Below are positions 1-64,000 of a stretch of 64,000 nt of DNA, piece after piece. Below the pieces are notes generated by a model, which had not been told where the DNA came from, made no database searches, and saw only the letters and a program-made list of their open reading frames with translations. Each line of letters starts with the position of its first letter. Position 1 is the first letter of the stretch. A program made the position numbers and the translations under genes. The stretch is from positions 4,903,501 through 4,967,500 of the forward strand of contig NZ_CP134772.1 in NCBI RefSeq assembly GCF_031882575.1. Direction: 5' to 3'. This DNA is from Pseudomonas sp. VD-NE ins (GTDB taxonomy: Bacteria > Pseudomonadota > Gammaproteobacteria > Pseudomonadales > Pseudomonadaceae).

Positions 1-2
1 GT

Positions 3-1334
3 TACAGTTTCAGCGATCACTTGAACTCCGGCACCCTGGAACTGGATGCGCAGGCACAGCTAATTTCTCGGGAAGAATACTACCCGTTCGGGGCAACCTG
101 CTGGTGGGCGGGGCGCAGCGAAGTTGAAGCGAACTACAAAACCCTGCGTTATTCGGGTAAAGAACGCGATGCGACGGCATTGTATTACTACGGTTTTCGC
201 TACTACGCACCGTGGCTTCAGCGCTGGATGAGTGCGGATCCGCTTGGCGTACAGGACGGGTTGAATCTGTTTGCCATGGTGCACGGCAACCCTGTCGGAT
301 ACGTGGATTTTCAGGGACTGGTCACCGTCAGAGAAGGAACCGGCGCGGCGCTCGCTACCTTTGTCCGGGATGGGGTGAGTGCGTTGGCTGGAAACGCGAT
401 ACGATACTTTGCAGCCCAAGGGTTGACACAGTGGGCATCCGATTCGGACGCGCATCCAGATCCCGGGATAAACCTGGGATTGACCATCGCAGGCGCCACC
501 ACTGGCGCAGTGGCTGGGGGTGCCATGGGTATTGGTGCAGGCAGTCGCATTGCAAGCAGTCGTAATCATGGGCGCACGGCCCAGATCATCATGGCCGCAA
601 TCTTTGGCATCGCGGGTGCGTCAGCGGGAGCGGCCGCCCCTCTTTATGCCTATTGGAACGACCCGCAGACCTTGAACCTCACAGCCATCAGTATCCTTTC
701 CAGCGTGCCGGGAGGCATGACCAGGGAAACAGGCCAACGTGCGCTCGCCAACGTAGGCCCCAGCGTCACAATCGCGCCTTCGGCCACTACCACAGGCATG
801 CGCATGGCTTTCTACGGCGCAGTGCTTTTCGCTGATGGCGCGCTCGGGTCCAACCTCCCGGCCAGCCTGGAAATCTCTGCAAGTGCAGTCGTCGAAGGCC
901 TGGACGGGGTGTCCATCACTACGATCAATGCATTACGCGGAGGTAACTACCGCAGTCCGGACCACCCGGCCCTTACTCTACCGAACACTGCTGAATGGTT
1001 GTACGGCATATTGACGCGCACCGCCGGCTCGACGTTGACCGCCTCGTTGACATTGCTTGCCGGGCCTCTGACAAACGCGATTGACAACCCCAACCTGCGC
1101 TCGGCCACTGTTGCCAGCCTGGCAACGCCCACCGAGGCACGAACCTACCTGGGACAACATGTACAGCGCGGCGCTTTTGAGCTGGCAAGGGCCGATGATT
1201 CCAGTTTCATTCTCGACCGTTTCACTCCATCGAACAGCGAGATAAGGAATACACCCGCTGGCAACCATCACCCTGAGTCATACGAGTTGCCCAACCTGCG
1301 CGTAATCAGCATGCAAACGCACAACGCTTTTTGA
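3..1334 (+). CDS. RHS repeat / TcC-like toxin, C-terminal part (5' truncated by window edge)
   Basis: The reading frame is open from base 3, so the gene begins outside the window. The first ~105 visible residues are the end of an RHS core: YYPFG, then YSGKERDATALYYYGFRYY, then a DPLGVQDGLNLF...GNPVGYVD signature. This core is typical of RHS and insecticidal TcC proteins, where it forms a shell that encapsulates and self-cleaves the C-terminal toxin. The following ~330 residues are the variable tip: first a glycine/alanine-rich, moderately hydrophobic stretch (GATTGAVAGGAMGIGAG), then a region I cannot assign to a toxin family. No immunity gene follows; the next gene converges 1 bp after the stop. 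Core assignment is firm; tip function is unknown. Confidence 0.9.
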   Translation, partial: YSFSDHLNSGTLELDAQAQLISREEYYPFGATCWWAGRSEVEANYKTLRYSGKERDATALYYYGFRYYAPWLQRWMSADPLGVQDGLNLFAMVHGNPVGYVDFQGLVTVREGTGAALATFVRDGVSALAGNAIRYFAAQGLTQWASDSDAHPDPGINLGLTIAGATTGAVAGGAMGIGAGSRIASSRNHGRTAQIIMAAIFGIAGASAGAAAPLYAYWNDPQTLNLTAISILSSVPGGMTRETGQRALANVGPSVTIAPSATTTGMRMAFYGAVLFADGALGSNLPASLEISASAVVEGLDGVSITTINALRGGNYRSPDHPALTLPNTAEWLYGILTRTAGSTLTASLTLLAGPLTNAIDNPNLRSATVASLATPTEARTYLGQHVQRGAFELARADDSSFILDRFTPSNSEIRNTPAGNHHPESYELPNLRVISMQTHNAF

Positions 1335-1335
1335 C

Positions 1336-1779
1336 TCATTGTGAGGGAGGTGTCTGCCCCAACGGCACCACCGCCATGGTCAGCCGCGACACACAACTGG
1401 CCTTACCCTCATCGCTGGTCAAACGGATATCCCACACATGGGTGGTGCGGCCAATGTGAATCGGCCTGGCCACCGCCGTCACCCGGCCACTGCGCAAGCC
1501 GCGCAAGTGGTTGGCGTTGATCTCAAGCCCCACGCAGTAGAACTTGCTGGCATCGATGCATAGATAACTGGCCATCGAACCTACGGATTCCGCCAGCACC
1601 ACCGATGCACCGCCATGCAACAAACCGTAGGGCTGATGGGTGCGATGGTCGATGACCATGCTCGCGGTCAGCGAGTCTTCGTCGAACGCTTCGAAGCGGA
1701 TGTCCAGCACTTCGCCGATGGTGTTTTTCTGGATTGCGTTCAACTGCTCGATGTTCGGAGTGGTACGCCACAAGCTCAT
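1336..1779 (-). CDS. hotdog-fold thioesterase (PaaI / YbdB-like)
   Basis: A 147-residue single-domain protein. The motif HQPYGLLHGGASVVLAES is the hotdog 4HBT signature of acyl-CoA or aryl-CoA thioesterases (PaaI, EntH/YbdB, MenI types), with the usual HGG...E catalytic layout. The start at 1779 was chosen because MSLWRTT is the usual beginning and an AGGAAG ribosome-binding site lies just upstream; a longer open frame extends further but overlaps the preceding gene. It follows an acyl-CoA ligase on the same strand with a 31-bp gap, so the pair probably forms a small acyl-CoA operon. The substrate cannot be told from sequence. Confidence 0.85.
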   Translation of the reverse strand: MSLWRTTPNIEQLNAIQKNTIGEVLDIRFEAFDEDSLTASMVIDHRTHQPYGLLHGGASVVLAESVGSMASYLCIDASKFYCVGLEINANHLRGLRSGRVTAVARPIHIGRTTHVWDIRLTSDEGKASCVSRLTMAVVPLGQTPPSQ

Positions 1780-1810
1780 CGCAGACTTCCTTTGTTGTTT
1801 TAGTGGTCGC

Positions 1811-3466
1811 TCAATCCTGCCACAGCACCGCCTCGTTGCGCTCGCTCCATTCTTCGAAACGCGCGCCATAGGTGTCTTCGATGACGTTGCGCTTGATCTT
1901 CAACGTCGGCGTGAGAAAGCCGTTTTCCACCGCCCAACTGTCCTTGACCACCACCAGCCGGCGCAGGCGTTCATGCTTGTCGAGCACGGCGTTGACCTCT
2001 TCCAGGAGTTTTTCCAGGCTCGAATGCAGGCTCGCCCGGCCCTCTTCCTGATTGACGCTCGACAGCACACACAACCCCAGCGGCGCACTCAAACCGTCTC
2101 CCACCACGCACACCTGTTCGATCCGTGAATGCACGGCCAAACGGTTCTCGATCGGCGCCGGGGCGACGTATTTGCCTTTGCTGGTCTTGAAGATTTCCTT
2201 GAGTCGGCCGGTCAGGCGCAAGCGCCCCTCGGCATCCTGTTCGCCCTTGTCGCCAGTGCGCAGGAAGCCGTCCTCGGTCAGGGTTTCTGCGGTTTTCAGC
2301 GGTTCCTTGAAGTAACCGAGCATGTTCGCCTGACTGCGTACCTGCACCTCGCCCGACTCATCGATACGCACCTCGACATCCGGGCACGGCTTGCCGATCC
2401 AGCCCTGCTTGTATTGCCCCGGCAGGCAGATGTGCGAGTAGCCGCAGCTCTCGGTCATGCCGTAGACCTCCAATACATCGAGGCCGAGTTTCTGATACCA
2501 GGCAAGCAAGGTCTGCGGCACCGGCGCGGCACCGGACAGCGCTACGCGCAAGGCATCCAACCCCAACCCCGCCAACACTTTGTGCCCGACCCGCTTGCCA
2601 ATGAACGGCAGACCGAGAAGAAAATCCAGACGCTTCGCCGGGATCTTGCTGTACACGCCCATCTGGAATTTGGTCCAGATGCGCGGCACACCGAACATCG
2701 CGGTCGGCCGCGCTCGCTGCAAGTCAGTGATAAAGGTTTCCAGGCTCTCGGCGAAGAACACCGTTTGCCCGGTATAAATCGACGCCAGTTCCACGAACAT
2801 GCGCTCGGCGACGTGGCACAGCGGCAAGTACGAGAGCAATCGATCGTTCTCGTTAAGCCCGAACAGTTGCGTGCCGCGCGTCGTGGCGAAACCGAGATTG
2901 GCGAAACTGTGCATGACACCTTTGGGCAGGCCAGTGGTGCCGGAGGTGTAGATGATCGTCGCCAGTTGCTCGGCCGCCGGACGTGGATCGTCCTGAATCG
3001 GCGAACTGCGCTGCAAGTCCGCCCAGCTGAAATCGAAATCCCCGGGGGGGTGCAATGGCAGGCTGATGGTCGGCAGATCCGCCGGCACGCCTTTGGACAT
3101 GCCCGGCCAGTCGTCGAGTTTGCCAATGAAGGCCAGGACGCTTTCCGAGTGATTGAGTACTTGCGCGACGGAGTCGGCGGTGAGGTTGGGATAAAGCGGA
3201 ACGGAGACGTGCCCGGCCATCCAGATCGCCAGGTCGGCGATGATCCAGTGCGCGCAGTTTTTCGAGATCAGGGCGATGTGACTGCCTTGCGGCAACTCGC
3301 GAGCACGCAGCCAGTGCGCGGCGCAGCGGGCTTGATGGCCGACGTCGGCCCAGCTCAGCGTCTCGACCTGCCCGCCACCGATGGGCTGCACCAGAAAGCG
3401 CTGGCGCGGGTGCCGGGCTTCACGCTCGTAAAACACGTCCAGCGGCAAACGGAAGGCGGCAGACAT
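1811..3466 (-). CDS. AMP-dependent acyl-CoA synthetase (long-chain fatty acid-CoA ligase family)
   Basis: A 551-residue ANL-superfamily enzyme that activates a carboxylic acid with ATP and CoA. Visible motifs in order: the P-loop IIYTSGTTGLPKGV near residue 170, EVYGMTESCG near 330, LRTGDKGEQDAEGRL near 410, and GRLKEIFKTSKGKY with the catalytic lysine region. These match the bacterial FACL/FAA1-like long-chain ligases rather than classical FadD1/2. Start at 3466 is supported by a CAGGAG site; an upstream in-frame codon at 3499 lacks one. A 22-bp palindrome sits 41 bp upstream of the start. The thioesterase gene lies directly downstream. Confidence 0.88.
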   Translation of the reverse strand: MSAAFRLPLDVFYEREARHPRQRFLVQPIGGGQVETLSWADVGHQARCAAHWLRARELPQGSHIALISKNCAHWIIADLAIWMAGHVSVPLYPNLTADSVAQVLNHSESVLAFIGKLDDWPGMSKGVPADLPTISLPLHPPGDFDFSWADLQRSSPIQDDPRPAAEQLATIIYTSGTTGLPKGVMHSFANLGFATTRGTQLFGLNENDRLLSYLPLCHVAERMFVELASIYTGQTVFFAESLETFITDLQRARPTAMFGVPRIWTKFQMGVYSKIPAKRLDFLLGLPFIGKRVGHKVLAGLGLDALRVALSGAAPVPQTLLAWYQKLGLDVLEVYGMTESCGYSHICLPGQYKQGWIGKPCPDVEVRIDESGEVQVRSQANMLGYFKEPLKTAETLTEDGFLRTGDKGEQDAEGRLRLTGRLKEIFKTSKGKYVAPAPIENRLAVHSRIEQVCVVGDGLSAPLGLCVLSSVNQEEGRASLHSSLEKLLEEVNAVLDKHERLRRLVVVKDSWAVENGFLTPTLKIKRNVIEDTYGARFEEWSERNEAVLWQD

Positions 3467-3506
3467 GCGACTCGCTCCTGTTTTTTGGGTCTGGAGCAAG
3501 CGTAGT

Positions 3507-3528
3507 CAACCAAGCAAGTGCTTGGTTG
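3507..3528. promoter_or_regulatory. 22-bp palindrome upstream of acyl-CoA ligase (putative repressor operator)
   Basis: Two perfect 10-base arms, CAACCAAGCA and TGCTTGGTTG, flank a 2-base centre. The short spacing and symmetry are typical of a dimeric repressor site, for instance of the TetR family. It lies between the ligase start (3466) and a REPIN. No regulator gene is adjacent, so the binder is unknown. Confidence 0.55.
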
Positions 3529-3569
3529 GAAAATTCAAACAAATAATTTCATGGGTTGGCAGAAACCAA

Positions 3570-3658
3570 TGTGGGAGCGAGCTTGCTCGCGAATGCAGTG
3601 TGTCAGACACATAAAGGGTGAATGACACGCCGCTTTCGCGAGCAGGCTCGCTCCCACA
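3570..3658. repeat. REPIN (inverted REP pair, GGGAGCGAGC family)
   Basis: Two inverted REP copies, TGTGGGAGCGAGCTTGCTCG at the left and its mirror CGAGCAGGCTCGCTCCCACA at the right, separated by a variable loop. The same element recurs at 12756, 30570, 39419, 41093 and 51595. These are non-autonomous repeats mobilised by RAYT transposases in Pseudomonas. Confidence 0.9.
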
Positions 3659-3669
3659 AGGGATCAGCG

Positions 3670-4122
3670 TTACGGATGCTTGAGGCTGTTGAGGGTCATC
3701 GAGCCGATCAGCAGCTCAGGGCTTTCCAGCTCAGCCAGGCCGGCGGTGCTGACCTTCTCCGGCGGATACCCGGCGCCATGCTGCAAGTAACTCAGCAGAT
3801 TGCCCACCAACGGGTTGTGGCTGACCAGCAGCACATTGCTGACCGACACCAATTGATCGGTCACCTTGTCCGGATCAACCTCCGGCGTCAGCCACTCGAC
3901 CGTACGAATCTCCGGCTCGAAACCCAGCGCCTCACGGACAATCTGCGCGGTCTGTTGCGCACGCAAATAAGGGCTGGCGTAGATCGCCGTCAGCGGCTGG
4001 CCGATCAAACGGGCGGCGCTGCTCAAGGCTTCTTTACGACCGTGCTCGGTCAGTTCCCGTTCGGAGTCGGGGCACGAGCCGTAAGGCACGGCCTCGCCGT
4101 GACGCAATACCCAGAGTTTCAT
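3670..4122 (-). CDS. sixA: phosphohistidine phosphatase SixA
   Basis: A 150-residue histidine phosphatase. The N-terminus MKLWVLRHGEAV contains the catalytic RHG motif; ELTEHGRKEA and YASPYLRAQQTA are the usual arginine/substrate segments; LLVSHNPLVG contains the second catalytic histidine. In E. coli SixA removes phosphate from phosphohistidine proteins, acting on the nitrogen-PTS component NPr. Its start overlaps the end of the upstream DUF4389 gene by four bases (ATGA), indicating translational coupling. Length fits the family. Confidence 0.92.
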   Translation of the reverse strand: MKLWVLRHGEAVPYGSCPDSERELTEHGRKEALSSAARLIGQPLTAIYASPYLRAQQTAQIVREALGFEPEIRTVEWLTPEVDPDKVTDQLVSVSNVLLVSHNPLVGNLLSYLQHGAGYPPEKVSTAGLAELESPELLIGSMTLNSLKHP

Positions 4123-4466
4123 AGCTTGGGTTCCTCATCTCGGACCGGATGTGGCGCCGGGGCAACGGCGTGTGGCGCTTCACCTTCCGGGGTACGCGGC
4201 GTTGGCCAGTCGGCGAACGGCCAGGGTTTCTGGTCGCTGTGAAAACTGCCGAAGCGGCCGATCTGCGCCAGGAACTGGCTCAGGCTGTCGCCGAAGTTCA
4301 TCAGGCTGGCGCTCGGGGCGCCATAGATCAAACGATAGATCAGTTGCACCAGCACCACCGCGCCGAGGATGAACTGCGCCACTTGCCAGACCAGCACGTA
4401 GACGATCATCCACAGCACGCGCAGGAGGATGGATTCGTACTTGGCTTCGGTTTTCGGATCGTTCAT
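4119..4466 (-). CDS. DUF4389 membrane protein
   Basis: A 115-residue protein with one long hydrophobic region at about residues 14-48 (VLWMIVYVLVWQVAQFILGA and following), which could form one or two membrane segments, then a polar, proline-rich C-terminal tail. The pattern and its position next to sixA and gpsA match the DUF4389 family of Pseudomonas. Function is unknown. The start at 4466 begins MNDPKTEAKYES and is 21 bp from the gpsA stop; it overlaps sixA by four bases. Confidence 0.8.
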   Translation of the reverse strand: MNDPKTEAKYESILLRVLWMIVYVLVWQVAQFILGAVVLVQLIYRLIYGAPSASLMNFGDSLSQFLAQIGRFGSFHSDQKPWPFADWPTPRTPEGEAPHAVAPAPHPVRDEEPKL

Positions 4467-4487
4467 GGCTTGCTACTCCCGGCTCAC

Positions 4488-5513
4488 TCAGTTGAAACCA
4501 CTGGTGGAAATAAAGTCGACGTCGGTTTTCGGCTCGGCCCGCATCAGTAGACCGATCACCTGCTCCAGCGTGCGTCCTTCAAAGAGGATCGCATGCAGCC
4601 CGGCGACCAGCGGCATGTACACGCCGACTTCCTGGGACTTGGCCTTGAGCACCTTCAAGGTGTTGACGCCTTCAGCGACTTCACCGAGGCGTGACACTGC
4701 TTCGTCGAGGCTCAAGCCCTGACCCAGCGCGAAACCGACTTGATAGTTGCGGCTCTTCGGCGACGAACAAGTCACGATCAGATCGCCGACACCGGCCAGA
4801 CCGAGGAAGGTCATGGGATTAGCGCCCTGATTCACCGCAAAGCGGGTCATCTCGGCCAGTGCGCGGGTGATCAGCATGCTCTTGGTGTTCTCGCCCATCT
4901 CCAGCGCCACCGCCATGCCGGCGATGATTGCGTAGACGTTCTTCAACGCCCCGCCCAGTTCGACACCGAAACGGTCGGCGCTGGCGTAAACGCGGAAAGT
5001 GCGACCGTGCAGCGCGGCTTGCACGGCTTTACAGAGTTCTTCGTCTTCGCTGGCGACCACGGTGGCGGTCAGTGCGTGTTCGGCAATTTCCCGCGCGAGG
5101 TTCGGCCCGGACAGCACGCCGATGCGCGCTTGCGGGGCGATCTCTTCGAGAATCTGGCTCATCAGTTTGAAGGTCTGGGCTTCGATGCCTTTGGTCAGGC
5201 TGACCAGCATCTTGCCGCTCAACCGCTCGGCGTGGGCGGCGAGTACCGTGCGCAATGCGCTGGACGGCAGCGCGACAAAACACAAATCACAGGCGTCGAG
5301 GGTTGCCTGCAGGTCGGTGACCGCAGTCACGCCCGGCAGAATCTTGATGCCTTTGAGGTAACGCGGGTTTTCGCGATTGACCCGGATGGCCTCGGCCTGC
5401 TCGGGGTCTCGCATCCACTGCCGGACTTGATGGCCGTTCTCGGCCAGTAGATTGGCCACGGCGGTACCAAAACTTCCGCCTCCCAGGACCGCAATCGGGC
5501 GCTGTTCAGTCAT
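4488..5513 (-). CDS. gpsA: NAD(P)-dependent glycerol-3-phosphate dehydrogenase
   Basis: A 341-residue cytosolic enzyme that reduces dihydroxyacetone phosphate to sn-glycerol-3-phosphate for phospholipid synthesis. The N-terminal Rossmann motif is [33 protein letters not shown] and [13 protein letters not shown] (with the catalytic lysine) follow in family order, and [19 protein letters not shown] is the C-terminal signature. The start MTEQRPIAV at 5513 matches the family length; the open frame extends 26 codons further without support. It heads the minus-strand run gpsA-DUF4389-sixA. Confidence 0.95.
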
Positions 5514-5709
5514 ATGCAATCCGTTAATCCATACCAGTGGCGATGCCGGCATTATACGGGGCGACCCGGTCGCGGCCAGCCCCTGCGTCAATTACCGACA
5601 CTTGTAGGAAGAAGACCAATAAAACCGAGGAAAATGCCTGCAACGTGACTGGAAAAGTCGCTGCCCTCGGTTAACATGCGCGCCAATTCTTCGCTATCAA
5701 GGTTGTGTC

Positions 5710-7833
5710 GTGTCTTTTGGCTCTGCGTCCCCGCGTTCGTCCGTCTTACTGGCGCTGCTGTTCAGCCCGTTCGTGCTGGCCGACGACCTGTTCATGGACA
5801 ACGAAGCACTGCCGCAGGTGCTGACGGCCACGCGCCTGAAACAGACGCCGGCGGAAGTACCGGGGAGCATGACCGTACTCGACAGCGAACTGATCAACGC
5901 CAGCGGCGCCCGCGACATCAGCGAACTGCTGCGGCTGGTGCCGGGGATGATGGTCGGCAACATCAGCGGCAATCAGGCGGCAGTCAATTACCATGGCACC
6001 AACGCCACCGAAGCGCGGCGCATGCAGGTGTTGATCGACGGCCGCTCGGTGTACCGCGCCGGTTTGTCGACAGTGGACTGGAGCGATATTCCGGTGGCAA
6101 TGGAAGACGTCGAGCGCATCGAAGTCTTTCGCGGCCCGAACACCGTCAGTTATGGCGCCAACGCGCTGATGGCGGTGGTCAACATCATCACCCGCCACCC
6201 GGCGGACAGCCACGGCACGCGGCTGAAGTACACCCGTGGCCAGCGCGGCATCAATGACTTTTATGCCAGCCAGGGCACCGGCTGGAATGGCGGTGACTTG
6301 CGCTTGTCGTTGTCCGGACAGGAGGACGACGGTTTCGACAGCGACCGCAGCGGCGCCGATTACCGCGACAGCCGTCGCTTGAACCGTTTCAGTCTCGCCG
6401 TCAGCCATGCCCTCAGCGACAACCAGAGCCTCGACTGGCAGGTCAACGCCAAGGACGGCAGCAACCAACGGCCCTACACCTACCATCCGGTGTTCTCCGG
6501 GATTACTGCCGCCGGGAACAATTCCGACGTGGTCGCCAAGGATTACGCCGGTTCGGTGCGCTGGAACCTCGACATCAACCCGGAACACAGCCTTTATATA
6601 CAAGGCTCGGCGCAACACTGGGATCGCCAGCAAACCTGGCGCGCCTGCGATGCCGAGGTGTCGTTCAGTCCCGAGCTGACACAACTGTGGCAACTCAACC
6701 CGAATTACACCGAACGCCTGGCGCGCAACATCACCCGCTTCACCGGCCCCGGCGCTGCGCCCGGCACCCCGCAGGAAATGGCCCTGGCCAATCAGGTGCT
6801 CGAGCAATGGCGTAACGGCGCCAGCCGCACCCTGTGCGGCGACATCGACCAGAGCGCCCGCGAATCGCGCTACGACCTCGAATTGCAGGACACCCTCAGC
6901 CTGTCCGACAGCCTGCGTCTGGTCAGCGGCATGAACTATCGTTACGACCGCGCCGACTCCGAGACCTACTTCAACGGCACGCTGGACGACACCACGTGGC
7001 GCGCGTTCGGCCAACTGGAATGGCGTGCCACTGAACACTGGTTGTTGCAGGGCGGTGCGATGTTTGAAGACACGCAACTGATCGGCAGTTCGCTGACCCC
7101 GCGATTTGCCGTCAACTACTTGATCAATCCGCGTCACGGTTTGCGCGCGGTGTACTCGGAAGCGATCCGCTCGCCGGACATGTTCGAGAACAATGTGAAC
7201 TGGAGCTATCAGGTCAGCAACCTGCGACCCTCCGCCTACGGCCAGTCGTCGGCGCGTTACTTCGTAAAGACGCGTGGGCCGGGCGATCTCGATCAGGAAC
7301 ACATGCGCTCACGGGAGCTGGGTTACAACGGCTATTTCGCCGAGCTCGGTCTGGCCCTCGACGTGAAGCTGTTCTACGACGAGATCACCGGGATGATCAG
7401 CGAGCCACTGCGTAATAACCAATACATCGCGAGCAACGCTAACAGCTCGCGGTTTCGTGGCACGGAAACCCAGCTCGACTGGCGCGTAAGCCTCGCCGAC
7501 CGGTTGCGCTTCACTTACGCCTTCGTCGATGCCGAAGCGAGCAATCCGCTGGATCAACAATTCACCTCAAGCAATAGCGGTTCGGCCGGTTGGCTGCGCG
7601 ATTGGGGCCATGGCTGGAACAGCGCCCTCTTCTATTACGGCGACAACGCGCTCAATGGCTATCGCTTCGAACGGGTCGACACGCGCATCGCCAAACGCAT
7701 CCCGCTGGGCAAGGCCCAATTGCAACTGGCCGGCGTGCTGCAACAGCGCCTCGACCATGAGCCGACCACCTTCGTCGATAATAATTACGACGAGCGCCGA
7801 GTGATGTACTTCAGTGCCGAGCTGGAGTTCTAG
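5710..7833 (+). CDS. TonB-dependent outer membrane receptor
   Basis: A 707-residue outer membrane receptor. It starts at GTG 5710, behind AAGG at 5699. Residues 1-24 are a signal peptide ending near VLA-DD. The plug domain spans about 35-165, with QVLTATRLKQTPAEVPGSMT near the TonB box, IDGRSVYR, and VERIEVFRGPNTVSYGANA. The rest is a 22-strand-type barrel ending in an aromatic residue (AELEF). There is no N-terminal signalling extension of the FecA type. It heads an operon with a periplasmic binding protein and a hybrid histidine kinase, so it probably serves a ligand that this kinase senses. The ligand is not evident. Confidence 0.9.
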   Translation: MSFGSASPRSSVLLALLFSPFVLADDLFMDNEALPQVLTATRLKQTPAEVPGSMTVLDSELINASGARDISELLRLVPGMMVGNISGNQAAVNYHGTNATEARRMQVLIDGRSVYRAGLSTVDWSDIPVAMEDVERIEVFRGPNTVSYGANALMAVVNIITRHPADSHGTRLKYTRGQRGINDFYASQGTGWNGGDLRLSLSGQEDDGFDSDRSGADYRDSRRLNRFSLAVSHALSDNQSLDWQVNAKDGSNQRPYTYHPVFSGITAAGNNSDVVAKDYAGSVRWNLDINPEHSLYIQGSAQHWDRQQTWRACDAEVSFSPELTQLWQLNPNYTERLARNITRFTGPGAAPGTPQEMALANQVLEQWRNGASRTLCGDIDQSARESRYDLELQDTLSLSDSLRLVSGMNYRYDRADSETYFNGTLDDTTWRAFGQLEWRATEHWLLQGGAMFEDTQLIGSSLTPRFAVNYLINPRHGLRAVYSEAIRSPDMFENNVNWSYQVSNLRPSAYGQSSARYFVKTRGPGDLDQEHMRSRELGYNGYFAELGLALDVKLFYDEITGMISEPLRNNQYIASNANSSRFRGTETQLDWRVSLADRLRFTYAFVDAEASNPLDQQFTSSNSGSAGWLRDWGHGWNSALFYYGDNALNGYRFERVDTRIAKRIPLGKAQLQLAGVLQQRLDHEPTTFVDNNYDERRVMYFSAELEF

Positions 7834-7834
7834 G

Positions 7835-8767
7835 ATGCGCTACGGGCCGTCACGGAAGATGCCAACCCTTGGCCACTGGCTGGCCGGGGTGTGTCTGTTT
7901 CTGACCGCATGGTTGCATGGCGTGGCGGTGCAGGCCGCCGATATTCTCTTGACCGGTGCCGAGGAAAGCCCCGGGGTGCAAGCGTTCGTGCAGGCACTCA
8001 GCGAATTGCGCCCGACCGACAACGTGCGTTTCCAGCCGCTGGCCAGTCTGCCGGCACCGGGCAAACTGCCCGCCAGTCTGCGCCTGATTCTGCTCGATCT
8101 GCCGAGCCTCGACTGGCGCCTGCAAGAACCCCAGGGCCCGGCAACACTGGTGCTGCGCATCAGTCGCCTGCAAGCTCGCCAGCGGCTCGGCAGTGCGCAA
8201 CCGGCGCACCTGAGTCTGCTCTGGAGTGACCCGCCGCTGAGCCGACAGTTGCAGTTGATCCGGCGCATCCTGCCCCAGGCCCGGCGGATCGGCGTGCTGT
8301 TTGACCAGCACAGCGAATTCCTCCTCAAGGAACTGAAGCTCGCCGCCGAACCGATGAACCTGCAAATCGTCAGCCAGCGTTGGGACAACACTCACGACAG
8401 TCGCCCGCTGCAAACCGTACTGAAAAACAGCGACGTTTTGCTGGGGCTGGACGATCCCGATCTGTACAACCCGAAAACCGCGAAAAACCTGCTGCTCAGC
8501 AGTTACTCAAGGCAAGTCGCGCTGGTCGGCCCCAACGTAGCGTTCGTCCGTGCGGGCAGCCTGGCCAGCAGTTACAGCGATCAGAACGACTGGCTGGCCG
8601 TGCTCGATCATTTGCTCGACCAACCCTCGGCGAGTTGGCCACGAACGCTCTATCCCGCGCGTTTTAAAGTCTCAAGTAATGCGCAGGTCGCTCGTTCACT
8701 CGGTATCGAACCGTTGAATGAAGCGTCTGTCGCCAGCACGCTGGCTGAAGGAGAACACCGCCCATGA
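7835..8767 (+). CDS. periplasmic ABC-type substrate-binding-like protein
   Basis: A 310-residue exported protein; start at 7835, 1 bp after the receptor stop, with GGAG at 7822. The signal peptide is around residues 9-34 ([20 protein letters not shown], then ADI). The body, with [34 protein letters not shown] and [16 protein letters not shown], resembles the ABC_sub_bind (PF04392) fold. No ABC permease or ATPase gene is nearby, so a role in presenting a ligand to the adjacent kinase, rather than in transport, is likely. It overlaps the kinase gene by four bases (ATGA). Family assignment is by pattern only. Confidence 0.7.
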
Positions 8768-10668
8768 GTTTCCGTCGCCGTTGGGACATCAATACCCGCA
8801 CCCAGCTGATCAGCCTGGGCCCGGCGTTGTTGCTGACCCTTTTGTTGATCAGCTTCTTCACCTTCGTGCGCATTCAGGATTTGCGTCAGGAGCTGAACCA
8901 CACCGGCCAATTGATCGCCAACCAACTGGCACCCGCCACCGAATACGGGGTGATTTCCGGTAACAACGAAGTGCTGGAAAGCCTGCTCAAAGCCACACTG
9001 GCCACGCCCAACGTGCGTTTTCTTGAAGTGCAGGACAGCGCCAACCGGATTCTGGTCTACGTCGAGCAACCGGCGGCAGCTCACAGTCGGCCGCATCAGG
9101 TCGAAGTGTTTCAGGCACCGGTACGCTTGCAACGCATCGCCCTGCACAACGATTTCTTCCAGGACGGCAAAGTCAGCAATGGCGCGACCAACGAGGACTA
9201 CCTGGGCCGGGTGATCGTCGGTCTGTCCAACGATGCCTTCAGCCAGCGCCAGCAGGAAATCCTGCTCAAGGCCGGGATTCTCGCGCTGTTCGCCCTGCTG
9301 TTTACCTTTGTCCTGGCGCGGCGTCTGGCCGGTAGCCTGTCACAGCCGATTCGCGACATCGGCGACGCGGTCAAGGCCATTCAGGACGGCGACTATAAAA
9401 CACCACTGCCGATCGTCGATGACACCGAACTGGGCGCACTGTCGCAGCACATCAACAACCTCGCCCAGGCGCTGGAACAGGCCAGCCGTGAGCAGCATCA
9501 AGCCATGGCACAACTGATCCAGACCCGCGAGGAAGCGGAAAAGGCCAACAACGCCAAGTCCGACTTTCTGGCGATGATGAGCCATGAACTGCGCACGCCC
9601 ATGAACGGTGTGCTGGGCATGCTGCAATTGCTGGAAACCACCGAGATGACCGAGGAGCAGGTCGAATACGCCGCCCTCGCCTCGGAGTCCACCGAACACC
9701 TGCTGAAAGTCATCAACGACATTCTCGACTTCTCGCGCATCGAACGTTCCGAGCTGGAGCTGGAGCACATCCCGTTCAACCTCGCCGAACTGATCGGCGC
9801 CTGCGCCCAGTCTTTCCAGCACAGCGCGGTACAGCGCGGTCTGGCGCTGAATCTGCGGATCCCGGACGACATGCGCGGTTTGCAGGTGCAGGGCGATCCG
9901 ACGCGGATCCGGCAGATTCTGGTCAATCTGGTCGGCAACGCGCTGAAATTCACCGAGCAAGGTCGGGTCAGCATCGAGGCGCAGTGGCAGTCGCTGGATC
10001 ACGAACTGCTGTGGTTCACCTGTTCGGTGCGCGACAGCGGCATCGGTATTTCTTCTGAAAGTCTGGAGTTGATGTTCAACGCTTTCCAGCAGGCCGACAG
10101 TTCGATTTCTCGACGTTACGGCGGCACCGGCCTCGGTCTGCCGATCGCCCGTACGCTGGCCGAACGCATGGGCGGCACCTTGCGCGCGCAGAGCGAGGAA
10201 GGTCGAGGTTCGGTATTCACCCTGGAAATTCCGCTGGCACTCTATAAGCAGGCGCTGCCGCCACTGGTCGCGCCGCGCGCACTGAACGGCAAAGAGCATG
10301 GTGAAGGGCGCAATGTCCTGCTGGTCGAAGACAATCCGGTGAACCAGACTGTTATTGAAGCGATGCTGCGCAGTCTGGGCTTTACTGTCAGTGTCGCCAC
10401 CGATGGTGCGCAGGCCGTGCGCAGTGCCGAGGGCAGCGACTTCGAAGTGATTCTGATGGATTGCCGTTTGCCGATCATCGATGGCTACGAAGCGACCCGG
10501 CAGATCCGGCTGCTGCCCGGACGCAGTGAGGTGCCGATCATCGCGCTGACCGCCAACGCGTTGCAGGGCGACCGTGAAACCTGCCTGTCGGCGGGCATGA
10601 ACGATTATTTGGCGAAGCCGTTCAAACGTAATGATCTGCAGCAGATTCTGCAGCGCTGGGTGTCGTAG
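8764..10668 (+). CDS. hybrid sensor histidine kinase (periplasmic sensor-HAMP-HisKA-HATPase-REC)
   Basis: A 634-residue inner-membrane kinase. A transmembrane segment at about 17-38, a periplasmic sensor (about 40-165, CHASE8-like), a second segment at about 168-186, HAMP at about 187-245, the H-box [15 protein letters not shown] with His274, N-box [11 protein letters not shown]-boxes DSGIGI and [10 protein letters not shown], and a receiver domain from about 517 ([26 protein letters not shown]). There is no Hpt or DNA-binding output, so a partner phosphotransfer protein or regulator must lie elsewhere. Co-transcribed with the upstream binding protein and TonB receptor, it is likely to sense the ligand they handle. 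Confidence 0.9.
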
Positions 10669-10766
10669 TGTGGGCCTTTCGACCATCTGCGACTGGCGTG
10701 AAAAGCGAAAGTGCGGCAGTCTTAGGCACCCGAACGAGCCTCAAAAGGGGCTTGAATAAAAATTTC

Positions 10767-10784
10767 AGTGCACAAGTGTACATT
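10767..10784. promoter_or_regulatory. putative FabR/DesT-type operator upstream of fabAB
   Basis: AGTGCACAAGTGTACATT is an imperfect palindrome with a central ACA-AG-TGT core. It resembles the operator class bound by TetR-family regulators of unsaturated fatty acid synthesis (FabR in E. coli, DesT in P. aeruginosa), which control fabA/fabB. It lies ~132 bp before the fabA start, in the promoter region. The rest of the 247-bp leader shows no other clear signal. Confidence 0.5.
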
Positions 10785-10915
10785 CATGTCCTTGGTGCTG
10801 TGACTTTCACCACAACGCAATAGTCTATGAGTAGGCTGCCGGTTCGAGGCATGAACGCTTCGAACGGTCGGGAAGATTTGCCCCACCTGCCGCATGGGAT
10901 TATTGAGGAGCTCGC

Positions 10916-11431
10916 ATGACCAAACAAAACGCCTTTACTCGGGAAGATCTGCTGCGCTGCAGTCGCGGTGAGCTGTTCGGCCCAGGTAACGCGCAACTGC
11001 CCGCCCCGAACATGCTGATGGTTGATCGCATCACCCTGATCAGCGAAGAAGGCGGCAAGTACGGCAAAGGTGAATTGGTCGCCGAGCTGGATATCAACCC
11101 TGACCTGTGGTTCTTCGCGTGCCACTTCGAAGGCGATCCGGTGATGCCGGGCTGCCTGGGTCTGGATGCCATGTGGCAACTGGTCGGTTTCTTCCTGGGC
11201 TGGCAAGGCCTGCCGGGCCGTGGCCGTGCGCTGGGTTCGGGCGAAGTGAAGTTCTTCGGTCAGGTGCTGCCGACCGCCAAGAAAGTCACCTACAACATTC
11301 ATATCAAACGCGTCCTCAAGGGCAAGCTGAACCTGGCCATTGCCGATGGTTCGGTGACTGTCGACGGTCGCGAAATCTACACCGCCGAAGGCCTTCGCGT
11401 CGGCGTGTTCACCTCCACTGACAACTTCTAA
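10916..11431 (+). CDS. fabA: 3-hydroxydecanoyl-ACP dehydratase/isomerase
   Basis: A 171-residue cytosolic enzyme that dehydrates 3-hydroxydecanoyl-ACP and isomerises trans-2- to cis-3-decenoyl-ACP, the branch point to unsaturated fatty acids. [21 protein letters not shown] carries the catalytic His and Asp of the FabA family. Length is exactly typical. A GAGGAG site precedes the start. It is followed after 11 bp by fabB, forming the classic fabAB operon. Confidence 0.97.
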
Positions 11432-11442
11432 GGGTTATTCGC

Positions 11443-12663
11443 ATGCGCCGCGTCGTTATCACTGGTCTGGGCATCGTTTCGTGCCTGGGCAATGACAAAG
11501 AGACCGTCTCCGCTAACCTGCGTGCAAGCCGCCCTGGCATCCGGTTCAACCCGGAATATGCTGAAATGGGTCTGCGTAGCCAGGTTTCCGGCTCCATTGA
11601 CCTCAACCTTGAAGAACTGATCGATCGCAAGATCTATCGCTTCGTCGGCCACGCAGCGGCTTACGCCTACCTGGCCATGAAAGACGCTATCGCTGACTCC
11701 GGCCTGACCGAAGAGCAAGTGTCCAACCCGCGTACCGGCCTGGTGGCTGGCTCCGGTGGTGCTTCCACGCTGAACCAGATGGAAGCGCTGGACATCCTGC
11801 GCGAGAAAGGCGTGAAGCGCGTTGGCCCATACCGTGTAACGCGGACCATGAGCAGCACCGTTTCCGCTTGCCTGGCCACGCCATTCAAGATCAAAGGCCT
11901 GAACTACTCCATCGCTTCTGCCTGCGCCACCAGTGCTCACTGCATCGGTACGGCCATGGAGCAGATCCAGATGGGCAAGCAGGACATCGTGTTCGCCGGT
12001 GGCGGTGAAGAAGAGCACTGGAGCCAGTCGTTCCTGTTCGACGCGATGGGCGCTCTGTCCAGCAAGCGTAACGACACCCCGGAACAAGCTTCCCGTGCCT
12101 ACGACGCCGACCGTGACGGTTTCGTCATCGCTGGCGGTGGCGGCATGGTCGTGGTTGAAGAGCTGGAACACGCTCTGGCCCGTGGCGCCAAGATCTACGC
12201 CGAAATCGTTGGCTACGGCGCAACGTCCGACGGCTACGACATGGTTGCCCCGAGTGGCGAAGGCGCGATCCGCTGCATGCAGATGGCGATGTCCACCGTT
12301 GATACGCCGATCGACTACCTGAACACCCACGGCACTTCGACTCCGGTCGGCGACGTTGCGGAAATGAAAGGTGTGCGTGAAGTGTTCGGCGACAAGGCAC
12401 CGGCGATCAGCTCGACCAAGAGCCTGTCCGGTCACTCCCTGGGCGCCGCCGGCGTTCACGAAGCGATCTACTGCATGCTGATGATGGAAGGCAACTTCAT
12501 TGCCGGTTCCGCCAACATCGACGAGCTGGACCCAGAAGTGGCCGATCTGCCGGTGCTGACCAAGACCCGCGAAAACGCCACCATCAACACCGTGATGAGC
12601 AACAGCTTCGGCTTCGGCGGCACCAACGCCACGCTGGTACTGAAGCGCTGGGAAGGCAAGTAA
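11443..12663 (+). CDS. fabB: beta-ketoacyl-ACP synthase I
   Basis: A 406-residue condensing enzyme that elongates cis-3-decenoyl-ACP made by FabA. The active-site cysteine is in [14 protein letters not shown]; the two catalytic histidines are in [12 protein letters not shown] and [11 protein letters not shown], the normal Cys-His-His triad. Length and start [13 protein letters not shown] are typical of FabB. It is the second gene of the fabAB operon and is followed by a strong terminator. Confidence 0.97.
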
Positions 12664-12687
12664 TTCCCCCCGCTTGAGCCACACATG

Positions 12688-12720
12688 AAAACGCCCCGAC
12701 TGGTTCGGGGCGTTTTTTTT
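12688..12720 (+). terminator. rho-independent terminator of fabAB
   Basis: A GC-rich hairpin, AACGCCCCGA...TCGGGGCGTT, followed by a run of eight T, 25 bp after the fabB stop. Confidence 0.93.
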
Positions 12721-12755
12721 CGTCTGTAGAAAATAGCAGGTACACCGCAAAACCC

Positions 12756-12844
12756 TGTGGGAGCGAGCCTGCTCGCGAATGCGATATTCCAGTCACCCTA
12801 TCGTCGTCTGACCCACCGAATTCGCGAGCAGGCTCGCTCCCACA
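12756..12844. repeat. REPIN (GGGAGCGAGC family)
   Basis: Inverted pair TGTGGGAGCGAGCCTGCTCG ... CGAGCAGGCTCGCTCCCACA, same family as at 3570. It lies between the fabAB terminator and the promoter of the 62-residue gene. Confidence 0.9.
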
Positions 12845-12973
12845 ATGGGTTTCGGCGCTTCTGAAAATGAAACTTCTGTCATGAAACTTTGCCCCCTGCG
12901 ACTGAATGTCGCGGTTTGTGCGGGCTGTAGCACTGTTGCAAAAAACGCAACAACACCTTGCGTAAATCAGCCG

Positions 12974-13003
12974 TTTACTTAGCAAGCTAACAAATCATAT
13001 AAA
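12974..13003 (+). promoter_or_regulatory. putative sigma-70 promoter of the 62-residue gene
   Basis: TTTACT at 12974 and TATAAA at 12998 are separated by 18 bp, a reasonable -35/-10 pair. It lies about 50 bp before the start of the small gene at 13055. The rest of the 390-bp gap between fabB and this gene holds only the terminator and a REPIN. Confidence 0.5.
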
Positions 13004-13054
13004 AGAGTCCTGCACACGCCTTGCTGCAGATAACTTGAGATTTGGAGCTAGCAG

Positions 13055-13243
13055 ATGACTGTAAAAGTAACTGAACGCGACGATTCACACATGTCCCACG
13101 AAGGCGTAGCCGCCGGTATCCGCATCTGGGATGTGCATCAACAAGACTTGCTGGTCGGCATGTTCCACAACGAGATCGATGCCCACAACTACAAGGCCGA
13201 ACTCGAAGTGCAAGAGCAACAACGCGAAGCCCGTTCCTCCTGA
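13055..13243 (+). CDS. conserved small hypothetical protein (62 aa)
   Basis: A 62-residue soluble acidic protein starting MTVKVTERDDSH. The start is supported by GGAG about 10 bp upstream, a putative promoter, and a strong terminator after the stop, so it looks like a separately transcribed real gene. The middle, RIWDVHQQDLLVGMFHNEID, has no motif I recognise; the C-terminus is helical and Glu/Gln-rich. Function is unknown. Confidence 0.75.
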   Translation: MTVKVTERDDSHMSHEGVAAGIRIWDVHQQDLLVGMFHNEIDAHNYKAELEVQEQQREARSS

Positions 13244-13260
13244 TTCAACCACAGCATTGA

Positions 13261-13298
13261 AAACGACAAACCCCGCAAAAGCGGGGTTTGTCGTTGTT
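13261..13298. terminator. bidirectional terminator
   Basis: A long hairpin, AACGACAAACCCCGC, loop AAAA, GCGGGGTTTGTCGTT. It lies between the convergent 62-residue gene and the DUF2058 gene and can end transcription from both sides. Confidence 0.9.
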
Positions 13299-13312
13299 AC
13301 AGCTTTATCGAT

Positions 13313-13855
13313 TTACCACATCAGATCATCAGGGATCTGATACGCCGCGTACGGATCGTCCTCGGTGCTGACTTCTTCGGTCTGCACGTTGAGCTGGACG
13401 ATGCGCTGTGGATCGCGCTCCTGGATCTTCAGGGCCGCTTCACGCGGGATCACTTCGTAGCCGCCGGCATGGTGAACGATCGCCAGCGAACCGCTGCTGA
13501 GCTTGTTGCGCATCAGCGTGTTGACCGAGATGCGCTTGACCTTCTTGTCGTCGACGAAGTTGTAGTAGTCCTCGGTGGTCAGCTTCGGCAGACGCGAGAC
13601 TTCGATCAATTGCTTGACCTGTGCTGCACGCGCCTTGGCCTCGGCCTTCTCTTTCTGCTGACGGTTCAGCTCCTGGTCGCGCTTGACCTTCTCGGCCATG
13701 GCTTCCTGGGCGGCACGCTGCTGCGAGTCATCCAGTTCGATCTGGCCCTTGTGCGCCAGACGCTGCTGCTTCTGCTTGTCCTTGCTGACCTGCTTGGCCT
13801 GCTTTTGGTTGACCAGTCCTGCTTTGAGCAACTGGTCGCGAAGGGAAATACTCAT
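13313..13855 (-). CDS. DUF2058 family protein (YaiL-like)
   Basis: A 180-residue soluble protein. The N-terminal half, from MSISLRDQLLKAGLVNQKQAK, is highly charged and rich in Lys/Gln/Ala, likely a long helix or coiled coil (about residues 20-90). The C-terminal half, with YYNFVDDKKVKRISVN and ALKIQERDPQRIV, is the DUF2058 signature. The family is sometimes annotated as nucleoprotein/polynucleotide-associated, but its role is not established. It lies 25 bp downstream of mazG on the same strand and probably shares its transcript. Confidence 0.85.
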   Translation of the reverse strand: MSISLRDQLLKAGLVNQKQAKQVSKDKQKQQRLAHKGQIELDDSQQRAAQEAMAEKVKRDQELNRQQKEKAEAKARAAQVKQLIEVSRLPKLTTEDYYNFVDDKKVKRISVNTLMRNKLSSGSLAIVHHAGGYEVIPREAALKIQERDPQRIVQLNVQTEEVSTEDDPYAAYQIPDDLMW

Positions 13856-13880
13856 GGTGCTTACTCACTTGGGCAGTGGC

Positions 13881-14717
13881 TCAGCCGCAGCCGGGCAAAT
13901 TCTTTTCCTGACGTTTGGCTTCACCCCACAGGGCGTCCAACTCTTCGAGGGTGCAATCTTCTATGGGACGGTGGGTGTCGCGCAATGCCTGTTCGATAAA
14001 TCGGAAACGTCTTTCAAACTTGCCGTTGGCGCCACGCAATGCCGTTTCCGGGTCGACTTTCAAATGCCGGGCCAGATTGACCACGGAAAACAGCAGGTCG
14101 CCGATCTCGTCAGCCACGGCGACGGGATCGTTTTCGGCCATGGCTTCGAGGACTTCATCGAGTTCCTCGCGGACCTTGTCGAGCACCGGCAAGGCGTCCG
14201 GCCAGTCGAAACCGACCTGTCCTGCGCGCTTCTGCAACTTGGCTGAACGCGACAAGGCCGGCAGCGTCGCCGGCACATCGTCGAGCAGTGACAGTTGCTC
14301 AGGCGCGGCGGACTTCTCGGCGCGTTCCTCGGCCTTGATCTCTTCCCAGCGCTGCTTGACCTGTTCTTCGCTCAAGCGCGGAACATCCAGCGGCGCGTAC
14401 AGATCACCAGTCGGAAACACGTGGGGATGACGACGGATCAGCTTGCGGGTAATGCTGTCGATCACCCCGGCAAAATCGAAACGCCCTTCTTCCTTGGCCA
14501 ACTGGCTGTAATAAACCACTTGGAACAGCAAGTCGCCCAGCTCGCCCTGCAGATGATCGAAGTCGCCGCGTTCGATGGCGTCGGCCACTTCGTAAGCTTC
14601 TTCGAGGGTGTGCGGAACGATGGTCGCGTAGGTTTGCTTGATGTCCCACGGGCAACCGTACTGCGGATCGCGCAGACGGTTCATCAGGTGGAGCAGGTCT
14701 TCAAGGCTGTACATCAT
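13881..14717 (-). CDS. mazG: nucleoside triphosphate pyrophosphohydrolase
   Basis: A 278-residue house-cleaning enzyme with two MazG repeats. The first has GCPWDIKQT, EEAYEVADAIERGD and ELGDLLFQVVYYSQLA, providing the acidic metal-binding residues; the second has ELDEVLEAM and ADEIGDLLFSVVN. It hydrolyses NTPs to NMP and pyrophosphate. Met1 and Met2 are adjacent, so the start may be 14717 or 14714. It follows relA, as in many gamma-proteobacteria, with a REPIN between them. Confidence 0.95.
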   Translation of the reverse strand: MMYSLEDLLHLMNRLRDPQYGCPWDIKQTYATIVPHTLEEAYEVADAIERGDFDHLQGELGDLLFQVVYYSQLAKEEGRFDFAGVIDSITRKLIRRHPHVFPTGDLYAPLDVPRLSEEQVKQRWEEIKAEERAEKSAAPEQLSLLDDVPATLPALSRSAKLQKRAGQVGFDWPDALPVLDKVREELDEVLEAMAENDPVAVADEIGDLLFSVVNLARHLKVDPETALRGANGKFERRFRFIEQALRDTHRPIEDCTLEELDALWGEAKRQEKNLPGCG

Positions 14718-14740
14718 TTAGCTGTCTCACCACAAAACCC

Positions 14741-14827
14741 TGTGGGAGCTGGCTTGCCAGCGATGCGGGCACCTCGGTGTTTCAGGACAATCGAGGTGAT
14801 GCAATCGCTGGCAAGCCAGCTCCCACA
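14741..14827. repeat. REPIN (GGGAGCTGGC family)
   Basis: Inverted pair of the second REP family: TGTGGGAGCTGGCTTGCCAG at the left and its mirror at the right, with a variable loop, between relA and mazG. The same family occurs at 33039, 41972 and in the 19.6-20 kb region. Confidence 0.9.
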
Positions 14828-14844
14828 GTTGATCGGATTGGTCA

Positions 14845-17088
14845 TCAAGGGGTACGGTTACGCCGCGTTTCGATGATGTTCGGCAACTGCGAAATCCGCC
14901 CGAGCAACCGCCCCAGCGCATCCAGACCCGGGATCTCGATGGTCAGCGACATCAGCGCGGTGTTGTCCTCTTTGTTCGAGCGGGTGTTGACCGCCAGCAC
15001 GTTGATACGCTCGTTGAGCAGCACCTGCGAGACGTCACGCAGCAGACCGGAGCGGTCGTAGGCACGGATGACGATGTCCACCGGATAGGTGAGCACCGGC
15101 ACCGGGCCCCAGCTGACTTGAATGATCCGCTCCGGCTCACGCCCGCCCAGTTGCAGCACCGAGGCGCAGTCCTGACGGTGAATGCTGACGCCACGGCCCT
15201 GGGTGATGTAACCGACGATCGCATCGCCAGGCAGCGGCTGGCAGCAGCCGGCCATCTGCGTCATCAGGTTGCCGACGCCCTGGATCTGAATGTCGCCACG
15301 CTTGCCCGGCTTGTAACCGGTGGCTTTGCGTGGAATCAGCTCCAGTTGCTCGTTGCCGCGTTCCGGCTCGACCAGTTGCTGCGCGAGGTTGACCAGTTGC
15401 GCCAGACGCAAGTCGCCGGCACCGAGGGCGGCGAACATGTCTTCGGCGGTTTTCATGTTGGCCTTGTCGGCCAGCTTGTCGAAGTCCACCGCGGGCAGGC
15501 CGAGGCGTGTCAGTTCGCGTTCGATCAGGGTTTTACCGGCGGCAACGTTCTGGTCGCGCGCCTGCAGTTTGAACCAGTGAACGATCTTCGCCCGCGCCCG
15601 CGAGGTCGTGACGTAACCAAGGTTGGAGTTAAGCCAGTCGCGGCTCGGCGTGCCGTGCTTGCTGGTGATGATCTCGACCTGCTCACCGGTCTGCAGGCTG
15701 TAGTTGAGCGGCACGATGCGCCCGTTGATCTTCGCGCCACGGCAGTTGTGGCCGATCTCGGTGTGCACGCGGTAAGCGAAGTCCAGCGGCGTCGCGCCTT
15801 TCGGCAAGTCGATGGCGTGACCGTCCGGAGTGAAGATGTACACCCGGTCCGGCTCGATATCGACGCGCAGCTGTTCGGCCAGACCACCGATATCGCCCAG
15901 CTCTTCGTGCCACTCGAGGACCTGACGTAGCCAGGAGATTTTCTCTTCGTAGTGGTTCGAGCCGGATTTGACATCGGTGCCCTTGTAGCGCCAGTGCGCA
16001 CAGACACCGAGCTCGGCCTCTTCGTGCATCGAGTGCGTACGAATCTGCACCTCGAGCACTTTACCCTCAGGGCCGATCACCGCCGTGTGCAGCGAGCGGT
16101 AGCCGTTCTCTTTCGGGTTGGCGATGTAGTCGTCGAACTCTTTCGGGATGTGCCGCCACAAAGTGTGGACGATGCCCAGCGCGGTGTAGCAGTCGCGCAT
16201 TTCCGGCACCAGCACACGTACCGCACGCACGTCGTAGATCTGGCTGAATTCCAGCCCCTTGCGCTGCATTTTGCGCCAGATCGAATAGATGTGTTTGGCC
16301 CGGCCGCTGATGTCGGCATCGACGCCGGTGGCCTGCAATTCATCCTTGAGCTGGGTCATCACATCGGCGATGAAACGCTCACGGTCCAGCCGTCGCTCAT
16401 GGAGCAACTTGGCGATCTGCTTGTATTGATCCGGCTCGAGATAACGGAAGGACAAGTCCTCCAGTTCCCATTTGATATGACCGATGCCGAGGCGGTGCGC
16501 GAGCGGCGCATAGATGTCGAAAACTTCGCGGGCGACGCGGTTACGCTTTTCGTCGTCAGCGGTTTTCACTGCACGAATGGCGCAGGTCCGTTCGGCCAGT
16601 TTGATCAGCGCGACGCGAACGTCGTCGACCATGGCGACGAGCATCTTGCGCAGGTTTTCCACCTGCCCTTGCGTGCCCATGACCATCGACTGACGCGGGC
16701 TGAGACTGGCACTGATGGCGGCCATGCGCTGCACACCGTCGATCAGCTTGGCCACCACCGGACCGAAGCGCTGGCCGATGGCCGCGAGTTCGATCTGGCC
16801 CTCGCGTACGCCGCGATACAGGACCGCCGCGACCAGCGAATCCTGATCGAGCTTGAGGTCGGCGAGAATCTCGGCGATTTCCAGGCCCGTACTGAAACTG
16901 CCGGAGCCTTCGGCCCACAGATTCTTCTTGGCATTGGACTGTTGTTCGGCCTCGCGAGCGAACTCGCAGGCTTCCTTCAAGGCTTCGCGATCCAGTGCCA
17001 GATCGACACTGACCGCGTGATCGAGCCAAGCCTCGAGATTGATACTGCCGTCAGTGTTGATCGGCTGGTGTGCTCTCACCTGTACCAT
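14845..17088 (-). CDS. relA: GTP pyrophosphokinase (stringent response)
   Basis: A 747-residue RelA that makes (p)ppGpp in response to uncharged tRNA on the ribosome. Domains in order: an N-terminal pseudo-hydrolase domain whose HD pair is degenerate (FGPVVAKLIDGVQRM), the synthetase domain with KEFDDYIANPKENGYRSLH, the TGS domain (VYIFTPDGHAIDLPKGATP), the helical and zinc-finger region (QMAGCCQPLPGDAIVG), and a C-terminal ACT domain (DRSGLLRDVSQVL). The degenerate HD distinguishes it from SpoT. Length matches the family. It sits between rlmD and mazG, the usual order. Confidence 0.96.
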   Translation of the reverse strand: MVQVRAHQPINTDGSINLEAWLDHAVSVDLALDREALKEACEFAREAEQQSNAKKNLWAEGSGSFSTGLEIAEILADLKLDQDSLVAAVLYRGVREGQIELAAIGQRFGPVVAKLIDGVQRMAAISASLSPRQSMVMGTQGQVENLRKMLVAMVDDVRVALIKLAERTCAIRAVKTADDEKRNRVAREVFDIYAPLAHRLGIGHIKWELEDLSFRYLEPDQYKQIAKLLHERRLDRERFIADVMTQLKDELQATGVDADISGRAKHIYSIWRKMQRKGLEFSQIYDVRAVRVLVPEMRDCYTALGIVHTLWRHIPKEFDDYIANPKENGYRSLHTAVIGPEGKVLEVQIRTHSMHEEAELGVCAHWRYKGTDVKSGSNHYEEKISWLRQVLEWHEELGDIGGLAEQLRVDIEPDRVYIFTPDGHAIDLPKGATPLDFAYRVHTEIGHNCRGAKINGRIVPLNYSLQTGEQVEIITSKHGTPSRDWLNSNLGYVTTSRARAKIVHWFKLQARDQNVAAGKTLIERELTRLGLPAVDFDKLADKANMKTAEDMFAALGAGDLRLAQLVNLAQQLVEPERGNEQLELIPRKATGYKPGKRGDIQIQGVGNLMTQMAGCCQPLPGDAIVGYITQGRGVSIHRQDCASVLQLGGREPERIIQVSWGPVPVLTYPVDIVIRAYDRSGLLRDVSQVLLNERINVLAVNTRSNKEDNTALMSLTIEIPGLDALGRLLGRISQLPNIIETRRNRTP

Positions 17089-17189
17089 CTTGCTTTACCT
17101 TCCCTACGACGCAGATTCAATGCGTCAAATCGCTGATCCTTGTTGCCCGTTCGCGCTCGCGGGGCTAAAGCGAGCGCTGTGCGGACAGA

Positions 17190-18566
17190 TCAGACGGATT
17201 CAGACGAGCCATCCTGGCTCGCTTCAAATAACGCCATGGCCTCGACATGTGCCGTCTGAGGAAACATATCGAGAATCCCGGCACGTTTTAACCGGTAGCC
17301 CTGCTTGATCAATTCGACCGTGTCGCGCGCCAGAGTTGCAGGGTTGCACGACACATACACCAACCGTTTGGCACCCAGGGTCGCCAACTTGCGAACCACC
17401 TCGAAAGCACCGTCACGCGGTGGGTCCAAGAGTACCGCAGAAAAGCCGTTTCCGATCCACTGGGCATCGGTCAAAGGCTGGGATAAATCGGCTTGAAAAA
17501 ACTTTGTGTTATGCAAATTGTTACTAGCCGCGTTGGCTTCCGCGCGATCGACCATCGTCTGCACGCCTTCCACCGCAACGACTTCGCGCACGGTTTTGGC
17601 CAGTGGCAAGGCGAAGTTGCCCAAGCCGCAGAACAGATCCAGCACACGCTCGTCGCTGCCGGGTTTCAGCCAGTCCAGCGCTTGCGCGACCATGGCTTCG
17701 TTGACGCCGGCATTGACCTGAATGAAGTCACCCGGTCGGTACGCCAGATCCAGATCCCACTGCTCCAGGCGATAACCCAGCGACTGGGTGGCATCGACCG
17801 GTTGCGGCTCGCCTTCGCCATGCAGCCACAATTGCGCTTCATGGAACTGGCAGAATTCTTTGAGAATCGTCAGGTCCGCTTCGGACAACGGCGCCATATG
17901 CCGCAGCAACACCGCCAGAGACGAGCCGCTGAACAACTCGACATGCCCCAGCGCCTGCGGTTTGCTCAAACGACGGAGCATCTCCGGCAAACGGGTCATG
18001 ATCGGTTGCAAGGGCTGTACCAGCACCGGGCATTCGCTGATGGCGACAATGTCCTGGCTGCCAGCGGCACGGAAACCCACTTCGAGTTTCTTCGCTTTCA
18101 TGTCCCAGCGCACGGCGATGCGGGCGCGACGGCGATAGCCGAATTCGGGACCGGTCAGCGGCGCTGCCCACTCTTCAGGTTCGACACCGGCGACACGCGA
18201 CAATTGCTCGGCGAGCATGCGCTGTTTCAGGGCAAGCTGTTCGCCGTGGGGCAAATGCTGGACGCTGCAACCGCCGCAACGGCCGGCGTGCTGACACGGT
18301 GCCGGGCGACGCAATTCGCTGGCCTTGAACACGCGCTCGGTGCGCGCTTCGACCACTTTGCCGTGAGCGCCAAGCACCCGCGCTTCGACCTCTTCACCGG
18401 CGAGGGCGCCGAGGACGAACCAGGTTTTGCCTTCGAAAAAAGCGATACCGCGACCGTCATTGGCCAGGCGTTCGATGCTCAAACGCTGCTTTTTGCCGGT
18501 CGGGATTTGCACGGCCTTGCTGCCGCCGGTGGGCTGGAAGCGCAGGCCTCTCTCGTGCTTGGCCAT
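17190..18566 (-). CDS. rlmD: 23S rRNA (uracil-1939-C5)-methyltransferase
   Basis: A 458-residue SAM-dependent methyltransferase (formerly RumA/YgcA). It has an N-terminal TRAM domain (about 20-80), a [4Fe-4S] cysteine cluster in [13 protein letters not shown] plus SECPVL, a SAM site [16 protein letters not shown], and the catalytic cysteine in [14 protein letters not shown]. Its start codon overlaps the cysM stop (TGATG), so the two are translationally coupled. Order cysM-rlmD-relA-mazG is conserved in Pseudomonas. Confidence 0.95.
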
Positions 18567-19468
18567 CAGTTGGGCGCGTCGAAAATGCCGGTCGACAGGT
18601 AACGGTCGCCACGGTCGCAGATGATCGCGACGATCACCGCGTTTTCAACTTCTTTGGACAGGCGCAGCATCGCTGCCACCGCACCACCCGAGGACACGCC
18701 GCAGAAGATACCTTCTTCGCGGGCCAGACGACGGGTCACGTCCTCGGCTTCGCTTTGCGCCATGTCGACGATGCGATCAACGCGATCAGCCTGATAGATC
18801 TTCGGCAGGTATTCCTGCGGCCAGCGGCGAATACCGGGAATGGCCGAGCCTTCCATCGGTTGCAGACCGACGATCTGCACCTTGTCGCTCTGCTCTTTCA
18901 AGTAGCGCGACACGCCCATGATGGTGCCGGTGGTGCCCATCGAACTGACGAAATGGGTGATGGTGCCCTGGGTCTGACGCCAGATTTCCGGACCGGTGGT
19001 GGTGTAGTGCGCCTCAGGATTGTCGCCATTGGCGAACTGATCGAGCACCTTGCCACGGCCTTCGGCCTCCATGCGCTGCGCAAGATCGCGGGCGCCTTCC
19101 ATGCCCTCTTCCTGGCTGACCAGAATCAGCTCGGCACCGTACGCGGTCATCGCCGCTTTACGTTCGGCGCTGGAGTTGTCGGGCATGATCAGGATCATCT
19201 TGTAACCCTTGATCGCAGCGGCCATGGCCAGCGCGATCCCGGTGTTGCCCGAGGTCGCTTCGATCAGCGTATCGCCGGCCTGGATCTGCCCGCGCAACTC
19301 GGCGCGAGTGATCATCGACAACGCCGGACGGTCCTTGACCGAACCCGCCGGGTTATTCCCTTCGAGCTTGAGCAATAGGGTGTTGCTGGTAGCGCCGGGC
19401 AGGCGCTGCAAACGCACCAGCGGCGTGTTGCCGACGCAATCGGCGATGGTTGGGTACTGCAGGGTCAT
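18566..19468 (-). CDS. cysM: cysteine synthase B
   Basis: A 300-residue PLP enzyme that makes cysteine from O-acetylserine and sulfide or thiosulfate. The PLP lysine is in [11 protein letters not shown], the phosphate-binding loop in [12 protein letters not shown], and GTTGTIMG is the second phosphate clamp. The start [20 protein letters not shown] at 19468 is preferred; the open frame extends 13 codons upstream. The 450 bp upstream holds a tandem repeat rather than a gene. Confidence 0.95.
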
Positions 19469-19560
19469 GGCGTATTCGCAATCCAGACGTGCGGGGGCGC
19501 CTATCATACCGGCAAACCCGCGCAGGCCATATCACGCAAAGTGCGGTGCTTATGGTTTAT

Positions 19561-19954
19561 GGGAATAAGCAGCAATAGTCTCACCACTGGTGAGACTTTT
19601 ACGTCGGGTCATCTTTGTTTGCGGCGATGCGAATGGCCTCATCGCTGGCAAGCCAGCTCCCACAGTGGTTAGTGTTGCGCCATCAATTATGTCAGCAGTG
19701 CTGACACTCTCTTGTCCTGTTCCACTATCTGGGGGTGAAACATATTCCCTGTGGGATGGGAGTAAGCAATAAAAGTCGCACCAGTGGTGCGACTTTTACG
19801 TCGGGTCATCTTTGTTTGCGGCGATGCGAATGGCCTCATCGCTGGCAAGCCAGCTCCCACAGTGACCCGTGTTGCTCTATTAATAGTGTCAGCAGTGCTG
19901 ACACTGTCTTGTATTGCTCAAACAATCTGCGGGTGAAACACATTCCCTGTGGGA
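19561..19954. repeat. tandem duplication of a 197-bp unit with two palindromes and a REP each
   Basis: Unit 1 is 19561-19757 and unit 2 is 19758-19954; they align base for base at an offset of exactly 197. Each unit holds a first palindrome (19578-19596, GTCTCACCACTGGTGAGAC; 19775-19793, GTCGCACCAGTGGTGCGAC) followed by TTTT, a REP half (19641-19664; 19838-19861), and a second palindrome centred on GTCAGCAGTGCTGAC (19691; 19888). Differences in the first palindrome are compensatory. The region lies between cysM and the kinase gene and holds no coding sequence I can support. Confidence 0.9.
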
Positions 19955-21342
19955 GCTGGCTTGCCAGCGATAGCGTCAGTCGGCGCAACACCGTCATCCG
20001 CCAGCAACCGCAAATTCAGCCGCAACCCCGCCCTGCCATTCTCCGCCCAAATCCTTCCGCCCTGACGCTGCACGGCATTGCGCGCGATGCTCAGCCCCAA
20101 GCCAAAACCGCCGTCCCCAGGGCGCGAGCCATCGAGGCGGGTGAACGGTGAGAAGATCCGTTCCAGATCCCCTTCCGCCACCCCGCCGCCCTGATCTTCC
20201 AGCCACAGGTGCCAGTAATCACACTCGCGCCGTCCATCAAGACGCACGATCCCACCCGCCGGCGAATGCCGAATCGCGTTGCGCAAAATGTTCTCCAGCG
20301 CCTGCGCCAGCGTATTCAGGTTGCCGCGCACCCAGCATGAGGACTCGACCGAACACTGCAATTGCAGACTCGGCCAGCCGCTTTCATAACAGGCATTGTC
20401 GGTGAGCATTTCCCACAGGGCCTGGATCTGAATCGCCTCGTCGGGCAATGGCGAGCGCTCGGTATCGAGCCAAGCCAGTTGCAGGGTGTCTTCGACCAAG
20501 CGTTGCATGCCGTCGACTTCGCGACCGATACGTTCGCGTAGCTGCACCAAGTCTTGCTCGCTTTCACTGGCCACGCGCAATCGGCTCAACGGCGTACGCA
20601 ACTCGTGGGACAAATCACGGAGCAATTGCTGTTGCAGGGCGACGGTCGATTGCAGACGCTCGGACATGGAGTCGAACGCCCGCGCCAGCTCGCCGAGTTC
20701 ATCCGGGCGCTGGGTGATGCCGCTCGACAACCGCACATTCAATTGATCGGCGCGCCAGGCGTTGGCCTGTTCACGCAGGTTGTTCAGCGGCACCACCAGC
20801 AACCGATACAGGCCGACGCACAGCAATAAAGTGAACAGACCAGGAATCACGCCGTTGGTGATGACGCGCCAGAACAGCCGATATTTACCCGGCAGAAATC
20901 GCTCGGGCAATTCGATCACCAGACTGCCGGCGGCGGGCTCTTGAGGGAATGGAATACGTAACCACGGCCGGCCTTTCTTGTGGATCGGCCAGTCGAGACC
21001 GCGCAAGAAGGTCAAGTGCTGGATTTCCTGTTCATTCAGCGGATCACTGCTCAACGACTGCAAATTGCCGCCGATGACGCCAACCCAACTGGCTTCGCGC
21101 AATTCCATGCTCTGCAACCAGTCATCGACCCCGCTGCGGCCGCCGTGCTGCCACGCCTGTTCCGCTTGCGCGGCGTAACGCGTCAGGGTGCCCCGCGCTT
21201 CGTCGGAGAGGAACTGGTTGCGCTCCTCCATATAACGGCCCCACGACCAGCTCAGCCAGATCATCAGCAGACAAAATGCGACCAGCAGAAACGCCAGTTT
21301 CCAGAACAGTGAATGCCGCCCCGGCAGTTCAGAGCGTTTCAT
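19918..21342 (-). CDS. two-component sensor histidine kinase (at the pirS position)
   Basis: A 474-residue membrane kinase: a transmembrane segment at about 12-34, a periplasmic domain (about 35-160), a second segment at about 163-185, HAMP at about 188-240, H-box LLRDLSHELRTPLSRLR, N-box ALENILRNAIRH, and G-boxes DQGGGVAEGD and GFGLGLSIA. It overlaps its response regulator gene by 14 bp. In P. aeruginosa the kinase PirS occupies this position between gacS and cysM; orthology is inferred from synteny. The last ~20 residues (IAGKPAPTG and following) are encoded by a REP and the end of the 197-bp repeat, so the natural C-terminus has been replaced or extended. Confidence 0.85.
   Translation of the reverse strand: MKRSELPGRHSLFWKLAFLLVAFCLLMIWLSWSWGRYMEERNQFLSDEARGTLTRYAAQAEQAWQHGGRSGVDDWLQSMELREASWVGVIGGNLQSLSSDPLNEQEIQHLTFLRGLDWPIHKKGRPWLRIPFPQEPAAGSLVIELPERFLPGKYRLFWRVITNGVIPGLFTLLLCVGLYRLLVVPLNNLREQANAWRADQLNVRLSSGITQRPDELGELARAFDSMSERLQSTVALQQQLLRDLSHELRTPLSRLRVASESEQDLVQLRERIGREVDGMQRLVEDTLQLAWLDTERSPLPDEAIQIQALWEMLTDNACYESGWPSLQLQCSVESSCWVRGNLNTLAQALENILRNAIRHSPAGGIVRLDGRRECDYWHLWLEDQGGGVAEGDLERIFSPFTRLDGSRPGDGGFGLGLSIARNAVQRQGGRIWAENGRAGLRLNLRLLADDGVAPTDAIAGKPAPTGNVFHPQIV
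19948..19971. repeat. REP element inside the 3' end of the kinase gene
   Basis: TGTGGGAGCTGGCTTGCCAG followed by CGAT is a complete half-REP of the GGGAGCTGGC family. On the minus strand it is read in frame as IAGKPAPT near the C-terminus of the kinase. Confidence 0.88.
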
Positions 21343-22051
21343 CAGCGGCGCTCAACACGTAACCCTTGCCCCACACGGTGCGCACTTCACGCTCGGTGTA
21401 ACCGATGGCTTTCAGTTTGCGACGGATCTGGCTGATGTGCATGTCGAGGCTGCGGTCGTGGGCCGCGTAGCCGCGTTGCAAAACGTGCTGATAAAGGAAG
21501 GCTTTGCTCAGTACTTCCTCGTCATTGCGATTGAGGGTTTCGAGCAAACGGAACTCGCTGCGGGTCAGCCCGGCGGCTTGCTCGCGGAAAAACACATCGC
21601 ACCGTTCATCGTCGAACCGCAGCGTGCCGGCCACCACTGGCGCCGCCAGCAACGCCGGGCGCCGATCCAGCGCGACCCGGCGCAAAATCGCTTCGATGCG
21701 CACATGCAACTCGGCCATGCTGAACGGTTTGGGCAAATAATCGTCGGCGCCCAGACGAAAACCACTGATGCGATCCGCCTCAGCGCCGAGGGCCGACATC
21801 AGCAACACCGGCGTCGAATGGCTCTGGCGCAATTGCGTCAACACATTCAAGCCGTCCATGCCCGGCAACAGAATATCCATCAGCACCACGTCGAACGGTT
21901 GGCGCGTGGCGATGCTCAGGCCTTCCTGGCCGTTCTGGCACCAGGTCACCTGAAAGCCGCTGCGGCCCAGATGTTCATGAACATAGGCACCGAGCACCGG
22001 ATCGTCTTCGATGGAGAGAATGCGTGGCTGGCCAGCGGAAACAGGAGTCAT
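21329..22051 (-). CDS. OmpR-family response regulator (at the pirR position)
   Basis: A 240-residue regulator. The receiver domain (about 10-125) has the acidic pair in SIEDDP, the phospho-acceptor in VVLMDILLPGMDG, and the lysine in DDYLPKPFSM. The C-terminal winged helix (about 145-235) contains LTRSEFRLLETL and SLDMHISQIRRKLKAIG. ATG 22051 is preferred over an upstream TTG at 22063. It overlaps the kinase gene downstream and is divergent from gacS. Position matches pirR of P. aeruginosa, which with pirS controls an enterobactin receptor; here no receptor gene follows. Confidence 0.88.
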   Translation of the reverse strand: MTPVSAGQPRILSIEDDPVLGAYVHEHLGRSGFQVTWCQNGQEGLSIATRQPFDVVLMDILLPGMDGLNVLTQLRQSHSTPVLLMSALGAEADRISGFRLGADDYLPKPFSMAELHVRIEAILRRVALDRRPALLAAPVVAGTLRFDDERCDVFFREQAAGLTRSEFRLLETLNRNDEEVLSKAFLYQHVLQRGYAAHDRSLDMHISQIRRKLKAIGYTEREVRTVWGKGYVLSAADETL

Positions 22052-22270
22052 GAGTATCTGCAAGTAATTCTCAGTTGAGAGTGATTATTCAAGATTGCCG
22101 GAGATCGGGCAACTCAAGGTTGGCCCAACCGACAAATGAACACCGCCACCCTGCCCTAACACGAGTGCATTTTTCCGAAGATTGCCCGCGAGCAAATCGC
22201 TACACTGCGCCCATGCCGCGTGCCGGATGCACGCATGAGTCAACAGATCAGCGGGATGCAGGAGATAGGC

Positions 22271-25024
22271 GTGCTCAAGAAACTGGGAATCAAAGGTCGC
22301 GTGTTGTTGCTGACCTTGTTGCCGACCAGCCTGATGGCACTGGTGCTCGGTGGTTATTTCACCTGGACGCAGCAGTCCGACTTGCAGAGCCAATTGATGC
22401 AGCGCGGCGAAATGATCGCCGAGCAACTGGCGCCGCTGGTGGCACCTGCCATGGGCCACGGCAACAGCGAGTTGCTGGAGCGCATCGCCACTCAGTCCCT
22501 TGAACAACCGGACGTGCGCGCGGTGACCTTCCTTGCCCCGGATCGCTCGCCGCTGGCGCATGCTGGCCCGACCATGCTCAATCAGCCGCCGAGCGGCGAC
22601 AGCGCGCATTTGCAACGGCGCAGCGGCAATGACGCGACGCGTTACCTGATGCCAGTGTTCGGCAAACATCGCAATCTCGCCGGCGAACTGATCCCGCAAG
22701 AATCCGACCGACTGCTCGGCTGGGTCGAATTGGAGCTGTCGCACAACGGCATGCTGCTGCGCGGTTATCGCAGCCTGTTTGCCAGTCTGTTGCTGATTGT
22801 CGCCGGCCTGGCGGGCGCGGCACTGCTGGCGTTGCGCATGGGCCGCACCATCAACCGTCCGCTGAGCCAGATCAAACAAGCCGTCGCACAACTCAAGGAC
22901 GGCCACCTGGAAACGCGTTTGCCGCCGCTCGGCAGTCAGGAGCTGGACGAACTGGCCTCAGGCATCAACCGCATGGCCGGCACCCTGCAGAACGCCCGCG
23001 AAGAACTGCAACACAGTGTCGATCAGGCCACCGAAGACGTGCGCCAGAACCTGGAAACCATCGAGATCCAGAACATCGAACTGGATCTGGCGCGCAAAGA
23101 AGCGCTGGAGGCCAGCCGGATCAAATCCGAATTCCTCGCCAACATGAGCCACGAAATCCGCACGCCGCTCAACGGCATTCTAGGTTTCACGCATTTGTTG
23201 CAGAAAAGCGAACTGACCCCGCGCCAGCTCGATTATCTGGGCACCATCGAAAAATCCGCCGACAGCCTGCTGGGGATCATCAACGAGATCCTCGACTTCT
23301 CGAAAATCGAGGCCGGCAAACTGGTGCTCGACCATATTCCGTTCAACCTGCGCGACCTGTTGCAGGACACCCTGACCATCCTCGCCCCCGCCGCGCACGC
23401 CAAGCAGCTGGAACTGGTCAGTCTGGTCTATCGCGACACGCCGCTGTCGCTGGTCGGTGACCCGCTGCGTCTGAAGCAGATCCTCACCAACCTGGTCAGC
23501 AACGCCATCAAGTTCACCCGCGAAGGCACCATCGTCGCCCGGGCGATGCTTGAAGATGAACACGAAGACAGCGTGCAACTGCGCATCAGCATTCAGGACA
23601 CCGGCATCGGCCTGTCGAATCAGGACGTGCGCGCGTTGTTCCAGGCGTTCAGTCAGGCCGACAACTCGCTGTCGCGGCAACCGGGCGGCACGGGTCTGGG
23701 GCTGGTGATTTCCAAGCGCCTGATCGAACAGATGGGCGGCGAAATCGGCGTTGACAGCACACCGGGCGAAGGCTCGGAATTCTGGATCAGCCTGAGCCTG
23801 CCCAAGACCCGCGACGACGCCGAAGACTTGCCGGCCGCGCCGTTGCTCGGGCGCCGCGTCGCGGTGCTGGAAAATCACGAACTGGCGCGTCAGGCCTTGC
23901 AGCACCAACTGGAAGACTGTGGCCTCGATGTCACCCCGTTCAATACCCTCGAAACCTTGACCAACGGCGTCACCGGCGCGCACCAGACTGATCAGGCGAT
24001 TGATCTGGCGGTCATCGGCATCACCAGCAACGACATGCTGCCCGAGCGATTGAACCAGCACATCTGGGACCTCGAACACCTCGGCTGCAAAGTGCTGGTG
24101 CTATGCCCGACCACCGAGCAGACGCTGTTCCATTTGTCGGTGCCGAACCCGCACAGCCAACTGCAAGCGAAACCAGCCTGCACGCGCAAATTGCGCCGCG
24201 CCCTGGCCGATCTGGTCAATCCGCGCCAGCCCCGCAATGAGCCGGGCGAACCACTGTCGAGCCGCGCGCCGAAAGTACTCTGTGTCGACGACAACCCGGC
24301 CAACCTGCTGCTGGTGCAAACCCTGCTCGAAGACATGGGCGCCAAGGTGCTCGCGGTGGAAAGCGGCTACGCGGCGGTCAAAGCCGTACAGAGCGAGTCC
24401 TTCGATCTGGTGCTGATGGACGTGCAGATGCCGGGCATGGACGGCCGTCAGAGCACTGAAACCATTCGCCAGTGGGAAAGCGAACGGCACTGCACGCCGC
24501 TGCCAATCGTCGCCCTCACCGCCCACGCTATGGCCAATGAAAAACGCGCGCTGCTGCAAAGTGGCATGGACGACTACCTGACCAAACCGATCAGCGAGCG
24601 GCAACTGGCGCAAGTGGTGCTGAAATGGACCGGCCTGGCCTTGCGCAATCAAGGGCCGGAGCGGACCAGCGAAAATTCCGCTGGCAACAATGAACTGCCG
24701 GTGCTCGATCACGAGGAAGGTTTGCGCCTGGCCGCCGGCAAGGCTGATCTCGCTGCGGACATGCTGGCCATGCTGCTCGCCTCACTGGAAGCCGACCGCG
24801 AAGCCATCCGCGCGGCGTGCGAAAACCGCGACCAGAACGCATTGATCGAACGCGTCCATCGTCTGCACGGTGCCACCCGTTATTGCGGCGTACCGCAATT
24901 GCGCGCGGCCTGTCAGCGCAGCGAAACCCTGCTCAAGCAGGACGACCCGAAGGCCGTGGCAGCGCTGGAAGAACTGGAGCGCGCGATCAATCGGCTCGCG
25001 GCGCAAGCGAAGATCAGCGCCTGA
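22271..25024 (+). CDS. gacS: tripartite sensor histidine kinase GacS
   Basis: A 917-residue global regulator kinase that phosphorylates GacA and so turns on the rsm small RNAs, controlling secondary metabolism and biofilm. GTG at 22271 follows AGGAG by 6 bp and gives the known length; an ATG further upstream has no such site. Order: transmembrane 10-32, periplasmic loop, transmembrane about 167-190, HAMP, H-box [15 protein letters not shown] (His294), N-box [11 protein letters not shown]-box [10 protein letters not shown], receiver ([27 protein letters not shown]), and Hpt ([14 protein letters not shown]). All phosphorelay residues are present. Confidence 0.96.
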
Positions 25025-25106
25025 TCCACGGCAATGCCGGCCAACACCGGCAGCGCTAAAGTGGGTTCGGGTGATTCAATCCGTGTCGATGCTCCAGGAG
25101 GATTTC

Positions 25107-26096
25107 ATGCGCACGCTTGTTTTCAGTAGCCAGACCTATGACCGCGACAGCTTCCTCGCCGCCGATTGCCCGGCAGGTATCGAGCTGCACTTTCAACCGG
25201 CCCGGCTCAGCCTCGATACGGCGGCCCTGGCCGATAAACATGAAGTGGTCTGCGCGTTCATCAATGATGACCTCAGCGCTGCGGTGCTGGAGCGCCTGGC
25301 CGCGGGTGGCACGCGCTTGATTGCCCTGCGCTCGGCGGGTTACAACCATGTCGATCTGGCCGCAGCGAAACGTCTCGGACTGGCCGTGGTGCGCGTACCG
25401 GCCTACTCGCCACATGCGGTGGCCGAACACGCCGTGGCGCTGATCCTCGCCCTCAACCGTCGTCTGCACCGCGCCTACAACCGCACCCGTGAAGGCGATT
25501 TCAGCCTGCATGGATTAACCGGTTTCGATCTGGTCGGCAAGACCGTGGGGATCGTCGGCACCGGGCAGATCGGCGCGACCTTCGCGAAAATCATGCACGG
25601 TTTCGGCTGTGAACTGCTGGCCTACGATCCCTTTCCGAACCCGGAAGTTCTCGCCTTGGGTGCGCACTATCTGAGCCTGCCCGAACTGCTTGCGCAGTCG
25701 CGGATCATCAGCCTGCACTGCCCGCTCAACGAGCAGAGCAAACACTTGATCAACCGCGATTCACTGGCGCACATGCAGGCGGGCAGCATGCTGATCAATA
25801 CCGGTCGCGGCGGTCTGGTCGATACCCCGGCATTGATTGACGCCTTGAAGGACGGCCAACTCGGCTATCTAGGTCTGGATGTCTATGAAGAAGAGGCGCA
25901 ACTGTTTTTCGAGGATCGCTCCGACCTGCCCTTGCAGGATGATGTGCTGGCGCGATTGCTGACTTTTCCCAACGTGATCATTACTGCGCATCAGGCCTTT
26001 CTGACGCGTGAAGCACTGGGTGCGATTGCCGCGACCACTTTGCACAACATCGCGACCTGGGCGGCTGGAGCGCCACAGAACCAGGTCGAGGGTTGA
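25107..26096 (+). CDS. ldhA: D-2-hydroxyacid (D-lactate) dehydrogenase
   Basis: A 329-residue NAD-dependent dehydrogenase reducing pyruvate to D-lactate. The Rossmann motif is TVGIVGTGQIGATFAKI; the catalytic Arg, Glu and His lie in NTGRGGLVDTPAL, LDVYEEEAQ and ITAHQAFLTREA. The start at 25107 follows GGAGGA and gives the family length. It lies 82 bp after gacS, the usual Pseudomonas neighbour. Confidence 0.92.
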   Translation: MRTLVFSSQTYDRDSFLAADCPAGIELHFQPARLSLDTAALADKHEVVCAFINDDLSAAVLERLAAGGTRLIALRSAGYNHVDLAAAKRLGLAVVRVPAYSPHAVAEHAVALILALNRRLHRAYNRTREGDFSLHGLTGFDLVGKTVGIVGTGQIGATFAKIMHGFGCELLAYDPFPNPEVLALGAHYLSLPELLAQSRIISLHCPLNEQSKHLINRDSLAHMQAGSMLINTGRGGLVDTPALIDALKDGQLGYLGLDVYEEEAQLFFEDRSDLPLQDDVLARLLTFPNVIITAHQAFLTREALGAIAATTLHNIATWAAGAPQNQVEG

Positions 26097-26107
26097 CGGT
26101 TATCGGC

Positions 26108-26566
26108 TTATTTCGGTGAGAGCGAGGACGCCAGAATCAGCATCGCCAGCCAGCCGAAGCCAAAAAAGCGCTGCTTCATCGAATGGCCATTGCGCAGCAG
26201 GAACCAGACGAAAAACATCGGCAGCAGGAAGATCATGATCTTCAGCCAGCCTTCCACCGGACGACTGCCATCGGTGCTGGTCTGCTTGGTAGCCGGTTGT
26301 TCAGCTGGCGGCTGGCGCCGACGCCGCGCGGCGGCCGGCATGACTTTCGGTAACGGCTGCGGTTCAGGTGCCGGTGCAATGGCCTCGGGCACAGTCTTGT
26401 TACGCGGCAGACTGCCGAAAGAAATCGTCGCAGGCTGAGCCGGTGCCGCGACTGTCTGCGCCTCGGCGTGAGCGATTTGCTCCGCCATCGGGGCCCCACA
26501 ATGAATGCACGCATTGGCCTCGGAGCTGATGCTCTTCTTGCATTCATAACATTCGATCAGCGCCAT
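26108..26566 (-). CDS. zinc-ribbon membrane protein
   Basis: A 152-residue protein. The N-terminus MALIECYECKKSIS...ANACIHCGAP is a zinc ribbon with two CxxC pairs. The centre (about 45-105) is low-complexity, rich in Ala, Pro and basic residues. The C-terminus (about 110-148) is hydrophobic: IMIFLLPMFFVWFLL and FGWLAMLILASSL, likely two membrane passes. An AAGGA site precedes 26566. Function is unknown; it converges on ldhA. Confidence 0.75.
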   Translation of the reverse strand: MALIECYECKKSISSEANACIHCGAPMAEQIAHAEAQTVAAPAQPATISFGSLPRNKTVPEAIAPAPEPQPLPKVMPAAARRRRQPPAEQPATKQTSTDGSRPVEGWLKIMIFLLPMFFVWFLLRNGHSMKQRFFGFGWLAMLILASSLSPK

Positions 26567-26699
26567 GTTCCGTTCCTTCAGAGTCGAGGCCGGCAGTTTG
26601 CCATGAGCGTCGCCGCATTTGAACCGGATCGAAGGTCGCACGCGCGCATCATTCTGCAATCAAGCCCGTGCTAGCATGTCGCGCATATTTGGAGGACCC

Positions 26700-27134
26700 A
26701 TGGTCGAACACGATTTCCGCTACACCCTGATGAACCCGCAACACACCCTCACCGAATGCCGCGCCCTCGTTCCGGGCCGCTATCAGGTCACCGGCAATGG
26801 TGGTTCGATTCGCATCGGTGACGCCCTGTTGGTCACCCTCAAAGGCAGCAAGGACTTGTCCATGCGCCTGACCGTTGAAACCGTCCGCCACCTGATCAAT
26901 CCGCCGGGCCAATGGACCGCGATGACCACCGGCCCGGTGTTCGGTGAACTGGCGATCCACACCTGGCAGGTCAACTGCGACAGCTGCGCCAAAGAACTGA
27001 GCTTCGAATTCGCCGTGGACGCCAAACTGGGCAAAGCCGCCGAGAAACCGGCGGCCACCGCGCGCATCGCCGAGTTGGGCTGGAAAGCCGTTGGCGACAA
27101 GCACCTGTGCCCGAAATGCCAGGAGCCTGCGTGA
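26700..27134 (+). CDS. hypothetical protein with C-terminal CxxC pairs
   Basis: A 144-residue soluble protein. The start at 26700 follows GGAGG by 4 bp. The N-terminal part has GRYQVTGNGGSIRIGDALLV, a beta-rich segment. Cysteine pairs CDSC (about residue 98) and CPKC near the end could bind a metal. I do not recognise a family. Its stop overlaps the start of the next gene (TGATG), so the two are co-translated. Confidence 0.72.
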   Translation: MVEHDFRYTLMNPQHTLTECRALVPGRYQVTGNGGSIRIGDALLVTLKGSKDLSMRLTVETVRHLINPPGQWTAMTTGPVFGELAIHTWQVNCDSCAKELSFEFAVDAKLGKAAEKPAATARIAELGWKAVGDKHLCPKCQEPA

Positions 27135-27538
27135 TGAAACGCTTTGCCCTGACCGCTATGGTCGGTGTGGGTCTGGTGGGGTGCGCGGCAGAACCTGTGC
27201 AACTGCAACAGAACCGCAGCTACATTCTGGAGTGGATCGGCGAGCGGCCGCTGATGGATTACAGCCACCTGACCGTGACCCTGGGCGATGACGGCCGCGC
27301 CTACGGCAACGGTGGCTGCAACCATTGGTTCGCGCCGTACACGCTGGAAGGTGACAAGCTGACCTTCGGCAAAATCGGCAAGACCCGCAAGCTCTGTGCA
27401 CCGGCATTGATGGAGCAGGAGCAACGCTTCCTGCAGGCGCTGGAGCACGTCCAGCGCTGGGACATCTCGCCGATCGAGCAGATGCGCTTCTGGCCGGCTG
27501 AAGGCAAGCCTTTGCGTTGGTGGCTCGAAGAGGGTTAA
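27134..27538 (+). CDS. META-domain lipoprotein (HslJ-like)
   Basis: A 134-residue exported lipoprotein. The N-terminus MKRFALTAMVGVGLVGCA is a type II signal with a lipobox ending in Cys. The body carries the META/HslJ pattern: LTVTLGDDGRAYGNGGCNHWFAPYT, with the GxGxCN core, and KTRKLCAP with the second conserved cysteine. META proteins are linked to heat or toxin resistance in other bacteria; the role here is not known. The start overlaps the preceding stop. Confidence 0.8.
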   Translation: MKRFALTAMVGVGLVGCAAEPVQLQQNRSYILEWIGERPLMDYSHLTVTLGDDGRAYGNGGCNHWFAPYTLEGDKLTFGKIGKTRKLCAPALMEQEQRFLQALEHVQRWDISPIEQMRFWPAEGKPLRWWLEEG

Positions 27539-27542
27539 AAAG

Positions 27543-27749
27543 CCCTCACCCTAACCCTCTCCCAGAGGGAGAGGGGACTGATTGAGGGATATTGGAGAGG
27601 TACGCCGACCTGAACGAGTGCAACTGAATCCATAATCGACTGGATCTGGCTTTGGTGAATCCATAATCGACTGGTTTTTTCAGGTCGATGTACCTCGCCA
27701 GACACCTCGGTCGGCTCCCTCTCCCTCTGGGAGAGGGCTGGGGTGAGGG
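27543..27749. repeat. MITE-like element, copy A (207 bp)
   Basis: The ends are imperfect 33-bp inverted repeats beginning CCCTCACCCTAACCCTCTCC at the left and ending GGGAGAGGGCTGGGGTGAGG at the right. No coding capacity. It fills the gap between the convergent META and TlpA-like genes. It is 31 bp longer than copy B at 37172 because TGAATCCATAATCGACTGG occurs twice (27625 and 27656). Confidence 0.85.
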
Positions 27750-27759
27750 GCTTTTGACG

Positions 27760-28227
27760 TTACTTGGTCGCCTGCAGAGCCTCAAGCTTGGCCATCACCC
27801 CCGCCGCCGTCTGCTCCCCCATCAACTGCTCACGCACCTTGCCTTTGTTGTCGATGATGTACGTCACCGGCAGTGCCTCACTGCGTGGCAACTCGAACAA
27901 CTCCGCCGGATCCTGCGCCAGCACGGTGAACTTGATGCCGAGCTTTTCGCTGGCGTCTTTCAGTTCCACACCCTGCACGTTGTCGAAGTTGACCCCGAAC
28001 ACGCCAACGTTCTTGCTCTTCAACTCATCAGCCAAATGGTTGAGTTCCGGGATCTCGGTCCGGCACGGGCCGCACCATTCGGCCCAGTAATTGAGCACCA
28101 CCCATTGTTTGTCCAGACGCTCCGACGCTACCTTCTGACCGTTCTGGTCAATGCCGTAGTCGTTGCCGCAGCCCCCCAGCATCAACGCCCCGATTATCGT
28201 CAATGCCGCTGCCAATCGCCGTGTCAT
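27760..28227 (-). CDS. TlpA/ResA-type thioredoxin-fold lipoprotein
   Basis: A 155-residue exported thiol-disulfide protein. MTRRLAAALTIIGALMLGGC is a lipoprotein signal. The thioredoxin-fold redox motif is WAEWCGPCRTEIPEL, with the cis-proline in EALPVTYIID. The protein is probably anchored to the periplasmic membrane face and acts as a disulfide reductase in the TlpA/DsbE family. The partner is unknown. Confidence 0.85.
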   Translation of the reverse strand: MTRRLAAALTIIGALMLGGCGNDYGIDQNGQKVASERLDKQWVVLNYWAEWCGPCRTEIPELNHLADELKSKNVGVFGVNFDNVQGVELKDASEKLGIKFTVLAQDPAELFELPRSEALPVTYIIDNKGKVREQLMGEQTAAGVMAKLEALQATK

Positions 28228-28340
28228 GTCATGTTCCTTGTGAAAATTTGAAGGCGCCTGCGACCCATTGCCTCCGAAGGTTCTGGATTGCGCGCTGCAC
28301 AGTTAGAATAGCCGCCACTTTACGCCAGAAGCGACCCGCC

Positions 28341-29287
<947 letters not shown>

Positions 29288-29288
29288 G

Positions 29289-29714
29289 ATGGCGAAGAAG
29301 CCGAAGATTCTGCCGAGTGTCGAGTGGCTTGAGCCGCGAGTGAAGGCGATGCGGATGCTCAGTCTGCTGAGTTTTTTCGCCCTCGCCGGTTTGCTCGCAG
29401 CCTACTACCTGCTGTTCGCCGATCTGCACGGTGCGCGGCCGTGGGTGATTCTGCTGGTCGAGCTGATCCCGTGGATCGTTCTCGCACCGGCGATGATCAT
29501 GGGCAGCGCCCGTGGGCATTCGTGGATGTGTTTTGTGGTGAATCTGTATTTCATCAAAGGCGCACTGGCGGCGTATGACCCGAACCGACAGTTGTTTGGC
29601 GTGCTGGAGATGGTCGCGAGCCTGGCGGTGTTCTGCTCGGCGCTGTTGTATGTGCGGTGGCGGTATCAGTTGAATCGCAAATTGGCGGGTGAAGGCGAAA
29701 TCTCCGTCGCCTGA
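29289..29714 (+). CDS. DUF2069 membrane protein
   Basis: A 141-residue inner-membrane protein with about four hydrophobic segments: about 22-42 (LLSFFALAGLLAAYYLLF), 48-68 (WVILLVELIPWIVLAPAMIM), 75-92 and 104-124. The pattern and its position directly after wrbA match the DUF2069 family of Pseudomonas. Function is unknown. Confidence 0.8.
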   Translation: MAKKPKILPSVEWLEPRVKAMRMLSLLSFFALAGLLAAYYLLFADLHGARPWVILLVELIPWIVLAPAMIMGSARGHSWMCFVVNLYFIKGALAAYDPNRQLFGVLEMVASLAVFCSALLYVRWRYQLNRKLAGEGEISVA

Positions 29715-29718
29715 TAGA

Positions 29719-29748
29719 AAAAGATCGCAGCCTTCGGCAGCTCCTACA
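29719..29748. repeat. half palindromic repeat (GATCGCAGCC...CTCCTACA type)
   Basis: AAGATCGCAGCCTTCGGCAG followed by CTCCTACA. The same sequence forms one arm of the larger element at 44482-44570, a third REP-like family in this window. Confidence 0.75.
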
Positions 29749-29751
29749 TTC

Positions 29752-29853
29752 GATCGTTCCCACGCTCTGCGTGGGAATGCATCCAGAGACGCTCTGCGTC
29801 TCAGGGACGCGGAGCGTCCCGGGCGGCATTCCCCGCGGAGCATGGGAACGATC
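29752..29853. repeat. composite palindromic intergenic repeat
   Basis: GATCGTTCCCACGCTCTGCG at the left mirrors CATGGGAACGATC at the right; inside, GACGCTCTGCGTC and GACGCGGAGCGTC form a second inverted pair. It has no coding capacity and lies between convergent genes. Confidence 0.8.
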
Positions 29854-29861
29854 GGATTGAC

Positions 29862-30536
29862 TCAATGGTTGACGGTGTACGCGAGCATCATCGAAATCTG
29901 ACTCATCGCCCGTCCGCCGCTCTGTTCATGCCACTGGTTGAACACATCCTGCACAATCGCCAGATCACGCAGACTGGTCGGCACTTTGTCGACGATCTTC
30001 TGTGCATTCAGCGCCGCGACCACGTCGTAGCTCGGCACGAACGTATCCTTGCCGACCATGCGCAAAAAGCGTGGCGCCGACAGCCCGCCCAATTGATGGC
30101 CGTGCTTTTTCAGGTACGTCCACAGACCGACGATATCGGTCACCGGCCAGTCGGCAATCAAAGCCCCGAAACTGCCCTTCTCCTTCTCCACATCGAGAAT
30201 GAACTGCGCATTGCGCGGCACGCTCTTGAGCTTGCCAAGGTGACGGATGATTCGCGCGTCCTGCATCAGGCGTTCGAGATGTTCGGCACTCATCAGCACG
30301 ACTTTTTCCGGGTCGAACTTGAAGAACACTTCTTCGAAAGCCAGCCACTTGGCGTCGACCAGACTGTGCTTGAGGCCGGCGCGAAATACGCGCAAAGCCA
30401 TGGTCGAGAGGTAGCGGTCGTCGCTGATCTTGCGCAGTTGTGCGGGAGTCTTGGGGACGGGCAGATGGGCTTCCAGTTCAGCCGCCGAACCGAAGCGGTT
30501 CAGACAGTATTCGTGCAGCCACTTGTAATCGCGCAT
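29862..30536 (-). CDS. DNA-3-methyladenine glycosylase I family protein
   Basis: A 224-residue protein of the adenine-glycosylase (Tag-like, helix-hairpin-helix) family that excises alkylated adenines. TMALRVFRAGLKHSLVDAKW matches the Tag core; LMQDARIIRHLGKLKSVPRN and GLWTYLKKHGHQLGG fit later family blocks. The zinc-binding N-terminal CGW motif of E. coli Tag is missing (starts MRDYKWLHEY), so substrate range may differ. An AGGAG site precedes 30536. Confidence 0.78.
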   Translation of the reverse strand: MRDYKWLHEYCLNRFGSAAELEAHLPVPKTPAQLRKISDDRYLSTMALRVFRAGLKHSLVDAKWLAFEEVFFKFDPEKVVLMSAEHLERLMQDARIIRHLGKLKSVPRNAQFILDVEKEKGSFGALIADWPVTDIVGLWTYLKKHGHQLGGLSAPRFLRMVGKDTFVPSYDVVAALNAQKIVDKVPTSLRDLAIVQDVFNQWHEQSGGRAMSQISMMLAYTVNH

Positions 30537-30569
30537 GCCCTCTCCTATTGAATGAAGCGAAGAAACCAA

Positions 30570-30659
30570 TGTGGGAGCGAGCCTGCTCGCGAAAGCGGTG
30601 TGTCATTCAACTGATTTGTTGACTGAGACTCCCTCTTCGCGAGCAGGCTCGCTCCCACA
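30570..30659. repeat. REPIN (GGGAGCGAGC family)
   Basis: Inverted pair TGTGGGAGCGAGCCTGCTCG ... CGAGCAGGCTCGCTCCCACA between ttcA and the glycosylase gene. Confidence 0.9.
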
Positions 30660-30671
30660 TTTGAAATGGAT

Positions 30672-31496
30672 TTACAGATTGACGACGTTGACGAAGCGCG
30701 AAGCCGCTGTCTCGTCGATCTTCAGGCTGGTGAAGTCGAACAGGTTGCGGTCGGCCAGTTGCGACGGGATCACGTTCTGCAGACTGCGGAAGATGCTTTC
30801 GGTGCGGCCCGGGGTTTTGCGTTCCCAGTCCTGCAGCATTTCCTTGACCACCTGACGCTGCAGGTTTTCCTGCGAACCGCAGAGGTTGCACGGGATGATC
30901 GGGAACGCTTTCAAATCCGAGTACGCCTGAATGTCTTTCTCGTTGCAGTACGCCAGCGGACGAATCACCACGTTGCGACCGTCATCGGCACGCAGCTTCG
31001 GCGGCATGGCTTTAAGCGAACCGTTGAAGAACATGTTGAGGAAGAACGTCTCGACGATGTCGTCGCGGTGGTGACCGAGGGCCATCTTGGTCGCGCCGAT
31101 TTCATCGGCAAAGGTGTACAGCGTGCCGCGACGCAGGCGCGAGCACAACGAGCAAGTGGTCTTGCCTTCCGGGATCAGCTCCTTGACCACCGAATAGGTA
31201 TCTTTCTCGACGATGTGGTACTCGACGCCCAGTTCTTTCAGATAGGCCGGCAGCACGTGTTCGGGGAAGCCCGGTTGTTTCTGGTCCATGTTCACCGCGA
31301 CGATCTCGAACTTGATCGGTGCAACCTTCTGCAGGTGCAGCAGCACGTCGAGCATGGTGTAGCTGTCCTTGCCCCCGGACAGGCAGACCATGACCTTGTC
31401 GCCGTCTTCAATCATGTTGAAATCGGCGACCGCTTCGCCGGCCAGGCGGCGCAGGCGCTTTTGCAGTTTGTTCTGGTTGACCGTAAGAGTGCCCAT
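30672..31496 (-). CDS. ttcA: tRNA 2-thiocytidine biosynthesis protein
   Basis: A 274-residue enzyme that thiolates cytidine-32 of some tRNAs. The PP-loop ATP site is [28 protein letters not shown] and CNLCGSQ are the CxxC pairs that hold an iron-sulfur cluster. The start [15 protein letters not shown] at 31496 fits the family; the open frame extends 36 codons upstream without support. Confidence 0.94.
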
Positions 31497-31785
31497 GACG
31501 CGAAATCCGTGAGATGTGACGAAAGGCCGGCATTTTACGCAAAAACCCCGGGGTTGTGGGCACAGGTTGTCGTCGTCAGGCAGCGACGTTTTTACAGACC
31601 CCAAGGCGATTACCCGCCCTGTTTACAGCGCGATTTGCTCTAAGCCCCTAATACCTGTGCGGGTAAGACCTTTCTATACTGCGACATAAGGTCGCACACA
31701 ATCTGAAGACCTGTATTTGCTCGGCCACCTTGGCCCGTAGGCGCTCCGTTGGGGGGCGATGGCAATAACAAGAGGAGTGACTGGC

Positions 31786-32388
31786 ATGATCCATCACGTA
31801 GTGGGACTTTTTACCCACCCCGATCAGGAATGGAAGGAAATCCGTGGCGACCAAGAGGAAAGCATCAGCCACATGTACCTCACCCACACGCTGATTCTGG
31901 CGGCGATCCCCGCTGTCTCGGCGTTTATCGGCACCACTCAGGTCGGCTGGGTGATCGGCAACCGCGCACCGGTGATGCTCACCGTCGAAAGCGCGATCTG
32001 GATGACGGTCATGTCGTATCTGGCCATGTTGGGCGGGGTCGCGGTCATGGGTGCTTTTGTGCACTGGATGGCCCGCACCTATGACGCCAATCCAAGCCTG
32101 GCCCGTTGCGTGGCCTTCGCCACCTACACCGCGACACCGTTGTTCGTCGGCGGGCTGGCAGCGCTGTATCCGCATATGTGGCTGGGGATGATCGTCGGCA
32201 CGGCGGCTATCTGTTATACGGTTTATCTGCTGTATGTGGGGCTGCCGACGTTCATGAATATTCCGTCGGACGAAGGTTTTCTGTTCTCAAGCTCGGTACT
32301 GGCGGTGGGTCTGGTGGTGCTGGTGGCCATCATGGCGTTCACCGTGATTGTCTGGGGGCTGGGCGTAGGTCCCGTTTATACGAACTGA
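31786..32388 (+). CDS. Yip1-family membrane protein
   Basis: A 200-residue inner-membrane protein starting MIHHVVGLFTHPDQEWKEIR, a typical Yip1/DUF1282 beginning. About five membrane segments follow, e.g. YLTHTLILAAIPAVSAFIG, MTVMSYLAMLGGVAVMGAFV and VLAVGLVVLVAIMAFTVIVW. A GAGGAG site precedes 31786. Function is unknown. The 289 bp upstream hold the ttcA leader and nothing else I can assign. Confidence 0.82.
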   Translation: MIHHVVGLFTHPDQEWKEIRGDQEESISHMYLTHTLILAAIPAVSAFIGTTQVGWVIGNRAPVMLTVESAIWMTVMSYLAMLGGVAVMGAFVHWMARTYDANPSLARCVAFATYTATPLFVGGLAALYPHMWLGMIVGTAAICYTVYLLYVGLPTFMNIPSDEGFLFSSSVLAVGLVVLVAIMAFTVIVWGLGVGPVYTN

Positions 32389-32515
32389 CTCGAAAGGCTG
32401 AATACAGGCCGCCGCAAGGCGGCCTTGTCGTTTGGAGGATGACCATTCGGCAGCTTGGCGATTCGCAAGCGCACAGGGTTGCGGCATACTCGACGCCTCT
32501 GGAGATCCATCAAGC

Positions 32516-33010
32516 ATGCCCGAGCAACTCAATACCCGCGTCGAAGATTGTTACCAACTCGCTGAATCCTTTTTCAAACGTTCTTTCCCACGCCCAGTCG
32601 TCAGTCTCAAGCTGCGCGGGCAAAAAGCCGGTGTCGCGCATCTGCACGAGAACCTGCTGCGCTTCAATCCGCAGCTGTACCGGGAAAACACCGAACACTT
32701 CCTCAAGCAGACCGTGGCCCACGAAGTCGCTCACCTGATCGCCCATCAGTTGTTTGGCGACCGCATCCAGCCCCATGGCGAGGAATGGCAACTGATCATG
32801 CGCGGGGTTTACGAACTGCCGCCGGATCGCTGCCACACCTATGCAATCAAGCGCCGCAGCGTGACCCGCTATATCTACAAATGCCCGTGCGCCGACAGCG
32901 ATTTCCCGTTTTCGGCGCAGCGCCATGGCCTGGTGCGGCAGGGGCGGCGGTATTTGTGTCGCCGTTGCCGCAATACCTTGGTGTTCAGTGGCGAGATGCG
33001 CGTCGAATAG
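32516..33010 (+). CDS. sprT: SprT-family zinc metalloprotease
   Basis: A 164-residue protein. The HExxH motif is in VAHEVAHLIAHQLFG, with GEEWQLIM providing the next conserved block, and a C-terminal zinc ribbon is formed by YKCPC and YLCRRCRN. SprT-like proteins resemble the protease domain of eukaryotic Spartan; the bacterial role is unclear. The start at 32516 is preceded by GGAG about 12 bp upstream, slightly long. Confidence 0.88.
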   Translation: MPEQLNTRVEDCYQLAESFFKRSFPRPVVSLKLRGQKAGVAHLHENLLRFNPQLYRENTEHFLKQTVAHEVAHLIAHQLFGDRIQPHGEEWQLIMRGVYELPPDRCHTYAIKRRSVTRYIYKCPCADSDFPFSAQRHGLVRQGRRYLCRRCRNTLVFSGEMRVE

Positions 33011-33038
33011 TCAGTGTTGTGTTGCCCTGACTGGCCCC

Positions 33039-33128
33039 ATCGCTGGCAAGCCAGCTCCCACAGGTTTTGTTGTCGTACACAGAATCTGGGGACACCTCGA
33101 AAACTGTGGGAGCTGGCTTGCCAGCGAT
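33039..33128. repeat. REPIN (GGGAGCTGGC family)
   Basis: Inverted pair ATCGCTGGCAAGCCAGCTCC ... GGAGCTGGCTTGCCAGCGAT between the convergent sprT and CaiB-family genes. Confidence 0.9.
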
Positions 33129-33144
33129 GAGGCCAGAACAGGCA

Positions 33145-34326
33145 CTAAAGAATGACTTTGGCCCGGCGCAGCTCTTCAATTTTCGAAGGACTCAACCCCA
33201 ACTCCCCCAACACCTGATCCGTATGCTGCCCCAACACCGCGCCAACATGCCGCGGCGCCGGCAACGCCTCGGAAAACTTCAACGGACAGGCGATCTGCGC
33301 CTGCGTCGTGCCATCCCCGCGCGGCACCTGCGTCACCAACTCCCGAGCCTGCAACTGCGGATGGCGCACCGCCTCACTCAGGCTCAACACCGGCTCGACA
33401 CACGCATCGATCCCGGCAAACAACTCGCACAACTGCGCAAAGTCATGCTTTTCGAACTCGACCGTCAGCGCGTATTTCAATGCCCGCTGCTGTTCAGGCT
33501 TGGGCGACAAACCCTGCGCCGCCAACTCCGGCCGGCCCAGCGCCGCACACAATTGCTGCATGAAACCCGGCTCCAGACTGCCCACCGACATCCAGCGCCC
33601 ATCGCGAGAGCGGTAGTAGTCGTAAAAACTTCCACCATTGAGCATCTGGTCTTCCCATTCAGGCTCTTCACCGCACGCCAGATAACCGGCACCGGCCATC
33701 GCATTCAGACTGAACGCGCAATCGGTCATGCTCACATCCAGATGCGTGCCCTGCCCGGTTTGCTGACGCGCAATCACCGCCGCCAACAACCCGATCACCC
33801 CATGCAATGAACCACCCGCAACATCCGCCACCTGCATGCCCAGCGGCAACGGCCCGCTGTCGGCGCGGCCGGTGTAGCTGGAAAGGCCCGCCAGCGCCAG
33901 ATAGTTGATGTCATGCCCGGCGCGATCCTTGTACGGCCCGGTCTGGCCGTAACCGGTAATCGACACGTAAATCAACTTTGGATTGATCGCCTTCAGCGCT
34001 TCATAGCCCAGGCCCAAACGCTCCATGACACCGGGGCGAAACTGCTCGAGGACGATGTCGTAATCGGCCAGCAATTGCTTGACCACGTCCAGCGCCTCGG
34101 GTTGCTTGAGGTCCAGCGCCAGGCTGCGTTTGTTGCGATTGAGGTAGGCATGACTGGCCGATATTCCGCCATCATGCGGCGGCAACACCCGCAGCAGATC
34201 CAGGCGCGTCGGCGACTCGATGCGCAGCACTTCAGCGCCCATGTCCGCCAGCAACAACGAGGCAAACGGCCCCGGCAGCAGCGTCGAGAAATCGAGGATC
34301 TTCAGTGAGGCCAGCGGTGCGGACAT
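33145..34326 (-). CDS. CaiB/BaiF family III CoA-transferase (alpha-methylacyl-CoA racemase-like)
   Basis: A 393-residue protein. LKILDFSTLLPGPFASLLLA is the N-terminal family III CoA-binding motif; LFRP-like LEQFRPGVMERLGLG follows. YKDRAGHDINYLALAG (His138-Asp139) and LPLGMQVADVAGG (Asp168) match the catalytic His and Asp of alpha-methylacyl-CoA racemase, so racemase is more likely than CoA transfer. A GGAG site precedes 34326. The substrate is unknown. Confidence 0.83.
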   Translation of the reverse strand: MSAPLASLKILDFSTLLPGPFASLLLADMGAEVLRIESPTRLDLLRVLPPHDGGISASHAYLNRNKRSLALDLKQPEALDVVKQLLADYDIVLEQFRPGVMERLGLGYEALKAINPKLIYVSITGYGQTGPYKDRAGHDINYLALAGLSSYTGRADSGPLPLGMQVADVAGGSLHGVIGLLAAVIARQQTGQGTHLDVSMTDCAFSLNAMAGAGYLACGEEPEWEDQMLNGGSFYDYYRSRDGRWMSVGSLEPGFMQQLCAALGRPELAAQGLSPKPEQQRALKYALTVEFEKHDFAQLCELFAGIDACVEPVLSLSEAVRHPQLQARELVTQVPRGDGTTQAQIACPLKFSEALPAPRHVGAVLGQHTDQVLGELGLSPSKIEELRRAKVIL

Positions 34327-34431
34327 GGGCGAACTCCTTGGGCGATGCACTCAGCCTAGGCAGCGATACCGCGTACGGCAATCACCGGAAATGTCAGCGG
34401 GTGTGACCGTTACGCTCAAATCGCAGGCAAG

Positions 34432-34457
34432 AAAAAACCCGCCGAAGCGGGTTTTTC
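34432..34457 (-). terminator. rho-independent terminator of dctA
   Basis: AAAAACCCGC, loop CGAA, GCGGGTTTTT; on the minus strand it ends in a T-run, 13 bp after the dctA stop. Confidence 0.9.
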
Positions 34458-34469
34458 ATACAGCGAGTA

Positions 34470-35804
34470 TTACTTGACGCTGCTCGGGGTTGGGCCTTCA
34501 GCCACACCCAGGTCATCTTCAGGACGGGTATCAGCGATACCGCGACCGCCCGAAGCCAGTTCGGCATCCAGCACGTCGGTGTCCAGCTCTTTCACCCACT
34601 TGGCAACCACGATGGTCGCCACAGCGTTACCGACCAGGTTGGTCAGTGCGCGGGCTTCGGACATGAAGCGGTCGATACCGAGGATCAGCGCCAGACCGGC
34701 CACCGGCAGGTGACCGACCGCCGACAGAGTCGCTGCCAGCACGATGAAGCCCGAACCGGTCACGCCGGCTGCGCCTTTGGAGGACAGTAGCAACACCACC
34801 AGCAGAGTGATCTGGTGAGTGATGTCCATGTGCGTGTCAGTCGCCTGGGCAATGAACACCGCAGCCATGGTCAGGTAGATCGCGGTACCGTCGAGGTTGA
34901 ACGAGTAACCGGTCGGGATCACCAGACCCACTACCGATTTCTTCGCGCCCAGACGCTCCATCTTGATCAGCATGCGTGGCAGTACCGATTCCGACGAGGA
35001 CGTGCCGAGGACGATCAGCAGCTCTTCACGGATGTAACGGATCATCTTCAGCACGCTGAAACCGTGCATGCGCGCGATGGCGCCGAGGACGATGAGGATG
35101 AACGCCAGGCAAGTGATGTAGAAGCAGATCATCAGTTGACCCAGCTGCACCAGCGAACCCACACCGTAGGCACCGATGGTGAAGGCCATGGCACCGAAGG
35201 CACCGATTGGCGCGAGCTTCATGATCATGTTGATGATGTTGAACATCACGTGGGCGAAGCGATCGATGAAGTCGAGGATCGGCTTGCCGTAGGCACCCAG
35301 GCGATGCAGGGCGAAACCGAAGATCACCGAGAACATCAGCACTTGCAGGATGTCACCGGTGGCGAACGCGCCGACGATGGTGGTCGGGATCACGTTGAGC
35401 AGGAAGCCGACAACGCTTTGGTCAGCGCCGGCCGCTACATAAGAAGCGACTTTCGAAGCGTCGAGGGTGGCGACGTCGATGTGCATGCCGGCGCCCGGTT
35501 GCACAACGTTGACCACAACCAGACCGACCAGCAAAGCGATGGTCGAAACGATTTCAAAGTACAGAAGAGCGTAACCGCCGGTCTTGCCGACCGACTTCAT
35601 GTTCTGCATGCCGGCGATGCCGCTGACCACGGTGCAGAAGATGATCGGGGCGATGATCATTTTGATCAGTTTGATGAACCCGTCACCCAGCGGCTTTACC
35701 GCCACGCCGAACTGCGGGTAATAGTGACCGAGCGCGATACCGATAACGATTGCGACGATCACCTGTAGATACAGGGATTTGTACAGTGGCTGACGAGTCG
35801 TCAT
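34470..35804 (-). CDS. dctA: C4-dicarboxylate:cation symporter DctA
   Basis: A 444-residue inner-membrane transporter of the DAACS family that takes up succinate, fumarate and malate. The start [20 protein letters not shown] at 35804 follows GGACA; the longer open frame upstream is not used. Signature blocks: [18 protein letters not shown] (serine-rich loop), [16 protein letters not shown] and [19 protein letters not shown], which form the re-entrant substrate and cation sites. A sigma-54 promoter and two palindromes upstream suggest DctD-type control. The AraC gene is divergent. Confidence 0.96.
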
Positions 35805-35948
35805 TGCAAGTGTCCTCAAGCGTCCCGCGTGACAACATCCATCTGTTGACCGCGAAACCTGAATTGCGAACCCTCCTGCACTGGAGGGATTTGTTGTTGG
35901 AGCGGCGTTTTCCGGTCGGGACAAACGCACGCTTCTGTCGCTCTTATC

Positions 35949-35963
35949 GCAAACGCCGTGCCA
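35949..35963 (-). promoter_or_regulatory. sigma-54 (-24/-12) promoter of dctA
   Basis: Minus strand TGGCACG, four bases, TTGC, with GG and GC ten bases apart. It matches the RpoN consensus fully. Predicted transcription start is near 35937, giving a 130-nt leader before dctA. Known Pseudomonas dctA is RpoN- and DctB/DctD-dependent. Confidence 0.85.
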
Positions 35964-36042
35964 CTTTGGTGCGAATCGCTGCAAGCCTTTTGATATCAGG
36001 CATTACAGGTGAGTGGATGTCACCGCTTGGTTACTCAAGTGT

Positions 36043-36097
36043 GGCGGATTTCCGCCAACTCGCCGCTTCTCGTCCTACAATTTGGCGGAAATCCGCC
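36043..36097. promoter_or_regulatory. two palindromic activator sites between dctA and araC-like gene
   Basis: GGCGGATTTCCGCC at 36043-36056 and its exact reverse complement GGCGGAAATCCGCC at 36084-36097, centres 41 bp apart (about four helical turns). They lie about 113 and 154 bp upstream of the predicted dctA transcription start, the normal place for enhancer sites of an NtrC-family activator such as DctD. Control of the AraC gene is the alternative. The rest of the 351-bp gap shows nothing else clear. Confidence 0.7.
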
Positions 36098-36155
36098 TTG
36101 TAGGCGCATCCAGCCGCCGGCTAACATCCGGCGCCTGAGGAAGGATCTGCCGCTT

Positions 36156-37154
36156 ATGCGCGAACGCACCATCGCCAGTCATTTTGCCCGTGCCGCCCTC
36201 GGTGGCGCGCGCCGCATGGGCTTCGATTACTCGGGCCTGCTGATGCAACTGGGCATCAGCGCGGAATTGCTCGATGAGCCTCGCGCTCGCGTTGCCCCGG
36301 AACAATTTACCCGGTTGATTCAGGGCCTGTGGCTGGCACTGGACGACGAATACCTGGGTTTCGGCAACGCCCCGAGCAAGCCCGGCAGTTTCGCCATGAT
36401 GTGCCACGCCTCGATCCACTGCCGCAATCTGGAGAAAGCGCTGCAACGCGGTTTATTGTTTTATAGCCTATTCCCCGAAGCCCCGCGCCTGAGCCTGACG
36501 CGTGAAGACGAATGGGTGCGTTTGAGCCTCGACGATTCGCAGATGTGGGACCCGGATCACTTTCTCACCGAGAGTCTGCTGGTGATCTGGCATCGCCTCG
36601 GTAGTTGGCTGATCGGCCAGCGGATTCGTCTCGAACAGGCGACCTTCAGCTATCCGCGCCCCGAACACGGCGCTGAATATGACCTGCTGTTCCCCTGCCC
36701 GCTGACCTTCGACACCGATCAAAGCAGCCTTTTATTCCACAGCCGCTATCTGTCTATGCCACTGTTGCAGGACGAACGCACGCTCAAACATTTCCTCGAA
36801 CGCTCCCCCGCCGATCTGCTCTCACGTCCCGATGATGGCGACAGCCTGAGCAGTCGCCTGCGCCGCTTGCTCAGTCGCGACAGTGCGAACTGGCCGGATC
36901 TGGAGGCGGTCGCGGCGCATCTGCACATCAGCCCGCAAACGCTGCGCCGGCATTTGCGTGAGGAAGGCACGAGTTTTCAGGAGTTGAAGGATCAGTTGCG
37001 GCGGGATATCGCCATTTATCATTTGGGGCGGGCGGATCTGTCGCTGCAACAGATTGCCGAACAGCTCGGGTTTTCGGAGCCGTCGGCGTTTCATCGGGCG
37101 TTCAAGAAGTGGACGGGGCTGACGCCGGGGGCTTATCGGGCGCAGGAGCAGTGA
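36156..37154 (+). CDS. AraC-family transcriptional regulator
   Basis: A 332-residue regulator. The N-terminal ~200 residues are an arabinose-binding-like (PF12625, OruR/ToxT-like) domain, with LEKALQRGLLFYSLF and DHFLTESLLVIWHRL. The C-terminal ~90 residues carry two helix-turn-helix units: LEAVAAHLHISPQTLRRHL and LQQIAEQLGFSEPSAFHRAF, followed by WTGLTPGAYR. A GAGGAAGGA site precedes 36156. Divergent from dctA. The effector is unknown. Confidence 0.88.
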   Translation: MRERTIASHFARAALGGARRMGFDYSGLLMQLGISAELLDEPRARVAPEQFTRLIQGLWLALDDEYLGFGNAPSKPGSFAMMCHASIHCRNLEKALQRGLLFYSLFPEAPRLSLTREDEWVRLSLDDSQMWDPDHFLTESLLVIWHRLGSWLIGQRIRLEQATFSYPRPEHGAEYDLLFPCPLTFDTDQSSLLFHSRYLSMPLLQDERTLKHFLERSPADLLSRPDDGDSLSSRLRRLLSRDSANWPDLEAVAAHLHISPQTLRRHLREEGTSFQELKDQLRRDIAIYHLGRADLSLQQIAEQLGFSEPSAFHRAFKKWTGLTPGAYRAQEQ

Positions 37155-37171
37155 AGCGCCAAATCAAAAGC

Positions 37172-37347
37172 CCCTCACCCTAACCCTCTCCCAAAGGGAG
37201 AGGGGACTGATTGGGGGATGCTCAAGAAGTACGCCTGCCTGAAACTTCGCTTTTGAATCCATAATCGACTGGCTATTTCAGGTCGATGTATAACGCCAGA
37301 CACCTCGGTCGGCCCCCTCTCCCTCTGGGAGAGGGCTGGGGTGAGGG
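37172..37347. repeat. MITE-like element, copy B (176 bp)
   Basis: Same ends as copy A at 27543 (CCCTCACCCTAACCCTCTCC ... GGAGAGGGCTGGGGTGAGGG), and the shared internal blocks CAGGTCGATGTA and GCCAGACACCTCGGTCGG. It has one copy of TGAATCCATAATCGACTGG. It lies between convergent genes, as copy A does. Confidence 0.85.
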
Positions 37348-37357
37348 CAACTCCCGA

Positions 37358-38704
37358 TCACACCGCCGGAAAATGAATCCTGAACGCCGCCCCGCCCATC
37401 GGTGAATCACCCAAGGCCAGTTTGGCGCTGTAGCTTTCAATAATGTCCTTGACCACCGCCAGCCCGATCCCCTGCCCCGGATGCTGAGCATCCAGTCGTT
37501 CACCACGCTCGAGAATCCGCGCGCGCTGATCCGGCGGCACACCGGGGCCGTCGTCTTCGACACACAGTTCAACTCCGGCCAGGGTCTCGCGCACGCTGAT
37601 GCGCACTTCGCCCAGACACAGTCGATAGGCGTTTTCCAGCAAGTTGCCCATCATCTCCAGCAACGCGCCTTGCTCGATCGGCACATAGCAGTGCTCGGGC
37701 AGATCAAAGGCCACGCGCACATGCTTGTCGCGGTACACCTTGTCGAGGGTGTCGCAGAGGCTTTTGAGCACCGGTTGCAGGCGCACCTGATGTCGCACCA
37801 GTCCGCTTTTGCGCAAGCTGGCCCGTTGCAGTTGATAGCTGATCTGCTGGCTCATGCGTTCGATCTGGCTTTGCAGCACCCAGGCCTGATCGCGTTCTTC
37901 AGGACGCTGGGCCATGTCTTCGCTGACACCTTGCAACACCGCCAACGGGGTTTTCAGGCTGTGCGCCAAGTCATCGAGAGAGTCGCGATAGCGGCTGCGC
38001 TGTTGGCGCTCACTGTGCAGCAAGCGGTTGAGCGAGCCGGTCAGGCGCAGCAGTTCGCGTGGATGTTGTTCGGTGAGGCTCTCACGGGTGCCACCTTCGA
38101 TTTCGTCGAGCTCCTGACTGAGCCGGCGCAAGGCTTTGAGACCCCAGGTCAGGCCGATCCATAGCAGTGCCAGCAGCACCAGCAACGCGGCACCGAAGCC
38201 CAGATAGAGATTTTCACGCAGGCCTTCGAGGGTGGTTTCGTACTCGCGCACCGGTTGCAGGGCGACGATGCTGAACGCCGCGCTTTTGCCGCCGAGCAGT
38301 TTGACTTCGACGTCGTAGACGAAGAATTCCTGGCCGTTGGTTTCACGAATCCGCGCGAACTCATTACCGAGGCCGTCATAACGCGGTTTGTAGTTGATCT
38401 GCTCTTCCTGGGTGGCTTTCGAGCGCCAGACCAGATGCCCTTCACGGTCGTAGATGTAGCCGAGCAAACGGAAATCGGTGAGGTTGAAACGCTCGTCCGG
38501 CAACTGATTGGGCATCACCAGCCGGCCGTTTTCGATGCGCGCGGCAGAGATCAGCGTAGTGACGTCCGAAGCCAGCCGCTGCTCAATCGAATCCTGCAAG
38601 GCAAGGCTGAACGCGCCTTGCATCGCCGGCAGCAAGGCAAGCATGAACAACACCGCCAACGTGGTGGCGGCGAGCATCAAGCGAACGCGAAGGGAGCGAA
38701 TCAA
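37358..38704 (-). CDS. phoQ: sensor histidine kinase PhoQ
   Basis: A 448-residue inner-membrane kinase, the same length as P. aeruginosa PhoQ. Transmembrane segments at about 10-32 and 163-186 flank a periplasmic sensor domain for divalent cations and peptides. The H-box is DDLAHSLKTPLAVLQ, typical of PhoQ; the N-box is MMGNLLENAYR and the G-boxes DDGPGVPPDQ and GQGIGLAVV. It overlaps phoP by four bases and is the last gene of oprH-phoP-phoQ. Confidence 0.93.
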   Translation of the reverse strand: MIRSLRVRLMLAATTLAVLFMLALLPAMQGAFSLALQDSIEQRLASDVTTLISAARIENGRLVMPNQLPDERFNLTDFRLLGYIYDREGHLVWRSKATQEEQINYKPRYDGLGNEFARIRETNGQEFFVYDVEVKLLGGKSAAFSIVALQPVREYETTLEGLRENLYLGFGAALLVLLALLWIGLTWGLKALRRLSQELDEIEGGTRESLTEQHPRELLRLTGSLNRLLHSERQQRSRYRDSLDDLAHSLKTPLAVLQGVSEDMAQRPEERDQAWVLQSQIERMSQQISYQLQRASLRKSGLVRHQVRLQPVLKSLCDTLDKVYRDKHVRVAFDLPEHCYVPIEQGALLEMMGNLLENAYRLCLGEVRISVRETLAGVELCVEDDGPGVPPDQRARILERGERLDAQHPGQGIGLAVVKDIIESYSAKLALGDSPMGGAAFRIHFPAV

Positions 38705-39378
38705 GTGCAGCGCTCATTGAACAGGTAGCCGAGACCGCGCACGGTATCAATCGGCTTGAACCCGGCCGGGCCTTCGAGTTTGCGGCGCAGACGGCCGACC
38801 AGCACTTCGATGACATTCGGATCACGCTCGTCGTCATCCGGGTAGAGCTGTTCCATCAAGCGATCCTTGGGCACCACTTGCTGGTGATGGCGCATGAGGT
38901 ATTCGAGGATGCGGTACTCGTAGGCCGTCAGCGCCAGCGGTTGCTCATCGAGGGTTGCCTGTTTGCGATTGAGGTCAAGCAGCAGCGGGCCGGCGACGAT
39001 GGTCGACTGGGTAAAACCACTGGAGCGACGCAGCAAGGCATTCAGACGCGCCTCGAGTTCTTCGAACTGGAACGGTTTGACCACGTAATCGTCGGCGCCG
39101 GCGGCGAGGCCTTCGACCTTGTCCTGCCAGTTGCCGCGCGCGGTGAGGATCAGGATCGGGAAGGTCTTGCCGGCCGCGCGCAACTGCCGAATCAGGTCGA
39201 GACCGCCCATGCCCGGCAGGCCGAGATCGATCACCGCCAGGTCAAAGTTGAACTGTCCGGTCTGGTACAACGCCTCTTCGGCATTGGCCACGGATTCGAC
39301 CACGTGGCCACTTTCCGTCAGGCGGGTTTGCAGGTGATGGCGCAACAGCGCTTCATCTTCGACGACCAACAGTTTCAT
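38701..39378 (-). CDS. phoP: response regulator PhoP
   Basis: A 225-residue OmpR-family regulator. The receiver has LLVVEDEALLRHHL, the phospho-acceptor in LAVIDLGLPGMGG, and DDYVVKPFQFEELEARL. The winged helix includes LTAYEYRILEYLMRHHQQVV and RDPNVIEVLVGRLRRKL. Sequence and length match Pseudomonas PhoP, which responds to low magnesium and activates oprH and lipid A modification genes. phoQ follows; oprH precedes, separated by a REPIN. Confidence 0.95.
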   Translation of the reverse strand: MKLLVVEDEALLRHHLQTRLTESGHVVESVANAEEALYQTGQFNFDLAVIDLGLPGMGGLDLIRQLRAAGKTFPILILTARGNWQDKVEGLAAGADDYVVKPFQFEELEARLNALLRRSSGFTQSTIVAGPLLLDLNRKQATLDEQPLALTAYEYRILEYLMRHHQQVVPKDRLMEQLYPDDDERDPNVIEVLVGRLRRKLEGPAGFKPIDTVRGLGYLFNERCT

Positions 39379-39418
39379 AACACTCTCCCGGGCAAATCAG
39401 AATCTCCAGTCACACACC

Positions 39419-39508
39419 TGTGGGAACGAGCCTGCTCGCGAAGGCTGTGTGTCAGTCGATAAATTGATCGACTGATTCACCGCTTTCGCGAGCAGGCTCG
39501 CTCCCACA
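39419..39508. repeat. REPIN (GGGAGCGAGC family) between oprH and phoP
   Basis: Inverted pair TGTGGGAACGAGCCTGCTCG ... CGAGCAGGCTCGCTCCCACA. It lies inside the oprH-phoPQ unit and could lower downstream expression relative to oprH. Confidence 0.88.
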
Positions 39509-39528
39509 TTGAACCTGCTGGCAACTCC

Positions 39529-40134
39529 TTAGAAATTGTAGTTGGCCGACAGGTAAGTCTGGGCGCTGCTGGTCAAGTCCAGCGAGCCTTGCTTGCTGCC
39601 GCCGCGCTCGCTCATCTCGGTGCTGGCGTTGCTGCGCAGGTAACGGTAACCGAGTTCGACCGAAGTGTTTTGCGATACTTGTTGCAACACACCCAACTGA
39701 CCGCCGACCGCGTAACCGATATCACTGTCGCGGCTAAAGCCTGGCGATTCCTGAGTCAGCTTGGTCAAACCAGCCGTGGCACCGCCAAACAGCTTGGTGC
39801 TGCCGCCCACCGGGTAGAACAGATCGTAGCTGCCCAGCAGGTTTTCCTGACGCAGTTTAATGCCATTGTGCGAGCCCGACACGTTGTCGTAGGTGGCGTA
39901 GTAGCGACCCTGGCTGTTTTGCTGACCGAGGCGTACGCCGTAAGTGTTGTTGCCATCGATCGCGCCGGTGGCGTTCGGGTGATCGAGGTTGTTGTTCAGT
40001 GCGTGGGACTTATCGATCTTATCGCTGGTCTGGCCGAACGTCAGGCCGGCAAAGTTGCTGGTGTCGTCGGCATTGGCCGCGATGCTGGAGCCTAACAGGG
40101 TAAATGCCAGCAGCAGTTTGTTAAAACGAGTCAT
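39529..40134 (-). CDS. oprH: outer membrane protein OprH
   Basis: A 201-residue outer membrane protein. MTRFNKLLLAFTLLGSSIAANA is a signal peptide; the rest is a small 8-strand-type barrel with alternating hydrophobic segments such as NTYGVRLGQQNSQGRYYATY and SVELGYRYLRSN, ending in NYNF with a terminal aromatic. OprH binds lipopolysaccharide under magnesium limitation. Its position before phoPQ and the PhoP-box-like repeats upstream confirm the name. GAGGAAAT precedes the start. Confidence 0.9.
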   Translation of the reverse strand: MTRFNKLLLAFTLLGSSIAANADDTSNFAGLTFGQTSDKIDKSHALNNNLDHPNATGAIDGNNTYGVRLGQQNSQGRYYATYDNVSGSHNGIKLRQENLLGSYDLFYPVGGSTKLFGGATAGLTKLTQESPGFSRDSDIGYAVGGQLGVLQQVSQNTSVELGYRYLRSNASTEMSERGGSKQGSLDLTSSAQTYLSANYNF

Positions 40135-40204
40135 GGGTATTTCCTCTTTCACAGTTGCTGTTTGGGTATGGCGCAAGGTTACTGACCCTCCCCTGTACCG
40201 CCCC

Positions 40205-40232
40205 TGAACCGTCTCTGAACCTGACCTGAACC
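40205..40232 (-). promoter_or_regulatory. triple GTTCAG direct repeat (PhoP box) upstream of oprH
   Basis: On the minus strand GTTCAG occurs three times, at 40232-40227, 40221-40216 and 40210-40205, each 11 bp from the next. A PhoP box is two such hexamers with a five-base spacer; three in register is an extended site. It lies 71 bp before the oprH start. Confidence 0.8.
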
Positions 40233-40278
40233 AAATGAACTAGGCTGTTTTGACCCTTTATTGTCAGGAGACCCGACC

Positions 40279-41070
40279 ATGCGCCTGTTCCTCGCCCTTA
40301 CTTTGCTGGCTGTCAGCAGCCTCACTCAGGCTGCGATCAAGACTGAAGAAATCCCCTATCAGAGCGCCGACGGCACAAAGCTGATCGGCTACTACGCCTA
40401 CGACGACGCCATCAAAGGCAAGCGTCCGGGAGTCGTCGTGGTGCATGAATGGTGGGGGCTGAACGATTACGCCAAGCGCCGCGCACGGGATCTCGCCGAG
40501 CTCGGCTACAGCGCCCTGGCGATCGATATGTACGGTGAAGGCAAGAACACCGAGCACCCGAAAGATGCGATGGCGTTCATGCAGGCGGCGACTCAGGATG
40601 CGGCGGCGTCCAGCAAGCGCTTCGAGGCGGGACTCAATTTGCTGAAGAAACAGCCGCAAACCGACGTGAATAAAATCGCCGCCATTGGTTACTGCTTCGG
40701 CGGTGGCGTGGTGCTCAACGCCGCACGGCAAGGTGAGCCGCTGGCGGGCGTGGTGAGTTTCCATGGCGCGCTGGCAACCAAAACACCGGCGACACCCGGC
40801 AGCGTGAAAGCGAAGATTCTGGTCGAGCACGGTGCGCTGGACAGCATGGTCACGGCGGATAACGTCACCGCGTTCAAGTCTGAAATGGACAAGGCCGGGG
40901 CTGACTACAAATTTGTCAGCCTGGATGGCGCCAAGCATGGCTTCACCAATCCGGATGCCGATCGCCTGAGCCATGGCGAGCACGGTGGCCCGGACATCGG
41001 GTACAACAAGGCAGCGGATGAAAAATCCTGGGCGGACATGAAAGCGTTCTTGCATAAAATCTTCAGCTGA
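40279..41070 (+). CDS. exported dienelactone hydrolase family protein
   Basis: A 263-residue alpha/beta hydrolase. MRLFLALTLLAVSSLTQAA is a signal peptide, so the protein is periplasmic or secreted, unlike classical cytosolic dienelactone hydrolases. VVVVHEWWGLNDYAKRRAR is the family signature; the nucleophile cysteine is in AAIGYCFGGGVVLNAA, the Asp in VEHGALDSMV and the His in DGAKHGFTNP. An AGGAG site precedes 40279. The substrate is unknown. Confidence 0.88.
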   Translation: MRLFLALTLLAVSSLTQAAIKTEEIPYQSADGTKLIGYYAYDDAIKGKRPGVVVVHEWWGLNDYAKRRARDLAELGYSALAIDMYGEGKNTEHPKDAMAFMQAATQDAAASSKRFEAGLNLLKKQPQTDVNKIAAIGYCFGGGVVLNAARQGEPLAGVVSFHGALATKTPATPGSVKAKILVEHGALDSMVTADNVTAFKSEMDKAGADYKFVSLDGAKHGFTNPDADRLSHGEHGGPDIGYNKAADEKSWADMKAFLHKIFS

Positions 41071-41092
41071 TCAGCGCCACCGCGGCGCGGCC

Positions 41093-41168
41093 TTCGCGAG
41101 CAGGCTCGCTCCCACACGGGATCTATGTCGCACGGAAGATCCCCTGTGGGAGCGAGCCTGCTCGCGAA
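41093..41168. repeat. REPIN (GGGAGCGAGC family, reversed)
   Basis: TTCGCGAGCAGGCTCGCTCC ... GGAGCGAGCCTGCTCGCGAA; the two halves are in the opposite order to most copies in this window. Confidence 0.88.
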
Positions 41169-41220
41169 AGCCGCACCGCCGACCTCGACCTTGTCTCGAC
41201 TAACCGGCAAAATGCCCGCC

Positions 41221-41946
41221 ATGAATCTCACCCCCGCCCTCCCCGCCTGCTGTACCGCGCTCGACAGCCACTGGCCGTTGCCGACGGTATTGCCCGACAC
41301 CGTGCTGCTCAGCACCCACTTCGATCCGGCGCAACTGCTTGGCGATGATTTTCAGCGCAGCGCTGTCGTTGCACCGCCGAGCATTCAGCGCTCGGTGGCC
41401 AAGCGTCAGGCGGAATTTCTCGCCGGGCGGATCTGTGCGCGTGCGGCGTTGCAGCAATTGGAAGGCAGCGGCGTGGTGCCAGCGATTGGCGAAGACCGCG
41501 CGCCGATCTGGCCAGCACATATCTGCGGCTCGATCACCCACAGCACCGGTCATGCGGCGGCAATTGTGGCCAACAAGCAGCACTGGCGCGGTTTGGGCAT
41601 GGATCTGGAAAACCTGCTGAACACCGAACGCGCCGAGCGCTTGGCTGGGGAGATTCTGACGCCACCTGAAATGCAGCGCATGACGGCCGCCTCGCGAGAT
41701 CAGTTGGCGTTGTGGGTGACGCTGACGTTTTCGGTGAAAGAAAGTCTGTTCAAAGCGCTGTACCCGATTGTGCAGAAGCGCTTTTATTTCGAGCATGCTG
41801 AAGTGCTGGAGTGGACGGAGGCGGGTCAGGTGCATTTGCGCTTGTTGACGGACTTGTCGGCTGAATGGCGCAACGGCACTGAACTGGAGGCGCAGTTCGG
41901 GGTGCTGGATGGGCAGTTGTTGAGTCTGGTCAGCATCAAGGCCTGA
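41221..41946 (+). CDS. pcpS: 4'-phosphopantetheinyl transferase (EntD/PcpS-like)
   Basis: A 241-residue enzyme that loads the phosphopantetheine arm onto acyl and peptidyl carrier proteins. The N-terminal EntD block includes KRQAEFLAGRICARAAL; the magnesium site is in GLGMDLENLL, and WVTLTFSVKESLFKALYP is the C-terminal W/KE signature. In P. aeruginosa PcpS serves both fatty acid and siderophore carriers. The start is uncertain between 41221 and 41212; neither has a strong ribosome-binding site. No siderophore cluster is adjacent. Confidence 0.88.
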   Translation: MNLTPALPACCTALDSHWPLPTVLPDTVLLSTHFDPAQLLGDDFQRSAVVAPPSIQRSVAKRQAEFLAGRICARAALQQLEGSGVVPAIGEDRAPIWPAHICGSITHSTGHAAAIVANKQHWRGLGMDLENLLNTERAERLAGEILTPPEMQRMTAASRDQLALWVTLTFSVKESLFKALYPIVQKRFYFEHAEVLEWTEAGQVHLRLLTDLSAEWRNGTELEAQFGVLDGQLLSLVSIKA

Positions 41947-41971
41947 AATCTTTAGCGCCTGTCAGGGCCTC

Positions 41972-42060
41972 ATCGCTGGCAAGCCAGCTCCCACAGGTTT
42001 CTGAGTGGACCTTAAATCTGTGCTCACCATGGTCACTGTGGGAGCTGGCTTGCCAGCGAT
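41972..42060. repeat. REPIN (GGGAGCTGGC family)
   Basis: Inverted pair ATCGCTGGCAAGCCAGCTCC ... GGAGCTGGCTTGCCAGCGAT between the convergent pcpS and rstB-like genes. Confidence 0.9.
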
Positions 42061-42086
42061 GGGGCCAGCACAATCAGCGCAAATAC

Positions 42087-43697
42087 TTAGCGGCGTTCCT
42101 GATTGCGCGGCCAACTCAAGCTAAAGCAAGCCCCCCCCAGACTCTTGCTCTTGCCAATGATCGCCCGGCCGTCATGCCAGTGGATGATCCGCCGCACAAT
42201 CGACAGGCCCAGGCCATGCCCGCCCGACGCTCGCGTACGGCTGTCATCGAGGCGCAGAAACGGCGTGAAAATCCGCTCCCAGGCCACTTCCGGCACACCC
42301 GGGCCGTCATCTTCGACATCCACGCGACAGCGCAATTGCCCGACCTGATAACTCACCGTCACGCTCGAACGTGCATGGCGCATGGCATTGCTCACCAGGT
42401 TCTGCAGCGCCCGGTGCAGATAGCGCGGCTCAGCTTCGACCCAGGCATCATCGTTATCCGCCGCAGACAGGCACAAACCACGCTGCACCGTGACCTCGGC
42501 GCGCAACGGCGCCAGCTCTTCAATCACCTGATTGACCAGCGCATCCAGATCAATGCGCTGGAAAGTCAGCGCCGGTGAGCCTTGTTCCAGTCGCGCATAG
42601 GTGAGCATTTCATCGACCAGCTTATCGAGGTCTTCGATGTCGTGATCCATGCCCTCGCGGTACTTCTCCAGCGCTTGCGGCGTGGTCGCCGAGCCGATCA
42701 TTTCCAGTCCGAAACGCAGTCGCGCCACTGGAGTGCGCAATTCATGGGACACCGCGCGCACCAGTTCACGCTGGATTGCCAGCAACTGCTGCAAGTGCTC
42801 GGCCATACCGTTAAACGCTGACGCCAGACGCCCGACCGAGTCGGCGCCGCGCGCCGGCACACGGGTTTCCAGGCTGCCCTTGGCGATCCGCGTGGCCGCT
42901 GCTTCGAGGCCGCGCAAACGCCGTTCAAGCTGACGCACCAGCAAATAAACGATAAGACCGATCAGGGTCAGGCCCAGCGCAGCGATCAACACCAGCCACT
43001 CCGGCGGGTACGGATTCATCTGATACAGCGGGCCGATTTCCAGCACCCATGGTGTGCCGACCATGCCGGCAAACACGCGAATCGAATCGCCGCCCTTGCC
43101 CAGCGCCATCACCGTATCGCCTTCGGCCACGCGGCGGCTCTGGTCTTCGTCCATGTCAGCGTCATTTACCGTCACCAGGCGCAGATCGAAACCGAAGCCC
43201 TTCTCTTCCTTTATCTGTGCGAGGCGCTTGGGCTGCTCGCCGACCGGCACGCGCACCAGTTCATCGGCCAGCAGATAAATGGTCGCGCGGGCCAGTTGCT
43301 CGCTGATCTGCTGCACTTCCCCCACCAGCACAAGCTGCTCTGTATCGCTGACCATCCGATAAACCTTCGCCGCGTGCGGCCCGGTCTGCTCGACCAACGC
43401 CTGCCCCCGTTGCACGCGGGTACGCTGGGACAGATCAAGATCGGTCTCGGCAAACTTCTTCAGCGCCAGCGGAATGCCCAGCAAACGCTCCCACACCAGC
43501 AACGCCCGATGGCGCTCGGTTTCGTTCATCGGTTGCAGGTTGTCGGCCATCAGCGAGAACGTGCCGTGGGCCAGCCGCTCGCGATACTGCTCGCTGCGCA
43601 CGGTATTGAGCAGATTCAGCGCCAGCACACCAAGCACTGCCACCAGAATCAGCGCTGCGCACATGCCGCCGTAGATGCGCAGGAAGATCGAGTTCAC
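42087..43697 (-). CDS. sensor histidine kinase (RstB-like)
   Basis: A 536-residue inner-membrane kinase. Transmembrane at about 9-30, a long periplasmic domain (about 31-240), transmembrane at about 242-264, HAMP at about 265-318, H-box LVRAVSHELRTPVARLR, MDHDIEDLDKLVDEML, N-box ALQNLVSNAMRHA, G-boxes DDGPGVPE and GHGLGLSIV. The order and sequence style fit RstB. It overlaps the regulator gene by four bases. The signal is unknown. This pair also lies next to nrdA in P. aeruginosa. Confidence 0.9.
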   Translation of the reverse strand: MNSIFLRIYGGMCAALILVAVLGVLALNLLNTVRSEQYRERLAHGTFSLMADNLQPMNETERHRALLVWERLLGIPLALKKFAETDLDLSQRTRVQRGQALVEQTGPHAAKVYRMVSDTEQLVLVGEVQQISEQLARATIYLLADELVRVPVGEQPKRLAQIKEEKGFGFDLRLVTVNDADMDEDQSRRVAEGDTVMALGKGGDSIRVFAGMVGTPWVLEIGPLYQMNPYPPEWLVLIAALGLTLIGLIVYLLVRQLERRLRGLEAAATRIAKGSLETRVPARGADSVGRLASAFNGMAEHLQQLLAIQRELVRAVSHELRTPVARLRFGLEMIGSATTPQALEKYREGMDHDIEDLDKLVDEMLTYARLEQGSPALTFQRIDLDALVNQVIEELAPLRAEVTVQRGLCLSAADNDDAWVEAEPRYLHRALQNLVSNAMRHARSSVTVSYQVGQLRCRVDVEDDGPGVPEVAWERIFTPFLRLDDSRTRASGGHGLGLSIVRRIIHWHDGRAIIGKSKSLGGACFSLSWPRNQERR

Positions 43698-44416
43698 AGC
43701 GGCAGATCTACGCAGGCTTCGGGAACGAACAGATAACCTTTGCTGCGAATGGTCTTGATCAGACGTGGGTGGTCGGGGTCGTCGCCGATTTTCGGGCGGA
43801 TGCGCGAGATGCGCACGTCGATGGAACGGTCCTGACCGTCATAGCCGATGCCGCGCAGTGCGGTGAAGATTTCTTCGCGCGACAGAATCCGCCCGGCGTT
43901 GGCCACCAACAGCCAAAGCAGATCGAATTCGGCGCTGGTCAGCTCGATGCCGTTGTCGCTCAGCCACGCCTCGCGCAACGCGTTGTCGACCACCAGCGGG
44001 CCGAATTGCAGACGGCGGGATTTCTCTGCGACCGGCTCAGGTGTGTCGCTACGTCGCAGTAACGCCTGGATTCGCGCCAGCAACAGACGCGGGCGCACCG
44101 GTTTGCATACGTAATCGTCGGCACCAAGGTCGAGCCCGTGGATCTGATCGGCATCGTCGGTGCGCGCGGTGAGCATCAGAATCGGCCCGTCATACTGATT
44201 GCGCACCTTGCGGCAGATGCTCAGGCCATCTTCGCCCGGCAGCATCAGGTCGAGAATCACCAGATCCGGCTGCTCCTTGATGATCCGCGCCGCCGCCAGC
44301 GCACCGTTGCCTTCGATGTCCACGCGCAGTCCATTGGCTTGCAGGTAGTCGCGCGTCAGTTCGGCCAGTCGCTGGTCATCCTCGACGATCAATACCTGAA
44401 AGGCTTGTTGCTCCAC
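43694..44416 (-). CDS. response regulator (RstA-like, OmpR family)
   Basis: A 240-residue regulator. GTG at 44416 (reading MEQQAFQVLIVEDDQ) follows GAGGT by 6 bp and gives the normal length; the open frame extends 42 codons through a repeat. Receiver motifs are LIVEDDQRLAELT, LVILDLMLPGEDG and DDYVCKPVRPRLLL; the winged helix has LTSAEFDLLWLLVANAG and RSIDVRISRIRPKIG. It forms an operon with the RstB-like kinase. Confidence 0.9.
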   Translation of the reverse strand: MEQQAFQVLIVEDDQRLAELTRDYLQANGLRVDIEGNGALAAARIIKEQPDLVILDLMLPGEDGLSICRKVRNQYDGPILMLTARTDDADQIHGLDLGADDYVCKPVRPRLLLARIQALLRRSDTPEPVAEKSRRLQFGPLVVDNALREAWLSDNGIELTSAEFDLLWLLVANAGRILSREEIFTALRGIGYDGQDRSIDVRISRIRPKIGDDPDHPRLIKTIRSKGYLFVPEACVDLPL

Positions 44417-44481
44417 CAGTGACCTCTGCTTTCTATTGTTATTGATAAAGGAAGACGATTGCCCCAATACACACGATCCCC

Positions 44482-44570
44482 TGTAGGAGCTGTCGAGTGA
44501 AACGAGGCTGCGATCTTTTGATTTTGTTTTTTTCAAGATCAAAAGATCGCAGCCTTCGGCAGCTCCTACA
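44482..44570. repeat. palindromic repeat (TGTAGGAGCTG / CAGCTCCTACA family)
   Basis: TGTAGGAGCTGTCGAGTGAA at the left and its mirror CTTCGGCAGCTCCTACA at the right, with GGCTGCGATCTTTTG paired to CAAAAGATCGCAGCC in the middle. It lies just upstream of the rstA-like gene, in the 854-bp gap before nrdA. No coding sequence is supported in this gap. Confidence 0.85.
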
Positions 44571-44826
44571 GGAATCCTCTCGTGTTTTTGTCATGTTTGA
44601 GGAGGATAAGAATGCCTGCGCATCGGCCGATTGTATAAACGGCGTACAGCCAGAACACAAGTCGGTAAATGCGTTCGGACAAGGCGGTTTTTTGTGATAG
44701 GGTTCGCGCCCTTAAAAATCCGCTGAAGCGTTTTTCCCGGTGAAAAAACAGTGACAGACGGTCTAGCTCAGCAGGGTCGCGGCCTACACGCGAATTCCGG
44801 ATTTCTTACACAATTTACGCACAGGT

Positions 44827-44835
44827 TTATCCACA
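44827..44835 (+). promoter_or_regulatory. DnaA box upstream of nrdA
   Basis: TTATCCACA is a perfect DnaA box, 436 bp before the nrdA start and 27 bp before the first NrdR-like box. DnaA control of nrd genes is known in E. coli. Confidence 0.7.
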
Positions 44836-44861
44836 GCTAGTACGTTGCAAGCACCCGTGAA

Positions 44862-44909
44862 ACGCATTATCTTGTAGCACGGCGCAAGGAGAGACCCTAC
44901 ATATAGGGT
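44862..44909 (+). promoter_or_regulatory. tandem NrdR boxes upstream of nrdA
   Basis: ACGCATTATCTTGTAG at 44862-44877 and ACCCTACATATAGGGT at 44894-44909 match the 16-bp NrdR palindrome, with starts 32 bp apart (about three helical turns). Box 1 overlaps a possible -10 (TATCTT at 44868) with TTGCAA at 44845 as the -35, 17 bp apart, so NrdR would block the promoter. Confidence 0.75.
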
Positions 44910-45270
44910 TTTCCGCTTAAACGCCCAACCACATTTCAGGCCTGAAACTCAAGCGATTTATTGCCGGTTTCCGGTTGAACCAAGCAAGTTTTTCAAAGCC
45001 CAAACCGCACTTGCGGATGGCATCGTTTTTCAGGTTGGAAACGACCGGAACGGTACGGGTGTTGCAGTCATTACTGTCACCCAGGAAGGAATCCGGCTCG
45101 AGCCCTGGCTCGCAGCCAAAAACTTCGGCAAGGATGCGGCGTCATTAGCCTTTTTCCTACTGGTCCGAAGTTGTTATGCCCGACGCCCGTCGGTTGTAGT
45201 GCTTCGGACCAGAACGGTGAGCACCATGATGGTGCCCAAACAAACATAGAGAATGTGGAGATCACCCCCC

Positions 45271-48165
45271 ATGCAAACCGACACAACTCGCGAGAACCCG
45301 CAGGGCACCTTGCCGCAGGCCGCCGATTCGAATTCGGATCTGGCAGCCACCGCGCCTGGCCAACTGCGCGTGATCAAGCGTAATGGCACTGTCGTTCCTT
45401 ACACCGATGACAAGATCACCGTCGCTATCACCAAAGCGTTCCTCGCAGTTGAAGGCGGCACCGCTGCCGCTTCGTCGCGAATCCACGACACCGTTGCGCG
45501 CCTGACCGAACAAGTCACCGCAACCTTCAAGCGTCGCATGCCGTCGGGTGGCACCATCCACATCGAAGAAATCCAGGACCAGGTCGAACTGGCCCTGATG
45601 CGTGCTGGCGAGCAGAAAGTCGCGCGCGACTACGTGATCTACCGCGACGGCCGTTCGAAAGAGCGCGCTGCCCACGCTCCGGTCGAAGAAGCGGTCAACG
45701 CTCACCCGTCGATCCGCATCACCCGTGCTGACGGTAGCTTGGCGCCGCTGGACATGGGCCGCCTGAACACCATCGTTACCGAAGCGTGCGAAGGTCTGGA
45801 AGAAGTCGACGGCGACCTGATCCAGCGCGAAACCCTGAAAAACCTCTACGACGGCGTAGCCCTGACCGACGTCAACACCGCGCTGGTAATGACCGCGCGT
45901 ACGCTGGTCGAGCGCGAGCCGAACTACTCGTTCGTGACCGCCCGCCTGCTGATGGACACCCTGCGTGCCGAAGGCCTGGGCTTCCTCGGTGTGGCCGAAA
46001 GCGCCACTCACCACGAAATGGCCGACCTGTACGCCAAGGCACTGCCGGCTTACATCGCCAAAGGTATCGAGTTCGAACTGCTGAACCCTGTGCTGGCCTC
46101 CTTCGACCTGGAAAAACTGGGCAAGGCGATCAACCACGAGCGTGATCAGCAATTCACCTACCTGGGCCTGCAAACCCTGTACGACCGTTACTTCATCCAC
46201 AAGGATGGCGTGCGTTTCGAACTGCCGCAGATCTTCTTCATGCGCGTGGCCATGGGCCTGGCGATCGAAGAGAAGCAGAAAGAAGACCGTGCGATCGAGT
46301 TCTACAACCTGCTGTCGTCCTTCGACTACATGTCGTCGACCCCGACCCTGTTCAACGCCGGTACCCTGCGTCCACAACTGTCGAGCTGCTACCTGACCAC
46401 CGTGCCGGATGACCTGTCGGGCATCTACCACGCGATCCACGACAACGCCATGTTGTCGAAATTTGCTGGCGGTCTGGGCAACGACTGGACGCCGGTGCGT
46501 GCACTGGGTTCGTACATCAAGGGCACCAACGGCAAGTCGCAAGGCGTGGTTCCGTTCCTCAAAGTGGTGAACGACACCGCCGTCGCCGTTAACCAGGGTG
46601 GCAAGCGCAAAGGCGCTGTGTGTGCCTACCTGGAAACCTGGCACATGGACATCGAAGAGTTCATCGAACTGCGCAAGAACACCGGTGATGATCGTCGTCG
46701 TACCCACGACATGAACACCGCCAACTGGATCCCTGACCTGTTCATGAAGCGTGTCTTCGATGACGGCAAGTGGACCCTGTTCTCGCCATCCGAAGTGCCG
46801 GACCTGCACGACCTGACCGGTAAAGCCTTCGAAGAGCGCTACGAGTACTACGAAGCCCTGACCGAATACCCAGGCAAGGTCAAACTGTTCAAGACCATCC
46901 AGGCCAAAGACCTGTGGCGCAAAATGCTCTCCATGCTGTTTGAAACCGGCCACCCATGGCTGACTTTCAAAGACCCGTGCAACCTGCGCAGCCCGCAGCA
47001 GCACGTCGGCGTGGTTCACAGCTCGAACCTGTGCACCGAGATCACCTTGAACACCAACAAGGACGAGATCGCCGTTTGCAACCTGGGCTCGATCAACCTG
47101 CCGAACCACATCGTGGATGGCAAGCTGGACACCGCCAAGCTGGAACGCACCGTAAACACCGCCGTGCGCATGCTCGATAACGTGATCGACATCAACTACT
47201 ACTCGGTGCCGCAAGCGAAGAACTCCAACTTCAAGCACCGTCCGGTCGGTCTGGGCATCATGGGCTTCCAGGACGCTTTGTACCTGCAGCACATCCCTTA
47301 CGGTTCCGACGCTGCCGTCGAGTTCGCCGACAAGTCGATGGAAGCGGTCAGCTACTACGCGATCCAGGCGTCCTGCGACCTGGCTGACGAGCGTGGCGCG
47401 TACGAGACGTTCCAGGGTTCGCTGTGGTCCAAAGGTATCCTGCCGCTGGATTCGCAACAGATCCTGATCGAGCAACGTGGCCAGAAGTACATCGATGTCG
47501 ACCTGAACGAAACCCTCGACTGGGCACCGGTTCGCGCCCGTGTACAGAAAGGTATTCGTAACTCCAACATCATGGCCATCGCACCGACCGCGACCATCGC
47601 CAACATCACTGGCGTATCGCAGTCGATCGAACCGACCTACCAGAACCTCTATGTGAAATCGAACCTGTCGGGCGAATTCACCGTGATCAACCCGTACCTG
47701 GTTCGCGACCTCAAGGCTCGCGGCCTGTGGGACTCGGTCATGATCAACGACCTGAAGTACTACGACGGTTCGGTTCAGCAGATCGAGCGCATCCCGCAAG
47801 AACTCAAAGAGCTCTACGCGACCGCGTTCGAAGTGGACACCAAGTGGATCGTTGACGCCGCCAGCCGTCGTCAGAAGTGGATCGACCAGGCCCAGTCGCT
47901 GAACCTGTACATCGCTGGCGCATCGGGCAAGAAGCTCGACGTGACCTACCGCATGGCCTGGTACCGTGGTCTGAAAACCACTTACTACCTCCGTGCCCTG
48001 GCCGCGACCAGCACCGAGAAGTCGACCATCAACACCGGCAAGCTGAACGCTGTATCCAGCGGCGGCAACCACGGCGACGATTCGGTTCTGGCAGCACCTG
48101 CCGGTCCTGCTCCAGTGCCAAAGGCTTGCGCGATCGACGAGCCGGATTGCGAAGCTTGCCAATAA
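45271..48165 (+). CDS. nrdA: ribonucleoside-diphosphate reductase, class Ia alpha subunit
   Basis: A 964-residue subunit that reduces ribonucleoside diphosphates to deoxyribonucleotides. The N-terminus carries two ATP-cones, VIKRNGTVVPYTDDKITVAI (about 35) and IRITRADGSLAPLDMGRLN (about 150), as in Pseudomonas NrdA. The catalytic core includes RPQLSSCYLTT, NLCTEI and KNSNFKHRPVGLGIMGFQD; the C-terminal redox pair is in DCEACQ. The start at 45271 follows GGAG by about 9 bp. A strong terminator follows. No nrdB is found in this window. Confidence 0.95.
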   Translation: MQTDTTRENPQGTLPQAADSNSDLAATAPGQLRVIKRNGTVVPYTDDKITVAITKAFLAVEGGTAAASSRIHDTVARLTEQVTATFKRRMPSGGTIHIEEIQDQVELALMRAGEQKVARDYVIYRDGRSKERAAHAPVEEAVNAHPSIRITRADGSLAPLDMGRLNTIVTEACEGLEEVDGDLIQRETLKNLYDGVALTDVNTALVMTARTLVEREPNYSFVTARLLMDTLRAEGLGFLGVAESATHHEMADLYAKALPAYIAKGIEFELLNPVLASFDLEKLGKAINHERDQQFTYLGLQTLYDRYFIHKDGVRFELPQIFFMRVAMGLAIEEKQKEDRAIEFYNLLSSFDYMSSTPTLFNAGTLRPQLSSCYLTTVPDDLSGIYHAIHDNAMLSKFAGGLGNDWTPVRALGSYIKGTNGKSQGVVPFLKVVNDTAVAVNQGGKRKGAVCAYLETWHMDIEEFIELRKNTGDDRRRTHDMNTANWIPDLFMKRVFDDGKWTLFSPSEVPDLHDLTGKAFEERYEYYEALTEYPGKVKLFKTIQAKDLWRKMLSMLFETGHPWLTFKDPCNLRSPQQHVGVVHSSNLCTEITLNTNKDEIAVCNLGSINLPNHIVDGKLDTAKLERTVNTAVRMLDNVIDINYYSVPQAKNSNFKHRPVGLGIMGFQDALYLQHIPYGSDAAVEFADKSMEAVSYYAIQASCDLADERGAYETFQGSLWSKGILPLDSQQILIEQRGQKYIDVDLNETLDWAPVRARVQKGIRNSNIMAIAPTATIANITGVSQSIEPTYQNLYVKSNLSGEFTVINPYLVRDLKARGLWDSVMINDLKYYDGSVQQIERIPQELKELYATAFEVDTKWIVDAASRRQKWIDQAQSLNLYIAGASGKKLDVTYRMAWYRGLKTTYYLRALAATSTEKSTINTGKLNAVSSGGNHGDDSVLAAPAGPAPVPKACAIDEPDCEACQ

Positions 48166-48208
48166 GCTGAGCTGACTCAGGCGTTGCGAGACGCCTGATA
48201 CGCTCCAG

Positions 48209-48259
48209 GCAAAAGAAACCCCCGACAGACTTCTGGTGTGTCGGGGGTTTTCTTTTGCC
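48209..48259 (+). terminator. rho-independent terminator of nrdA
   Basis: A ~20-bp stem, from GGCAAAAGAAACCCCCGACA to TGTCGGGGGTTTTCTTTTGC, 43 bp after the nrdA stop. Confidence 0.93.
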
Positions 48260-48392
48260 CGAGAGAAAAAGCCCTTCCCTCTCACGCCCGTCGTATCTGA
48301 CAACCCTGAGTGTCCAGGAGAACGGAGGCAGAGTGAATACTTCCGGCACAACTGTTCCGCAGAACTACCGTCCATCCCCTTACCACGCCCAC

Positions 48393-48418
48393 AAAAAAGC
48401 CCCTCGAAACGAGGGGCT
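48393..48418 (-). terminator. terminator of the flgBCDE transcript
   Basis: Hairpin AGCCCCTCG, loop AAA, CGAGGGGCT; on the minus strand it is followed by a T-run. It lies 24 bp after the flgE stop. Confidence 0.9.
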
Positions 48419-48441
48419 CCTGGGTACGACTCAAACCAGAA

Positions 48442-49776
48442 TCAGGTCATCTGAATGATGGTCTGCATGATGGTGCTCTGAGTGGAAATGGTCTTCGCGT
48501 TCGCCTGATAGTTGCTCTGGCCCTTGATCAGGTCCACCAGCTCATTGGTCAGGTTCACGTTCGACTCTTCCAGCGAGTTCGACTGGATGGAACCCAGTGT
48601 GCCGGTTTCCGGCGCGTCATAACCCGGGATACCCGAAGCGAAGGTTTCCTTCCAGCTGGTGCCGCCCACGGCTTGCAGACCTTGTTCGTTGGTGAAGCTG
48701 GCCAGTGCAACCTGGCCGATCGCCTTGTTCTGGTTGTTGCTGAAGTTGGCGAACAGCGTACCGGTACCGTCGATGGTCAGGTTGGTGATCTGGCCAGTGG
48801 CGTAACCATCCTGAGTCGGGATCGTACGCGAGGTATCCGCGTTGTACTGAGTGGTCTTGGCCAGGGAAACGGTCACGCCATTCGGGTTGGCAGCCGCGCC
48901 GTTAGGCGTGAAGTTGCCATTGGTCACGGTGCCCGGCACCCAGTTTTTCAGTGTCAGATCGCTGCTGATCACCGCAGGATCACCTGCAACAGGGGCAGGA
49001 GTGCTGACCTGAAGCAGCTTGCCGGAACTGTCGAACGTCAGAGTCGAAGCAGTGGGTGGGACAGTCACCGGATTACTACCGGTCGCGTCCGGGTTACGCC
49101 CATCGACCAGCGTATACACCTTCCAGGTGTTTTCGCCCGTCTTCACAACATACTGATCCATGTTGTGCTTGTTGCCCTGGGTGTCATAGATCGGGGTGCT
49201 GAACGACTCGGTGTAAGTCTCGACCTTGGACGGGTCGAACTTGACAGCGGTGGCGCCCGTATCAACGATCACCTTTGCCGATGAGTTCAGGTTGATGCTC
49301 GAAGCCACGGCCGACGTGGACTTCGGCGCCAGGTTCGAGGTGTCGATCTTAAGGTCGGTCAACACGCCCTTGATGATCTTGCCGCTGGAATCCACAGCGT
49401 AACCTTGCAGGCGCGAGGTGTAGTCGGTGTTGGTGATGAAACCGGCGTCGTCGACTTTGAAAGTACCGGCACGGGTGTAGGAAATCGAGCCGTTGTTGCT
49501 CATGGTGAAGAAGCCGGAACCGTTGATGCCCATGTCCAACACGTTGCCGGTGTTGTTGATGTCACCCTGGGTGAACTGCTGGGAAACGTTGGCCAGGCGC
49601 ACACCGTTGCCGATGACTTTGCTGCCGGTGCCCAGACGGGTTGCCGAGTAAACGTCTTCGAATTCTGCGCGGGACGATTTGAAACCGGCGGTCGCGACGT
49701 TGGCGATGTTGTTGCCCGTCACGTCCAGTTGTTTGTTGGCTGCATAGAGACCGCTAAGGCCGATATTGAAAGACAT
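48442..49776 (-). CDS. flgE: flagellar hook protein FlgE
   Basis: A 444-residue structural protein polymerised into the hook. The N-terminus MSFNIGLSGLYAANKQLDVT and NNIANVATAGFKSSRAEFED are the rod/hook signature; GINGSGFFTM and YTRAGTFKVDDAGF follow; the C-terminus, QSNSLEESNVNLTNELVDLI and QANAKTISTQSTIMQ, forms the coiled-coil core. The middle is variable and alanine/threonine-rich. It is the last gene of flgB-C-D-E here; flgF does not follow. Confidence 0.95.
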   Translation of the reverse strand: MSFNIGLSGLYAANKQLDVTGNNIANVATAGFKSSRAEFEDVYSATRLGTGSKVIGNGVRLANVSQQFTQGDINNTGNVLDMGINGSGFFTMSNNGSISYTRAGTFKVDDAGFITNTDYTSRLQGYAVDSSGKIIKGVLTDLKIDTSNLAPKSTSAVASSINLNSSAKVIVDTGATAVKFDPSKVETYTESFSTPIYDTQGNKHNMDQYVVKTGENTWKVYTLVDGRNPDATGSNPVTVPPTASTLTFDSSGKLLQVSTPAPVAGDPAVISSDLTLKNWVPGTVTNGNFTPNGAAANPNGVTVSLAKTTQYNADTSRTIPTQDGYATGQITNLTIDGTGTLFANFSNNQNKAIGQVALASFTNEQGLQAVGGTSWKETFASGIPGYDAPETGTLGSIQSNSLEESNVNLTNELVDLIKGQSNYQANAKTISTQSTIMQTIIQMT

Positions 49777-49807
49777 ATTCCACTCCTTTGTTGCCGGTTA
49801 GTCGGCT

Positions 49808-50533
49808 CTATATACCAATGGTTTGTACTTTGGACAGGGCAACGGAGCCCTTGCCAGCGAGGTTGAGCATCAGCTCACCGCCGGTCTGGCTGATCGTCAC
49901 GCTGTTGACCGTTGCCGGCAGGTAAGTCGCCAGATCGGTCGCGGTGCCGTTGATCGGTGCGCTCGCCTTGAAGGTGTAGGTACCGGTCGGCACGAGGGTG
50001 CCGGACGTGTCCTTGCCGTCCCAGGTGAAGCTGGCACTGCCAGCGGCGCGACTGCCCAGATCGATGGTGCGAACCGCCTTGCCGCTGCTGTCGGTGATGG
50101 TCACGGTACCTTCAGCAATGGACGTCGACAGGTTCACCGAACCGGTCAGGCCTTTGCTCGGGTCGTCGAGCTGCGCGGTGTTGGTCTGCACGATGACGTT
50201 GCGACCGACCAGCGACGAAGCCTGCAGCGCTTGCGACGAGTTGTAGTTGCCGGCCAGGCCGCTCACGGTGCTGTTGAGCGTGGTGATGCCTTCGAGGCTG
50301 CTGAACTGCGCCAACTGCGCAACGAATGCGCTGTTGTCCTGCGGGTCGAGCGGGTTCTGGTTTTTCAGCTGGGTAACCAGCAATTGCAGGAACGCGTCCT
50401 TGCCCAGCGCTTGACCGCCGGTGGCACTGTTGGTCGCCGAAGCGATGCCGCCCGTCGTCGTGCTGCTGGTCTTCGACGAGTTAGCCAGTACGTCTTTCAG
50501 ACTAGGGGTGCTGGTGGTATCGGTAACACTCAT
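49808..50533 (-). CDS. flgD: hook-capping scaffold protein FlgD
   Basis: A 241-residue protein that caps the growing hook. The N-terminal FlgD motif is DAFLQLLVTQLKNQNPLDPQD, followed by NSAFVAQLAQFSSLEGI. The C-terminal half has the FlgD Ig-like domain, SASFTWDGKDTSGTLVPTGT. Lies between flgC and flgE on the same strand. Confidence 0.95.
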   Translation of the reverse strand: MSVTDTTSTPSLKDVLANSSKTSSTTTGGIASATNSATGGQALGKDAFLQLLVTQLKNQNPLDPQDNSAFVAQLAQFSSLEGITTLNSTVSGLAGNYNSSQALQASSLVGRNVIVQTNTAQLDDPSKGLTGSVNLSTSIAEGTVTITDSSGKAVRTIDLGSRAAGSASFTWDGKDTSGTLVPTGTYTFKASAPINGTATDLATYLPATVNSVTISQTGGELMLNLAGKGSVALSKVQTIGI

Positions 50534-50548
50534 GGCAGTCGCCCCTTA

Positions 50549-50992
50549 TTACTGACCGAGGGTCAGTACTTTCTGCATCATGGTTTTGGCGGTGTTCATC
50601 ATTTCGGCGTTGGTCTGGAACGAACGGCTCGCGGAAATCATGTCGGCCATTTCTTCCACCACGTTGACATTCGGGTAGTAGACATAGCCTTTGGCATCAG
50701 CCGCCGGATGATTCGGCTCGTAGCGCGCTTCGAGGTTGCTCTGGTCTTCGACCACACCGAGCACCTGTACGCCCTGACCGGCCGCGTCCTGGCTCTGGAA
50801 CAGCGAGTTGCTGCCGCTGTTCTGGCCGCCCTGGAACATGGTGGCGAACACCGGGTGACGGGCGCGATAGGTCTGGTCGATGCTCGACGAGACGGTTTCG
50901 GCGTTGGCGATGTTCGAGGCCACGGTGTTCAAACGCGTGGTCTGTGCGCTCATGCCGCTGCCGGCAATGTTGAAAACGCTGGACAGGGACAT
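50549..50992 (-). CDS. flgC: flagellar basal-body rod protein FlgC
   Basis: A 147-residue proximal rod protein. MSLSSVFNIAGSGMSAQTTR and LNTVASNIANAETVSSS are the rod signature; GYVYYPNVNVVEEMADMIS and RSFQTNAEMMNTAKTMMQKV are the conserved C-terminal block. Adjacent to flgB (3 bp gap). Confidence 0.96.
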   Translation of the reverse strand: MSLSSVFNIAGSGMSAQTTRLNTVASNIANAETVSSSIDQTYRARHPVFATMFQGGQNSGSNSLFQSQDAAGQGVQVLGVVEDQSNLEARYEPNHPAADAKGYVYYPNVNVVEEMADMISASRSFQTNAEMMNTAKTMMQKVLTLGQ

Positions 50993-50995
50993 GGA

Positions 50996-51403
50996 TTACT
51001 CTCCGCGCAGGGCTGATACCAGCCCTTTGAATTTGCTGTTGAGCAGGGTGAAGCTGGCCTGGAAGCCGACGGCGTTTTCCGCGTAGTTCGACTGTTCCAG
51101 TTGGGCGTCCACGGTGTTCTGGTCGATCGAAGGTTGCATCGGCGTGCGATACATCAGCGATTCGTCGCCGTTGCCCAGGCCTTCAGCTTCGATGTGACGG
51201 CTGTTGGTCATGTTCAGGGCGATGGTGCCGTTGGCGTTTTTCTGGGTCTGTGCTTCAAGCACTTTGGAGAAGTCCAGATCCCGCGCCTTGTAGTTCGGGG
51301 TGTCGGCGTTGGCGATGTTGTTGGCCAGCACTTCGGCACGCTGGGCGCGGAAGCCCAATGCCTTTTCGTGAATGCCGAGCGCTTTATCGAAGCTGATGCT
51401 CAT
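50996..51403 (-). CDS. flgB: flagellar basal-body rod protein FlgB
   Basis: A 135-residue proximal rod protein. MSISFDKALGIHEKALGFRA and EVLANNIANADTPNYKARDL are the family signature. The start at 51403 follows AAGG and lies 32 bases downstream of the predicted sigma-54 start; the open frame extends 37 codons further upstream but overlaps the promoter. First gene of flgBCDE. Confidence 0.95.
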   Translation of the reverse strand: MSISFDKALGIHEKALGFRAQRAEVLANNIANADTPNYKARDLDFSKVLEAQTQKNANGTIALNMTNSRHIEAEGLGNGDESLMYRTPMQPSIDQNTVDAQLEQSNYAENAVGFQASFTLLNSKFKGLVSALRGE

Positions 51404-51446
51404 GTCGGGAACCTTCAGGTGACCGGTTTTTCGTAACTGAGCTTTA

Positions 51447-51461
51447 GCAAGCGCCGTGCCA
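51447..51461 (-). promoter_or_regulatory. sigma-54 promoter of flgBCDE
   Basis: Minus strand TGGCACG, GCGC, TTGC, with GG and GC ten bases apart; transcription start predicted at about 51435. Fits the known RpoN/FleQ control of flgB in Pseudomonas. The 14 bases GGCACGGCGCTTGC are identical in the flgA promoter at 53634. Confidence 0.88.
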
Positions 51462-51594
51462 AGCCACAACCCCCCCATAAACCGGGGCTTTGCCGGAAGT
51501 CGGCAAAGCGGCAATGCCAGAAAAGCGGCAACCGGTTTCCGCCGGATGCCGCTTTTCTGCCGCTTGCCGTCCTTGCCAGGTCAGCGCAGATCCC

Positions 51595-51683
51595 TGTGGG
51601 ACCGAGCCTGCTCGCGAAAGCGGTGTGTCAGTCGCCAACTGTGTTACTGACAGACCCCTTTCGCGAGCAGGCTCGCTCCCACA
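51595..51683. repeat. REPIN (GGGAGCGAGC family)
   Basis: TGTGGGACCGAGCCTGCTCG ... CGAGCAGGCTCGCTCCCACA between flgB and cheR; the left half has one substitution (GGGACC). Confidence 0.88.
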
Positions 51684-51718
51684 AGGAGTTGTGGTGTTCG
51701 TGGGAAATCATTCGGGCA

Positions 51719-51756
51719 AAAAAAACGGCAGGCCTTTGCGGGCCTGCCGTTTTTTG
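51719..51756 (-). terminator. terminator of cheV-cheR
   Basis: Hairpin ACGGCAGGCC ... GGCCTGCCGT with A/T-runs on both sides, 15 bp after the cheR stop. It separates cheV-cheR from flgBCDE. Confidence 0.92.
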
Positions 51757-51770
51757 TGTTGCCGATGCAA

Positions 51771-52598
51771 TCACTTCGCCTGGTAAATGATCCCCGGGCT
51801 GCACTGCACCATCTGGTAATGGTCCGGCAAACCGTTCAGCGCTTCGGACGCGCCAAGGAACAGATAACCGCCCGGCTTCAAGGTGCTGTGAATGCGCAAC
51901 AGGATGTCTTTCTTCACTTCGGCAGAGAAGTAGATCAACACGTTGCGGCAGAACACGATGTCGAACTTGCCCAGCGCGGCATAGCTGTCGAGCAGGTTGA
52001 ACGAGCGGAACTCCACGCGGTTCTTGATCGGCGCCTTGATCACCCAGCGCCCCGGCCCTTTCGGGTCGAAGTAACGCTGCAGACGTTCCGGCGACAAACC
52101 GCGACCGATGGCCAGGCTGTCGTACTCGCCGGTTTTGCAGTTGGTCAGCATAAGGCCGGACAGATCGGTGGCAACGATCTGCACACCCATCTTCAACTGG
52201 CCAAGGTTGCTGCGCTCGAACTCGTCGATCGACATCGACAGCGAGTACGGTTCCTGGCCCGACGAGCACGCCGCTGACCAGATCCGCAGGCGCTGGTTGG
52301 GGCTGGCCTTGATCGCTTCAGGCAGCACCTTGTTCTTCAAGACTTCAAACGGATAGGTGTCACGAAACCACAGGGTTTCGTTGGTCGTCATGGCATCGAC
52401 CACCTGCTCGCGCAAACCGCTGCGCGGCTGGGTCTGGATGCGCTGAACCAGCTCACCCAGGGATTTGATGCCTTGCTGCTCCATCAGTTTGTTGAGACGG
52501 CTCGAGACCAGGTACTGCTTGTTTTCACCGAGCAAAATGCCACAGGCTTTTTCCAGGAAGACCCGGAACTGTTCGAAATCCAAATTACCCGTAGACAA
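51771..52598 (-). CDS. cheR: chemotaxis protein methyltransferase CheR
   Basis: A 275-residue SAM-dependent enzyme that methylates glutamates of chemoreceptors. The N-terminal CheR helical domain is followed by VVDAMTTNETLWFRDTYPF, the SAM site RIWSAACSSGQEPYSL, ATDLSG and FDIVFCRNVLIYF. The start is TTG at 52598 (MSTGNLDFEQF), with GAGGCGG just upstream and an in-frame stop before it, so no ATG alternative exists upstream. It follows cheV. Confidence 0.93.
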   Translation of the reverse strand: MSTGNLDFEQFRVFLEKACGILLGENKQYLVSSRLNKLMEQQGIKSLGELVQRIQTQPRSGLREQVVDAMTTNETLWFRDTYPFEVLKNKVLPEAIKASPNQRLRIWSAACSSGQEPYSLSMSIDEFERSNLGQLKMGVQIVATDLSGLMLTNCKTGEYDSLAIGRGLSPERLQRYFDPKGPGRWVIKAPIKNRVEFRSFNLLDSYAALGKFDIVFCRNVLIYFSAEVKKDILLRIHSTLKPGGYLFLGASEALNGLPDHYQMVQCSPGIIYQAK

Positions 52599-52644
52599 TG
52601 ATGCCGCCTCTTAAATCGTGTTGACCGCCAGGGACAAAACGCCC

Positions 52645-53577
52645 CTAGCTGATATCTGCTGCTTTGATCCGGTCGACTACCCGGGATGCCAGGTCATCAG
52701 GACGGAATTTGGCCAGAAAGTCATCAGCACCGACTTTCTTGACCATCGCCTGATTGAATACCCCGGACAACGAAGTATGCAGGATGATATGAAGCTTTTG
52801 CATGCGCGGGTCAGCGCGAATCTCGGCCGTCAAAGTGTATCCGTCCATCTCCGGCATCTCGATGTCGGAGATCATCATCAGAAACTCTTCTTCCGGCTTT
52901 TTGCCTTCGTCGACCAGCTTGCGCAGGTAATCCAGCGCTTGCTTGCCGTCGTTCAGCGCGATCACTTCGACGCCAATCGTCTGCAGGCAACGTGTGACCT
53001 GCTTGCGCGCTACCGATGAGTCATCGACCGTCAAGACACGCAACGACAGTGCCTTGGTCTGGGTCTCGACATCGACCACGCCCACCGAAATCGCTTCCGG
53101 TGTCGGCGCAACTTCCGCCAGCACTTTCTCGACGTCGATGATTTCGACTAACTGATTGTCCACCCGAGTCACAGCGGTCAGGTAATGATCGCGACCCGTG
53201 CCCTTGGGCGGTGGATGAATCTCTTCCCAGTTCATGTTGACGATGCGCTCCACCGAGCGGACCAGGAAACCCTGGGTCTTGGTGTTGTACTCCGTGATGA
53301 TCACAAACGGGTTGTTCTTGTCCTTCAACGCTCCAGAACCGGTGGCCATTGCCAGATCAAGGATCGGAATGGTCGCCCCCCGGATATTTGCCACCCCGCA
53401 CACGACAGGACTGGACTTGGGCATCAACGTCAGCGACGGGCACTGCAACACTTCCCGCACCTTGAACACGTTGATTCCATAGAGCTGCTGACCGTCGAGA
53501 CGGAACAACAACAGCTCCAGGCGATTCTGCCCTACCAGTTGCGTGCGCTGGTTCACCGAATCCATTACACCAGCCAT
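52645..53577 (-). CDS. cheV: chemotaxis coupling protein CheV
   Basis: A 310-residue fusion of a CheW-like coupling domain (about 15-160; QQLYGINVFKVREVLQCPS, VCGVANIRGATIPILDL) and a receiver domain (about 175-305; LRVLTVDDSSVARKQV, LMMISDIEMPEMDG, DDFLAKF). The start at 53577 follows TAGGAG; an internal Met lies four codons on. It is divergent from flgA, and its leader overlaps the flgA promoter. Confidence 0.93.
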   Translation of the reverse strand: MAGVMDSVNQRTQLVGQNRLELLLFRLDGQQLYGINVFKVREVLQCPSLTLMPKSSPVVCGVANIRGATIPILDLAMATGSGALKDKNNPFVIITEYNTKTQGFLVRSVERIVNMNWEEIHPPPKGTGRDHYLTAVTRVDNQLVEIIDVEKVLAEVAPTPEAISVGVVDVETQTKALSLRVLTVDDSSVARKQVTRCLQTIGVEVIALNDGKQALDYLRKLVDEGKKPEEEFLMMISDIEMPEMDGYTLTAEIRADPRMQKLHIILHTSLSGVFNQAMVKKVGADDFLAKFRPDDLASRVVDRIKAADIS

Positions 53578-53633
53578 GCCCAGACTCCTACACCAACGCC
53601 AAGTGTTGTTGCGACGCACATTCATTGCTAAAC

Positions 53634-53647
53634 GGCACGGCGCTTGC
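53634..53647 (+). promoter_or_regulatory. sigma-54-like promoter upstream of flgA
   Basis: GGCACGGCGCTTGC, with GG and GC ten bases apart, is identical over 14 bases to the flgB promoter core. The predicted start is at about 53659, one base before the flgA ATG, implying an almost leaderless mRNA; see findings. Confidence 0.65.
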
Positions 53648-53659
53648 TTTTTAACTCGT

Positions 53660-54421
53660 ATGAACGCTCAAACGACATTTTTTCGACGCCTGACATCTCC
53701 CCTCCGCAGAGGGCTTTGTGTAGCGTCCGCCATTTGCTGCTTTTTCGCTGGCAGCCCTGCCATTGCTGATGCGGTTACCTTGCCTGACATGCTTATCGGC
53801 GTCACTCAGGGCTTTCTTGAGTTCACCGTAGAAGACTATCTGGCTACCAGTCAAACGGAAGGCCGCTACGAAATCGAAGTCAACCAGCTCGACCCCCGTA
53901 TGCGCATGCCTATGTGCGACAAGGAATTGACAGCGACTTTGGAGAGCCCGGCACGGCCGTTGGGCCGGGTTACCGTGAAGGTTCGCTGCGAAGGCGCCTC
54001 GCCCTGGACCGTGTTCGTGCCCGCTCAAGTCCGCCTGTTTCGCGAGATTGTGACCACCACCCGACCGCTGAAACGTGCGGGGATTATCGAACCACAGGAC
54101 GTGACCCTGCGTGAGCGCGACGTGAGCACGATCAACCAAGGCTTCCTGACGTCGGTAGACGAAGCGATCGGGCAGAAATTAACCCGACCAACGGTAGCCG
54201 ATCAGGTCATTACCCTGGTTCATCTGGAACAGGCCGAAGTCATTCGCAAGGGCGATCAAGTGGTCATCACCGCCCGCAGCGGCACGCTCGCCGTGCGCAT
54301 GCCCGGGGAAGCGCTGGCCAATGGCGGTTTGAAAGAGCAGATCCGCGTGAAAAACCTCAACTCGCAACGGGTCATCAAGGCGCAAGTCACCGCGCCGGGC
54401 CAAGTGGAAGTCGCGATGTAG
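53660..54421 (+). CDS. flgA: flagellar P-ring assembly chaperone FlgA
   Basis: A 253-residue exported chaperone. The N-terminus is basic then hydrophobic (RRGLCVASAICCFFAGSPAIA), a signal peptide of about 37 residues. The SAF domain follows: RPLKRAGIIEPQDVTLRERD, GQKLTRPTVADQVITLVHLE, and VIRKGDQVVITARSGTLAVR. No ribosome-binding site is seen before ATG 53660. It precedes flgM. Confidence 0.9.
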   Translation: MNAQTTFFRRLTSPLRRGLCVASAICCFFAGSPAIADAVTLPDMLIGVTQGFLEFTVEDYLATSQTEGRYEIEVNQLDPRMRMPMCDKELTATLESPARPLGRVTVKVRCEGASPWTVFVPAQVRLFREIVTTTRPLKRAGIIEPQDVTLRERDVSTINQGFLTSVDEAIGQKLTRPTVADQVITLVHLEQAEVIRKGDQVVITARSGTLAVRMPGEALANGGLKEQIRVKNLNSQRVIKAQVTAPGQVEVAM

Positions 54422-54507
54422 AAAACTGGCGCTGACCCCGGCTGTTCCCTAAACTGTGCCGCAGCAGGACACGCGCCGGCGCATGCAAGGCTCATTGTAA
54501 ATGTGCC

Positions 54508-54534
54508 TAAAGTTTTCCAGGGGATGGCCGAAAA
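54508..54534 (+). promoter_or_regulatory. FliA (sigma-28) promoter of flgM
   Basis: TAAAGTTT, 11 bases, GCCGAAAA: 15 of 16 positions match the sigma-28 consensus TAAAGTTT-N11-GCCGATAA. It lies 36 bp before the flgM start and is a textbook autoregulatory site, since FlgM inhibits FliA. Confidence 0.9.
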
Positions 54535-54569
54535 CATGGCAAGCGTCCAAATTCCCAGAGGTTTTTATC

Positions 54570-54896
54570 ATGGTCATCGATTTCAGCCGTTTGAACAGCT
54601 CCTCGTCACTTACGGGCAGTACACGTACCAGCAACGCCAAGGAAACCGCCGAAACCGGCACCTCCGCGCCGCTGAATACCCAGGCCGAACCGGCCAGTAC
54701 CGCAAAAAGCGGGGAATCGGTACACCTCAGCAATGAGGCTCAACAGTTGCAGAAGGTCACTGACAAGCTGCGCGATCAACCTGCTGTCGACAAAGCCCGT
54801 GTGGCCGAGTTGAAAGCCGCGATTGCCGATGGCAGCTATAAAGTCGACAGCAACCGTGTAGCCAGCAAACTGCTCAACTTCGAAGCCCAGCGCTAG
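54570..54896 (+). CDS. flgM: anti-sigma-28 factor FlgM
   Basis: A 108-residue, largely unstructured protein that binds FliA until it is exported through the finished hook. The N-terminal half is Ser/Thr-rich; the FliA-binding half is [20 protein letters not shown], then [20 protein letters not shown]. The start at 54570 follows AGAGG. It is followed by flgN after 48 bp. Confidence 0.92.
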
Positions 54897-54944
54897 GCCT
54901 TTGCCTGCGCCAGGCTTTTGGACGCTTAAAACCCAAGGCCAGCC

Positions 54945-55412
54945 ATGCACGACACTAATTTATTGCAATTGATCAACGACGACTTTGCTCCAGCTCAACA
55001 ATTGCTGGAGTTGCTGCAAACCGAATCCCTCGCGTTGCACGGTCGCGACATGCCACTGCTGGAAGAAATTCTGGCGCACAAACAGGCATTGATCATTCTG
55101 CTTGAACAGCATGGCCGCAAGCGCAGTGAAATCCTCGCCAGCCTCAACCTGCCGACTGATCGTGCAGGTCTTGAGCAACTGGCTGGCCAGTCGAGCATTG
55201 GCGATCAGTTGCTGAGCCAGGGCGATGCCCTGACCGATCTGATCGCTCAATGCCAGGCGGCCAACGTCAAAAATGGCCAGTCGATCCAGATCCAGCAGGC
55301 CGCCACGGCCAATCAGCTGAAGATCCTCACCGGTGGTGAGGCGCCGGCGCTGTATAACGCCAGCGGAACGTTTGCCAAGCCCGCCACACCGCGTCCGCTC
55401 AGCCAGGCATGA
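54945..55412 (+). CDS. flgN: flagellar export chaperone FlgN
   Basis: A 155-residue helical protein; chaperone for the hook-filament junction proteins FlgK and FlgL. LLELLQTESLALHGRDMPLL and EEILAHKQALIILLEQHGRK match the FlgN N-terminal helices. The C-terminal ~30 residues are less conserved. Part of flgM-flgN. Confidence 0.9.
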   Translation: MHDTNLLQLINDDFAPAQQLLELLQTESLALHGRDMPLLEEILAHKQALIILLEQHGRKRSEILASLNLPTDRAGLEQLAGQSSIGDQLLSQGDALTDLIAQCQAANVKNGQSIQIQQAATANQLKILTGGEAPALYNASGTFAKPATPRPLSQA

Positions 55413-55500
55413 GCCGTTGATGCGCCAGCTCTATCAACCCGCGAAACATGCTGGCAAAATGCTGGCTAGTCGTCATATTTTGTCTGGAGATTGATAAACC

Positions 55501-56247
55501 GTGTCCAACGCCCTCAGCGCGGATGATGCTCCGCAGCCCCCTAAGGTGCTTACCACGCCACTGGAAATCTCCAGCAACCTGCGCCAGCTGCAAGAAAGCC
55601 ACGATCCGCTGATCATCACCTTTCATGAGCGCAGCCAGCGCTTCCAGAGTTACCTGATCAAAGTCGACCGCGACAGCGCTTCGATCGCACTGGACGAGAT
55701 GATTCCGCGTGACGGCGAACGCTTTTTGCAGGCCGGTGAGCCGTTCAGGGTCGAAGGTTTTCATGACGGTGTGCGCATTGCCTGGGAATGCACCGGCACG
55801 CTGAATATCGAAGAGTCCGACGGTGACCGTTTCTACACCGGCGAGCTGCCGACTGAAGTGGTTTACCACCAGCGCCGCAATGCCTTCCGCGCCGCGCTGA
55901 AACTGACCGATCTGGTCAGCGTTGAACTGGGCGGCGAAAAGCTCAAGGCGCCGATCAACGGCAAACTGCTGGATATCTCCGCAACCGGCTGCAAGCTGCG
56001 TTTCGAAGGCGATATCACTGATCGTCTGCAATTGGGTCAGGTCTATGACCGTTTGATCGCCCCGCCGCTGTTCGGCAACCAGCCGACCTCCGTCGAACTG
56101 CGCTATCTGCACTTCGAAGAAAAACTCAACATTACCTTTGCCGGCCTGCGCTTCCACAACATCAGTGGTCAGGCAGCACGCAACGTTGAGCGTTTCGTGT
56201 ATCAGTTGCAACGTGAAGCACGCCGTTTCGATAAAGACGATATGTGA
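55501..56247 (+). CDS. ycgR: flagellar brake protein YcgR (PilZ domain)
   Basis: A 248-residue c-di-GMP receptor that slows the flagellar motor. The N-terminal YcgR domain spans about 10-120; the PilZ domain follows with the c-di-GMP motifs QRRNAFR (RxxxR) and [11 protein letters not shown] (D/NxSxxG). The start is GTG at 55501. It lies 88 bp after flgN and ends at a terminator. Confidence 0.92.
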
Positions 56248-56260
56248 TTCGCAGCGACTA

Positions 56261-56299
56261 ATAAAAAGGGCAGTCCCTGGCGGGACTGCCCTTTTTTAT
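56261..56299 (+). terminator. terminator of ycgR (bidirectional)
   Basis: Hairpin AAAGGGCAGTCCC ... GGGACTGCCCTTT, followed by a T-run, 13 bp after the ycgR stop; it can also serve the convergent MFS gene. Confidence 0.92.
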
Positions 56300-56319
56300 G
56301 CGCGGTGTTTTTGTTCAGT

Positions 56320-57699
56320 TCAGGGTCTGCCGCCGCTGAGATCCGGCGCGGGATTATCGGTATCCGGTTCGACTTCTGCCCCAGGCTCTGACTGAGTAGC
56401 AGGTTCAGGCTCGGGATTGGCCGGCGTTTGCACAGGGTCCTGGACCATCTGCTCCTGCACCACCTGCTCGTCTACCCGAGGATCGAGGGCTGCCACCAGC
56501 GGCGAACTGGACATGCTGTCGGGCATGGCCACGTGGTGGAGCGGTGCGTCGTCGACCTGATGCAGATTGGTCACGGCTTTCGGCCGGATCCGCCACACCA
56601 GCACCAGCGCGAAGAAGCTGAAGAACGCATACAGGCTCTGACTGCCGAACAGCTTCATCAGCACACCCGCGAGCAACGGCCCGATGCTCGCGCCGACCCC
56701 GTAGGTCACCAACAGCATAGCCGTCAGCGAAACCCGGCGATCACCCTCGACGTGGTCATTGGAGAACGCCACCGCCAGCGGATACAGACAGAACTGCACC
56801 AGCGAACAGAGAAAACCAACTCCGAACAACACCTCCAGCGGCACTTGCGGCAGCACCGCCAACGGTAACGCCGCTACCGCCAGGAACCCGGCAAAGCAGC
56901 GAATCAGCAGCGCCCGGTCGTAACGATCGGACAACCAGCCCAGCGGCCACTGCACCAGCAACCCGGCAAAGATGCAGCTACCCATGAACAGACCGACCTG
57001 CTCGGTCGACAAGCCTTGTTGCGAGGCATACAGCGGCGCCAGACCATAGAACGAACCGATGATCAAACCGGCACCCAGTACCGTACTCAGCGACTGCGGG
57101 ACCCGCTTGATAAAGAAGCGCGGTTCCATCGGTGCCGGATGCAAGGGCGCCGGGTGAATCCGTCGAGTCAACGTCACAGGCACCAGACACAGCGCAAAGC
57201 ACAGCGCGACCAGCATCAGCAGTTCCAGTCCCAGCCCGGGGTGCATGACCAGAATCAGTTGGCCGAGCACCAGGCCCAGGTACGAAGCGATCATGTAACC
57301 GCTGAACACCAGACCTCGCTGATTGGCGTCCGCCTGCTCGTTGAGCCAGCTCTCGATCACCATGTATTGGCACATCATGCCCAGACCGACGATGGTCCGC
57401 AGCACCAGCCATGCCGGCAGCCAATCGACCAGACCATGGCCCAGCACGGCCGCACCGACAATCCCGGCACACGCCGAATAAGCACGGATATGCCCGACCC
57501 GGGCGATCAGCCGGTGACCGATCTTGCCGCCCAGCACCAGGCCGAAATAGTTGGCTGCCATCAGCGCACCGACCCAGAGACCGTCGACGTTGTCAGCGGC
57601 CAGACGCAAGGCCAGATAAGTGGATAAAAGGCCAGAGCCGATCAACATCATCAGCGAGGCGAAATACAGCGCTCGAAAGGATTTCCAGATTTGGCGCAT
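56320..57699 (-). CDS. MFS transporter (YcaD-like)
   Basis: A 459-residue inner-membrane transporter with about 12 membrane segments over residues 1-385, e.g. LYFASLMMLIGSGLLSTYLA, MAANYFGLVLGGKIG and LLAGVLMKLFGSQSLYAFF. The segment GGKIGHRLIARVG is the A-loop signature. Segments 1-3 and QYMVIESWLNEQADANQRG resemble YcaD-type drug/organic ion permeases. The last ~70 residues are an acidic, proline-rich cytoplasmic tail. The substrate is unknown. Confidence 0.83.
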   Translation of the reverse strand: MRQIWKSFRALYFASLMMLIGSGLLSTYLALRLAADNVDGLWVGALMAANYFGLVLGGKIGHRLIARVGHIRAYSACAGIVGAAVLGHGLVDWLPAWLVLRTIVGLGMMCQYMVIESWLNEQADANQRGLVFSGYMIASYLGLVLGQLILVMHPGLGLELLMLVALCFALCLVPVTLTRRIHPAPLHPAPMEPRFFIKRVPQSLSTVLGAGLIIGSFYGLAPLYASQQGLSTEQVGLFMGSCIFAGLLVQWPLGWLSDRYDRALLIRCFAGFLAVAALPLAVLPQVPLEVLFGVGFLCSLVQFCLYPLAVAFSNDHVEGDRRVSLTAMLLVTYGVGASIGPLLAGVLMKLFGSQSLYAFFSFFALVLVWRIRPKAVTNLHQVDDAPLHHVAMPDSMSSSPLVAALDPRVDEQVVQEQMVQDPVQTPANPEPEPATQSEPGAEVEPDTDNPAPDLSGGRP

Positions 57700-57768
57700 C
57701 GGCGTTCCGAGCGGCTCCTTGCAGTAAATATCAGGCTACCAGAACGATAGCCCGATGGCGGCGGTACG

Positions 57769-59112
57769 TCAGGCCTGGGCTGCTAGAACACGACGTTCCC
57801 AGGGAGTGATTTCATCAAAGAAGCTGGTCAACTCCATGGTCTTCGAAGCGATGTAGCCTTCGATGAACTCCTGTCCGAACAGTTCCCTCGCCAATTGGCT
57901 ACGTTTCAGACGTTCGAGCGCGGCGTGCAAGGTACACGGCAGCGAAAGGTTGTCCGGCACTTCGAACTCGCCCTGAATGGCTTCCGTCGGCTCCAACTCA
58001 TGCTCGATACCGTGCAAGCCAGCGGCCAGGCTGGCCGCAATCGCCAGATACGGGTTAGCGTCGGCGCCCGGCAAACGGTTTTCCACGCGACGAGCGACCG
58101 GCGAACTGGCGGGAATACGCAAACCGGCGGCGCGATTGTCATGGGACCAGCAGGCGTTATTCGGTGAGGCGTACGGGTGGCACAGACGCTGATAGGAGTT
58201 CACATTCGGTGCAAACAGTGCGGTGAACTCGGCCATGCCCGCCTGCTGACCACCAATGAAGTGGCGGAACATCGCCGTCGGCTGGCCGTTTTCGTCACTG
58301 AACACATTCTTGCCACTGTTGATGTCGACGATGCTCTGGTGAATATGCATCGAACTGCCCGGCGTATGCGCCAGTGGTTTGGCCATGCACACCACGGTCA
58401 GGCCATGCTTGAGCGCGACTTCCTTGAGCAGGTGTTTGAAGAGGAATGTCTGGTCGGCGAGCAACAGCGGATCGCCGTGCAGCAGATTGATCTCGAACTG
58501 GCTGACACCCATTTCGTGCATGAAGGTATCGCGCGGCAGTCCGAGTGCCGCCATGCATTTATAGACTTCGTTGAAGAATGGCCGCAGACCGTTATTGGAG
58601 CTGATGCTGAACGCGGATTGGCCATCCTCGCGGCGACCGTCGAGACCGACTGGCGGGCGGAACGGTTGGCTCGGATCGGTGTTGGGGGCAAAGACAAAGA
58701 ATTCCAGCTCGGTCGCCACCACCGGTGCGAGACCGCGCGCGGCGTAACGGGCAATGACTTTCTTGAGTTGACCCCGTGTCGACAGATTGGAGCTTTCGCC
58801 GGTCAGTTCATCGGCGTCGCAAATGGCCAGGGCGCGCGGGGAGTCACTCCACGGCAAGCGATGGATCTGGGTCGGTTCGGCGACCAGTGCCAGGTCTCCG
58901 TCATCGCTGCCGTAAAACCGCGCGGCCGGGTAACCGCCCATGATGCATTGCAACAGCACGCCCCGCGCCAGTTGCAAACGCCGCCCTTCGAGGAACCCCT
59001 CGGCGGTCATCACTTTGCCTCGCGGTACGCCGTTCAAATCCGGCGTAACACATTCAATCTCATCAATGCCGGTCAATCGCTGCGCGAGTGAACGCTGGCC
59101 ATCGGTTGTCAT
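57769..59112 (-). CDS. glutamine synthetase family protein (gamma-glutamylputrescine synthetase-like)
   Basis: A 447-residue enzyme of the GS-III-like/PuuA subgroup that ligates glutamate to an amine. MTTDGQRSLAQRLTGIDEIE starts at 59112 after AAGGA. Motifs: MGVSQFEINLLHGDPLL, FMAKPL-like VCMAKPLAHTPGSSMHIHQS, NSYQRLCHPYASPNNACWSH, and RVENRLPGADANPYLAIAAS, which fit the ATP, ammonium/amine and glutamate sites. It is distinct from housekeeping GlnA. The polyamine substrate is inferred from subgroup. Confidence 0.85.
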   Translation of the reverse strand: MTTDGQRSLAQRLTGIDEIECVTPDLNGVPRGKVMTAEGFLEGRRLQLARGVLLQCIMGGYPAARFYGSDDGDLALVAEPTQIHRLPWSDSPRALAICDADELTGESSNLSTRGQLKKVIARYAARGLAPVVATELEFFVFAPNTDPSQPFRPPVGLDGRREDGQSAFSISSNNGLRPFFNEVYKCMAALGLPRDTFMHEMGVSQFEINLLHGDPLLLADQTFLFKHLLKEVALKHGLTVVCMAKPLAHTPGSSMHIHQSIVDINSGKNVFSDENGQPTAMFRHFIGGQQAGMAEFTALFAPNVNSYQRLCHPYASPNNACWSHDNRAAGLRIPASSPVARRVENRLPGADANPYLAIAASLAAGLHGIEHELEPTEAIQGEFEVPDNLSLPCTLHAALERLKRSQLARELFGQEFIEGYIASKTMELTSFFDEITPWERRVLAAQA

Positions 59113-59210
59113 GACGCAATCCTTGTTATTGTGCGAGCCGCGAACGGCGACCCGTACAAAATAGGCTTCGGCTGTTCGGAATATCAAGCAGCGTCAATCA
59201 AAAACCTCTG

Positions 59211-59903
59211 TCACGGCAGATAAAGGCTGAACACCCCGCCGCCAAGCGGTCCGCCATTGCGGATTTCGGTACGCCCTTCGACGCCGTTGCGCTGATGCAG
59301 CGCCGCGATGCGATTGGCGAAATACAAACCCAGTCCGGTGCTGCCGCTGCTGTGATTGATGCCTTGCACATAATCGGCCTGACGCTCGAGCATCTCGGCC
59401 GGGTAACCGTCGCCGTCGTCGTTGATGGTCAGAACCAGTTGCCCGGCCTCGTCGCTGACAGTGATCAGCAACGACTCGCGGGCATAGCGAATCGCATTGT
59501 TGATGCAGTTGCCCAACACCGAAGCAATCAGCTCTCGATCGAAGAAGCCCAATGGGCTCAGCGGATCGACTTCATAAGTCGCCATGATCCCGCGACTGGC
59601 AAACACCTCTTGATGCGCCGCCAGTTGTGCCTCGATAAAGTCATCGAGTTCGTGATACGCCGGTTGCAGCGGCAACTGGTTGACGCCGAGCTTGTACAGC
59701 CCGAGCAACTGCACCAGCATGCTGTTGAGGTGGGCGAACTCAAAGTCGATCACGCCCTGCTCCGTGCCTTGGCGCTGCGCTTCAGGCAAACGCGCAAGCC
59801 ATTGGCTGTGGGCCTGCATCAACATGGCCAGCGAGTTCTTCATATCGTGGACGGTGGAGGCGATCACCGTAGAAAAATCCAGAGCTTGCTCGTCGTGGTT
59901 CAT
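59211..59903 (-). CDS. small soluble sensor histidine kinase
   Basis: A 230-residue cytoplasmic kinase without membrane segments. The H-box is STVHDMKNSLAMLMQ, the N-box VLGNCINNAIRYA, and the G-boxes NDDGDGYP and GSTGLGLYFANRI. With no sensor domain of its own, it must get its signal from a partner. Its ATG overlaps the stop of the upstream REC-TPR gene (ATGA), so the two are coupled. Confidence 0.87.
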   Translation of the reverse strand: MNHDEQALDFSTVIASTVHDMKNSLAMLMQAHSQWLARLPEAQRQGTEQGVIDFEFAHLNSMLVQLLGLYKLGVNQLPLQPAYHELDDFIEAQLAAHQEVFASRGIMATYEVDPLSPLGFFDRELIASVLGNCINNAIRYARESLLITVSDEAGQLVLTINDDGDGYPAEMLERQADYVQGINHSSGSTGLGLYFANRIAALHQRNGVEGRTEIRNGGPLGGGVFSLYLP

Positions 59904-61504
59904 TCGCCAAACGCCTTGCTTTTCAGCTTCTGATAACGCGCAAAACGCGCGTCGGTGTCGGGCATCAGGCCGACCATTTTCAGGCAGGCCCGACATTCTT
60001 CCAGCTCCGCCGACGGCACCGAGGTGTCGGTGCCGTGGAGCAGCGACTGGGCCATGTTCAGCGCGATACTGATGTTCTTCGGTTGCATCTTCAGCGCCTT
60101 GCGGAACACCTCACGGGCCTCCACCAGGTTGCCGGTCTTGTACACCCGCACGCCCTGACGGTTGAGGTCGGCAGCGGCGTTACTGGAACTGAGAATAGTC
60201 GGGTCATCGGTGAGCTTGGCGATGTCTTTCATCACTGCCGGATCATCACCGTAGATCTCCGCGCAGCTCTTGAGCATCGAGGTGCCCGCCTCGGCCTGAC
60301 CGAGCATCTGCAACTGCTTGGCGACCAGCAGCGCCGCTTCCGGACTCATGAATTGCTCCATGCCGTCGAGGCGCATCAACGCTTGCTCGGTGAGCTTGTC
60401 GGCGGTTTCGGCATCGTTGAGCAGCAGGCTGGTCGCCTTCATCAGACGCGCGCGAATCTGCAGGCCGGGGTCGGTCGGGTTTTCTTTGGCCACGGCGCTG
60501 AGGGTGGTATTGATCTCCAGCCGCGTGCGCGTGTCGAGACCGCGCTCGCTGCCTTTGCTGATCAGCGCGTGAGCCAGACCGAGATTGCTTTCCGGGTCCT
60601 TGAAGCGCGACTGCGCACCTTGCGACACCGCTTGGCGGTAAGCACGCGAGGCGGTGTCGAAATCTTCGTTGGCCATCGCCAGTTTACCGAGCAAGGCCTG
60701 TCGGCGCACCGCCAGTGGCGAAAGACGAATGGCCTCTTCGAGCACCTGTTGCGCGCCTTTGGTATCGCCCTCCGATACCAGCACATCGGCCATACCGTCA
60801 TACAGCGACGGCATCATCGGGAACACCTTCAGCGCTTTCTCATAAACGCCTTTAGCCTGTGCAACCTGACCGCGCTTGAACAGCAACTTGCCCAATCCGG
60901 CAAATGCCCATGGCAACGGTCGGTCGGCAATGATGCTGTCGTAAAGACGCTCCAGCGCTTCGTTCTGGTTCATGTCGCGCAGCGCATCAGCGCGGTAGCG
61001 CAGGCACAGCGGCGAATAACGGATGTCTTGCTTGCACAGGGCGATGCAGGCGTTGAGCACCTCGACCGGTTTGCCGCGATCAAGGGCTTGCAGAATCGGT
61101 TTGAGCAACGTCTTGCGCTGCTCCAGACGCTCCAGACGCTGGGCCAGACCGGAGCGGTTGAATGGTTTGGTCAGGTACGCATCCGGCTCGTGCTCCAGGG
61201 CACTGAGCACCATCGCCTGACTGGTCTCGGCGGTGACCATCACGAACACCGCTTCATGGCTGATGAGTTTTTCCATCATCAGGTCTTCGAGTACCTGCTG
61301 GCCGTTTTTCTTGCCGTCGCCCAGGTGGAAATCCTGCAGGATGAAATGGTAGGACTTCTGCGCACACATCTTCAGCGCCTGCTCACCGGTGTCAGCGGTG
61401 TCAACGTCCTTGACCCCAAGCTCACGCAGCATCGAACGGACGGAACTGCGGAAATCCGAGAAATCATCGACGATCAGAAAACTCTTTTGGTGATACGACA
61501 GCAT
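59900..61504 (-). CDS. response regulator with C-terminal TPR repeats
   Basis: A 534-residue protein. The receiver domain (about 1-125) has FLIVDDFSDFRSS, the phospho-acceptor in FILQDFHLGDG, and DAYLTKPFNRSGL. The rest consists of about eight tetratricopeptide-like helical repeats, e.g. WAFAGLGKLLFKRGQVAQAK and GVRVYKTGNLVEAREVFRKA. There is no DNA-binding or enzyme domain, so its output is presumably protein-protein interaction controlled by phosphorylation. It is paired with the small kinase downstream. Confidence 0.88.
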   Translation of the reverse strand: MLSYHQKSFLIVDDFSDFRSSVRSMLRELGVKDVDTADTGEQALKMCAQKSYHFILQDFHLGDGKKNGQQVLEDLMMEKLISHEAVFVMVTAETSQAMVLSALEHEPDAYLTKPFNRSGLAQRLERLEQRKTLLKPILQALDRGKPVEVLNACIALCKQDIRYSPLCLRYRADALRDMNQNEALERLYDSIIADRPLPWAFAGLGKLLFKRGQVAQAKGVYEKALKVFPMMPSLYDGMADVLVSEGDTKGAQQVLEEAIRLSPLAVRRQALLGKLAMANEDFDTASRAYRQAVSQGAQSRFKDPESNLGLAHALISKGSERGLDTRTRLEINTTLSAVAKENPTDPGLQIRARLMKATSLLLNDAETADKLTEQALMRLDGMEQFMSPEAALLVAKQLQMLGQAEAGTSMLKSCAEIYGDDPAVMKDIAKLTDDPTILSSSNAAADLNRQGVRVYKTGNLVEAREVFRKALKMQPKNISIALNMAQSLLHGTDTSVPSAELEECRACLKMVGLMPDTDARFARYQKLKSKAFGE

Positions 61505-61714
61505 CGAAGATTTCCAGGCAATTGAAGTAAGGGCAATTTCAAGCGCGCAGATGATAGCTGGCGGCCAAATGCTATCAAGCGATTTCGCGCGACTTTTAAG
61601 TCACCGAATGGGTTATCGGCCAGAAGTGCTTTTCTCTGAAGCCAGTGCTTCAAGATTCCTCACCCAGCCTTTACCCTGCGCACCAAGACAACCTCCCACT
61701 ACAAGGCTTAGATC

Positions 61715-63070
61715 GTGTACATCAAAGGACGCTGCATCGTTTCCGCCTGCGCTCTGCTGTTTGTTCAGCAGGCAATGGCGGCTGGAATGGACTGCACAAA
61801 AGCGGCGAATGCCGCCGAAAACACTGTTTGCGCGGGCAAAGGACTTTATGAACAAGATGTACAGATGGGCTCTGTTTATCGAGCGTTAATAAAGGCGTCC
61901 GCCCAGGTACAACCGGAACTGAAACGTACTCAACGACTGTGGTTAAAGGCTCGCAATGAATGCGCCGACGATGTCTCGTGCCTGAATCAGCGTTATGACG
62001 AGCGCCTGAAAGTCCTTCAGGCACTGTTGACGGAGGCGCTTGCCTACCCACCGGATGACCTCGATACGCAAGTGATGCATGAACTGAGCAACAGCATTCA
62101 AGCAGCGAGTAAGGACAATCCGGAGTTTGCCCTGGAGCGTACGCTTGAAGCCTTTGGCATCCGTGCGGGCAAGACCTCGTTCTCTGGAGACGTCGACAAG
62201 GATGATCCAAGCGACACGCACTTTCCGACATCGAAGCCCGCCGGTCTCACGCCAGACGAGTGGCAGGCGCTGAGGACGTCGGACATTTCCGGCGCTGCCG
62301 ATTTCGGTCACTCCACGTACACCCTGCTGGACATGGACGACGATGGTCAGCGCGACCTTATCGTCGATACCTACACCGGCGGCACAGGTCTGTTTACCTA
62401 CACGGAGACCTGGCGGCGAACCGGCGAGCGTTTCATCAAGAGAAGCCCCGCCGCTGAAAGTTCGCTGTTTCACACCAATGATCGCGGCGCCAACCAGTCA
62501 GCGAACTGGATAAAAATCCGTGGAAAAGTGTATGCGGCGTATCGCAGCGGTGCCTACGGAGTTGATCAGCTTTACTTGCTAAACCCGCTCAGAATCAACA
62601 ATCGGGTACCGACGATAGCGGTTCATTACCGTTACGACCTGAAGGTGCCCACCCTTCAACATAAGGAAGACGGCACCACCACTTACGAGTTGGAGCCCGC
62701 TCTGCAACAGACACTTGACCGGGCGATAAGCAAAGCGACGCAGGCTGGAGAAGTCAGTTCAGCGAACACGCCGCTCTGCCCTGTCCCGGCCAGTGGCGCA
62801 GGAGAAAACGACTATTACAGCTATGGCATGGCTCCCTACACCCTCGAAGTTGTCACGAATCTGGGGGTTGTCATTGGCAATGATTGTTATATCGGCGCGT
62901 TGATCAACTGGTTCGGCAGCTACTACGAAAAGGAAGGATTGTCGGCACAACTGGTATTGCGCAAACCGGATGCCGAAGCCACTGGGCGTAGTTATGACGT
63001 GAATGGCAAACGCCATGTCAGCGCCGTGAGCGCAGCACTAGGTAAAGTTGAAACGGACGACGGCGCGTAG
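61715..63070 (+). CDS. exported DUF1311 (LprI-like) protein with unknown C-terminal domain
   Basis: A 451-residue exported protein. The start is GTG at 61715 after AAGG. Residues 1-23 are a signal peptide (IVSACALLFVQQAMAAG). The N-terminal domain (about 25-105) has the lysozyme-inhibitor LprI/DUF1311 cysteine pattern: MDCTKAANAAENTVCAG, then QRLWLKARNECADDVSCL. The larger C-terminal region contains an EF-hand-like/FG-GAP-like loop DMDDDGQRDLIVDTYTGG and further beta-rich sequence that I cannot assign. The 210 bp upstream hold no other gene. Confidence 0.75.
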   Translation: MYIKGRCIVSACALLFVQQAMAAGMDCTKAANAAENTVCAGKGLYEQDVQMGSVYRALIKASAQVQPELKRTQRLWLKARNECADDVSCLNQRYDERLKVLQALLTEALAYPPDDLDTQVMHELSNSIQAASKDNPEFALERTLEAFGIRAGKTSFSGDVDKDDPSDTHFPTSKPAGLTPDEWQALRTSDISGAADFGHSTYTLLDMDDDGQRDLIVDTYTGGTGLFTYTETWRRTGERFIKRSPAAESSLFHTNDRGANQSANWIKIRGKVYAAYRSGAYGVDQLYLLNPLRINNRVPTIAVHYRYDLKVPTLQHKEDGTTTYELEPALQQTLDRAISKATQAGEVSSANTPLCPVPASGAGENDYYSYGMAPYTLEVVTNLGVVIGNDCYIGALINWFGSYYEKEGLSAQLVLRKPDAEATGRSYDVNGKRHVSAVSAALGKVETDDGA

Positions 63071-63107
63071 CATGACTTCTCGCGCTCAAGGTTAGCGACG
63101 GTTGGGG

Positions 63108-63137
63108 CAGGTAATACGTTGGTGAACGTATTACCTG
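63108..63137 (+). other. 30-bp hairpin with 13-bp perfect arms
   Basis: CAGGTAATACGTT, loop GGTG, AACGTATTACCTG. There is no T-run after it, so it is not a normal terminator. It lies 38 bp after the DUF1311 gene and may stabilise its 3' end or bind a protein. Confidence 0.6.
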
Positions 63138-63168
63138 TCGCGAGCCAAAACTTTTCTACAGGCAAAAC

Positions 63169-63200
63169 AAAACCCCAACTGCTTTCGCAATTGGGGTTTC
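63169..63200 (-). terminator. terminator of the rRNA operon
   Basis: AAACCCCAA ... TTGGGGTTT stem; on the minus strand it is followed by TTGTTTTGCC. It lies 10 bp after the 5S rRNA 3' end. Confidence 0.88.
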
Positions 63201-63209
63201 GGAATTTAA

Positions 63210-63327
63210 TCTTGACGATGACCTACTCTCACATGGGGAAACCCCACACTACCATCGGCGATGCATCGTTTCACTGCTGAGTTCGGGATGGGATCAGGTG
63301 GTTCCAACGCTCTATGGTCGTCAAGAA
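63210..63327 (-). rRNA. rrf: 5S ribosomal RNA
   Basis: On the minus strand the molecule runs from CTTGACGACCATAGAGCG through ACCACCTGATCCCATCC and CCGAACTCAGCAGTGAAACG to GAGAGTAGGTCATCGTCAAG, the Pseudomonas 5S sequence. Ends are approximate to a few bases. About 165 bp of spacer separates it from 23S. Confidence 0.96.
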
Positions 63328-63492
63328 ATTCGGGTACTGAGTCGTGGCCAGTTGGCCTCGCTTCAGCAAATTGGGTATGTGACAGCTTTCGGTGTTTTGT
63401 GCTGCTTTTTCAAGTGCAGTCGAACTTTCGGTTCGTTTCGTCTTCACACACCGCAATCTGGTCTCTTCGACGCAAATTGCTTGGGTGTTATA

Positions 63493-64000
<508 letters not shown>

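What the first reader, a model, noticed from the sequence alone, without database searches (positions are those of the whole stretch)
19561..19954. Tandem 197-bp repeat with compensatory changes in its palindromes
Seen: two units aligning without gaps at offset 197, each with two palindromes and a REP half. In palindrome 1, unit 1 reads GTCTCACCA/TGGTGAGAC and unit 2 GTCGCACCA/TGGTGCGAC: both arms changed together. Unit 2 also has longer stems (AAAAGTC..GACTTTT; AGTGTCAGCA/TGCTGACACT). Inference: the stem is selected for structure, for example as an RNA hairpin or a dimer-binding site, or the unit is a mobile non-coding element.
Basis: seen in the sequence. Interest (0 to 1): 0.75.

Follow-up and report, generated by a model that had tools for sequence, protein, structure and literature searches.

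The report
Relic self-binding sites of YhcG nuclease
The palindromes are leftover DNA-binding sites of a lost nuclease gene, and they point to a widespread gene family (YhcG) in which each gene seems to carry, inside its own coding sequence, the palindrome that its own protein reads.

Summary
The tandem unit and its paired-arm palindromes are real, but not a mobile unit that mutated in place. In related Pseudomonas the same cysM-kinase gap holds a yhcG/DUF1016 nuclease gene, and the window's palindromes (T1, T2, T3) are alleles of one site inside its coding sequence. In 36 short gene-less loci all 46 detected gene relics are this site. Across the family (several bacterial phyla, one archaeal contig, viral contigs) the same codon position holds a gene-specific palindrome of about 27 bp: 191 of 214 genes, 227 inferred two-sided changes, beyond synonymous-codon shuffles. 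The N-terminal domain resembles ParB/Noc DNA-binding domains. Its recognition-helix residues co-vary with the palindrome base by base (Arg with G, Glu with C, aromatics with T), also in 66 phylogenetically independent pairs. Best reading: YhcG dimers read a palindrome embedded in their own gene; the window holds four relic sites of three specificities. Binding is inferred, not measured; what the nuclease does there is open. I found no description in the papers searched.

The parts
19578..19596 (-). Relic site T1 (palindrome 1, unit 1), GTCTCACCAcTGGTGAGAC; the flank AATAGTC..GACTTTTA extends it to 19574-19601. Minus is the strand of the lost yhcG reading frame.
   Evidence: identical in the arms to the coding site GTC TCA CCA CTG GTG AGA C (VSPLVRQ) of yhcG genes at the orthologous locus
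19690..19706 (-). Relic site T3 (palindrome 2, unit 1), TGTCAGCAgTGCTGACA
   Evidence: same coding position as T1/T2 in L072, L076, L088 and others (GTG TCA GCA CTG CTG ACA C, VSALLTQ)
19770..19798 (-). Relic site T2 (palindrome 1, unit 2), TAAAAGTCGCACCAgTGGTGCGACTTTTA
   Evidence: identical in the core to the coding site GTC GCA CCA CTG GTG CGA C (VAPLVRQ)
19885..19905 (-). Relic site T3 (palindrome 2, unit 2), AGTGTCAGCAgTGCTGACACT
19640..19665 (+). REP half, unit 1 (ordinary Pseudomonas REP, not part of the yhcG site)
19837..19862 (+). REP half, unit 2
19945..19970 (+). Opposite REP half closing the array; it overlaps the 3' end of the kinase reading frame
19559..19955 (.). Tandem array of two chimeric units between cysM and the sensor-kinase gene, where relatives carry yhcG
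18566..19507 (-). cysM (flank of the locus, used to find orthologous loci)
19918..21342 (-). Sensor histidine kinase gene (other flank)

Best explanation
The window's four palindromes are relic cognate sites of YhcG/DUF1016 nucleases whose genes sit between cysM and the kinase gene in relatives. Across the family nearly every yhcG gene carries its own gene-specific palindrome of about 27 bp (consensus AATT-N7-CA-N-TG-N7'-AATT, centre at codon position 1) in the segment that codes for the loop after the recognition helix. A YhcG homodimer reads this palindrome in double-stranded DNA with a ParB/Noc-like helix-turn-helix, each subunit reading one arm, so the arms must stay symmetric while the sequence drifts together with the recognition residues. 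SHOWN: the palindrome, its position, covariation beyond codon effects, residue-base coevolution, ParB-like fold (moderate), site-only relics. INFERRED: physical binding; that the intragenic site serves as a cis address of the gene, most simply an intragenic operator or loading site that ties expression and nuclease action to the gene's own locus.
For: Same locus, same strand, same coding position for T1, T2, T3. Relics: 46 of 46 intervals, in 25 of 36 short gene-less loci, lie at the site and none elsewhere, with 23 reference genes and with all 28. Codon shuffle: site score 9.9 vs 4.1; 45 of 93 genes beat all 1,000 shuffles, 84 of 93 have at most 50. 142 unique sites: 87% Watson-Crick over d1-13 vs 18-28% slid and 52% shuffled; 227 both-base WC changes at d2-13 on a tree made without the linker. 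Centre at codon position 1 in 190 of 191. Locus alleles: T1 with Pro 16 of 16, T2 with Ser 8 of 8, T3 with Arg 11 of 11. The recognition segment ranks 1 of 282 windows. Couplings: 104 with d7 (Arg-G 45 of 46), 107 with d8 (Phe/Trp/Tyr-T 31 of 31, Glu-C 8 of 8), 132 with d3, 135 with d4. In 66 independent pairs the top column of 296 for d3 to d9 is 132, 135, 108, 104, 104, 107, 107 (p 1.3e-10 to 6.8e-4). None of 30 gene pairs with an identical recognition segment differ at 3 or more of 7 stem bases. ParB/Noc/Spo0J DNA-binding domains fill ranks 1-12 for the N-terminal model; hhalign 92% against 27 diverse ParBs.
Against: No binding or cleavage was measured. Some genes lack a clear palindrome (23 of 214 without the site, below score 6 or even-centred; 9 of 93 with more than 50 of 1,000 shuffles as good), and 70 of 852 other gene windows also reach score 6. 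In E. coli one protein faces several sites whose d7-9 bases differ, yet 38 of 42 of these pairs are complementary (14 distinct sites picked by a fixed CAGAC core); a simple reading code does not explain that. Chemistry is not uniform: Lys goes with G or T at d8, Ser with C or T at d7. Columns outside the DNA-binding region also reach p about 1e-5 in the pair test (196 for d7, 162 for d12). hhalign against a narrow ParB set gave 0.4% and the best Foldseek E-value is only 0.08. The T1/T2/T3 link at the locus rests on three allele groups; L042, off the locus, has Ala with a T2 site. Isolated sites have mostly lost the AATT ends.
Confidence: 0.77

Rival explanations
1. The site is a DNA hairpin or cruciform recognised by structure: YhcG acts on the extruded palindrome; the stem sequence is free as long as it pairs.
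Against: Residue-base couplings with Arg-G, Glu-C and aromatic-T pairings, each concentrated on one or two base positions, are expected for sequence reading in duplex DNA, not for structure reading.
Confidence: 0.1
2. The palindrome acts in RNA: a hairpin in the yhcG mRNA (pausing, processing) or, in the window, a transcription terminator.
For: Perfect stems; T-rich flanks in several isolated copies; two terminator-like matches in the window, both palindrome 2 on the + strand (0.6 expected).
Against: No excess of G-U over A-C mismatches in the stem (d2-9: 21 vs 25); both flanking genes lie on the minus strand, and palindrome 1 is not called a terminator; no Rfam match at these sites in the window or in 7 yhcG-bearing loci.
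Confidence: 0.04
3. Symmetry is kept by mutation, not selection: template switching (quasi-palindrome correction) copies one arm onto the other at an old palindrome.
For: A perfect palindrome is a template-switch hotspot (general knowledge, recalled); tandem and isolated copies, and unread but paired bases in E. coli.
Against: Does not explain why the same codon position in diverse phyla holds it, nor why recognition-helix residues track the bases, nor site-only retention.
Confidence: 0.05
4. The unit is a mobile non-coding repeat (REP or RAYT-like).
For: REP halves interleave with the palindromes; unit number varies between strains; 3 of 12 distinct off-locus palindromes checked are not in a yhcG gene.
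Against: 2 copies of palindrome 1 in the genome; related palindromes in the flanks of 1 of 158 yhcG loci against 1.1 expected by shuffling; few copies per E. coli genome.
Confidence: 0.03

Closest known systems
ParB-parS and Noc-NBS (HTH_ParB domain)
   Same: Similar predicted DNA-binding fold, HTH register and palindromic site; parS sites also lie in coding sequences (nine of ten predicted ones in P. aeruginosa, PMC4368675, passages read).
   Different: parS (recalled) is one shared sequence serving chromosome segregation; here every gene has its own site inside its own reading frame, and the partner domain is a PD-(D/E)XK nuclease; no ParB CTPase domain is reported.
YhcG / DUF1016 (Pfam PF17761 + PF06250; PADLOC PDC-S02 phage-defence candidate)
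   Same: The genes tested from relatives are full members.
   Different: The window has no gene, only sites. I found no description of the intragenic palindrome or its coevolution in the papers searched.
Homing endonuclease genes (recalled)
   Same: Nuclease with a long cognate site; intact, broken and site-only alleles at one locus.
   Different: A homing gene interrupts its site; yhcG contains an intact site. No cleavage is shown.
REP/REPIN with RAYT transposases
   Same: Short palindromes between genes; ordinary REPs are interleaved here.
   Different: Low copy, mostly locus-bound, and in a nuclease CDS.

Membership tests
YhcG/DUF1016 gene at this locus | PF17761 and PF06250 domains in an open frame | tested here: not met
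   In the window only sites remain; no tblastn hit in the window locus. Two homologues from relatives have both domains.
YhcG self-site (as defined here) | Odd palindrome with core of a family allele type, retained symmetry | tested here: met
   T1, T2, T3 cores as in gene-borne sites; the AATT ends are eroded
ParB/Noc | HTH_ParB-type DNA-binding domain | tested here: inconclusive
ParB/Noc | N-terminal ParB CTPase domain | tested here: not met
   Only DUF1016_N and YhcG_C reported by Pfam for two homologues
PDC-S02 (PADLOC) | Profile match | tested here: met
   Best E 3e-135, 4e-136 and 2e-145 for three homologues; antiphage activity not tested
REP/REPIN | Dispersed, high-copy extragenic palindrome | tested here: not met
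   Palindrome 1 has 2 copies in the genome; met only by the REP halves
Intrinsic terminator | GC-rich stem followed by T run downstream of a gene on that strand | tested here: inconclusive
   Two + strand matches at palindrome 2; flanking genes on the minus strand
Homing endonuclease | Gene insertion disrupts the recognition site | tested here: not met
   The site is intact inside the gene

The most novel reading that the evidence does not exclude
YhcG is a self-addressed selfish or defence nuclease: it cuts or marks DNA at its own palindrome. Site-only alleles left after gene loss are then landing pads that let an incoming yhcG of matching specificity re-enter the same locus by break repair (a homing-like cycle), and arrays such as the window's T1+T3+T2+T3 record past invaders of three specificities.
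Probability: 0.22. Interest if true: 0.95.

Novelty: categorically new. Interest (0 to 1): 0.88.

Why it matters
A nuclease family listed as a phage-defence candidate, found from E. coli K-12 to a Methanoregula contig and viral contigs, has no established function in the papers seen. Finding that each gene carries the DNA site its protein appears to read gives a ready substrate for most members, a natural protein-DNA recognition code sampled across the family, and a direct handle on function. It also shows a coding sequence constrained to encode a protein and that protein's own binding site at once.

Tried and rejected
Rejected: duplication plus compensatory mutation in place; mobile unit; Rfam RNA; codon or amino-acid artefact; RNA helix by wobble test. 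My first reading, that E. coli site-only alleles are relics of the intragenic copy, was changed: occupied alleles carry a further palindrome just after the yhcG stop, and the site-only allele matches that position. My interim hairpin reading was demoted after the coevolution test. The first relic count included REP hits in the 5' frame extension and one apparent far hit (L081), which arose because its reference (L105) had no motif match, so the site position was not subtracted. One search removed the extension but skipped 5 of 28 references; one search used all 28 with the site taken from the palindrome itself and again found 46 intervals at the site and none elsewhere. Both exclude loci classed as broken, such as L133, whose fragments also lie elsewhere in the gene. 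Off-locus palindromes were checked only for the loci fetched and five (12 distinct places), not for every match in the 64 of 398 genomes. Paper searches with other wording gave no report; most subscription papers are not held. Two coupling signals (d2, d12) are spread over many columns and look like clade effects.

Full report
OBSERVATION. The window region 19559-19955 holds two units (164 nt, 88% identical at offset 197, then 33 nt at offset 198), each with palindrome 1, a REP half and palindrome 2. It lies between cysM and a sensor-kinase gene, both on the minus strand. In the 6.7-Mb genome palindrome 1 occurs only here, while the REP half is an ordinary dispersed REP.

WHAT RELATIVES SHOW. 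The 80 best of 398 Pseudomonas genomes by match to the cysM start were fetched at the orthologous gap. With the window, the 81 loci fall into 28 with an intact yhcG/DUF1016 gene (frame of 330 aa or more), 11 with a partial or broken one, 24 gene-less with a palindrome, 12 gene-less without by a fixed pattern (one of these, L069, has an eroded one) and 6 with another insert. The gene lies on the same strand as cysM and the kinase. Its coding sequence contains the palindrome just before the codons of the [LI]-x-W-[ST]-H motif. Alleles are T1 GTC TCA CCA CTG GTG AGA C (VSPLVRQ), T2 GTC GCA CCA CTG GTG CGA C (VAPLVRQ) and T3 GTG TCA GCA CTG CTG ACA C (VSALLTQ), that is, both palindromes of the window. 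The T1/T2 arm change is a Ser/Ala change paired with a synonymous AGA/CGA change. In the 40 longer loci examined, palindromes of these types at loci with a yhcG match lie within that match. Elsewhere in other Pseudomonas, 9 of 12 distinct places checked lie in a yhcG gene and 3 do not.

RELICS. Short gene-less gaps were compared by short-word blastn with intact locus genes (E up to 0.01). In 25 of 36 gaps there were 46 matches, all at the palindrome, 18-49 bp long, and none elsewhere in CDSs averaging 1,048 bp (23 references); with all 28 references the counts are the same. Longer remnants exist in loci classed as broken (L133). The search depends on detectable identity, so older relics elsewhere may be missed. 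Units 1 and 2 are different lineages in L058 and L059 (64-65% identical). The window's unit 2 is a T2 head on a type-A body, so the difference between units reflects joined alleles and gene conversion (inferred), not in-place compensation.

FAMILY-WIDE SITE. Among 93 class-level and viral genes (7 skipped for lack of the site region) the palindrome score at the site averages 9.9, against 4.1 for synonymous shuffles of the same protein and 3.9 for 852 other windows (70 of which reach 6). In 45 of 93 no shuffle of 1,000 reaches it, and in 84 of 93 at most 50 do. 80 loci from named genome contigs (the best 80 of 573, one subfamily as query) extend it to Bacteroidota, Spirochaetes, Acidobacteria, Planctomycetes and a Methanoregula contig; 71 of these 80 pass the threshold. 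Of 214 genes in all, 191 have an odd palindrome of score 6 or more, centred on codon position 1 in 190. For 142 distinct sites, arms are 87% complementary over d1-13, against 18-28% when slid and at most 54% when shuffled. Third codon positions follow the partner's second position. On a tree built without the linker, parsimony gives 227 changes from one Watson-Crick pair to another at d2-13, against 173 to or from a mismatch; at d2-8 it is 183 against 54. Consensus: AATT at one or both ends in 105 of 142, CANTG centre in 99 of 142, 96 distinct 7-nt stems.

E. COLI AS A SECOND CASE. K-12 yhcG has three tandem palindromes in its linker and one after the stop codon. Between alleles the latter differs on both arms (CTCCAGAC../CTGCAGAC..). 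943 of 5,426 E. coli genomes match at least 80% of a 201-bp query with a gltD-nanQ gap without yhcG but with one perfect palindrome; one of them, L387, was inspected. With a 36-nt query, places per genome are few (median 3, at most 6; not all inspected). Across 158 other yhcG loci, related palindromes in the 2.5-4 kb flanks are no more common than by shuffling (1 against 1.1).

COEVOLUTION. Residue numbers follow the stop-to-stop frame of L042; subtract 21 for the 338-aa protein. At the locus, T1 goes with Pro (16 of 16), T2 with Ser (8 of 8) and T3 with Arg (11 of 11) at the position before the recognition-helix NL; these are only three allele groups, and off the locus L042 has Ala with T2. 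Across 132 genes, of 282 protein windows the recognition segment is first in tracking stem sequence beyond whole-protein distance (0.44; mean 0.05, sd 0.12). The 8-residue windows next to the palindrome score lower (0.16 and 0.24 against 0.41), which speaks against mere linkage. Single couplings: 132 with d3 (Ser-A 39 of 45, Gly-C 15 of 15, Thr-G 46 of 64), 135 with d4 (Arg-C 55 of 58), 104 with d7 (Arg-G 45 of 46), 107 with d8 (Phe/Trp/Tyr-T 31 of 31, Glu-C 8 of 8, Arg-G 43 of 55), 102 with d6 (weaker). In 66 phylogenetically independent pairs the best of 296 columns is 132 for d3 (p 1.5e-7), 135 for d4 (1.8e-8), 108 for d5 (2e-5), 104 for d6 and d7 (1.1e-6, 1.3e-10), and 107 for d8 and d9 (4.7e-7, 6.8e-4); d10, d11 and d13 show no strong partner, d12 points to column 162 (3e-5) and d2 hardly varies. 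A few other columns reach about 1e-5. I take this as the signature of a homodimer reading its own gene's palindrome.

MECHANISM. Shown: the site, its selection, its coupling to the recognition helix, and preferential persistence of the site where the gene is gone. Inferred: binding in duplex DNA and a cis role at the gene's own locus (autoregulation or loading). PADLOC lists the family as phage-defence candidate PDC-S02. PMC1189080 (passages) predicts a PD-(D/E)XK nuclease of unknown function. The only YhcG found in the window's genome (31% identical to the query) has a different site, present once, so the T1/T2/T3 sites have no matching protein found there.

LIMITS. No experiment; phylogeny is only partly controlled; E. 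coli d7-9 variation remains unexplained. Literature: search listings; passages read from PMC4316617, PMC1189080, PMC6060812, PMC13155455, PMC4368675, PMC8494293 and PMC11341870. None of the passages seen describes the palindrome.

Noticed in passing
window 19918-19990: The kinase reading frame ends inside a REP, so its predicted C-terminus (DAIAGKPAPTG) is REP-encoded.
   Followed up: no
L386:6120-6240; L388, L389: E. coli yhcG linker holds two or three tandem in-frame palindromes whose d7-9 bases differ but stay paired, although one protein faces them all; unexplained by the reading code.
   Followed up: partly
L239, L243, L259, L284, L285, L299, L333, L337, L339, L340: yhcG linkers that seem by eye to carry repeated palindrome-coding modules.
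   Followed up: no
L390, L392, L396, L398: E. coli yhcG copies annotated as broken (frameshift, internal stop, or truncated beside a transposase gene).
   Followed up: no
L279, 38 nt upstream of the yhcG frame: A second copy of the gene's own palindrome lies just outside the frame.
   Followed up: no
L138, L141, L162 (palindrome near 1510): Palindrome-1-like sites away from cysM and outside any yhcG match within the fetched 3 kb; L141 has a different core and may be chance.
   Followed up: partly
window 27537-27749 and 37166-37347: A separate dispersed intergenic repeat pair (82% and 94% identical pieces).
   Followed up: no
G000:C1:3966429-3968000: Tandem REP array with a period of about 132 bp elsewhere in the genome.
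   Followed up: no
L081 (cysM-kinase gap): A relic that seems to fuse a T3 palindrome to half of a T2 palindrome, suggesting recombination between site types.
   Followed up: no
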